The position numbers and the translations under genes were made by a program. Of a DNA stretch of 39,559 nt, positions 1-39,559 are shown one piece after another (position 1 is the first letter of the stretch; each line of letters starts with the position of its first letter). Source of the DNA: a virus; the IMG/VR virus record IMGVR_UViG_3300049043_000078, positions 1 to 39,559 of that record; one strand, 5' to 3'. The notes beneath the pieces were generated by a model that was not told the origin of the DNA, ran no database searches, and saw only the letters and a program-made list of their open reading frames with translations.

Positions 1-15
1 GTTTATGTGTTTGCT

Positions 16-37
16 CTTCGTTCAGTTACGTATTGCT
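16..37 (+). other. Sequencing adapter remnant, left end
   Basis: These 22 bases match the top strand of the Oxford Nanopore ligation adapter as I know it (core CGTTCAGTTACGTATTGCT). The same sequence, inverted, lies at the right end. Bases 1-15 are probably poorly called adapter or leader. This is not phage DNA, so the genome body begins at about position 38. Confidence 0.9.
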
Positions 38-76
38 ATTCTCGTCATTTAATACACTAACAAAATCCAGTTGCAT
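38..76 (-). CDS. Start of a gene cut off by the left end
   Basis: An ATG at 76 opens MQLDFVSVLNDEN and then runs into the adapter. A GAGG Shine-Dalgarno site lies eight bases upstream. The ATG at 80 is also possible but would meet a stop after seven codons. The gene would be the last visible member of the minus-strand early operon. Only 13 residues can be read, too few to name it. The apparent stop just beyond lies inside adapter sequence and is an artefact. Confidence 0.5.
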
Positions 77-93
77 ACATTAATCCTCTTTAT

Positions 94-306
94 TTATGGT
101 CTTTTCTCTAGTGTTTCGTGCCAAATTACATTTTCGTCATAAAAAACAAAACATCCTTCAGTATAGTCAAGTTCAGGTTCAGGTTCAGGATTATAGTCAA
201 GTTCAAGTTCAGGTTCAGGTTCGCACTTATACCAATACCATGTACCACTGCCGTCTTGTCCTAAATAATTTGCCCATTCTGGGGCATTTTTCCAGTCAGG
301 TTTCAT
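94..306 (-). CDS. Small acidic phage protein with EPEPEL repeats
   Basis: This 70-residue protein begins MKPDWKNAPEWANYLGQD. I recognise that Trp-rich opening from many small phage proteins of unknown function. The middle holds two copies of an EPEPEL(EL)DY repeat, also visible as a GAACCT-type tandem repeat in the DNA at about 165-225. The last part is FYDENVIWHETLEKRP. The ATG at 306 is chosen because it matches the usual family start and lies just before the stop of the NrdJb-like gene (end 311), so the two are translationally linked. An upstream in-frame start at 333 would add nine residues inside that gene. No catalytic motif is visible. Confidence 0.7.
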   Translation of the reverse strand: MKPDWKNAPEWANYLGQDGSGTWYWYKCEPEPELELDYNPEPEPELDYTEGCFVFYDENVIWHETLEKRP

Positions 307-310
307 TTCA

Positions 311-939
311 TCACCCACATTTAGAATCGCCACAATTAAGACACGTCAAGCAGTTATCCATGACGATTGCCGCTTTAACATTACACTTTGCACACAACAC
401 AGCAGTTTCAGGATAGTTATCTCCGTCAATGCCTAATGCTTCTTCTTTCTTCAATAAAAGTTTTTTTTAATTCGTCAGGTGTGTTATCTATTCTTAAATG
501 CTTTTCGATCACATGACCAATTTCAGCCACCAATGACGGCATATAGACACCGCCTTTTTTGTAGTAGCCGCCTTTAGGGTCAAACACCGCTTTGAGTTCA
601 TCAATTAAAAAATCTGCATTACCGCCTTTGCGCCATGCTGCTGAGATAACTCTTGTCAATGCAAGTATCCATTGAAAATGCTCCATGTTTTTAGAGTTAA
701 TGAAAATCTCATACGGATACTTAACCCCGTCAAGTACCATATCGTTGATGGTAATGTAGAGCGCGTGTTCTGATTGCGGCGTTTTGATTTTATAGGTTGT
801 GCCGTCAAGTGTTTCAGTACGCTTAATTGCTTCATGCATCTTTACAGTAGATTCAATCGGCTCAACCAATTCAACTTTTTCATTGTCGTCATCCTTGACG
901 ACTTTATATGATGTAATTTTTTGATACTATCTTGTTCAT
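311..939 (-). CDS. NrdJb-like (TSCPD domain) class II ribonucleotide reductase subunit
   Basis: The product resembles NrdJb, the C-terminal part of split adenosylcobalamin-dependent ribonucleotide reductase, which helps make dNTPs. Visible features are TTYKIKTPQSEHALYITIND, the FINSKNMEHFQWILALTR block, the ELKAVFDPKGGYYKKGG block, and a C-terminal cysteine pair set (CAKC ... CLTCLNCGDSKCG) expected to serve in redox transfer. The gene is about 208 residues once two single-base shifts are repaired: one in an A6 run near 925, one in an A-rich stretch near 445. The ATG at 939 directly follows the preceding gene (end 941). No catalytic NrdJa/NrdA subunit is visible in the window, so it may pair with a host enzyme or with a gene beyond the left end. 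Confidence 0.85.
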
Positions 940-940
940 A

Positions 941-1090
941 TTATCTTTGGTGCGAAGGGTATTCGCTGTTGTATTTTTGTTCTTGTTTGCAGTCTATACA
1001 AACTTTTACTTTACGGCTGTGGTAGTACACCCACGTATGACGGTGTGGGTGCACGGGTTTAACTAATTCTTTTACTTCAACGCGAACCAT
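941..1090 (-). CDS. Small protein with CxxC motif
   Basis: An ATG at 1090 gives a 49-residue basic protein with a His-rich centre (HPHRHTWVYYHS) and one CIDC motif, possibly half of a metal site. An upstream TTG at 1174 would give a 77-residue form, but that stretch already holds two overlapping membrane peptides with good Shine-Dalgarno sites, so the shorter form is preferred. Its TAA lies two bases before the NrdJb-like start. Function is unknown. Confidence 0.5.
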   Translation of the reverse strand: MVRVEVKELVKPVHPHRHTWVYYHSRKVKVCIDCKQEQKYNSEYPSHQR

Positions 1091-1149
1091 AAGCCTACCG
1101 TTGAAGCCAGTACCGTTACTACATACGCAACATTCATAATTAGTTCCAT
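1072..1149 (-). CDS. 25-residue membrane peptide
   Basis: An ATG at 1149 preceded by GGAGAG at good spacing opens a 25-residue peptide beginning MELIMNVAYVVTVL. Almost the whole peptide is hydrophobic and could form one transmembrane helix ending with a Lys. It starts inside the end of the upstream membrane peptide (10-nt overlap), whose tail carries its Shine-Dalgarno site. Size and layout fit phage micro-proteins, but no family is recognised. Confidence 0.5.
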   Translation of the reverse strand: MELIMNVAYVVTVLASTVGLWFALK

Positions 1150-1235
1150 GTTTCTCTCCAATATAAAAGGGCAATCACAATATACAACACGCCAATTAAC
1201 GTTAGGGCAACCCCTATTAACTTATCTAATCTCAT
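1140..1235 (-). CDS. 31-residue membrane peptide
   Basis: An ATG at 1235 lies five bases after a textbook AGGAGG site that overlaps the polymerase stop (TAG at 1244). The peptide starts MRLDKLIGVALTLIGVLYIV and has a single hydrophobic helix of about 20 residues with positive charges at its N-terminus (so a probable N-in topology), ending WRETWN. Function is unknown. Confidence 0.6.
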   Translation of the reverse strand: MRLDKLIGVALTLIGVLYIVIALLYWRETWN

Positions 1236-1243
1236 AATGCCTC

Positions 1244-3071
1244 CTAACAATCTGCAATACTTCTACCAAACCCACCTTCAGCTGCAAGGGGAATGCCTGG
1301 CATCCAAGTAGGCTCTTGGCACATCTCACTAATCACATAGTCTAGTGCTTGTTGTGCTTTGTCTTCTTCAACAACGATGTAGAGCGCATCGTGAACGCAT
1401 AGTGCTATTTTGTACTTCTTTGAAATCCGTATCATCGCTTCTGCCATGATACACCGCGCGGTTGCCTGTACAAGATTATTAGTCAACTTACCTCCGTACA
1501 GTCTGTCATATCCATTACGTACTTTATAGAAATACCCTGTGCTGTTTGTTTTATCATCAGCCCCTAGCATTAAATGAGGGTAGTGCATATACAAACCAGA
1601 AGGCAGCTTAACGCCTTTATTCCCTTCCAACTTATACAAGTTATTATTACCAAATGCATAATAGTCATCTACCACCATCGAGTCAATTACTTGTTGGCAC
1701 ACTTTCCAAAAAGCCACAACGCCCTTATAAGTTTCTCTGTATAAATCAACAATCCGTTTAGATTCTACTTCACCTAAGTCCGTGCCAGACCCTGCTCGCA
1801 CTGCCTCTCTTAACTTTGCTGCACCAACACCAAAGATTAGCCCCAGCTGTGAAGTCTTGCCTATAAACCGTTGCGCTTTTTGTAACTTCCTCATAAGGGA
1901 CATTGAATGCAATACTGGCAAATTCTTTATAGAGATCTCGACCTTCTCCTAATGATTTAAGAGCAGCCATCTCATTGCACACCCAAAGACCAACCCGCAG
2001 CTCGATGTTTGATAAGTCTGCCCCTACTACTACATACCCATCAGGTGCAATCACAGACTTTTTAAGTGCGCTATCTCTAGGCAGATTTTGAAAATTTACC
2101 TTCTGCCCACTCCCTGCTGACCATCTCCCTGTCGCTGCCCCATAGTAATTCAAAGGTATAGGTAGCTTAGGCGTTCGTTTGGCGATGCCTATAAACCGTT
2201 CTGTTCGTGTCTCTTCAATAGTGCTTTTAACGCCTAGACGTGCAGACACCAACATCTGCACCTCTGTACTGGGATGTTCAAGCAGTGCTTGAAACGCCTC
2301 ATCTGTTTTAGCAAACGCATACGTCAGCTTACCTGTAGTAGGGATATTTTCATCGGGGATTCTACCCCGTGCATCTTCAATAGTTCTGCAAATTTGGGAT
2401 TACTCATAAGTTCTTCGCGCTTATCCCCTATCACAGCAAGCAGTGCTTCTTTCTTACTTCTTACTTCGTACAAATACGATTCTAGTAAGGGTAGATCTAT
2501 TGTCAGTGTCGGGCACACCGCCATCTTAATAGTAATGTCAATCAGTGACAGTTCTTGTGATAGGGAAATTTTCAAATAACTTTTCAAATAGTTTGTGTGT
2601 TAACTCAACGTCATTGATGCAATACCCACCATACGCCGCTAACTCATCATTAGAGAACGCTACCCTACGCTTCCCCAGCGCATTGACTACCTCAGATCCT
2701 TTTTGACCTAGCCCATAATGCACTGCGAGTTTAGCAAGACTTCCCCAACAGAATACATCATGAATTGCTCTTGCCATTGATAGAGTATCAAGATAGCGTT
2801 TAGCAACTATCCCAAAATGTTCGTATAAAATAGTTGCATCAAAGAATGTGTTGTGGCACAACAGTACACTGTTGGGTATGTCTAAACCGTCTAAGAATTG
2901 TTGTATCTCTATCTTGTTTCCAGTAGCCCATACTGGTTGAGCATATCCAACTTTAACGCCTACGCCTATCACTTCAAACTGATCGCTATTTACATATTCT
3001 TCTGTTGTCAGTTTTGATAAGCTAAATTGCTTGTCATAGTACGTTTCAAAATCCAATGTAATAATAGTCAT
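1244..3071 (-). CDS. polA-like: Family A DNA polymerase with 3'-5' exonuclease domain
   Basis: Replicative phage DNA polymerase of about 605 residues after repair of single-base shifts near 2575, 2345 and 1878. The N-terminal exonuclease shows Exo I DFETYYD, Exo II CHNTFFDATIL and Exo III YCINDVELTHKLF. The linker carries TTGKLTYAFAKTDE. In the polymerase domain, motif A is VGADLSNIELRV, motif B is RFIGKTSQLGLIFGVG, and motif C is CVHDALYIVV, where the usual HDE reads HDA. The C-terminus is AAEGGFGRSIADC. No 5'-3' exonuclease domain is present, as in phage enzymes. The ATG at 3071 overlaps the stop of the preceding membrane-protein gene (ATGA). Confidence 0.93.
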
Positions 3072-3268
3072 TTCATCACCTCCAAATCTCCTTGTTTGTC
3101 GCGGCGCAGTTCATATACGCCATAAACTTTCCCGTTATCGAGTAAAAACATCCCAATGTTTGTTTTAACAATAGGCACCTTATCTTTGTTGCCAAGATAG
3201 CTAATGCTTGACGTAAACACCACACCAATAATTATGCCGATTGAAAGGACTGTCCAATCAAGTTTCAT
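3068..3268 (-). CDS. Small single-pass membrane protein
   Basis: A 66-residue protein with one hydrophobic segment at about residues 6-25 (LSIGIIIGVVFTSSISYL) followed by a polar, charged C-terminal part with alternating beta-like residues. It overlaps its neighbours on both sides by 4 nt (ATGA), so it is part of a translationally coupled chain from 4149 down to the polymerase. Function is not recognised. Confidence 0.65.
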   Translation of the reverse strand: MKLDWTVLSIGIIIGVVFTSSISYLGNKDKVPIVKTNIGMFLLDNGKVYGVYELRRDKQGDLEVMK

Positions 3269-3513
3269 TGTACGCTCCCGCTTTCAGTATTGTTGCACAC
3301 TGCTAGAACAACGTGTGCGGGTCTAGTTGACATTTGGTATGCGCCAACTGCCATTGTCCACTCGTTCTTAGCGTTTTCGCACGCTCTTAATGACTCGTAA
3401 GGAATACTGCTGGTTGTATAGGCAAGTCGCTCAACCGTTGTTACTTTGCCTTTTGGGTTGATGGTTGTGTCGACTGTTAGGAACTGTAAAGTAAGCGTTA
3501 ATACTGCAATCAT
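3265..3513 (-). CDS. Small probably exported or membrane-anchored protein
   Basis: An 82-residue protein with a short hydrophobic N-terminus (MIAVLTLTLQFLTV) that may act as a signal, though it lacks clear leading positive charges. Two cysteines (ACENA, AVCNN) could form a disulphide if the protein is exported. It overlaps both neighbours by ATGA junctions. No family is recognised. Confidence 0.6.
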   Translation of the reverse strand: MIAVLTLTLQFLTVDTTINPKGKVTTVERLAYTTSSIPYESLRACENAKNEWTMAVGAYQMSTRPAHVVLAVCNNTESGSVQ

Positions 3514-3773
3514 TTGTTAATCCTCTTCAATGTATTATTGTGTTCACCTGCAACCGTTTGGAAAAATTTATCTCTTGCAGATGGAGTTAAGTCTCTCATG
3601 AGACGGTACAGCTTTTTTAACTTGCCGTTATGTCTATAGATAAGTTTCCTCACCTCGTCATCATAACGACTTGGGTTAAGTTCTAATATCACCCCCAAGT
3701 TAAGAACATCATGAACAAACTGCTCTTTAAGTGTTGGGGGTAAATCTATAAACGCATTACTTAGCCTGTTCAT
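3510..3773 (-). CDS. Small basic helical protein, unknown
   Basis: An 87-residue protein, mostly helix-forming and rich in Leu, Lys and Arg (RKLIYRHNGKLKKLYRLMRD, then LTPSARDKFFQTVAGEH). It reads through without any frame break, and its stop overlaps the next start by ATGA. No motif points to a function. Confidence 0.6.
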   Translation of the reverse strand: MNRLSNAFIDLPPTLKEQFVHDVLNLGVILELNPSRYDDEVRKLIYRHNGKLKKLYRLMRDLTPSARDKFFQTVAGEHNNTLKRINK

Positions 3774-3895
3774 ACGATCCTGACTAACTGCTTATATAAA
3801 TTAAGTCTGTTCTTATAATACTTAACACGGTTATGTGCTCGTATATTAAAAATATATGAAATTACTGCACCTAAAAAATAAAATGTTTCAATCAT
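3770..3895 (-). CDS. 41-residue basic membrane peptide
   Basis: An ATG at 3895 overlaps the stop of the leucine-rich-repeat gene (ATGA), and its own TGA overlaps the next ATG at 3773. The peptide opens MIETFYFLGAVISYIFNI, a possible membrane helix, followed by a Tyr/Lys/Arg-rich tail (RVKYYKNRLNLYKQLVRIV). The two coupled junctions are the main evidence that it is a real gene. Confidence 0.6.
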   Translation of the reverse strand: MIETFYFLGAVISYIFNIRAHNRVKYYKNRLNLYKQLVRIV

Positions 3896-4149
3896 GGCAT
3901 TCTCCGATAAAATCTATTTAACACCTCTAATTTAGTTAATTGTTTTATTGATTCTGGTAAATCTGTGAGTGGATTATCACTTAAATCCAATTCAGTCAAC
4001 GCAGTCAACTGACCCAACGAGTCAGGAAAGGTTGTGAGTTGATTATTTATTAAATCCAATTTTGTTAATGCCAATAGTCTTTCCTTATCTCTAGGCATCT
4101 GGTCTTCGCTTATGTTGTTTATGTCTGCCCATTCAATTAATTCGTTCAT
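3892..4149 (-). CDS. Small leucine-rich-repeat protein
   Basis: An 85-residue protein. After a short N-terminal cap (MNELIEWADINNISEDQMPR) come about two and a half leucine-rich repeats of roughly 23 residues, for example LTKLDLINNQLTTFPDSLGQ and LTELDLSDNPLTDLPESI. Such repeats normally form a curved protein-binding surface. The ATG at 4149 follows AGGGGAATAAC, the same leader as the gene upstream; an earlier in-frame start at 4185 lacks one. The protein ends soon after the third repeat begins (LEVLNRFYRRMP), so a frame error could have trimmed it. It sits in an early operon, suggesting interaction with a host or phage protein (inference). Confidence 0.75.
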   Translation of the reverse strand: MNELIEWADINNISEDQMPRDKERLLALTKLDLINNQLTTFPDSLGQLTALTELDLSDNPLTDLPESIKQLTKLEVLNRFYRRMP

Positions 4150-4159
4150 TGTTATTCCC

Positions 4160-4465
4160 CTAAATTTCGATGTATGTGTTTTCAAACTTAACTTCTATGT
4201 CAAGAATTAATTCCTTTGTTTCTTTATATCTAGGTTTTTGTTTCTTTAAATCAGAAAGTAAAGAACTTATAAATTCTCTACAAAATTCTAATTGTTCATC
4301 TCTAACTTCATTACCACGCTCTTCTCTATCAAGAGCATTTTGAAGTTCTATGTTTTTATTTATGAGTTCTTCTATAGAACTTTTTAAATTATCACTTATA
4401 GTATCGTCATACTTTACAGCCTCTTCTAAAGTTAAATAGCTGTATTTGCTTGTGTTGATATTCAT
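4160..4465 (-). CDS. Coiled-coil protein, unknown
   Basis: A 101-residue, highly charged, mostly helical protein. A heptad-like stretch at about residues 25-80 (ELINKNIELQNALDREER and onward) predicts a coiled coil. The start follows AAAAGGGGAATAAC with good spacing, and the start codon lies two bases after the VRR-NUC stop. It reads through without frame breaks. Function unknown. Confidence 0.6.
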   Translation of the reverse strand: MNINTSKYSYLTLEEAVKYDDTISDNLKSSIEELINKNIELQNALDREERGNEVRDEQLEFCREFISSLLSDLKKQKPRYKETKELILDIEVKFENTYIEI

Positions 4466-4466
4466 G

Positions 4467-4774
4467 TTATTCCCCTTTTATATTTAAAATTAAATCATAT
4501 AGTTGAGTGACGTTGCCTGCGTGGATAACGAAGCTAGTTCCTTGCGCTTTTAATACGCAGAAGTTCTCGCTTTTGGAGTTCAGTCGGCTCTTTATTTTCT
4601 GATGCTTTACACTCGATGCCAATGAAGTGACCCTCATAGCACGCTACTACGTCAGGTATCCCTGCACGACCATAGCCGTTAGCAGGCGGGAAAAGATAGT
4701 AGGCGCCTAACTTCTATTAAAATTTCCCTTACCGCATCTTTTACTTTACCTTCAGGTGTTTTTTTAGTCATCAT
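4467..4774 (-). CDS. VRR-NUC domain nuclease
   Basis: A ~100-residue stand-alone VRR-NUC (PD-(D/E)XK superfamily) endonuclease, a family often found in phage replication or recombination gene sets and linked to branched-DNA cleavage. Visible are NGYGRAGIPDVVACYEGHF and GIECKASENKEPTELQKREL, giving the catalytic pattern D, then ExK (ECK). The C-terminus (TSFVIHAGNVTQLYDLI) fits the family end. Two homopolymer shifts (near 4700 and 4550) must be repaired. The start MMTKKTPEGKVKDAVREIL follows a GGGG site; its stop is directly followed by the next gene's ATG. Confidence 0.85.
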
Positions 4775-5007
4775 CGCTCCCCTTATACTTATCAATCTCT
4801 TTATCTAGGCGATTTAAAACGTATGTCTTAGAGTTACCCTCTTGACATCCAAACCACAATAAACTACTGTAGTTTTTGAATCTGATGGATATTGTCAGGC
4901 GGTCTATAAATGACCATTCGTATCGTTTATTCTCGCAATGAGTTATGACGCTCGATACGATACTCTGGCGTCTGTCCTTTGATTTGATGTATTTGCTGTA
5001 TGTTCAT
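4764..5007 (-). CDS. Hypothetical early protein
   Basis: An ATG at 5007 after AGAGGAATAACT opens MNIQQIHQIKGQTPE. One shift near 4955 leads to the frame ENKRYEWSFIDRLTISIRF and onward to YVLNRLDKEIDKYKGSDDD. The product is about 80 residues, mixed charge, with no motif. Its end overlaps the VRR-NUC start by 11 nt. Function unknown. Confidence 0.5.
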
Positions 5008-5019
5008 AGTTATTCCTCT

Positions 5020-5050
5020 TTGGGGTGCGCTGTATTGGCACCCCGTTTTT
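5020..5050 (+). terminator. Plus-strand intrinsic terminator-like hairpin
   Basis: GGGGTGC at about 5022-5028 pairs with GCACCCC at about 5038-5044 (7 bp, 9-nt loop), followed on the plus strand by GTTTTTTA. It would stop plus-strand transcripts although all neighbouring genes are on the minus strand. On the minus strand it is only a hairpin in the leader of the gene starting at 5007. Confidence 0.5.
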
Positions 5051-5096
5051 TATTTACATTTCACAAACAATATAGATATTGTTCCCCATATAATGC

Positions 5097-5262
5097 CTAC
5101 CCATCAACGACAATGTTAATGTCAGATAGTCGCAGTAGTGCAATGCGTTCTTGTATTAGTTGCAGGTAAGTCTACAACTTCTTTAAACGTATATGTCTCA
5201 TGCGTTTTAACATCGTCGAACGGGGTTGCTACTCCAATCCCCATATCTATTTTTAATGTCAT
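5097..5262 (-). CDS. Small early protein, unknown
   Basis: A ~54-residue protein starting MTLKIDMGIGVATPF at an ATG that overlaps the metallopeptidase/vWA gene stop (ATGA). One extra base near 5157 shifts the frame; after repair it ends LIQERIALLRLSDINIVVDG. Translational coupling suggests it belongs with the ATPase/vWA module. A possible 11-residue reading frame follows at 5054-5089, too short to call. Confidence 0.5.
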
Positions 5263-6379
5263 TCAATCCTCACAATTGTTCCAAACGGTGGGGTCATCTT
5301 ACTACCTACAATTACCCACAACACAGGATACGCTGGTTGCGTAAGGTTATACGGCGTATAACCATCTGTGACATGACATAAACACTCGGACACAACTTAT
5401 GCTCGTCGATGTATTTCGTCACACAGGCAACATCCGTACCACCACCGCCAGCAGGACATGTTGAGGCGGTCAGAGACTTATAAGTCTCTTGTGTATCAGT
5501 TCATGGGATGCCACTTGTGTATCCGAGTAGAGTAGGTTTACCTTTCAGGTAACACATTATCGCATATCCCCACCAATTCGCTCAATGCTTTTGAGAGGGC
5601 AGCATTATCAATACTCCCTGAGGTATCAACTGCAACTGTGATGGCACCCATTGACTTACTGATTGTGCTAGGCATATACATCCCTGCCTGTAACCATCGC
5701 CTGTTGGGTCTAGCCCACGTCGACTCATCGCCCTTACTTGTTGCAAGGGTTGTCATAAAATCTCTGAGCTGCTCACGCCAGTCAATCTTAGGCGACATCA
5801 CTGACTCAAACGACCTGTCAATATCAGCCCTTGTTTTTACTCGCTATCAGACGCACCTGACCGCACAGCGCTGTAATTCTTTAGCGAGGGCTTCAGGGAT
5901 CTGTTACACCATCCCAGTCATGCTCATCTAATCCTTGCTTGTTGTTACCAGGGATTTTCATTCAGCGCGTTGAAGATGCTTGAAGCGCGTGCCATCCCTG
6001 CATACTGACTATCAACATAGCCCCCTTCGGGTAATGCGATGAACGTTCCATAACCAGGCATATTAACAATCTCTAAGTTAATGACGTAATCACACGCTTG
6101 GTTGGCTAACGCCGCATCTTCACGGTGCAGGTGTTTCCATATAGACGAATGCTGGTACATCTTATGCTTGTTCTCATGCAAGATTAGCCCACGTAACTCT
6201 GCATCTGATAGGCTATCCACGAACGCCCGACCGTACTCAATATCACGCCCGTTTGTTTTAGCAGTCGCAACATCTGTAATCGTAGACTGCCCGACCATCA
6301 TCACCCCACTGTACGCCATTGTACGCGGGTCACGCATGAGCGCTATATGCGCTCTTGTAAGTCTATCTTCCGCTTGCAT
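5259..6379 (-). CDS. Metallopeptidase-like plus von Willebrand A domain protein (DUF2201 type)
   Basis: About 370 residues in two parts. The N-terminal half (to about residue 155) carries a HExxH-like zinc motif, HENKH at about residues 68-72, then DYVINLEI and LPEGGYVDSQYAG. The C-terminal half is a vWA fold with the metal-site motif DTSGS (ITVAVDTSGSIDN), a glycine loop (CPAGGGGTD), and VLWVIVGSKMTPPFGTIVRI near the end. Several shifts lie between 5470 and 5940. The ATG at 6379 follows a strong AGGGGG site nine bases after the AAA+ gene stop. MoxR-type ATPases commonly pair with vWA proteins to remodel a target or load metal; the target here is unknown. The same 'metallopeptidase' motif may be inactive. 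Confidence 0.8.
5345..5363. repeat. Palindrome copy 1 (inside the vWA coding region)
   Basis: Arms GGTTATACG and CGTATAACC around one base. This copy is translated as GYTPYN in the vWA gene, and lies about 90 nt upstream of the next start codon (5262). See finding on the seven-copy palindrome. Confidence 0.8.
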
Positions 6380-6387
6380 CTTACCCC

Positions 6388-7488
6388 CTAGAACAAATAG
6401 CCATTGTCGATGCAATACTGTGTGAAGGCTTTGTTGGTCACTGCAATGTCACGCTTGGGGCATTTAGCCGACATAATACTTATGGCAAACAGCGCCTGTG
6501 TTTCTTTGGGTAGTCGTGATAAGTACGCCATCCACTGAGTCATCGACCCTGCGTTCACATTTGCTCAATGCTTTACTGACCGTGATGCACGCACCTGCAC
6601 CTGCACCTGTGGGTAGCTTGGCAGTTTGTGGGTTATCTATGACGCTCTCCCCATGATGGCAGCTGGCACGCCACCAACTTATTAGAGATTCATAATATCC
6701 ATCGCAGCCCTCTCACCTATAACCCCAATAAGTGTGTGGTAGATGATCTACCTCACTTAACTGAGTCGTGCGCTTTAAGATATGGCTTGCCTGTTCTAGT
6801 GAGCGTGGCGTTACGAACGCCGAGCGCGTTACTCGTGGGTGGTAGAGTGTAATCGTTCTGTGAGGGCATATCATAATTCTCAAATGACTCTAGCATGGCA
6901 GGGTACTGCATCACTGCTGCACAGATAATAGGCTCAACGTTGTTTGCAATGGCGTACTGCAACCATTCCTCGCTCGATGGTTTGCGTACTTTCAGTCACC
7001 GCTACGCGGTTCCTTGCATGGGGCGGCCTGTTATCGCCAATCCCCTCTATCGCGCTTAAGATTGGTTGTCGCAAACGCAATGCTCCCTTCTGGGAGTGTG
7101 TGCACGCCAAGACTACGCTCAAGCATTAACTTGAGGCACGCATTCATCGCTGCACGATTCGCCTTACCCAACTCGTCAAGCTAGCGTAATGATGACGGGC
7201 TTTTTGAAATGAAATCCAAACTCCTCGTTAGGGATAAATGGGGCGTACACTCACGCCGTTTATATCTCTTATCTGAGGGATTAAGAAATCCCCCACATCC
7301 TTTGTGGTAACGTCTACATAACAGCAATGATGCTGTGGGTATTGTTTAGATAGTTCCTTGAGGATAGACGATTTGCCTATCCCATTCACCTTGCACAAGG
7401 ACTGTCGTTTTATCGCCCACTGCGCTGATTAGTGCAATGGCATCTGACAGGGATATAGATTTATAGGGTTGTTGTTAGTATTGTTCAT
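6388..7488 (-). CDS. MoxR-type AAA+ ATPase
   Basis: About 366 residues, badly broken by shifts but clear in pieces. The start MNNTNNNPIKSISLSDAIAL follows GAGGAATTAACT. Walker A reads GIGKSSILKEL near 7375, followed by CCYVDVTTKDVGDFLIPQIR. Walker B is PVIITLDELGKANRAAMNA near 7185, sensor 1 is FATTN near 7055, and the sensor-2/lid part is PRSLEQASHILKAHDS near 6790. The C-terminus is KRDIAVTNKAFTQYCIDNGY. Such ATPases act with vWA partners, here encoded nine bases downstream, to remodel protein complexes. It is close to CobS/MoxR-like ATPases seen in other phages (family knowledge). Confidence 0.82.
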
Positions 7489-7517
7489 AGTTAATTCCTC
7501 GATTGTAGTTTTGTAGT

Positions 7518-7540
7518 GAGGTTATACGCCGTATAACCTC
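7518..7540. repeat. Palindrome copy 2
   Basis: Perfect arms GAGGTTATACG and CGTATAACCTC around C7529, centred 41 nt upstream of the AAA+ start codon. Confidence 0.9.
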
Positions 7541-7553
7541 TTGCTTGTGATAT

Positions 7554-8473
7554 TTAAAGTCCGAAATCGAACTTAGCTAAGATATTATCGACATCGTTTT
7601 TGACGTCGATACGGGTGAAGTCTGATATTTTTAAATCTTCCGCGCTTACACCGCGCAAGGTGTTGGACAGCATTGACCGTGCCGCTTCTAGCTGCACGTC
7701 ATTTGTGATATTAAAAGATTGCAGCATCTCGCACAGCTCGTTCGCTGTGTCTATGGTTGACGTATAAATACGTCCACGTGTGCCGTCTTCTTCAATGCGA
7801 AGATTACTTAGACAGCCTGGTTAAAATCTCATGCAAACGCTCCCATGCATCTTGCATTACTCTTCCGACGCTTAAGTTATAGTGCTGGTCGTATTGCTCA
7901 CGCAATGCGCTGATATTGGCATTGCCAACATCTTCTCTAAAATCCCCTGACTCAGGGATTGGCTGAAATGCAAGACTAAACTCCAAAACTTCTCCCGTTC
8001 GCTCTATCGGGTGTTCGGGTAGTCGTCTCTGACTAAACAGAACTTATTAAGTGAGGACGCCACCTAGCTTACTCTTTGGTTATATAAGGGAATGAAGCTA
8101 GTTACCGCGTCATTAAACTGACGCTCGTAATCGCTCATGCGGGCTTTATACTCGACAAACTGCGCTGTGGTCAGCATACGCTGACCGTTATCATTCCACG
8201 GAAGCGTGGTATACGCATGGTAAGTGCGTGCCTCACCTGCAATCTTATTGATTGCATTCAATGCCTCATCATCGGGCAATAATTTTTTATGGTAGTTGCC
8301 ACTTACGCTTGAGCGTAGAGTTTGCAATATCTACCTCATTTGAACGCGCTTGTCTAACCTGACGGGCAGTCCATATCCCAATGTTTAGGGATACCAGCAT
8401 GGCGCTGGTACTTAATGAGTGGTTGGAGTATTTGAAGGGGTTGGAGTGGTTAAAGATTTAATGCTGTGTTCAT
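7554..8473 (-). CDS. Conserved phage protein upstream of the MoxR/vWA pair
   Basis: About 305 residues after repair of shifts near 8430, 8310, 8070 and 7810. Readable blocks are SAMLVSLNIGIWTARQVR, NKIAGEARTYHAYTTLPW, YERQFNDAVTSFIPLYNQ, QPIPESGDFREDVGNANI and, at the end, DFTRIDVKNDVDNILAKF. I associate this arrangement with a conserved phage protein encoded just before MoxR/vWA genes (possibly DUF3150-like; not certain). The start MNTALNL follows GAGGAATTAACT. It is probably the third component of the same machine, helical and acting in the cytoplasm. Confidence 0.65.
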
Positions 8474-8511
8474 AGTTAATTCCTCGTTGTTGTTATTTAC
8501 TGCTACTACTG

Positions 8512-8697
8512 TCATTGCCCAGCCAGCACGCTGCTTACCGTTATGTGGACATAGTGTCCGTCTGGGTACTAGCTCTTGTTTTACGATACTTTGGGATCGG
8601 GGGATTCAACAAAATAATCTAACTCCGTCAAATCTACGCACCCAGCAAGCTGTGAACGACAGCTAGTGTTGTGGAATGTGTTTTTTATTAGTTTCAT
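8512..8697 (-). CDS. Small early protein, frame uncertain
   Basis: An ATG at 8697 (after GAGGAATTAATGAT) opens MKLIKNTFHNTSCRSQLAG and runs to DYFVESPDPKV. A shift near 8610 follows, and one of the other frames continues with ELVPRRTLCPHNGKQRAGWA. The stop is uncertain (about 8512). Three to four cysteines suggest a possible metal site. No family is named with confidence. Confidence 0.4.
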
Positions 8698-8714
8698 ATC
8701 ATTAATTCCTCGTG

Positions 8715-8994
8715 TTATTGGCGCATATCGTAGATATGCAAAGCCTTTGCGAGAAGAATGATGGCGCTATCACCCTCCGCAGGGCGGGTGGCGTTTTCAA
8801 AGACGCCGATTAAAGACAGTGCTGACAATCGCATTGCAGCAGCAGGATGCACCACCACTACGCCATCAAAATGCGCCATGACGTTGTCGACGTATGTTCG
8901 GGGGTTACGGTGAAAGCGTCCGCATCCCCTATCTGGGATTAAGCTAAACCCCTTGCGCTGCTGCAAGGGCGTGTTGTTCTTGTGTCAGGGTCAT
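8715..8994 (-). CDS. Hypothetical early protein
   Basis: The ATG at 8994 overlaps the upstream stop by ATGA and opens MTLTQEQHALAAAQG. After a shift near 8945 the protein continues to a hydrophobic, Ala-rich part (GVVVVHPAAAMRLSALSLIG) and ends AIILLAKALHIYDMRQ. About 92 residues. The TAA lies next to the leader of the following gene. Function unknown. Confidence 0.5.
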
Positions 8995-9343
8995 GCCGAC
9001 TGATAAAACGCAAATCTTTGAATGTCTGGTTCGGTTTCCCGAACCACTTCAGCTGGCGTCATCTATGCCGTCATCGCCCCAAATATCAATGGGGTTTTGT
9101 GATGGGCGTTGCCGCCCATTGCGACTGAGCGCAATAACCACGCTCTATCGGAGGCAACGTGAAATGCCTCCCCGACAATCCGATTGTTATTTTCGTCGTG
9201 AACGAAACAGCATAATGCACCTGCTTCCGTTGAAGTACCCGCTAACAGTGAGTTGTTACCTCACCGTCACACTTAGTAAAAGGTGTCGCTACAACAGTGT
9301 ATTCACCAGTGTAGCTGAAAGAAAATGAGTTGAAGTCGTTCAT
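8991..9343 (-). CDS. Hypothetical early protein
   Basis: The ATG at 9343 lies just after GAGGAATTAACTA and opens MNDFNSFSFSYTGEYTVVAT. Shifts near 9245, 9100 and 9055 are repaired to give GTSTEAGALCCFVHDENNNR, AFHVASDRAWLLRSVA, DIWGDDGIDDAS and EPDIQRFAFYQSA. About 115 residues, mixed beta-like composition, unknown function. Palindrome copy 3 sits 48 nt upstream. Confidence 0.5.
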
Positions 9344-9380
9344 TAGTTAATTCCTCGATTGTTAGTTCTTGTTTGTTCGT

Positions 9381-9401
9381 AGGTTATACGCCGTATGACC
9401 T
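9381..9401. repeat. Palindrome copy 3
   Basis: Arms AGGTTATACG and CGTATGACCT with one mismatch (possibly a read error), centred 48 nt upstream of the start at 9343. Confidence 0.8.
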
Positions 9402-9456
9402 CGTGTTGCTACTTGTTGCTTGTTAGCCTACCCCGTGAAGGTCAGGGGTAGTGATC

Positions 9457-9700
9457 CTATTCAGTCACACTACTCTTAATGCCATGCATCCGACAATTGC
9501 ATTGTCGGTTGTGGGCTGCAGCCATCGCGGTGCAATCGGTAGAGAAATATGGCGACAAGTACGTATTTTTATCTGCATCGGGGTGTAAATCCCTAAGGAT
9601 TTTTAGCATCCTTACTGTGAGTTCTGGGGTCGGACGTATCGACACAGTTGTTCTCTCTTTTTGATACGTCTATGTCCTTAATTTTCGCATACGTCCTCAT
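9457..9700 (-). CDS. Small early protein with CNC motif
   Basis: An ATG at 9700 opens MRTYAKIKDIDVSKREN; a shift near 9640 leads into PTPELTVRMLKILRDLHPDA and then AMAAAHNRQCNCRMHGIKSS, ending VTE. About 80 residues. The part from 9645 could also start at a GTG as a 62-residue protein. The HNRQCNC segment could bind a metal. No family is recognised. Confidence 0.45.
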
Positions 9701-9757
9701 CAAGCGTCACCCAGGTAGTTGTCTACTCTTGTCTATCGACAAACCATCACCCGTCAT
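9678..9757 (-). CDS. Very small early protein (tentative)
   Basis: An ATG at 9757 follows a strong AAGAGGAGACA site and overlaps the upstream stop by ATGA, opening MTGDGLSIDKSRQ. A shift near 9713 would allow TTWVTLDEDVCEN before a stop at 9678. About 25 residues. The good initiation site is the only support. Confidence 0.3.
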
Positions 9758-10055
9758 TGTCTCCTCTTAGGTTTCCAACGAATAGTTGGTTTATCCCTAA
9801 GCTCAAGCTCGTACTCTTTCTTTTAAAGACACCAGCGCCTTCACCATCTTCTATCGAGATGGTGAACCCCTCGAAATCTGCATCCGTTGATTTCCGCATC
9901 TCCAAAAACATAACCCGTCGGTAGCGAGTATCCGCACCTTACCTTCAATTTTTCTTTACTAGGATATGTCTTCTAACAAGATGTAGTGCGGATTGGTCCT
10001 ACGTTGATGCCAATGCTTTCAACTCTTTTGATGTGATATATGTTACGGTCGTCAT
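9754..10055 (-). CDS. Hypothetical early protein
   Basis: The ATG at 10055, after AGGAATTAATT, opens MTTVTYITSKELKALAS. Repaired frames read VRILATDG, MRKSTDADFEGFTISIED and EYELELRDKPTIRWKPKRRQ, giving about 100 residues with a basic C-terminus. At least three shifts make the middle uncertain. Palindrome copy 4 lies 43 nt upstream. Function unknown. Confidence 0.45.
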
Positions 10056-10087
10056 AATTAATTCCTGTGTTGTTATTTATAAGTTAT

Positions 10088-10108
10088 AGGTTATACGGCG
10101 TATAACCT
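10088..10108. repeat. Palindrome copy 4
   Basis: Perfect arms AGGTTATACG and CGTATAACCT around G10098, centred 43 nt upstream of the start at 10055. Confidence 0.9.
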
Positions 10109-10132
10109 CGTGTTGTTATTCATCTTCGTTTA

Positions 10133-10442
10133 CTACTGAAAGAACATATAAACGCCCTCATCATATTCATTACCATCCTCATCTTCATCCTCCAAATAGT
10201 ATCAACAGTCAGGCACTACATACTCATAGTGACATTATAAAATAGGTCATCGACAGCTGACCTATAGGCATCATCGGTTATGCTCTCATCCAAATGGTCA
10301 TAAGTTTGGTACTCTAAAAGATTCTTTTTTAATATCTGCATACGTGCTATTACTATTTACTAATACCTGCACTATTTGGTGTTTGCTACCTTGAAAATAG
10401 CTAGGTGTTGATGTAAGCGATATGATTGATTGTGATTGTCAT
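10133..10442 (-). CDS. Acidic early protein, first gene of the early operon
   Basis: An ATG at 10442 after GAGGGTTTTAATT opens MTITIN. Three or four shifts are repaired to give TSTPSYFQGSKHQIVQVLVN, YQTYDHLDESITDDAYRSAV and a very acidic end YYLEDEDEDGNEYDEGVYMF. About 103 residues. It is the first reading frame after the strong promoter at 10533-10561 and would be made early. Acidic mimicry of nucleic acid is conceivable, but nothing in the sequence proves it. Confidence 0.45.
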
Positions 10443-10474
10443 AATTAAAACCCTCGTTGTTATTTATAAGTTAT

Positions 10475-10495
10475 AGGTTATACGACGTATAACCT
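10475..10495. repeat. Palindrome copy 5
   Basis: Perfect arms AGGTTATACG and CGTATAACCT around A10485, centred 43 nt upstream of the start at 10442 and downstream of the promoter -10, so it lies in the transcribed leader. Confidence 0.9.
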
Positions 10496-10532
10496 TGTTG
10501 AGTTCGTGTTGCCTTTCTCAAACTCTGGACAT

Positions 10533-10561
10533 ATTGTACCACTATTTGACAGTCTTGTCAA
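10533..10561 (-). promoter_or_regulatory. Strong sigma70-type early promoter with operator-like inverted repeat
   Basis: On the minus strand, TTGACA (10556-10561) is followed after exactly 17 bases by TACAAT (10533-10538). The -35 box is embedded in a perfect inverted repeat TTTGACA-GTCT-TGTCAAA (10545-10562). It would drive the early operon beginning at 10442. The transcription start is expected near 10526. Confidence 0.8.
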
Positions 10562-10634
10562 AGTGGTATATGTTTTACTATGTTTTACCTTGTTACCAAT
10601 ATGCTACCATCTCTTAACCGCTGTTTCGTTCCTT

Positions 10635-10862
10635 TCATTTGTTTAATTGCATATGAAAAAGCAATGAACGCTTTGCTTGTGAGCTGTAGATCTGCATTGA
10701 AAAGCCTCTGCCCATATTCAAAGCAACACTGCCATCGTCATAAATATGTTTAATACACGCATCAAAGCGATAGACTTTTTTAGTGCCGATTTTTTGACGG
10801 ACGACTAGCCGTTTAGGATTGCTAGGCTTTGGTTTATTGAGCATAGGTTGGCTAGAACTCAT
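10635..10862 (-). CDS. Hypothetical basic protein
   Basis: A 75-residue basic protein starting MSSSQPMLNKPKPSNPKRLV, then QKIGTKKVYRFDACIKHIYD. The first part is Pro/Lys-rich and flexible; the rest looks beta-rich. No Shine-Dalgarno site precedes the ATG at 10862, so the second Met (10844) or a more upstream start in the same frame is possible. It ends just before the early promoter. Function unknown. Confidence 0.45.
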   Translation of the reverse strand: MSSSQPMLNKPKPSNPKRLVVRQKIGTKKVYRFDACIKHIYDDGSVALNMGRGFSMQIYSSQAKRSLLFHMQLNK

Positions 10863-10964
10863 TTGAGGTGGGCGTATATTGCACCAGGTAAGGTTTAATT
10901 GATCGCCGTCGCGGTTTGTATGGTGTCGTGCTTTTTATTGCACGTGGATTGGCTATAACGCCCA

Positions 10965-11513
10965 TTAGATAGTAGGCGCGGTTTGTGCATGGATAGAGTA
11001 GGTCTTTTTAGTTGTAGGGCTGTAGACAATGACGATTGGTGTGATTGGTTTTCGTTTAATAAAGTATTGCATAACTGTATATGGGTTATCGGGGTTATAA
11101 GGTGATGACTGCACCCTAAAGTATCTTGGCAAGACACCGCGTTGTTTATCCATACCTTTTGCAATGGCTTCTTCTAATGAATAGGTGTTATAGCCAGCAT
11201 GAGTAGGCGGTTATTTAGCTTTACGTATGGGTAGTGCATTCATGTTTTGATGACGCAAAGGGGCGACGGTTTTATTTTGGTAGGTGATTGCATTATGACC
11301 GTTAGCAAGGCGGGTAATTGCACGTGCTGTTTGGGTTCGTATTGAAGGGTGTTGGTGATGGTTCGGCGATATGGTCGGCAATGGAGGTGGCAGTGGGTGC
11401 GGTGAAAAAAGCAGATGGGTTTGGTGAATTTGGGATTGTGGATTGCATGGGGGTAAGCCTCTAGGGTTAGGGAAATTGAGTGACGTGTGTCTTATGGTGT
11501 TTAAGTATAACAT
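10965..11513 (-). CDS. Pro/His-rich protein interrupted by an in-frame TAA
   Basis: One frame runs from an ATG at 11513 to 10965 with a single stop, TAA at 11211-11213. The first 100 codons are rich in Pro, His and Asn and end HQNMNALPIRKAK. The second part begins PPTHAGYNTYSLEEAIAKG and continues RGVLPRYFRVQSSPYNPDNP and YSPTTKKTYSIHAQTAPT, which looks like a folded domain. Because both halves share a frame, the stop may be a base-calling substitution, a true gene boundary (restart at 11153) or readthrough. After 10965 another frame continues MGVIANPRAIKSTTPYKP, so the protein may extend to about 10860. Confidence 0.4.
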
Positions 11514-11570
11514 AGGGTTTTATGGCGTTGAAGGGTTGCAGAGGTTTACACAAAAATTATTTAGTTGGTT

Positions 11571-11672
11571 TATATAAATCAATAAGTTACGTTTCGGATA
11601 CACTTGGGAATAATACTAGCATATAAATAATAGTCCACATACTATCCGAAACGTAAGTTATTGATTTATATA
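11571..11672. repeat. 102-bp element with 30-bp terminal inverted repeats, left copy
   Basis: The two ends (11571-11600 and 11643-11672) are inverted copies matching at 29 of 30 positions and contain TTACGTTTCGGATA. The 42-base middle is asymmetric, so orientation can be scored. This copy is opposite in orientation to the one at 12141-12240. No gene is inside. Confidence 0.85.
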
Positions 11673-11889
11673 GTGGGTAGAGGTCGGGAAAAAAATAAAA
11701 AAGTTAACAGGGCTTTCATGGGTTAACAGTTTGTGTCGATTTTAGTTTCGGCACGGTTGACCGAGTGCGCCTTTAAATCCGCATGGTGTATTAAATAGCC
11801 CCCTCAAAAAGGGGTCTATCACCAAAAAATAATAAGCGAGAGTGTTTTTAATTTTTAGAGGTTTTTTGGTATCAAGATGACAATGTATG

Positions 11890-11945
11890 ACTGTGTATGT
11901 AGTATGTGTATGTATGTGTATGTATATGTATGTATGTGTATGTAA
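11890..11945 (+). repeat. GTAT/GTGTAT simple repeat tract
   Basis: An alternating purine-pyrimidine tract of GTATGT and GTAT units (for example TATGTGTATGTATGTGTATG), located at the centre of the large inverted repeat. Such tracts can unwind or adopt unusual DNA forms. Its exact length is unreliable in this kind of read. Confidence 0.8.
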
Positions 11946-12140
11946 AGCCTGTAACATCGAAAAATTCAAAATAAATCCGCTTATTATTTTTTTAGATAGA
12001 TATACATATAGGGGGCTTTTTTCTACAAGCTGCGAATCTTGGCACTTGTGCGGTCAACCGCTGCAAAACTAAAATCGACACAAACTGTTAAGGTATGAAA
12101 GCACTGTTAACAAAACACTAAAAAATAAATATTTTACCCT

Positions 12141-12240
12141 TATATAAATCAACAAGTTACGTTTCGGATAGTATGTGGACTATTATTTATACGCTACTAT
12201 TATTCCCAAGTATACTTGGCGCGTAAGTTATTGATTTATA
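12141..12240. repeat. Repeat element, right copy (inverted orientation)
   Basis: Inverted version of the element at 11571-11672: it begins TATATAAATCAACAAGTTAC, then GTTTCGGATAGTATGTGGAC, and ends GCGTAAGTTATTGATTTATA. Its distal terminal repeat has decayed (CTTGGCGCGTAAG in place of TCCGAAACGTAAG). Confidence 0.8.
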
Positions 12241-12267
12241 TCAATAAGTATTTTAAATATTTACCCT

Positions 12268-12370
12268 TATATAAATCAACAAGTTACGTTTCGGATAGTA
12301 TGTGGAATATTATTTATACGTTAATAATATCGCTATCGCTATGATTAAATAAAGGAACTAACATCAAAAC
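12268..12370 (+). repeat. Half-element direct repeat A
   Basis: Begins with the same TATATAAATC ... TTACGTTTCGGATA block, then diverges into TTAATAATATCGCTATCGCT and GGAACTAACATCAAAA. The same order recurs at 12454-12557, so these two form a direct repeat with a period of about 186 bases. No gene is seen here. Confidence 0.8.
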
Positions 12371-12399
12371 TTGACTTTTAGTTTTGATTGTGTATCGGA

Positions 12400-12420
12400 A
12401 GGTTATACGCCGTATAACCT
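12400..12420. repeat. Palindrome copy 6
   Basis: Perfect arms AGGTTATACG and CGTATAACCT around C12410, lying between the two half-element direct repeats. No start codon follows at the usual distance on either strand. Confidence 0.9.
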
Positions 12421-12453
12421 TTAAACGGCTTAAAATATTGGATGGTTAGGTGG

Positions 12454-12557
12454 TATATAAATCAATAAGTTACATTTCAGATAGTATGTGGAGTATTATT
12501 TATACGTTAATAATATCGCTATCGCTATGATTAAATAGAGGGAACTAACATCAAAAT
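12454..12557 (+). repeat. Half-element direct repeat B
   Basis: Second copy of the half element, with TTACATTTCAGATA in place of the usual core, then the shared TATCGCTATCGCTATGATTA block and GGAACTAACATCAAAA. Present in the same orientation as the copy at 12268. Confidence 0.8.
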
Positions 12558-12590
12558 CACTAGATTTTAGATGTATTGAGTCAGTATAGG

Positions 12591-12620
12591 AATCAATAAC
12601 TTACGTTTCGGATAGTATGC
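12591..12620 (+). repeat. Short core copy of the repeat family
   Basis: AATCAATAACTTACGTTTCG followed by GATAGTATGC, the core of the repeat family alone, just upstream of a terminator for the minus-strand gene at 12692. Confidence 0.75.
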
Positions 12621-12639
12621 GAGGGTAAATTTTAGACAC

Positions 12640-12669
12640 AAAAAAGCCACGCTTTTTCAGGCGTGGCTT
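12640..12669 (-). terminator. Intrinsic terminator of the 12692-13472 operon
   Basis: On the minus strand AAGCCACGC pairs with GCGTGGCTT (9 bp, 8-nt loop) and is followed by TTTTGTG. It lies about 20 bases after the stop at 12692. Confidence 0.85.
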
Positions 12670-12691
12670 GATGATCCATACTGTTAAGCTA

Positions 12692-12946
12692 TTAACAGTA
12701 CGCTTTTACGATCTCTTGTGCTAAGCAAACTAGCTCAGCTGGTGATAGCTCAGTTAACAACATTTCAAAAAGATCGTGGCACTTTGTTTTCGTATCACGG
12801 CTGAATGCCATACTTAAAGAAAGCTTAGCCGATTCAACATCCGTATTGGCTTTAGGTTTTACGATTGGTGTTTGTGGTGTTTGTGGTGTTTGTGGTGTTG
12901 CCTTTTTACGTCCGCTCACGCGGGCTTTTGTCGTTGCGATTATCAT
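12692..12946 (-). CDS. Basic protein with PQT repeats, unknown
   Basis: An 84-residue protein. The N-terminus is basic (TTKARVSGRKKA), followed by three tandem PQT triplets as a flexible linker (also a TGTGGTGTT repeat in the DNA), then a helical C-terminal part (LSMAFSRDTKTKCHDLFEML and SPAELVCLAQEIVKAYC). It is the last gene before a strong terminator. A DNA-binding role is possible from the basic tail but not shown. There is no clear Shine-Dalgarno site before the ATG at 12946. Confidence 0.6.
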   Translation of the reverse strand: MIIATTKARVSGRKKATPQTPQTPQTPIVKPKANTDVESAKLSLSMAFSRDTKTKCHDLFEMLLTELSPAELVCLAQEIVKAYC

Positions 12947-12980
12947 CGCCGAGTTTTTTCTATATCCGATTTTATATCGG

Positions 12981-13472
12981 CTATATCGCCAACAAGTGAT
13001 ACTTTTTAGTTAGAGATTTTTCAGTTTCTAACCGTTTTTGGGCGTCAATTAGACGCGCCTCTAACTCGCGCGCTTGTTTTCAAGATCCGATAATATAGAT
13101 TTAGCCTTATCACGGCTAAAATTTTTGATATTAAGACGTCCTGTTAAAATGCATTGTCGCATAATGCTTATGCGTGTTTTAACGCTAGATTCAACGTTAT
13201 TGACACCTTTTTTAACATAGTAATCATGCACTATTTCATGCGCGACTTTATAGCCGATTTCACCTTTTTTCAGGTGCACCTTTTACGGTTCCGAGCTGAA
13301 TCCCCAACGGGAATTCATGGTGCAAGCTTTCAAGCAATTTATCAACCCCGTTCGATTGATTGATCAATTGTGTTTGTAAATTATCTATAACATCTAAGCT
13401 AGACGTTAAGCTTGTTAAAGCCAGAGTTAGATCTAATGTTTGAGATTCAGTTTTTTGAGTATTCATAATCAT
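12981..13472 (-). CDS. Probable regulatory or DNA-binding protein, unknown family
   Basis: About 163 residues after two repairs (A6 run near 13265 and an A run near 13080). It opens MIMNTQKTESQTLDLTLALT, continues GIQLGTVKGAPEKKGEIGYK and AHEIVHDYYVKKGVNNVESS, then a stretch rich in Arg and Ile (TRISIMRQCILTGRLNIKNF) and a C-terminal coiled coil (QARELEARLIDAQKRLETEK). The alternative is two genes split at 13279. It has its own strong promoter and shares a two-gene operon opposite the late genes, the place where many phages keep a regulator (inference). No helix-turn-helix was assigned with confidence. Confidence 0.55.
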
Positions 13473-13547
13473 TTACCTATCATTTATATGTTTATAAGAA
13501 TAGCGGTTAACCCGCTTGCTCACGTTGAAACATCCAACGTTAGGCGC

Positions 13548-13576
13548 ATTGTATAACACACTGACAACCTTGTCAA
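13548..13576 (-). promoter_or_regulatory. Strong sigma70-type promoter with operator-like inverted repeat
   Basis: On the minus strand, TTGACA (13571-13576), 17-base spacer, TACAAT (13548-13553). The -35 overlaps a perfect inverted repeat TGACAA-CC-TTGTCA (13562-13575), similar in sequence and placement to the one at 10545-10562. It drives the gene starting at 13472. Confidence 0.8.
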
Positions 13577-13605
13577 CCCTTATATAACACTGTAAACCAC
13601 TAACA

Positions 13606-13626
13606 AGGTTATACGACGTATAACCT
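13606..13626. repeat. Palindrome copy 7
   Basis: Perfect arms AGGTTATACG and CGTATAACCT around A13616. It lies 30 bases upstream of the minus-strand -35 box, unlike the early-operon copies that are downstream of, or far from, a promoter. Confidence 0.9.
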
Positions 13627-13662
13627 ACCAAACCTCCGCCAAGCTACCAAACCTCCGCCAAG
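13625..13662 (+). repeat. Two tandem 19-bp repeats
   Basis: The unit CTACCAAACCTCCGCCAAG occurs twice exactly, followed by a partial third copy (CTACCAAAATCC). It lies about 300 bases upstream of the small terminase gene. A terminase or regulator binding role is possible. Confidence 0.85.
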
Positions 13663-13830
13663 CTACCAAAATCCATAGGGTAAATTTTTTGACAGGAGGG
13701 TATTGAAAAGCATGCTACCCCACCCCCAAAATAGTATTTGGGACTCCGCCCAGTTTACTATACATGAGTATTCTGCACATTAAACTACCTCAAATTTTAA
13801 AATCCACCTGCTACTTCAGTAAAGCTTCGT

Positions 13831-13860
13831 CACTACCTGTCACTACCTGTCACCACCTCG
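13831..13860 (+). repeat. Tandem 10-bp repeats upstream of small terminase
   Basis: CACTACCTGT twice, then CACCACCTCG, ending about 83 bases before the small terminase start. Short direct repeats near terminase genes are typical of terminase recognition sites, but this is not proof. Confidence 0.75.
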
Positions 13861-13931
13861 CCATATCACCCCCGCGTCATTAAAATAAATGCCCATGCAA
13901 AAAATTTTTGTAAAAAATTTTTATAAATCCC

Positions 13932-13937
13932 TATTAT
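13932..13937 (+). promoter_or_regulatory. Possible late promoter -10 box giving a leaderless transcript
   Basis: TATTAT lies six bases before the ATG at 13944, so transcription would begin at or next to the A of the start codon. A weak -35 (TTGTAA, 18-base spacer) lies upstream. No Shine-Dalgarno site precedes the start. Confidence 0.4.
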
Positions 13938-13943
13938 AGTAGT

Positions 13944-14617
13944 ATGAAACTTCAACAACGGTATAAAGCTATAACACCCATGCAAAATACTGAATATGAT
14001 GACATAGATGATACAGACTCATTTACGTTCACACCGCAAACACCCTTATCCCGTGCAGGAATAATGAGTAAATCTGCTTCTAATAAACTTGCGTTTCAAG
14101 ACAGTGAGTTTTTATCGGAGTTAGGAATGCCTTTGCCTGATATAACCCAAATGGAGAAAAATGAGGCATTAGACATATTTTTAAGTCAGCAGTCGTCCCC
14201 TTTAATCCCAACAACACCAGGTGCAGCACGTGCACTAGATAAGCTGCTCAAAAAGTTTGACTACACCCTTGCAAATTCTGCAAACAAAATGCGTCAGTAT
14301 GTGATGTTTAAATTGTTTGAGTTATCAGAAAATGAAGATCCTAAGATTGTGCTTAAAGCAATAGAAATGCTAGGTAGAGTGTCTGAGGTAGGCTTATTTA
14401 CAACACGTATAGAGGTAGCAACCTCTGATAAATCAACAAAAGAATTAGAGAAGGAATTAAGTTCGTTGATGAGTTCTTACTCGATTGGTGCTAAGTTCAC
14501 CTCTACTCGTGATGCAGAGTACAAAGAATTTCAGATGAGGAATTGAAAGGAGAGGTAGACGAAGAGGACGAGGAATATGAAGAAGAGGACGTAGACGACG
14601 ATGCAATCGACGAATAG
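13944..14617 (+). CDS. terS: Probable terminase small subunit
   Basis: About 224 residues after one shift near 14535. The first ~100 residues are acidic and probably disordered; the core (GAARALDKLLKKFDYTLANS, RQYVMFKLFELSENEDPKIV, EMLGRVSEVGLFTTR, STKELEKELSSLM) matches what I know of phage small terminases; the C-terminal tail is a run of Glu/Asp (EVDEEDEEYEEEDVDDDAID). The protein would bind the packaging site and feed DNA to the large subunit. Position immediately before the large terminase, overlapping it by 17 nt, supports this. The start codon lacks a Shine-Dalgarno site. Confidence 0.65.
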
Positions 14618-16109
14618 TCGGACAATAAACCTTGCACACGTACCGCCTTCAGAAAGAGAAAGGCTGTCTAAGTTAATTGAAGAACTTAAAAAACGCAAAA
14701 ATCGTGACGACACAAAAAGACTTTCTGTATTTTGTGCAGACAGTATGGCCTGATTTTATATATGGTAGACACCATGCGCGTATTGCTAAAGAGTTTGAGC
14801 GTGTTGCAAATGGAGAATGCAAACGGCTTATTATTAATTTAGGGCCTCGCCATACTAAATCTGAGTTTGGGTCTTATTTATTGCCTGCTTGGTTTTTCAG
14901 GGCGATACCCCCATAAAAAAGTTATCCAAACAGCGCATACGGCTGATTTAGCGGTGGGGTTTGGTCGTAAGGTGCGAAACCTTGTAGACTCTGAGGTGTA
15001 TAAATCCGTTTTTCCAGATGTGGGACTGCGGCGGATTCTAAAGCAGCAGGACGATGGAACACCAGTGCAGGGGGCGATTATTTTGCGATTGGGGTAGGGG
15101 GTGCGGTTACCAGGTAAAGGTGCAGATTTACTTATTATTGATGACCCACACAGTGAACAAGAAGCGGCTATGCTGCAAGTAATCCCGAAGTTTATGATAA
15201 GGTTTATGAGTGGTACACCTCTGGGCCTCGTCAGCGGTTGCAACCTGGCGGCTCAATTATCATCATTCAAACTCGATGGTCAAAGCGAGACTTAACAGGA
15301 CAAGTATTAGAAGCAGATGCACAGAGAGGTGCAGAAGATTGGCGCGTAGTTGAGTTCCCTGCCATATTACCCCTCAGGTAAACCTTTATGGCCTGAGTTT
15401 TGGAGTTTAGAAGAGCTAGAAGCAACACGCGAAGCCATTGATGTGTCTAAGTGGCAAGCGCAATACCAACAAAATCCTACGTCTGAAGAAGGTGCAATTG
15501 TCAAACGCGAGTGGTGGCAACGTTGGAAAGCTAAAAGTCCTCCCCAAACAGATATTTATATTAATGACATGGGATACGGCTTTTGAAAAACATACCCGTG
15601 CAGACTATAGTGCGTGTACAGTGTGGGGGATTTTTTATAAAGACGATGAAAATGGTCGTCCACAAGCAAATATTATCCTGTTAGATGCCAAACGGGGGCG
15701 ATATGAATTCCCTGAACTTAAGAGAATCGTGTTAGATGAGTGCAACTATTGGCAACCTGATAGTATAATCATTGAAAAGAAAGCATCAGGAGCGCCGCTT
15801 ATATACGAATTGCGATAAATGGGGGTGCCCGTATCGGAATTTACCCCTACTAGAGGTAATGACAAAATATCTCGATTGAATGCAGTGGCGGATATTTTCA
15901 ATTCAGGTCGTGTTTGGGCGCCAAATGCCTTGTTTGCAGATGATGTTATTGAGGAAGTGGCTGCATTTCCAGCAGGTCAACATGATGATTACGTGGATAC
16001 TGTCTCTATGGCGATGTCTAGGTTTAGCAAAGGCGGGTTTGTGACCACTGCGTTAGATGAACCTGAACCCGAGATAGAGTTTAAGCGTAAACGTAGTATG
16101 TACTATTAA
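14601..16109 (+). CDS. terL: Terminase large subunit (packaging ATPase and nuclease)
   Basis: About 503 residues; at least six shifts. The ATPase domain shows INLGPRHTKSEFGS (Walker A variant, about residues 79-92), LLIIDDPHSEQEA (Walker B) and IIIQTRWS (coupling motif). The RNase H-like nuclease domain shows WDTAFEKHTRADYSA, DSIIIEKKASG and GQHDDYVDTVSMA with the acidic residues expected. It packages DNA into the procapsid and cuts it. Start MQSTNSRTINLAHVPPSERE lies within the small terminase end. The C-terminus (PEIEFKRKRSMYY) is basic, typical of portal binding. Confidence 0.93.
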
Positions 16110-16123
16110 CTGAGGATACATAA

Positions 16124-18855
16124 ATGGGTATAGATAAGGCCTTAAATAGAGCGCCAGTAGGTATAGAAGCATTGCTAAACGACACACTTCCTGATATTGA
16201 GGTAGATATTGAAGGGATTGATGATACAGACGGGCTCAGGGAAAATGCTTCGATGGACTAGAAGTAGATTTTGGCTCACACAGTGAGCATGATGACAATT
16301 TTGACGACAATCTTGCAGAATATTTAACGGATGGTGAGTTTCGTCGTTAGCATCTGACTTATTAGCGGAATATGAGGACGATATTGCTTCACGTAAGGAT
16401 TCGATGACAACTTTATGTGGACGGTTTAGACTTATTCAGGGATGAAAATTGAGGAGCGCTCGGACCTTGGGACGGGGCTTGTCGGGGTAAATCACCCACT
16501 GTTAAGTGAAGCATTGGTCAAATTCCAAGCAGAAACCATGATGGCGACATTCCCCTCCTGTGGGCCTGTCAAAACACAGATAATTGGTAAAGAAACCCCC
16601 GATACTAAAGCAGCGTCACAACGTGTGCAAGACGATATGAATTATCAGCTGTTGGATGTGATGACAGAATATCGTCCTGAGCGTGAACGGATGCTGTGGG
16701 GGCTTGGGCTAAGTGGGAATGCGTTTAAGAAGGTGTATTTTGACCCTCGTTTAGGGCGGCAAGTGTCTTTGTTTGTTCCAGCAGAAGATATGGTGGTGCC
16801 GTATGGAGCGTCTAATTTAGAAACCGCAGAACGTGTTACTCATGTAATGCGTAAAACAGAAAACGACATTAGACGTTTGCAGGTAGCGGGGTTTTATCGC
16901 GATATTGACTTAGGTGAACCCAACAACTATTTTGATGATGTTGAGAAAAAAATAGCAGAAAAAATGGGGTTTAGGGCATCTTCAGAGCGACCGCTATCGT
17001 GTACTTGAGATGCACGTAAGATTTAGATTTGCCTGGGTTTGAACATACCGAAGATGGGGAGCCTACAGGAATTGCCCTACCGTATGTAGTGACTATTGAG
17101 AAAGGAAGTCAGGTAGTATTGTCTATTCGTCGTAATTGGGAACCCGATGATAAGGACTACAACAAAAGGCAGCATTTTGTGCATTATGGATACGTACCAG
17201 GCTTTGGGTTTTATTGCTTTGGACTTATTCATTTAATAGGGGCGTTTGCTAAATCTAGCACTTCACTTATCCGTCAATTAGTCTGACGCGGGCACATTGT
17301 CTAATTTACCTGGTGGGTTTAAGTCCAGAGGATTGCGCGTTAAAGGAGATGACACACCCATTGCACCTGGTGAGTTTAGAGATGTAGACGTGCCAAGTGG
17401 TACGATACGCGATAACTTATTACCCCTTCCTTATAAAGAGCCTAGCCAGACATTAATGGCGTTGCTTAATCAGATCGTTGAAGAGGGTAGACGGTTTGCC
17501 AATGCCGCAGATTTACAAGTATCTGATATGAGTGGTCAGGCACCTGTTGGCACAACATTAGCGATATTAGAGCGTACACTTAAGATAATTACCGCTGTAC
17601 AAGCACGCATTCACTACTCAATGAAACAAGAGTTAGGATTGCTCAAACGCATTATTGCAGCGTATGCCCCTGATAAGTACAGTTATGACCCTGAAGAAGG
17701 CAGTCGCAAAGCACGCAAGTCAGACTATGAAACAACAGATGTTATTCCTGTTAGTGATCCGAATGCGTCTACAATGGCACAGAAAATTGTGCAGTATCAA
17801 GCGGTGTTGCAGTTAGCACAAGGTGCTCCTCAACTCTATAACTTACCTGTTTTACACCGTCAAATGCTTGACGCGTTAGGGATTAAAGACGCTCAGAAAT
17901 TGGTACCGCTTGAAGAAGATAAAGTACCCGTAGACCCTGTGACAGAAAACCAGAGTATTTTAAAAGTTAAACCTGTCAAAGCGTTTTTAAACCAAGACCA
18001 TGATGCTCATATTGCTGTTCATCAGTCACTTCTAAAAGACCCTACTATTTTGCAGGATGTTGCAGGGTTCTCCACTACTTCCTCAGATACAAGGGGCGAT
18101 GGCGGCGCATATCGCAGATCACATGGGGTATAAGTACCGCAAAGATATTGAGAAACGAATTAGGGTTTAATATGCCGCCACAACAAGACAGCAGCGGTGA
18201 AGATATTAAACAAGACCCTGAAGTAGAGGCAAGACTTTCACCTGTCCTTGCACAAGCAGCGCAACAACTCCTCCAACAACACACTGCACAAGCAGCGCAG
18301 CAGCAAGCACAACAGCAAGCGCAAGACCCCCTCATTCAAATGCAGATGCAAGAGTTGCAGATTAAACAAGCAGAGCAACAACGCAAAGCTAAAAAAGATG
18401 CAGATGATGCAGCCCTTAAAATGCAAGAGTTACAGATTGAGCGTGAGAAAATTGCAGCACAGTCACTAACAGCAGATAAACAACGCGAGTTAGAAGTGTT
18501 GAAAAACGCAGCGCAACTGGGAGTTAAACAACGTGCAGATGACAATAAGTTAGCTATAGAAGATAAGAAAGTTAAGGTTCAGACGTTGAAATCTGCGGCG
18601 GAGATGACGGCTACTAAAGAAAAGCATAGACAAGAGTTAGCAGTAAGCACTTTGAAAGATGCGGCTCAGATGACGGCTAAACAAGATGAGTTTTCTAAAC
18701 AAAAGATGCATGAAGCTTATCAAGAGATGTTGAACAGACAGCATAATACGGCTGCTAAAATGGTGGATACATCTCATGAAGCTATACAAAATATGTTTGA
18801 TAGAGACCACCAAGCTCAACAGCAACAGCGTCAAAGTGACAGCGGAGAAGAATAA
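16124..18855 (+). CDS. Portal protein with very long Gln/Ala-rich helical tail
   Basis: About 910 residues; shifts near 16245, 16345, 16430, 16985, 17245, 18065 and 18165. Core blocks include KIEERSDLGTGLVGVNHPLL, MNYQLLDVMTEYRPERERML, FVPAEDMVVPYGASNLETAE, NLPGGFKSRGLRVKGDD and VSDMSGQAPVGTTLAILERT, matching podovirus portals that form the dodecameric DNA channel at one capsid vertex. From about 18195 the last ~220 residues are a Gln/Ala/Lys-rich coiled coil, which could form a P22-like barrel reaching into the capsid (inference). GAGG precedes the ATG; its stop overlaps the next ATG. Confidence 0.9.
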
Positions 18856-19094
18856 TGGATTCACTAGATGTAATCATTAAACATATAGACGATAAAGTCC
18901 ATTCCCTTAAAGAAGCAATCGCCTCTGATAGAGCCACAACGTTTGAAGAATATAAGAAACTGTGTGGGGAAATACGAGGTTTGCGAATAGCCAAAGAATA
19001 CATCTTCGAGGTTAAGTCAAGATTCAGAGCACGAAGAATAACGACTGCTGGAAAGACAGCATTATTTTTAATCCTACAAAAAGGAACATTATGA
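18855..19094 (+). CDS. Small helical protein next to portal
   Basis: Starts MDSLDVIIKHIDDKVHSLKE, then CGEIRGLRIAKEYIFEV. I associate this pattern with small phage proteins encoded between portal and scaffold. As read it ends at 19094 overlapping the next ATG; if one base is missing near 19022 it would end SEHEE at 19041, which fits the family's length better. About 62-79 residues, mostly helical, role unknown. Confidence 0.6.
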   Translation: MDSLDVIIKHIDDKVHSLKEAIASDRATTFEEYKKLCGEIRGLRIAKEYIFEVKSRFRARRITTAGKTALFLILQKGTL

Positions 19095-19437
19095 GTGACG
19101 AGAAAGCAACACAACTCCGAAACCATCAGGATACCACATCTTATGCGCTATCCCCGAAATGGAAAAAGAGTATGAAAGTGGTATTGCCAAAGCCGATATT
19201 ACAATCAAAAATGAAGAAACCTTAACGACTGTTTTATTCGTCGTTGCAATGGGGCCTGACTGTTACAAAGACACTAACAGATTCCCATCAGGTGCTTGGT
19301 GTAAAGAGGAAGATTTTATCCTTATCAGACCTAATTCAGGTTCAAGATTGGTTATTCACGGTAAAGAGTTTAGATTGATAAACGATGATACTGTTGAAGC
19401 TGTTGTCGATGACCCACGTGGTATAGCTAGAAAATAG
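19091..19437 (+). CDS. GroES-like co-chaperonin fold protein
   Basis: About 115 residues. After one shift near 19130 the protein reads PSGYHILCAIPEMEKEYESG, then LFVVAMGPDCYKDTNRFPSG, DFILIRPNSGSRLVIHGKEF and RLINDDTVEAVVDDPRGI. This is the Cpn10-like beta-barrel family found in many podoviruses, with the mobile-loop region at EKEYESGIAKAD. It would help fold the capsid protein, working with host GroEL, since no GroEL is encoded. AAAAGGAACATT precedes the ATG. It lies between portal and scaffold genes. Confidence 0.8.
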
Positions 19438-19446
19438 GACAAAACT

Positions 19447-20387
19447 ATGGACAAATTTGAATCCCCGATGAAGTAGATATGACTGAACCGCTTGATAACT
19501 TTAATGTTGAAGTGGAAGTAGAAGATGATACGCCCGAAGAAGATCGCAATCGGCAGCCAATGCCTAAACATATTGTTGATGAACTCGAAGAAGATGAGTT
19601 AGATGCGTATGACGAGAAAGCACAACAACGACTAAAGCAGTTGCGTAAAGTATGGCATGATGAACGCCGTGAGAAAGAAGCTGCACAACGAGAACACAAA
19701 GAAGCCATTGCATTAGCCCAACGGTTACTACAAGAGAACCAGCGCGTTAATAATGTTATCTATAATGGTGAACGTGAATATGTGTCTACCATCCAAGAAT
19801 TAGCAAAACGTGAAGTAGAGCAAGCCAAAAAGCAATACAAAGAAGCGTTTGAATCAGGCGACTCAGAAGCATTAGTAGATGCTCAAGAACAGCTAAATCT
19901 TGCTAATCTAAAAATGGTAAGAGCACATAATGTGCAAACAGGTGCTTTACAAACGCCTGAAAATGAGGTAAAACAAGTACAGGAAAGATTGAATCGTCCT
20001 GTGCAGGTAGAACAAGCAATACCTACACCTGATAGAAAAGCGTTAGCATGGCAAGATGAGAAACAGTTGGTTTGGTCAAGACGAAGAGATGACAGCCGCT
20101 GCATTAGGTCTTCATGCAAAGTTAGTAAAGAGAGGGTGTGGATCGAACCTCTGATGAATACTACGACACATTGGACAAAACAATGAGGAGAAGGTTCAGG
20201 TGACTATTTCGGAGAAGAGCAAAAATCGAAAGGTAAGCCATCTTCTATAGTGGCACCTGCATCGAGAAGTACCTCACCAACCAAAATTAGGCTTACTCAT
20301 ACTCAAGTTACGTTAGCAAAAAAACTAGGCTTGACCCCTGAGCAATATGCGAAAGCAGCATTTACAATTGGAGACCCGAAATGGTAG
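19447..20387 (+). CDS. Probable scaffolding protein
   Basis: About 312 residues with four or five shifts. The start MDKFE is followed by SPDEVDMTEPLDNFNVEVEV, an acidic disordered N-terminus, then long charged helices (KAQQRLKQLRKVWHDERREK, LAKREVEQAKKQYKEAFESG), and ends KKLGLTPEQYAKAAFTIGDP. Composition and position between portal and capsid genes fit a scaffold that guides procapsid assembly and then leaves. No protease gene is seen. Confidence 0.75.
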
Positions 20388-20830
20388 ATAGAACCCCACG
20401 CGCAGTTGAAACAAGAACCTTAACAGAACGCCCTAAACAATGGATGCAGCCAGAACTGCTCCCTGAACCCGATAGACAACCTGGGTATTCTTCTAGATGG
20501 ATACGTGTTGCAACACTCAATGTAGCCGATCCTAGAAACCTCTCTACCAAATTAAGAGAAGGTTGGGAACCCGTCAAATTAGAAGAACAGCCTCAGTTTA
20601 GATTATTAGCTGACCCCAACAGCCGCTATAAAGATAACGTTGAGGTGGGTGGGTTGTTATTATGCAAGACACCAAATGAATTTGTTGAGCAACGGAAATG
20701 CAAAATTTGCAAGAGAGGCATTGGCTCAAACAGAATCAGTAAACAACAATTTAATGCGTCAAAGTGATGCAGCGGATGCCTATCTTTAAAGAGGGTAAAT
20801 CGTCAACGAGCCTTTGGCCGACCAACTTAA
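20381..20830 (+). CDS. Virion-associated protein, unknown
   Basis: An ATG at 20381 overlapping the scaffold stop opens MVDRTPRAVETRTLTERPKQ. Repaired shifts near 20693 and 20770 lead through REALAQTESVNNNLMRQSDA to an end MPIFKEGKSST...FGRPT. About 150 residues with many Arg/Pro. Its place before the head-protein genes suggests a head or packaging role. Confidence 0.55.
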
Positions 20831-20847
20831 TATTTTTGGAGTTTAAA

Positions 20848-21680
20848 ATGGCTTATCCTACTGTTTCAGGCCCTTATGGGTTTAAGCCTGTGAATTTGAT
20901 TGGTGGTCAGGTATTTGCGGGTTCAACTCGGTAATATCCCTATCCAGTATGGTTATGCAACCAACATTTTCAACGGCGACTTTGTAACAATCACTAAAGG
21001 TTTTATTACACGCGCAGCAGTAACCACTGCTACGACAACTAAACAAGTAGTTGGTATTTTCTTGGGTTGTAGCTACTACAGACCCTGTTACTAAACAAAA
21101 ACGCTTTTCGCAATACTGGCCAGCAAGTACGTTGGCAGGTGACGCAGTAGCGGTTGTATGCGACGACCCAGATACGGTCTTTAAAGCGGCTGTTGTTACA
21201 ACACAAGGCGGTACAGCGATTGGTTCTGCTAACTTAGCTGTTGTTGGGTTGAACTTATCTGCTTCTGATTTAGCGGGTAACATTAACACAGGTGACTCAT
21301 ACAATGCTGTATTAGCGCCTACCACAACACCTTCAACAGGTGTTCCTATTCGTATTATTGACGTTGTAGATGAAACGGCATTTGCTATTAAGGTGTGGGT
21401 TCATCTTCTATCTACTGACTACGTTAACCAGTGGTCTATCAGCCGCTATCCCTACAGGAACAGACGTTGCATACATTGCTGCTAACGGTCAATTGATCGA
21501 AACAGGCTCGTATGTAAATGGTGCCGTATCCGCAGGGGCAACATCAGTAACATTAAACGCAGCTATTGACGTACCAGGTAGTGTGACCGCTATTCCAGCA
21601 GGTTCTACTATTGTTTTCACACAATACCCAGAAGTTTTAGTAAAAATTAACTTCGGTATTCACACATATACGGAGCATAA
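20848..21680 (+). CDS. Head structural protein (decoration-like)
   Basis: About 278 residues, four shifts. Start MAYPTVSGPYGFKPVNLIGG; then IQYGYATNIFNGDFVTITKG, KQKRFSQYWPASTLAGDAVA and, near the end, NAAIDVPGSVTAIPAGSTIV. The composition is beta-rich and Thr/Ala/Gly-rich, like a capsid-surface protein. I know similar proteins just before the capsid gene in podoviruses. Start has GGAG upstream. The stop at 21680 lies three bases before the capsid ATG. Confidence 0.65.
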
Positions 21681-21683
21681 GAC

Positions 21684-22596
21684 ATGGCCATTTCTCGCTC
21701 ACAGCTCTTAAAAGAGTTATTACCAGGCTTGAACGCTTTGTTTGGTTTAGAATATGCTCGTTATGGTGAAGAGCATAAAGAACTTTATGAAGTAGAATCA
21801 TCAGAACGTTCGTTTGAAGAAGAAACCAAATTATCAGGTTTCTCAGCAGCACCTGTTAAAAACGAAGGTTCAGCAATCTCATACGACGCAGCACAAGAAG
21901 CATGGACTGCACGCTATAACCACGAAACTATCGCTTTAGGCTTCAGCTTAACTGAAGAAGCAATTGAAGATAACTTGTATGATTCATTATCTGCTCGTTA
22001 TACAAAAGCGTTAGCACGTGCGATGGCGTACACCAAACAAGTTAAAGGTGCGTCTATCTTAAACAACGGCTTTAATGCAGCTTATACAGGTGGTGATGGT
22101 GTAGCGTTATTTTCAACTGCACATCCATTAGTATCAGGCGGCACAAACAGCAATACCCATCAACAGCAGCAGACTTAAACAAAACTCTTTAGAAGGCGTT
22201 ATTCAAATTGCTGCTTGGACAGATGAACGTGGTCTTTTGATTGCAGCGAAACGAAAAAAATTGGTTATCCCACCTGCATTACAATTCGTTGCAACACGTT
22301 TACTTGAAACTGAACAACGTGTCGGTACAAGGAACCGATAACGACATCAACGCGTTAAAAAACAACGGCTCTATCCGAGAAGGTTATGCAGTAAATCACT
22401 TTTTGACGGATACAAACGCATGGTTTTTAACAACAGATGTACCTAACGGTTTGAAACATTTTGTTCGTTCACCTTTAAGTAATTCAATGGAAGGTGATTT
22501 TGATACAGGTAACGTGCGTTATAAAAGCCGTGAACGTTATTCGTTTGGCTGGAGTGATCCATTAGTGGTATCTTTGGCTCACCTGGGGCTAGTTAA
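21684..22596 (+). CDS. Major capsid protein
   Basis: About 304 residues. The first 150 read cleanly: MAISRSQLLKELLPGLNALF, then YEVESSERSFEEETKLSGFS, QEAWTARYNHETIALGFSLT and FSTAHPLVSGGTNSNT. After shifts near 22160, 22250 and 22325 come LNHFLTD-like text and TDVPNGLKHFVRSPL, MEGDFDTGNVRYKSRERYSF and an end GIFGSPGAS. This matches Mu-gpT-like/HK97-fold capsid proteins of podoviruses. It is followed by a terminator, as expected for a highly expressed gene. Confidence 0.85.
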
Positions 22597-22608
22597 ATTA
22601 AGCTCTTT

Positions 22609-22636
22609 GAAGACCCGCTTCGGCGGGCTTTCTTTT
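22609..22636 (+). terminator. Intrinsic terminator after the capsid gene
   Basis: CCCGC-TTCG-GCGGG, a stable UUCG tetraloop hairpin, followed by CTTTCTTTT. It lies about 15 bases after the capsid stop. The stretch 22640-22778 shows no gene. Confidence 0.85.
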
Positions 22637-22778
22637 ATCTACACATCCAATAAAACACTTTCGTAAATAATAACTTAGTGGGAAAATCAGAGCCTACTTA
22701 GGGGTATTTTTTATTTGCGTAGATTGCCCTAGCAAGCTCACACAAGACTACGCATCTTAGTGTATATTGGAGATTATC

Positions 22779-23252
22779 ATGGGTTTAGCTTCTCACTTCA
22801 GGCCATGGCGGCTCGGCACTGTGCCTAATACAACAGGTACAGTTTCAGGTACAATTAATAACATGGGCGCTACAACAGTCGCTCAAAACGCCTCTGTTGT
22901 GTATTCAGCAGCAGCGTCATCAACCGCATTCGTATTACCCGCAGGGTCACTTATTACGGTATACAGTTCATTACTACAACAGCATTTTCTTCAGCGGCAA
23001 CTATTACATTATCTATAGGCGCAACCGCTATTTCAACAGCATCAACAATTACAAACGCAGGTAATAATGCAGTTGCTGGTGCAGCAACAACAGGAGCAGC
23101 AGCATTACTAGGCTAATGTTGGCTCAACAGATGCTATTGTTACCTATACAGTAAGCGGTACTGCATTAACAGCAGGTGCAGGTGTGTTAGTTGTTCAGTA
23201 TATGGTTCGTTTATCTGACGGTACTTACAACCCAACATCTTATACTGCATAA
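22779..23252 (+). CDS. Small beta-rich virion protein
   Basis: About 157 residues. Start MGLASHFRPWRLGTVPNTTG, continuing as alternating Ala/Thr/Ser/Val strands (ATTVAQNASVVYSAAASSTA, TLSIGATAISTASTITNAGN) and ending VQYMVRLSDGTYNPTSYTA. Two shifts near 22965 and 23115. The repetitive beta composition fits a capsid decoration or spike. TTGGAG precedes the start. Confidence 0.55.
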
Positions 23253-23255
23253 GTA

Positions 23256-23280
23256 GAGGGGGAAACCCCTCTCTTTTATT
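23256..23280 (+). terminator. Intrinsic terminator-like hairpin
   Basis: AGAGGGG-GAAA-CCCCTCT followed by CTTTTATT, starting three bases after the preceding stop. Confidence 0.75.
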
Positions 23281-23295
23281 ACTGGAGACCATATA

Positions 23296-23593
23296 ATGGC
23301 AATGCAATTTGATGTTAAAAGTACCAGACGAACAACGGCTGGCAGCATCTATGGAGATAGAACGCGGGTAAAAGGCATTTATGTTCTCCTGCAATTAGTA
23401 CAGCAGCAACATTAGAATTAAGAGATGGCGGTGCAACAGGTCATATTCTATGTCAAATAGATGTTCCATCAGTCGCTGCACCTGTCCCTTACTATATTTA
23501 TGTTCCTGGCGAAGGTATGTTACACCAAACAAATGTGTATCTTACGTTTAGTGTAGGCAGTGTAACGGCGTAACGGTTTTCTACGGGGGGTGA
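23296..23593 (+). CDS. Small beta-rich virion protein
   Basis: About 98 residues with shifts near 23373 and 23575. Start MAMQFDVKSTRRTTAGSIYG; then GATGHILCQIDVPSVAAPVP and YVPGEGMLHQTNVYLTFSVG, ending VFYGG. I know this pattern as a small protein near podovirus head genes; role is probably structural. Confidence 0.55.
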
Positions 23594-23619
23594 TTTACTG
23601 GCAGACCACGATCCTTTAA

Positions 23620-23785
23620 ATGTCAGTGGACACATCGAAGGTATTAACCCTAGATGAACTTTCTGAACTTAAAAAACTAGCTGCAATGTCTGAAAATGGC
23701 AAAAGGTATAATTGCTATGATCATCGGTGCAATTGCTCTCTTAGGTATTGATAAAGTAATTGACTTAGTTCAAAGGGAGCATATG
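23620..23785 (+). CDS. Small membrane protein, possible holin-like
   Basis: Starts MSVDTSKVLTLDELSELKKL; a shift near 23695 leads to MAKGIIAMIIGAIALLGIDK, one hydrophobic helix, then VIDLVQREH. About 55 residues. The end is uncertain because the next start lies in the same frame. A membrane role is all that can be said; a different holin-like gene sits nearer the lysozyme. Confidence 0.45.
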
Positions 23786-24073
23786 ACAACAAAACCTCAA
23801 AGAAATCACTAAGTTATCAGTTGGACGAGGTAAAAAATTACCTGTTTCTGAAGGAGCAGGATTAACAGCAAAAGGACGTGCTAAATACAATGCAGCAACA
23901 GGGTCAAATTTAAAAGCCCCTGCACCTAATCCTAAGTTTAAAAAAGATGCAGCAAGACGTAAAATCGTTTTTGTGCCAGGATGTCAGGGATGCCAGGCCC
24001 TATGAAAGATGAAAACGGTAAACCAACACGTAAAGCAGCCTCATTAAAAAGATGGAATTGCAATGCCGTCTAA
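23783..24073 (+). CDS. Conserved basic protein (DUF6321-like)
   Basis: Start MTTKPQ after AAGGGAG; after a shift near 23803 the protein reads KKLPVSEGAGLTAKGRAKYN, AATGSNLKAPAPNPKFKKDA, ARRK, SFCARMSGMPGPMKDENGK and ends KRWNC. About 96 residues, strongly basic, with one conserved Cys. I recognise this as a widespread phage family of unknown function in late operons. It probably binds DNA or the virion interior (inference). Confidence 0.7.
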
Positions 24074-24568
24074 ATCTAAAGCCCAACACAACTTAATGGC
24101 AATGGTGGCACATGACCCCAAAGCCGCTAAACGGTTAAAAATACCTCAATCGGTAGGAGAAGAATACATGAAAGCGGATAAAAAATCTTGCTATGCTAAA
24201 GGCGGCAAAGCAGATATAAAGAAATTGTTCAAAGGTAAAGATACTAAATCCGAAAACTTGAGAAGAAGCTAAAGCCATTAAATCAGGTAAGATTACACCT
24301 AAGCAATATGCAGAAGGTGAAGAGATGGAAAAAGGCATGAAGAAAGGCGGTAAATGTATGGCTAAGGCGGCGAAGCGCGTATGGAACCTGGACAATGGAA
24401 AAATTACTAAAGGGAATCGCAAATTTGGTGAACACGCTGATCAAAAAGGTCACACTAAAGGTAAAACTTAGGCGATAGTGGAGAACAAAAGAAATGGCGT
24501 GAACTAGGAAGGCGATGCGCGTGGTGATGGTTTGCTTAAAAGGTAAAACAAAAACCAAAATTGTATAG
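24063..24568 (+). CDS. Lys/Gly-rich basic virion-associated protein
   Basis: Start MPSKSKAQHNLMAMVAHDPK, matching a common phage opening; later GGKADIKKLFKGKDTKSE, KAIKSGKITPKQYAEGEEME and GNRKFGEHADQKGHTKGK. Four or more shifts. About 168 residues with many KGG motifs and high charge, likely disordered. Overlaps the DUF6321-like gene by 11 nt. Confidence 0.55.
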
Positions 24569-24577
24569 GTGACTATT

Positions 24578-24654
24578 ATGAGAAAAATAAAAAACGTTTA
24601 CGCGCTATAAACCAAAGGAATGCCCCTAAACAATCTCCTTGGCGTAGAGGCTAG
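24578..24654 (+). CDS. 26-residue basic peptide
   Basis: An ATG at 24578 with a shift in an A run near 24590 gives KKRLRAINQRNAPKQSPWRR followed by G. The next gene's AGGAGG site overlaps its stop. Very basic; role unknown. Support is position and composition only. Confidence 0.4.
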
Positions 24655-24662
24655 GAGGCAAT

Positions 24663-25675
24663 ATGGCTAATAGAGGCGCGTCTAAAGCAGCTAATACAAG
24701 AAACATTAGATCTTCTAAATCACGACAGTACGCAGCAGATAGGGGTAAATACGGTTCAATTTCTGATTAGAGGAAAGTACCCTTCTAAATTTATGCTGAC
24801 GGAAAAGGTGAGTACAAAGTACCCTCACAAGTTACTAAAGTAGACCTAGTAATAACAGACCTGCCGAGAAGGCAGTTAGAAATCATGTATTAGATAGAAA
24901 GGTGAGTACAAAGTACCCTCACAAGTTACTAAAGATAGACCTAGTAATAAAATACCTGCTGATGAAGGCAGTTATAAATCAACTAAAGGGTCAGGAATTA
25001 CGCTTAAAAACGTAACACCTTCAAAAATTAGTGAATCAAGTGGGCTAAGAAATGTTTTAAGTAAAGCAGGTAAAATAGGTTCTGCTATTAACCCAGAAGG
25101 AGCAGCTATGCTTCTTTCGGATACAGTTAGGGATGTATATGATAAGTACTAATAAACCTAACACGACTAATAAATCAGATCCTATTGTTGATGCCATTAA
25201 TGCTGAACCTGCCTCTAAAGCCTACTACTCAAGACAAAGTAGATAAAGCGTTAACGCCTAAAGGTGAAAGTAAAAAAGCACCTGTTGCTGTGATTAAGAA
25301 ACAATCTACAACGGTTGTTAAGCCTAAAGAGTCTAGTGATAGCCGTGCGCGTAGACAAGCCGCGTATGAGGACTATAAAGAAAATACTTGGAAGCCTTAT
25401 AACGAAAGTTTAGCAACAGCAAGCAGATGATGATAATGCCTATACTAAATCAGTAGCAGGTGAAGAAGATTCAGGTATGAAACGTGGTGGAAGAGTTGCA
25501 CGTAAGCCTATTAAAAAGATGGCGATGGGTGGCTCAATTTCTCGTACATCTGCATCTAAACGCGCAGATGGTTGTGCTTCAAAAGGACACACAAGAGGGA
25601 AGAATGCGATGAGACCTTGTAGAGGAATGGGGGCTGTAAACCCTAAAAAATTACCTAAACGGAAAAAATCGATGA
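24663..25675 (+). CDS. Basic repetitive virion-associated protein
   Basis: Start MANRGASKAANTRNIRSSKS after AGGAGG. The middle holds a ~94-base tandem duplication (24807 and 24901) coding GEYKVPSQVTK twice. Then SGITLKNVTPSKISESSGLR, TNKPNTTNKSDPIVDAINAE and a C-terminal KRGGR segment (GGRVARKPIKKMAMGGSISR, SKRADGCASKGHTRGKNAMR). About 335 residues with several shifts; it could be two genes split near 25150. The end overlaps the adaptor gene start if one A is removed from the A6 run near 25666. High Lys/Gly content suggests DNA contact in the particle. Confidence 0.5.
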
Positions 25676-26397
25676 CGACCTCTGGTATAAGCACATTCAA
25701 TCTTGACTTAAGCGACATTGTAGAAGAAGCCTTTGAGCGGTGCGGTCAAGAACTTAGAAGCGGTTATGACTTGCGTACAGCAAGACGTAGCTTAAACTTA
25801 TTAACAATTGAATGGGCTAACAGAGGGATTAATCTATGGACAATCGAGCAAGGCGTTATCCCTTTATATCAAAATCAAATTACGTATGATTTACCTATTG
25901 ATACTATAGATTTAATTGACCAAGTAGTTCGTACAGGCAGTGGTCAAAATCAGATTGATATAAACATTAACCGTATTTCTGAATCGACCTATTCTACAAT
26001 TCCTAATAAGAATACAAGGGGTAGACCGATTCAGGTATGGGTAACAACGACAGTCAGGGGCAACGTACCCGATGGCTTAACTACCACTATTAAATACCCA
26101 CAAATTAACGTATGGCCTACACCCGATCAAGGAAGTTTAGCATCACCGTATTACTATTTTGTCTATTGGCGCTTAAGACGGATTCAAGATGCGGGGGATG
26201 GCGTGAACACTCAGGATATTCCGTTTCGATTACTGAATGCGCTAGTCGCTGGGTTAGCGAGTTATATTTGCATAAAACTGCCTAATATGGATCCTAATAG
26301 GATTCAAATGCTGAAAGCAGATTATGAACAGCAGTTAGATTTAGCGTTCTCAGAAGATAAGAGAAGGCAAATAACCGCTTTGTTCCTAGAATTTTGA
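25672..26397 (+). CDS. Head-tail adaptor (P22 gp4-like tail accessory)
   Basis: A clean 241-residue frame starting MTTSGISTFNLDLSDIVEEA. Typical blocks are ERCGQELRSGYDLRTARRSL, LLTIEWANRGINLWTIEQG, QNQITYDLPIDTIDLIDQVV and PTPDQGSLASPYYYFVYWRL. This matches the gp4-like connector family that binds under the portal and extends the DNA channel. No frame break occurs, unlike its neighbours. The start is chosen over the upstream continuous frame because of the family's usual N-terminus. Confidence 0.8.
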   Translation: MTTSGISTFNLDLSDIVEEAFERCGQELRSGYDLRTARRSLNLLTIEWANRGINLWTIEQGVIPLYQNQITYDLPIDTIDLIDQVVRTGSGQNQIDININRISESTYSTIPNKNTRGRPIQVWVTTTVRGNVPDGLTTTIKYPQINVWPTPDQGSLASPYYYFVYWRLRRIQDAGDGVNTQDIPFRLLNALVAGLASYICIKLPNMDPNRIQMLKADYEQQLDLAFSEDKRRQITALFLEF

Positions 26398-26404
26398 ACT
26401 ACTA

Positions 26405-26803
26405 ATGGCAAGCAAATACTTCATCAGGCAAATGGGCTATCTCTATCTGTGATAGATGTGGTCAGCAGTATAAGCTAAAAGAGTTAAAGAAGTTAGTCAT
26501 AAAAACGAAACAGGTAAATATTAAAGTATGTAAAAGTTGTTGGGATCCAGATCAACCGCAATTACAACTTGGAATGTATCCTGTTTATGACCCACAAGCT
26601 GTTAGAGAGCCAAGACCTGATACAAGTTATTATCAAGCAGGTTTAAATAATATAAACTTACCTACGACGGGAAGTAGGGTTATTCAATGGGGATGGAATC
26701 CTGTAGGCGGTGCGAGTAGTTTTGATTCCGTACTAACACCTAATTACTTAATTGCCAGAGCAGCGGTTGGCACCGTAACGATAACAATCAGGATAAAAAA
26801 TGA
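26405..26803 (+). CDS. Zinc-ribbon-like late protein
   Basis: Start MASKYFIRQMGY; after a shift near 26440 comes ICDRCGQQYKLKELKKLV and then IKVCKSCWDPDQPQLQLGMY, two CxxC pairs spaced like a zinc ribbon. The rest is PVYDPQAVREPRPDTSYYQA and GWNPVGGASS. About 132 residues. I know this family from podovirus late operons between connector proteins; function unknown. The end overlaps the RyR gene start. Confidence 0.6.
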
Positions 26804-27185
26804 AAAACTTAACACATGAAGATATTGCGCGAATAACCCATCAACTAAACAAAGCATATTGCGAAAGTATTGGCGATAAATCACAAGTCAGAGTTTGAGA
26901 ATGCGCCAGAGTGGCAAAAAAATTCAGTAATTATCGGTGTTGAATTTTATCGCAATAACCCAAATGCGAGCGATTCTGCGTGCTCCATGATTCATGGCTG
27001 AAGAAAAAGTAAAAGATGGGTGGGTTTATGGCGAAGTTAAAGATGTAGAAGCAAAAACGCATCCGTGCATTGTTCCTTTTGATGCATTATCGGTAGAACA
27101 GACAGATAAAAGATAAAATCTGCTTCGTCAAACAGTGAACGCATTATTACCACTACTAACAAGCAGTTACAGTAGCAATAATTAA
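26800..27185 (+). CDS. RyR domain protein
   Basis: About 127 residues, three shifts. Blocks: MKNLTHEDIARITHQLNKAY, CESIGDK, FENAPEWQKNSVIIGVEFYR, then SWLKKKVKDGWVYGEVKD and EAKTHPCIVPFDALSVEQ. This is the RyR domain (named after ryanodine receptors), known in phages and bacteria with unclear function, possibly nucleotide or protein binding. It sits among connector genes, so it may be made late. End SSYSSNN. Confidence 0.8.
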
Positions 27186-27247
27186 ACATTAAAGTAGAAC
27201 ATAGAAAAAATTAACGGTTAAGTTGACGATAACAATAGGATAAGACA

Positions 27248-27406
27248 ATGGCAGAAACAAATAGCGGTATCTACAAAAAACAAAAAGACGTACCTGTCCC
27301 TAAATGCAATGGGTATCCTGAAACGGATATAAAATCATCAGGCATTGTTACAAGAGGTAATGGGGCAGCGACAAAAGGTAAAACAGCCAGAGGCCCAATG
27401 GGTTAA
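27248..27406 (+). CDS. Small conserved Gly/Lys-rich protein
   Basis: A clean 52-residue frame: MAETNSGIYKKQKDVPVPKC, then GYPETDIKSSGIVTRGNGAA and TKGKTARGPMG. I recognise this as a small protein common in podovirus late operons; role unknown. A weak AGGAT site lies upstream. No frame break. Confidence 0.7.
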   Translation: MAETNSGIYKKQKDVPVPKCNGYPETDIKSSGIVTRGNGAATKGKTARGPMG

Positions 27407-27408
27407 TT

Positions 27409-28064
27409 ATGTTGTATTCTGAATTATGTACAGCAATACAAGACTATGTGGAGAACTCGTTCTCTTCAACACAACTTGCTACATTTGTTCAGGAAGCAAG
27501 CAAAGAATTTATAACTCCATTCAATTACCTGATTTAAGAAAAAATGTACAAGGTATTGCGTCAGTAAACAATAAATATCTAGCGTGCCCTAACGACTTTT
27601 TAGCCGTATATTCTATGGCAGTTATAGACAATTTAGGGGTGTATGCGTACTTATTAAACAAAGACGTAAACTTTATTAGAGAGGCGTACCCAAATCCTAG
27701 CAGTACAGGGATTCCTATAAATACTATGCCATATTTGGCCCTCGATCAGATAACACTAAAGAACTTACGTTTATTTTAGGCCCTACTCCTAATGTTCAAT
27801 ATGATATTGAACTACATTATTTTTACTACCCTGAATCTATTGTAACCGCAGGGTCTACGTGGTTAGGGGATAATTTTGACTCTGCCTTATTGTATGGGGC
27901 AATTTTAGAAGCCTATACCTTCTTGAAAGGTGAAGCGGATATTATGACTAATTACCCGTCAACGCTACGATGAAGCCCTAACTTTATTGGGGAATTTGGG
28001 TAACGGTAAAGATAGGAGTGATGCGTATCGCTCAGGAGCAAAAATACGGGTACCTGCTAAATGA
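27409..28064 (+). CDS. Second tail connector or adaptor protein
   Basis: Start MLYSELCTAIQDYVENSFSS; repaired shifts near 27505, 27720 and 27960. Then YNSIQLPDLRKNVQGIASVN, LGPTPNVQYDIELHYFYYPE, GDNFDSALLYGAILEAYTFL and RYDEALTLLGNLG. About 218 residues, matching a connector/adaptor family of podoviruses. The TGA overlaps the next ATG. It would join portal-side proteins to the tail. Confidence 0.7.
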
Positions 28065-28483
28065 TAGTGCAAGGACAAACACAAAGTTTTAAATTAGAAC
28101 TGTATGAGGGTATCCATAACTTCTTAACGGATACGTTTAAGATTGCATTGTATACAGCAAACGCTACACTCGACCAAAACACAACGGCTTACACATCTGT
28201 TAATGAAGTAGTGGGTACAGGCTATACCGCAGGAGGTGTTCAGTTAGTAAACCCTGTTGTTCTTGCAGCGGATAATGTAGCGTACATAAGTTTTAACAAC
28301 CCTTCTTGGACATCAGCGTCCTTTACGGTCAGAGGGGCATTGATTTATAATTTTTCTAAGGCTAATCGTTCTGTTGCAGTATTAGACTTTGGTGCAGATA
28401 AAACAACAACCAACACATTTACAATCACATTCCCACCTAATACATCATCAACAGCAATTATTAGGTCGTCTAATTGGAGGTAA
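28061..28483 (+). CDS. Tail-associated structural protein
   Basis: A clean 140-residue frame starting MIVQGQTQSFKLELYEGIHN, then TFKIALYTANATLDQNTTAY and VNEVVGTGYTAGGVQLVNPV. Thr/Asn-rich and beta-like. I know this family from podovirus tail regions; exact location on the particle is not known. Good coupling to the upstream gene (ATGA). Confidence 0.65.
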   Translation: MIVQGQTQSFKLELYEGIHNFLTDTFKIALYTANATLDQNTTAYTSVNEVVGTGYTAGGVQLVNPVVLAADNVAYISFNNPSWTSASFTVRGALIYNFSKANRSVAVLDFGADKTTTNTFTITFPPNTSSTAIIRSSNWR

Positions 28484-28486
28484 TTT

Positions 28487-29071
28487 ATGTATTCAGAATC
28501 ACTAGATGCAAAAGATAAATCAGGAGTAGCTGTACATCGTACAACCGATGCAGTGGAACAAATAGCTATTACTGGCACATACGATGTTAAATGTTATGAT
28601 GCAGAAGGTAGTTTAAAATGGGAAGATGCTATTAAAAATCTTGTTGTAACAGTAGGTAAAAATGACTTACTGATAGGTGTTTTGCAGGGTCTACGTATAC
28701 AGCAGCTTGGTATATGGGGCTTGTAGATAATACGTCTTTTACGGCTTATGCAGCAACAGATACCTTAGCCTCTCACTCAGAATGGTTAGAAAACTTAAAC
28801 TACAACTATAGTGGAAGTAGCACTAATAGAGCAACAGTAGGGTGGAACGCAGCCTCAGCAGGGTCTAAAGCGTCAACAGCAACTACGTTTAGTATTACGG
28901 GTTCAGCAACTATTTTAGGAGCGCTGATGTGTACTACTCAAGCAAGAAATACAACAACTAACGGCGGTGCAGGTATTTTGTATTCAGCGGGAAGTTTTAC
29001 TGGCGGTGCAGGACAGTTGCATCTGGGGATAGTTTAGTAGTCACTTATACTGCATCTGTTTTAGGGGTTAA
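28487..29071 (+). CDS. Tail-associated structural protein
   Basis: Start MYSESLDAKDKSGVAVHRTT after GGAGG; then YDVKCYDAEGSLKWEDAIKN and LVVTVGKNDLL. A shift near 28695 leads to MGLVDNTSFTAYAATDTLAS and NRATVGWNAASAGSKASTAT. About 195 residues. The family is recurrent near phage tail fibre genes. The stop is placed at 29071, just before the next Shine-Dalgarno site, after one more shift near 29015. Confidence 0.6.
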
Positions 29072-29074
29072 GTT

Positions 29075-29257
29075 ATGGCAGCCAATTTTAAAATAGGACA
29101 AGAAGTAACCGTATCTGTAGTGTTACCAAAAGGCCCTGTAAAAGCATTAAACGTTAATGACTCTGGGGATATTCAATACTTAGTATCATGGGTAGATGAT
29201 AAAGGGATGGATAACGAAAGATGGTTTAATGAAGAGGATCTTATAGGGGCAGCATAA
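29075..29257 (+). CDS. Small conserved protein
   Basis: A clean 60-residue frame starting MAANFKIGQEVTVSVVLPKG, then GDIQYLVSWVDDKGMDNERW and FNEEDLIGAA. The SH3-like pattern (short strands with a VSW core) is familiar from phage late operons. Role unknown. AGGGG precedes the start. Confidence 0.65.
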   Translation: MAANFKIGQEVTVSVVLPKGPVKALNVNDSGDIQYLVSWVDDKGMDNERWFNEEDLIGAA

Positions 29258-29258
29258 C

Positions 29259-30379
29259 ATGGCTTTAGTATTAGCGGATAGGGTTAGAAGAGCTCACGAC
29301 ATCTACGGGCACTACTGCTATTACTTCAGCAGGTGCAGCAACTGGGTTTCAATCGTTTTCTGCTGCTGTGGGAAACGGCAATACAACATACTATACAATA
29401 GCCGATCAGACAGGTAGTAATTGGGAAGTAGGGATGGGAACGTATACTTACGGCAGGGAGTTCTTTAAGTCGAGAATACTATATTGGCATCAAGTAATGC
29501 TAATGCGCTACGTAAATTTTACAGCAGGCACTAAAGATGTATTTGTTGACCTACCTGCTGAAAAAGCACTCTATTTAGATGCTTATCAAAACCTAATGTT
29601 AATTTAAGTAATACTATAACGACTATTTCTGGTATGTCATTAGGAATTACCTAATGTTTCAGTTTTACGCCGTTAGCAACTGTCCCTTTTGCTGTTGCAT
29701 CTAATCGCGCCTTTATTTACTAGTATCCCTCACTGAATCAGTAACGAGTAGTGATACCGTAGTAGGTACATTTACAATAAACAACGCTTTATCTGAATCA
29801 GTAAGAAGTAGTGATTACTGGTTCAGGCGTAGTCTAAGTGTAGTTATTTCCGAAGGAACAACATCAACTGATGCTTCCATACCCTTACAATAAACAACAC
29901 TTTATCCGAATCAATATCAAGTACCAAATTTCTGAGTACGGTACATTTACAATAAACAACACTTTATCCGAATAGATATCAAGTACCGATACCGTAATAG
30001 GCATAAATACAGCCTATAGTAATTTATCTGAGGCAGTAATAAGTGGTACGTCCCCAATCATCTGTTCTAGTCTATCAGGTGATATAACTGAAAATGTATT
30101 AAGTATAGATACTGAATTAACGTATGTACTTATGACAGCCTCTTTAACAGAGTCTGTAAATAGTATAGACACATATACCCCTTCTGTAACTTATTATGCT
30201 TTTTTAGACTCTGTTGTATCTTATTAGATAATTATACAGTACGGTATTTATGGAACTATGCGCAATTCAAACACCTAATTGGGGTACTGTATCAACAAGA
30301 TGCCAATATCACCTACTTGGGGGTACAGATTCTATTCAAACACCTAATCGATAGATATTACCTTTACATACCAGAGTAA
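29259..30379 (+). CDS. Tail fibre-like protein with SESV-type repeats
   Basis: Start MALVLADRV; repaired frames read ATGFQSFSAAVGNGNTTYYT, FTAGTKDVFVDLPAEKALYL and TPLATVPFAVASNRA. From 29720 to 30200 short repeats of LSESV-SSDTVVGTFTINN type recur at least five times, visible in the DNA as repeated ACATTTACAATAAACAACRC and TTATCYGAATCAGTA-type text. The last part has IQTPNWGTVST and another IQTPNW. About 373 residues with many shifts, so limits inside are uncertain. It could be two genes split near 30227. Confidence 0.5.
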
Positions 30380-30384
30380 ATGTA

Positions 30385-30788
30385 ATGTAAACCACCGCAA
30401 ATTATGCGTCTACGCCTAAGAATACAGGGGCGACAATATCAACTGCAAATACTGCGCGAAATGGGACAGGGACATAGGAACTGTCTATACCGCTGGTGCA
30501 AGTGGCTCACGGATTGATTCATTGGTTATCAAGCAACAGGTACTACCACTGCGGGTATGATTCGATTTTTTATTTCAACGGATAGTGGCACAACCAAGCA
30601 ATTTAATATTATGGAAGACAACCGGGTTACGGCAAGTGCGACTGTGCCTGTTTCAAGCAACACTGACTTTCTCAAAATGCGGGAGTTTATGATGAACGGC
30701 TTAGTGCTGCAAGCAAGCGCCATTTTATACGCATCAACCAATAACGCAAACGTTTAACGTGGTTGCGGTGGATGCAGGAGATTTCTAA
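30385..30788 (+). CDS. Tail-associated protein
   Basis: After a shift directly at the start (ATG at 30385) comes TTANYASTPKNTGATISTAN, then AGMIRFFISTDSGTTKQFNI and SSNTDFLKMREFMMNGLVLQ, ending FNVVAVDAGDF. About 134 residues, beta-rich. The TAA overlaps the next ATG. It precedes the first Gly-rich fibre and probably forms its base or a partner (inference). Confidence 0.55.
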
Positions 30789-32290
30789 TGAATAAAGAAA
30801 CTACGGCTATTCACTGCCGCCTAATGTGCCATTGAGTAGAGCCGCCCGAAATGGACAAACTCCCGAATTGATTACGGCGACAACATCTAGTGACGTGGTA
30901 CCTGTGCAAAACGTCTATCAAATGCTGGTGATGGTGTTTGGTGGCGGTGGGAATGGTAATGGTGCTACTGGTGGCAAGTACTATCGCTGAATTCTGCTGC
31001 TGCTGCTGGCGGATATGGCGGAGGCGGTGGCGGAGGCGGATTTATGCGATGGGGATTGTGGATGTTATACCTGGTCAAGATATTACCGACAATTACTTGT
31101 GGTGCTGCTGGCGGTACATCGTTCTTTTGGAAGTTTACTGACGGCAACGGGCGGCACTGCCGCGAGCATTTCATCAGCAGGTCAGGGCGGCACAGGTGCA
31201 GGTAATGCTAATTTAAGAAAATTTTTTACAGCGACTGGTGGGAGCTGGTGGTGGTACGTCTGGGGGCGCTGGTGGTGGCGGCGGTGGTGGTGGCGGCGGT
31301 GGCGGCGCGACCTGGTGGCGGCGGCGGTGCTGGGTCGCCCTATGGAGCTGGTGGAAATGGCGGTAGTGGTTATTACAGTGGCGGCGCTGGTGGTGGCAGC
31401 GGTGGTGGTGGTGGTGGCAGCGGTGCATCGTTTGGTGGCGGCAGTGTTTCTGGGTAACGCTGGAGCAGTGGTGGAAGTGCTACAACGCAAAATGTTGGCT
31501 GTCCTGGTGGCGGTGGATTTGGAGGTAATGGATCAGGTTATACCTGATATTTAGTAGCAATAATGGTTTTGGCGGTGGTGGTGTTTTTAAAGGGTTTTTT
31601 GGCACGGATATAACGGCGGCGGTTCGATATCGGCTGCCAACAGTTCATTTGCTGGTTATGGTTTAGGGGCAAGCGCCACAATCCGCTACTGATGTCGCGG
31701 CCGGGTACTTTGGGGTTCAAACGCCTCCGTTTTGTTTTGTTGGACAAGATGACCCCATTTTTTGAACTTCCTCATGGGAAATTGTCGGGTAGCGGCGGTG
31801 TTGGCGGCACAGGCTTCGGGAAATTTTCAATTTGAGAGTATGCTGGCGGCAATGGTGGTGGCGGCGGAGGGTCGAATAAGTGGCACAAGTTTATCTGGCG
31901 CAAATGGTGGTTTTGGTGGTGGTGGTGCTGGAGGCTGACTCAGGTGGCGTGACCAGCGGCGCTGGCGGTTTGTGCTCCAATCCAGGAAGCGGTGGCGGGA
32001 ACGTTAATACTTATCCAGGAATTGGTGGGTTTGGGGGTGGTGGCGGTTGTACCCGCTAGTGCTGGCAGTGGTGGTGGCGGCGGTGGCGGCGGTGGTGGTG
32101 GCGGCGGTGGCGGTGGAATGGGGTACGGTGGAGTTTATAGTGCTGCTGGCGGATATGGCGGTGGTGGTGGCGGTGGTGGCGGCGGTGGCGGCGCAGGTTC
32201 TGGAACCACGGCAGGTACTGGTGGTACTGGAAGTCCAGGTGGCGCAGGCGGTACAGGCGCCGTGATTTTATATTGGACGGAGGGTATCGA
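30788..32290 (+). CDS. Glycine-rich tail fibre/adhesin 1
   Basis: Opens MNKE, then SLPPNVPLSRAARNGQTPEL and VVPVQNVYQMLVMVFGGGGN. From about 30940 to 32260 the DNA is a mosaic of GGTGGTGGC, giving long poly-Gly and GGxG runs such as GGSGYYSGGAGGGSGGGG, ending GGTGAVILYWTEG. Glycine-rich domains of this kind form polyglycine helix bundles at fibre tips (known for S16-like adhesins) and set host range. About 500 residues; frames cannot be followed exactly because many shifts occur in the repeats. Confidence 0.65.
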
Positions 32291-32291
32291 T

Positions 32292-32697
32292 ATGCCAAAA
32301 GCGTGGATTTGAAAACAATAAAATTCGTGATATGCGGCTCTTATGATGAACCCTACAACATTTACCATCCTGATGTTGCGCAATACTACGACACTTTAGT
32401 TCCACCAGAAGCAGAAAACGGCTGGGAGCGTAATGAACAGCGACAGTGGGTAGCACCTGAAAAACCCCTCATTGAAATACCACCACCGCTTAGAATTATC
32501 ACGCCGTTTGATGTGCGCACCTGCTTAACGTTTGGAAAAGGTCGCTTGGGATAATGACTTAGACCCTGCCATTAAAACGGCTAACAGAATTGCAAGAGAT
32601 ATGACAAGGCCCTGAAGCGCAGGAAATCATCGACTGGTTAGTGAATAAAGGTATATTGTCGCAAGACAGTGGTGTTAAAGCGTTGGAGTTATATTAG
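32292..32697 (+). CDS. Tail fibre assembly-like protein
   Basis: Start MPKAWIENNKIRDM; after a shift near 32328 comes SYDEPYNIYHPDVAQYYDTL, VPPEAENGWERNEQRQWVAP and IPPPLRIITPFDVRTCLT, ending EIIDWLVNKGILSQDSGVKA-LELY. About 133 residues. It follows a fibre gene directly, where phages often place chaperones; the DNDLDPAIKTANRIAR text resembles small tail proteins. Function by position only. Confidence 0.5.
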
Positions 32698-32705
32698 GAG
32701 GCAGT

Positions 32706-32913
32706 ATGGGTAATTTATTGGGGTCTTGGGGTATATCCAAGCACGTGTTAAGCAGAACGTAGCACACACGCATCAGTTGCATCATTATTACTATTGGCGG
32801 GTGTAAATCTTGACACAGGTGTTGTGCATGATACGTTAACAGCCCTAAGTATAGCCTTTGGCGCATTAGGGTTTTTTGTTAAAGAAGGTAAACCATTAGG
32901 AGCAGAAGATTAA
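32706..32913 (+). CDS. Holin-like small membrane protein
   Basis: Start MGNLLGS after GGAGG; a shift near 32730 leads to ARVKQNVAHTHASVASLLLL, AGVNLDTGVVHDTLTALSI and AFGALGFFVKEGKPLGAED. About 68 residues with two moderately hydrophobic segments. Position before the lysozyme supports holin, but a structural role is possible. The TAA abuts the next ATG. Confidence 0.5.
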
Positions 32914-34519
32914 ATGAGTGCCTAGACATCCGCTTTTACAACTTAACTCAGCCTGCTTAACGGGCGAATACGTCAGGGACGTGGGGAGACTGTGATTAAC
33001 AGCGGTATCACTGCATCTAGTCGAAGATGCTATTGCAAAGCAACTTCCATGCACGCCCAGCAACATGGACACTTTCAATAAACGGCGCTTCTGATGAAGC
33101 ACGATGTGTAGCACTTCGAGTATATGGAACACCTGCAAGTGGTGTGACAGTTATTGCACCTGCAGATTCGAAGTTATACATAATTATTAATGCTTGTGGT
33201 CAGACGATTACGCTTAAAACAACTACCTCAACAGGGTATACGATCCCAGCAGGGAAAACTGACCCAGTTGCTAATGATGAATCTGATTTTGTCAGCAGTC
33301 AGGCTGCTCTGGATAATCATGGGCACTATAGGTGATCTTATCAGTCGGTGCAGCACGATGTTCCTTTGCGGTACTGGCTAATTATGTACTCACAAGTAAT
33401 GGAACATCTGTTGCTCCTTCTTATCAACCAGGAACAGGGACTATAGTACTTTCAGCAGGAACCTTGAATACAGCAATTGCTTCCTCTGATAAAGGGTCTA
33501 TTATTAAAATGACTTCTGCTTACAATCAGACAATCGGTGCAGCTTCTACGTTAGGGGCAGGATTCTTTTGCTATATCGAAAACGCAAGTTCAGGTGATGG
33601 GCAGTTAACGTGTTCAGGGTCAATACGGTTGATGGACTATCTTCTTATTATATGTACCCCAACGGAGACTAGGCTGTTAATCTGTACGGGAACGGCCTTT
33701 TATACGTATGTCATTAAAGCATTCTTTAAAGAATTTACCTCAACAAGTACATTTTATAGACCCCCTGGCTACTCTATGTTTTCAGGGGTATGTATGGGGT
33801 GGCGGTGGCGGTGGCGGGTAAATTAGGCGGTACGACTTATGGGGAACGGGCGGTGCAGGCGGTGCGTGTAATCCATTTACAGTTGCGACTGCGTTGATCT
33901 CAGCGTCCAGTTCATTTACAATAGGGTCTGGCGGTGTTGGCTCTTCAACAGCAGGAACCGCAGGGTAATAGGTGGTACGTCCCAATTACCTTTAAGTACA
34001 GGAAGTAATATTTCTGCATACGGGGGTGGGTGGCATTGGCTCAACATCAAATAATTATTACGTATCGTACTGGCGGCGGTGATTGGTGCAGGGCAAGCTG
34101 CGGCTACAGCAGGATTTGGCGCCGTTCTGGAGCGCCATATAACGCATTTTATGCGTATTCTTATACAACGTCTTACACAAGCACTCAAGCAATCTGTAAT
34201 GATTTTGGGGTGGAGGTGTATTTTGTAGTGATTACACAGGAAGTACCAGAGGAACATCATGGGGGTTTTATGGTGGAGGTACATCTATTAACACTTTTAG
34301 TACCCAATACGATACATTATATGGCGGTGGCGGTGGCGGAGGAGTATACTGGTGGGTCAACTACCGCAGGTGGTACAAGTATTTATGGTGGGAATGGTGG
34401 CGGCTACAAATGCTACTAGCGGAACAAATGGTATTGCTCCTGGTGGTGGCGGTGGTGCTACTATTACAGGTACAAAAGGTGGGGATGGTGGTTCAGGTAA
34501 AATCCAAATATGGGAGTAG
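32914..34519 (+). CDS. Glycine-rich tail fibre/adhesin 2
   Basis: The first ~120 bases have several shifts (readable: LDIRFYNLTQPA, VEDAIAKQLPCTPSNM). Then ATWTLSINGASDEARCVALR, VTVIAPADSKLYIIINACGQ and VLTSNGTSVAPSYQPGTGTI, a beta-structured shaft. From 33790 the protein becomes Gly-rich (GSGGVGSSTAGTAG, YGGGGGGGVYWW, PGGGGGATITGTKGGDGGSG) and ends KIQIWE. About 535 residues. It could be two genes (the break may be near 33025). Confidence 0.6.
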
Positions 34520-34523
34520 TCTA

Positions 34524-34703
34524 ATGAGAGTATGTATTTTAGATAACCATAATTTTGTAATTAATACGATTGTAGTTTTCGAGTATTACTCAAATCCCTA
34601 ATAGCATTGATGGGACAGGAAGAGGTAATATAGGGGACTTATGGGATGTGCAAACTTTATTCCTCAAACCCCTAAACCTATTGATGTGATTCCACAACCA
34701 TGA
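34524..34703 (+). CDS. Small protein next to lysozyme
   Basis: Start MRVCILDNHNFVINTIV; after shifts near 34580, 34646 and 34653 it reads ITQIPNSIDGTGRGNIGDLW and NFIPQTPKPIDVIPQP. About 59 residues. I know similar small proteins next to tail fibre genes. Its TGA overlaps the lysozyme ATG. Confidence 0.55.
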
Positions 34704-35134
34704 CAACATTAAAGAGCAGATTACTTACGAAGAAGGGCGTACTAATTACGTATTTATGTTCACGTCAGCATAGAACTATTGGCATTGGACATAACTTAGG
34801 CATTAACGGTATTTCAAAAAGGACGAAATCCTAATGTTATTACGGATAACGAGATGCTTTGTGATGAGATATTTAACGAAGATATAAAAGACACTACCAC
34901 TGCTTTAAGAAGCACTTTACCCCAATTTACATAACCTTGATGCAGCACGTCGTGATGCTTGTTGCTAATCAATATGGCGTTCCAATTAGGCGCATCAGGG
35001 GTTTGAAGTTTAAGAAATGTCAAACGCCTTAGATGATAAGGATTGGGAAAAGGCGCTATACAGAAGCACTTAATAGCAATTGGGCAGTCCAAACACCTAA
35101 TCGAGCTAAACCGGGTTGCATCGCATACTATTAA
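34700..35134 (+). CDS. T4-type lysozyme (endolysin, GH24)
   Basis: About 145 residues with several shifts. Blocks are QITYEEGR (catalytic Glu in EEG), then after shifts RTIGIGHNLGI (the Asp...Thr...GIGH region), VITDNEMLCDEIFNEDIKDT and LPQF, then LDAARRDAC, LGASG, FKKM and LDDKDWEKA, ending NSNWAVQTPNRA. This is the muramidase family that cleaves peptidoglycan at lysis. Neither a signal peptide nor a membrane anchor is seen, so it would rely on a holin for release. Exact C-terminus uncertain. Confidence 0.75.
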
Positions 35135-35149
35135 CAGGGGAATACTACC

Positions 35150-37311
35150 ATGTTGAAAAAGATAGTATTTACGTCTGGGGTAAATCGAGAAAATACGCGC
35201 TACTTTAATGAAGGTGGGTGGTATGACTGCGATAAGATACGTTTCAGACAAGGAAGCCCTCAAAAAAATAGGCGGGTGGCAGCGAGTCTATCTCTAACGT
35301 TTATGAAGGTCATTTGCCGCTCTTTATGGTCGTGGCTATCACTAGGTTCTGCTGTTTATACAGGGGTTGGCACTAATACCAAATTCTATTTGAGTCTTAA
35401 GACGTGTTTTGATGCAACGCCTGTTCGATATTCTTCTGCAATGACATCTCCTTTTACAGCGACCACAGGACTATCTACATTAAGTGTTTACGATCCAGGA
35501 CATGGAGCAGTTGTAGGTGCTTATGTTATTTATAATGGTGCAACAGGATTAGGAGGAAATTTAACAGCTGCCGTATTAAATGGAACTTCTTTTTTAATAT
35601 CTTCTGTTACTGATGCTTCTAATTATATTATTACCACTAAGGTTGTTGCAACAAGTTCAGATACAGGGAAGGGCAGTACGCCTAGAGCAGTGTTATTGTG
35701 AATCCAGGAGCTTCTACACGATCCGCTCAATCAGGTTGGGGAGCTGGTGGATGGGGAACAGGTAGTTGGGGTATTGAAATTACAACTTCATTAGAACCAT
35801 TAAGGTTATGGTCACAAAGTAATTATGGACAGGACTTAGTATTTGGGTATAGGGGCGTGCCCGCTATATTATTGGGACGGCAGGGAGAGGGACTAGCTAG
35901 CTGCAGGGGTGAGTATTTCGATTGCTTCTCCTGCTGTTTGCTACAGTATCGTCTAGCCCAGTTGCTTACGAAGGCGCGCCGATTATGTCTTGTTACATCA
36001 GGTGCGCTTGCAACAGGACTACTGACCCAGGTACAACCTATTATGTACGCGATTACAGTGCAGGAATCCATTAATGCATGTCCGCTACTCCATCAGGGGC
36101 GTTAATCAGTACTTCAGGGACTCAATCAGGATCCCAATCGTTATCGTGGCTCCCGTATAACTTAACCACTATTCAAGGAGCATCAGATGTACCGACTGTA
36201 CAAAAACTATATCTTTGTATCAGACACCTATCGTTTTGTTTTTGCTTTTGGTTGTAATGATTACGCAAGTTCTACTCAAGACCCATTGCTAATTCGATGG
36301 TCAGACCAAGAAAATGCAGCCATGTGGACACCATGCTAGTAACCAACCAAGCCAGGATCTTTGCGGCTAACCCACGGCTCTCAAATCATAACTGCGCTTC
36401 AATCACGCCAAGAGATATTAGTTTGGACAGATAGCACTATCTATTCTTTACAGTATTTAGGGTATCCCTCTTGTGTGGGGGTCACAAGTACTATCTGATA
36501 ATATTTTCAATCGTTAATCAGAATGCCTGTATCTGCTTGCATCAGGTGTAGCTGTATTGGATGGGGTCTGATAAATTCTACAAGTACGATGGGCGTTGTT
36601 CCAACACTGAACTGTGATTTAAGAGAGTATATTTTTGGTGACTTTAATAATAACCAAGACCAGCAAGTGTTTTCAGGCACTGACGAAAGGGTTTAACGAG
36701 GTCTGGTGGTTCTACTGCTCAAATGCGTCTACTGTTGTAGATAAGTACGTTATATACAATTACAGTGAAAATATTTGGTATTACGGAACGATGGGAAGAA
36801 CAGCGTGGCTAGACACGGGTATTCTGCCAAACCCACTAGCAGCTACTTACAGCAATAATCTGGTATACCATGAATCAGGGAGTAGACAATAACCAAGATG
36901 CTACAACAGTCGGTATTGAAGCGTATATCACATCAACAGAATTTGACCTTAATGTAGATGAGGGGATTGTGGGACGGCCATCAGTTTGCACTTATTAGAA
37001 AAGTATTACCTGATTTAACGTTTAGAGGGTCTACCGATAACCTCTCCTAACGTTACTTTTTATATGTACCCTTTATATGATTCTGGGTCGGGGTATTTAG
37101 ATCCTTCTTCTTTAGGGGTGTAAACTCAAGCACAGTTGTCAAAATGGCATCTGCTAATGTTGAGAAATTTACGGAACAGATTTTTTTACGTGTTCGTGGT
37201 CGTCAGTTTGCTATTAAAGTAGTTAGTACAGAAATTGGTGTGATGTGGCAATTAGGTGCTACACGTATTGAGTTTAGACAAGATGGACGTAGGGGAGCAA
37301 TTACACTGTGA
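35150..37311 (+). CDS. Large tail structural protein
   Basis: About 720 residues, with a dozen shifts. Blocks: MLKKIVFTSGVNRENTRYFN, EGGWYDCDKIRFRQGSPQK, WGAGGWGTGSWGI, SSTQDPLLIRWSDQENAAMW, SQIITALQSRQEILVWTDST, EIRFRQ-like end (RIEFRQDGRRGAITL) and IFGDFNNNQDQQVFSGT. I recognise this as a large structural protein found in many podoviruses, with repeated beta-propeller-like segments; it may form the tail tube or hub. Strong GGGG site upstream of the ATG. Confidence 0.75.
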
Positions 37312-37341
37312 GTAATAAAGCTTAGATTACTTGCCTACGAC

Positions 37342-37952
37342 ATGCGCCTGCTCTGCCCGATTGCTCCACTGCAATACGATAAAGACTACGCAAACCAAAA
37401 CAACAACGTCTTACGGCTTTATTTCAGTGGGATTGATAACGTTACAAAAGGGCTATTGGGTTATGGGGGAGGGATATACTTGCAATACCCTCATGCGTCT
37501 TTATCTAATACAGTCACTCAAACCATCGCAGTAAATTAAGATCCGTGACGGGGTGCCTTTTACATCGGTTAATACCGCACATCAAATAGCTGTTGGAACC
37601 CCCAGTTCAAGGATTATTGTCGGAACAGAATGGTGTGTATAACTTTCAATTTTCTTTTGCAGTTAGCTAAGACTTCTGGCGGTGCTGTTAACGTATGGAT
37701 ATGGGCGAGAAGTAAGATGGGGTAGATCAAGCTAACTCAAATTCTAAAATATTGATTACAGGATCTTCTACCTCTGAAACGATTGCTGCATGGAATTTTG
37801 TCTTTCCTATGAACGCCAATGATTATTTTGAATTGATGTGGGCATCTGATAGTACCAGTGCAATTATTGAAGCCGTTAGCGCTAATTCTTTTTCACCTGC
37901 TATACCTCCTGCTATTTTAACAGTTACTTTTGTTTCAGCTTTATACTCATGA
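37342..37952 (+). CDS. Jelly-roll virion protein
   Basis: Start MRLLCPIAPLQYDKDYANQN (a GTG at 37308 is an alternative). Then NVLRLYFSGIDNVTKGLLG, DGVPFTSVNTAHQIAVGTP, YNFQFSFAVS, SGGAVNVWIWAR and AWNFVFPMNANDYFELMWAS. The pattern is a C1q/TNF-like jelly roll known in phage tail or head fibres. About 203 residues with four or five shifts. It would sit on the particle surface. Confidence 0.65.
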
Positions 37953-37979
37953 TACTATTAGTAAAAATGGGTAGGGGGT

Positions 37980-38402
37980 ATGAGTCAATTAGCAACACAA
38001 GGCAATATGCCTGCAATACTTGCATTAGAAGCGATTATGCGGACAATGCCTCAAGTAACGTCAGAACCGCAACACTATCATTTAGACGGTGATACGTTAG
38101 GTCATTGTTTATTCCGCAAGGTTGCGCGTTAACAGGTAAAGTTCAGCAACCACGAGAGTATCGGTATCTTAGCACAAGGTACGCTACGCATCACAAACGG
38201 TGAAACATCTACTGTTGTCACTGCCCCCTATATTACTGTTGATAAACCTGGAATAAAACGACTAGGTTACGCAGAAACAGACTGGCATTTATTACAGTCC
38301 ACAGAACAGATAACACATCAATTCCTGAAATAGAAGAGGAACTGGTGTCAAATTCATTTGAAATAATACGAACAGAAAACACAACATTTGTTGGAGAACT
38401 AA
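37980..38402 (+). CDS. Cupin-like phage protein
   Basis: Start MSQLATQGNMPAILALEAIM after GGGGG; then MPQVTSEPQHYHLDG, SLFIPQGCALTGKV, ESIGILAQGTLRITNGE and VVTAPYITVDKPGIKRLGYA, ending EIEEELVSNSFEII. About 140 residues, shifts near 38100, 38145 and 38285. The PxGxxLTGKxH...GxxxLxxG...Y pattern is that of phage cupin-fold proteins found near internal virion genes. Role unknown. Confidence 0.65.
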
Positions 38403-38404
38403 TT

Positions 38405-39533
38405 ATGAGCTTTATAGATGTAATGGTAGGCGTAGGTGTAGGAACAGCATTAGGTGCTGGAACATCTGCATTAACAGGATGGAGACCCTGCTCGAGGTGC
38501 ATTATTTGGTGCATTATCTGGAGGGAGTAACAGGAGTGGGTATTGGTAGTCTATTAGGAGGAGCTGGAAAGGAGCTGGAGGAGCTGCCGCAGAAGGAGCA
38601 CTTAAAGGTTCAGAAGCCGCTGCTCAAGCAGCAGAAGGAGCAGCAAGTGGAGCTACAAGTGGAGCAGGGGTGCCGCTTTACAAGTCCCTGCAATGGTATC
38701 AGAAGCCCCTGTTGCTACTTCTATGGCTTCTTCTCTGACGCAAACAGCTTTGTCGGGGGTATATCTAATTTAAGTACCTGATGCAGGATCAACAGCAGCA
38801 AATAATATAACTACACAAGCAGCAAACGTTATTCCTCAATACCCAGCAAGTAGCGTTCCCGTAGCAACAGGGGAGTCATTGGGTAGTAATACCATGAATA
38901 ATTTAGCCAGTAAGTCTTTAGACATAACAGGTAAAGAAGCAACAACCCCTATGATGAGCATGGGTGCTACACCCCCTCCTGACTTGTCATGGAGCCAAAC
39001 TTGCATCTACATTAGGCGCAGAACCAGGCAGTGTTGCTAATAAAATTGCAGGAGTGCGATTAAAAACGCTGTTTATGGTGCAGGGATTAACGGATTATTA
39101 GCTGCTGCACAAGGTAAAGACATTGGTAGAGGAGTTGCATTAGGCGCTTCTTCAGGTGCGTTAGGTGGTGCGCTAGGGGCTGAATTGGCAAGCAGGGGGA
39201 GGATCGGGAAGTTTGCATCTGAGAACCCTAATTTAGTTTCAGGTGGAATAGGTATGTTGGCATCCCCTTTAATTGAATCAGCGGTCGGCGGTAATAATTC
39301 CGCCTACTGAGCCTACGCCTGCTGTCGCTAATATGCGACTATCTCCAAATTATAAGCCGTTATACGTTTTCAAGATACGCTCAAGGAGGTATTACTGATT
39401 TAGACAATTTCTGATGCTTGCACCGCAGCCTACAAAACCAGACCCATACACTAGAGACGTTCCTGAATAGAAAATGAGGTTATGGATAATCAAGGCTATG
39501 TAAGTGATGCTGTACAAACTTATGCACAGGGCG
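38405..39533 (+). CDS. Ala/Gly-rich internal virion protein, cut off by the right end
   Basis: Start MSFIDVMVGVGVGTALGAGT after GGAG. Many glycine-zipper-like stretches follow: GALFGALSGG, GVTGVGIGSLLGGAGK, EGALKGSEAAAQAAEGAASG, INGLLAAAQGKDIGRGVALG and ASSGALGGALGAELA. Such helices can insert in membranes, so this may be an ejected internal protein, or a minor tail protein. At the right end the frame reads VMDNQGYVSDAVQTYAQGG and then enters adapter; the apparent TAA at 39542 is an artefact. At least seven shifts. Confidence 0.6.
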
Positions 39534-39555
39534 GCAATACGTAACTGAACGAGGT
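39534..39555 (-). other. Sequencing adapter remnant, right end
   Basis: GCAATACGTAACTGAACGA followed by GGT matches the lower strand of the Oxford Nanopore ligation adapter, inverted relative to the left end. Bases 39556-39559 are probably adapter too. Confidence 0.9.
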
Positions 39556-39559
39556 CAAA

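Follow-up and report, generated by a model that had tools for sequence, protein, structure and literature searches.

What function is served by a large, imperfect inverted repeat (IR) that occupies an intergenic gap in a phage genome? The IR occurs in a viral record of 39,559 bases, hereafter the window, the whole of which was analyzed. A survey of open reading frames (ORFs) in the window revealed frequent frameshifts that break genes, conserved ones included, which suggests a long-read record with residual indels. Alternative genetic codes were rejected as the cause of the broken ORFs, since they did not restore long ORFs and frameshifts gave the better fit. Genes left of about 13.5 kb lie on the minus strand, among them, at 1.2-3.1 kb, a gene for a polymerase of the DNA polymerase I type. 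From 13.9 kb onward the genes are on the plus strand and were assigned by similarity and position as terS, portal and other structural genes; the terS-like gene (13914..14546, plus strand) served as the landmark for synteny. The IR lies in a gap that is bounded on the left by minus-strand ORFs that end near 11.5 kb and on the right by a broken minus-strand gene designated gene B (12692..13472; ORFs 12692-12946, 13061-13279 and 13260-13472), which lies between the site and terS and is followed by a terminator-like hairpin (12644..12669, minus strand). No family match and no PDB fold match was found for gene B. As the first-pass annotation had described it, the IR is non-coding, with no convincing ORF across it and minus-strand ORFs on either side, and AT-rich (G+C of 33% versus 42% for the whole record). 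In the left arm of the window, the palindrome GGTTATACGNCGTATAACC occurs seven times, once with a mismatch (5345, 7520, 9382, 10089, 10476, 12401 and 13607), and looks like the operator of a phage regulator; one of the seven copies sits within the repeat field described below. The structural arm contains direct repeats and GGT/GGC-rich repeats at 24804-24981, 29761-29987 and 31000-32200.

The IR is real and far above chance. It had been annotated at 11571-12245 and was recovered by self-BLAST at 11569..12244 (676 bp, axis near 11907) as an alignment of 706 columns with 69% identity including gaps and an E value of 5e-63. The arm alignment has 256 identities in 365 columns, or 82% without gaps. 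The palindrome score of 336 compares with 52 for the best of 100 dinucleotide shuffles, and folding as a DNA hairpin gave -166 kcal/mol, compared with -60 in shuffles (z -19.9). No second strong inverted repeat is present elsewhere in the record. The left outer unit (11569..11672) is itself a palindrome with 45-nt arms and a 12-nt spacer, composed of two facing copies of a repeat termed X, and the right outer unit (12141..12244) is an inverted copy of it with 88% identity. The left inner arm (11703..11763, plus strand) carries GTTAACAG twice, at 11703 and 11722, and is 87% complementary to the right inner arm (12051..12111, minus strand), which has CTGTTAAC at 12104. This is the best inner block, and its 61 nt correspond to the best 61 bases of the first-pass annotation, where identity had been put at 85%; the 104-nt outer block is longer and equally good. 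Between the 61-nt block and the center lie weaker blocks, and the innermost arms (11824..11992) pair 11824-11863 with 11953-11992 at 80%. About 90 bases at the axis are unpaired. A TGTATGTATG tract at 11881..11947 (plus strand, 2 C in 67 bases) forms the center, and the GTAT-rich core that had been noted there maps to 11898-11944 and has hardly any C on the plus strand. A protelomerase telomere site was considered and rejected, as it needs a near-perfect palindrome without a loop, whereas the arms here are imperfect and the axis is unpaired.

A feature missed by the first-pass annotation is that the outer arms are copies of X, TATATAAATCAAYAASTTACGTTTCGGATAGTATG, which recurs to the right of the IR at 12268, 12454 and 12585 and is confined to 11577-12619 in the record. 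Each copy of X includes a perfect match to the consensus for integration host factor (IHF), WATCAANNNNTTR. The variant AATCAATAAGTTA is found in copies 1 (11577..11589) and 6 (12460..12472), both on the plus strand; AATCAATAACTTA in copies 2 (11654..11666, minus strand), 4 (12224..12236, minus strand, degenerate beyond the core) and 7 (12591..12603, plus strand); and AATCAACAAGTTA in copies 3 (12147..12159) and 5 (12274..12286), both on the plus strand. Seven of the nine consensus matches in the window thus fall within 1.03 kb (11577-12603), and two are found in the remaining 38 kb. A direct repeat on the plus strand (12268..12592; 12268-12400 and 12454-12592, 86%) prolongs the repeat field rightward beyond the IR. 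These are probable IHF sites, predicted from a match to a short consensus.

By protein comparison, the phage groups with HTVC023P-related podoviruses: its portal is up to 84% identical to those of IMG/VR contigs and 45-53% identical to those of HTVC023P and 023Pt_psg01. At the DNA level, no relative was recovered from phages, plasmids or viral contigs with the search sensitivity used, and 31 matches to a 17-mer in genome_contigs were dismissed as within chance expectation for such a pattern in 257 Gb. Two sets of loci were examined. The first was selected by portal, and the gaps at the corresponding position were inspected; it was there that the IHF consensus stood out, with 12 sites in 12.0 kb of gaps versus 17 in 228 kb. 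The TerS and gene B of the window retrieved no relatives as single queries; a TerS alignment used as the query did, and yielded a second, TerS-selected set that was profiled without picking gaps. IHF sites in this set peak sharply 1-3 kb upstream of terS. The interval 0.9-2.7 kb upstream has 52 sites in 49 loci, compared with a mean of 4.6 and a maximum of 9 in shuffles and 6 in a downstream control. The enrichment holds against scrambled-motif controls, bar one variant, TAACA, which is frequent because it matches TGTTA-type repeats. Among hold-out loci that share no sequence with the first set, the enrichment was 20.6-fold and was seen in 19 of 30 loci. An exact match upstream of terS is present in 33 loci in all and in 26 of the 44 loci whose upstream sequence exceeds 2.6 kb; the other 18 have no exact consensus match there. 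Sites within the region have extra bases in common (ATAAATCAATGACTTACG) that chance matches lack, and we conclude that one particular IHF-like motif, which IHF or another protein may read, is conserved, rather than random AT-rich matches. G+C dips at the site to 40%, compared with about 47%, and in nearly all loci another gene lies between the site and terS.

Around the IHF motif, most loci carry a phage-specific 8-mer in several copies and both orientations that is rare elsewhere in the same sequence (5.2 per kb inside versus 0.11 outside, 21 loci). The copies are often inverted across the IHF site, and many of the 8-mers are variants of AATGTTCC or AATGTTAC. In cultured HTVC023P (L119:4095-4190), five copies of CTAGGAAA lie around or beside TATATAAATCAATACTTC / ATAAATCAAT, immediately upstream of terS. 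In three relatives the repeats are TTATGCACA, which fits a DnaA box, with up to 10 in 500 bp; these arrays occupy the syntenic place (L042:1-500, with boxes about 23 bp apart; L044:890-1230; L047:1811), and in L042 and L044 the IHF motif is beside the array. Several unrelated-looking families are encoded at the level of gene B in relatives, one of which (L064:6646-7182) was modelled as all-helical and had no PDB match. Gene B clusters track repeat type, some going with TGTTC-type and others with TGTTAC-type repeats. Gene B may be what reads the repeats, although shared ancestry could also produce this association.

An IR at the corresponding place was also found in L123, L071, L084 and L049. 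The best palindrome exceeded 20 shuffles in 20 of 33 loci, with a slight margin in most; strong IRs occur in L123 (score 243, shuffles 36) and L071/L124 (67, 34). L123 is the closest locus by TerS (42%), and its 373-bp IR, at -2263 to -1891 from terS, is close to the position of the IR in the window (-2345 to -1670). Orthologous L123 and L071 have the right flank and a 21-base center in common but differ in their arms, so that the symmetry has here outlasted the sequence. A count of compensatory changes between them (66 of 137 pairs kept, versus 26-55 in slid pairings) is no more than suggestive, the arms being too poorly aligned for it to serve as proof. Comparison with related genomes, which the first-pass annotation had put forward as a check, thus recovered the IHF motif, the repeats and some IRs at the same place, but in many relatives the motif and repeats are kept while the IR is small or absent. 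The IR had been called unlike ordinary phage intergenic DNA; this is true in general, but loci of this kind are the norm in the present phage group. The IR of the window appears to be the form that a control site, present at this position in dozens of relatives, takes in this water phage. L123 and L071 hint that the long IR might itself be the working part, as a double origin of symmetrical and possibly hairpin-forming shape that would be kept while its sequence is replaced, but we think this improbable.

A replication origin, a cruciform and a packaging or partition site had been proposed for the locus. The origin is the best supported of these, given the IHF consensus, the clustered phage-specific repeats, the AT-rich dip and the DnaA boxes in three relatives, and the cruciform or IR itself is not the feature that relatives share. 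We therefore favor, as the probable reading of these sequences, a DNA replication origin of the iteron/IHF type, of which the large IR would be a symmetrical elaboration or duplication. Iteron-type origins combine AT-rich DNA and an IHF-type site with clustered repeats and DnaA boxes, and IHF and DnaA aid the opening of the pSC101 and R6K origins (PMC5043065). The window has repeats at one locus, a near-symmetrical layout, adjacent AT-rich DNA and, by sequence match, the IHF consensus. The repeats would be bound by a phage-encoded protein, which may be gene B or a replication protein encoded outside this fragment, and IHF would bend the DNA and draw the repeats together. The central or neighboring AT-rich DNA would then open, and a replisome, for which the window encodes a DNA polymerase I-type polymerase, would be loaded, possibly bidirectionally. 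The case of phage CRP-902 is counted in favor of an origin: its packaging genes are homologous and its replication genes non-homologous (PMC10149686), and the 18 kb examined around its terS contained no IHF match. Counted against an origin are the 18 loci with no exact consensus match, the lack of a DnaA box in the IR of the window, the lack of a recognizable initiator in a record that is a fragment, gene B having no family or fold match, and a genome end at a comparable distance from terS in phage RW. GC skew, another proposed check, follows gene direction and does not switch at the site; the two are confounded, and skew is thus no independent pointer to an origin. Between 10500 and 12500 in the window, plus-strand GC skew is locally positive despite the minus-strand flanking genes, and relatives have the same local positive skew immediately left of the IHF motif.

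The proposed origin resembles the lambda ori in its clustered initiator repeats, inverted symmetry and adjoining AT-rich DNA (PMC5043065). It resembles pSC101 and R6K in its iterons, IHF site and AT-rich DNA, along with DnaA boxes in the three relatives, but it has no recognized Rep protein, the phage repeats are often inverted across the IHF site, and the window adds a 676-bp IR. DnaA boxes are usual in plasmid origins and are not part of the lambda ori, which is located within the O gene, whereas the site in the window is intergenic and has IHF-consensus sites. The origins of SaPI and P4 satellites likewise have element-specific repeats flanking AT-rich DNA, but no primase-helicase initiator was found beside the site in the window fragment.

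The main rival is a packaging initiation or cleavage site of the cos or terminal-repeat type, at which TerS would bind the repeats and IHF would bend the DNA. In the lambda cosB, an IHF site stands between TerS sites, of which there are three, one in inverted orientation (PMC4669245). The present locus resembles it in having an IHF site among short repeats of both orientations near terS. The parts of the proposed origin, minus the DnaA boxes, also compose a cosB of this type (PMC4669245). In favor of packaging, the site is 0.9-2.7 kb from terS in most relatives, and the Caulobacter phages RW and GB2A (L200:1-2940, L202:1-2940), the only ones compared that have recorded virion DNA ends, have 2940-bp terminal repeats whose boundary is 1.9 kb upstream of terS and has two GGCAC...TGCC repeats within about 125 bp. 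RW is distant, however (37% in portal), and has no IHF match at that boundary, and the distance to terS and the intervening gene set the present site apart from cosB. An origin is preferred for two reasons, namely that closely similar TerS proteins accompany unrelated repeats and that a packaging site would not be expected to have DnaA boxes, although the cases are few: in a single comparison, L071 and L044 have TerS proteins that are 75% identical and entirely different repeats, one set being DnaA boxes. We regard packaging as possible but considerably less likely than an origin.

A regulatory or partition hub, in which a phage regulator (e.g. gene B) would use the repeats as operators or centromere-like sites and control the minus-strand operons, would fit the association of gene B clusters with repeat type, and P1 parS uses IHF. 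We consider it unlikely, as the repeats occur at one place per sequence, unlike dispersed operators, the dispersed operator-like palindromes of the window have another sequence, and no ParA/ParB-like match was found among the 20 ORFs scanned in this fragment. A long structured non-coding RNA transcribed from the IR is not supported and very improbable. The minus-strand RNA has a folding energy of -285 kcal/mol (z -20.9), but any IR would give such folding; the plus-strand excess of G-U over A-C (19 to 5) comes partly from the GTAT tract and is opposite in L123 (8 to 16), no Rfam match reached the gathering score, and promoter-like sites were not above shuffles. Equally remote is the possibility that the IR has no function of its own and is a miniature mobile element or a product of fold-back in sequencing, to which the several copies of the palindromic units could point. 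X has no further copy in the record, searches of phages, plasmids and viral contigs did not recover it at the sensitivity used, and the flanks differ on both sides. The first-pass annotation had already judged the IR not to be a simple fold-back; in agreement, the divergence between the arms is too great for a fold-back in a record that keeps its ORFs open over hundreds of bases, and comparable IRs occur at the same place in other assemblies.

A replication origin thus remains our preferred reading of the locus. The conserved IHF-like motif and the fast-changing, phage-specific repeats around it provide a concrete place at which to test for the start of replication or packaging in these phages, and the same pairing allows one to ask what recognizes the repeats.
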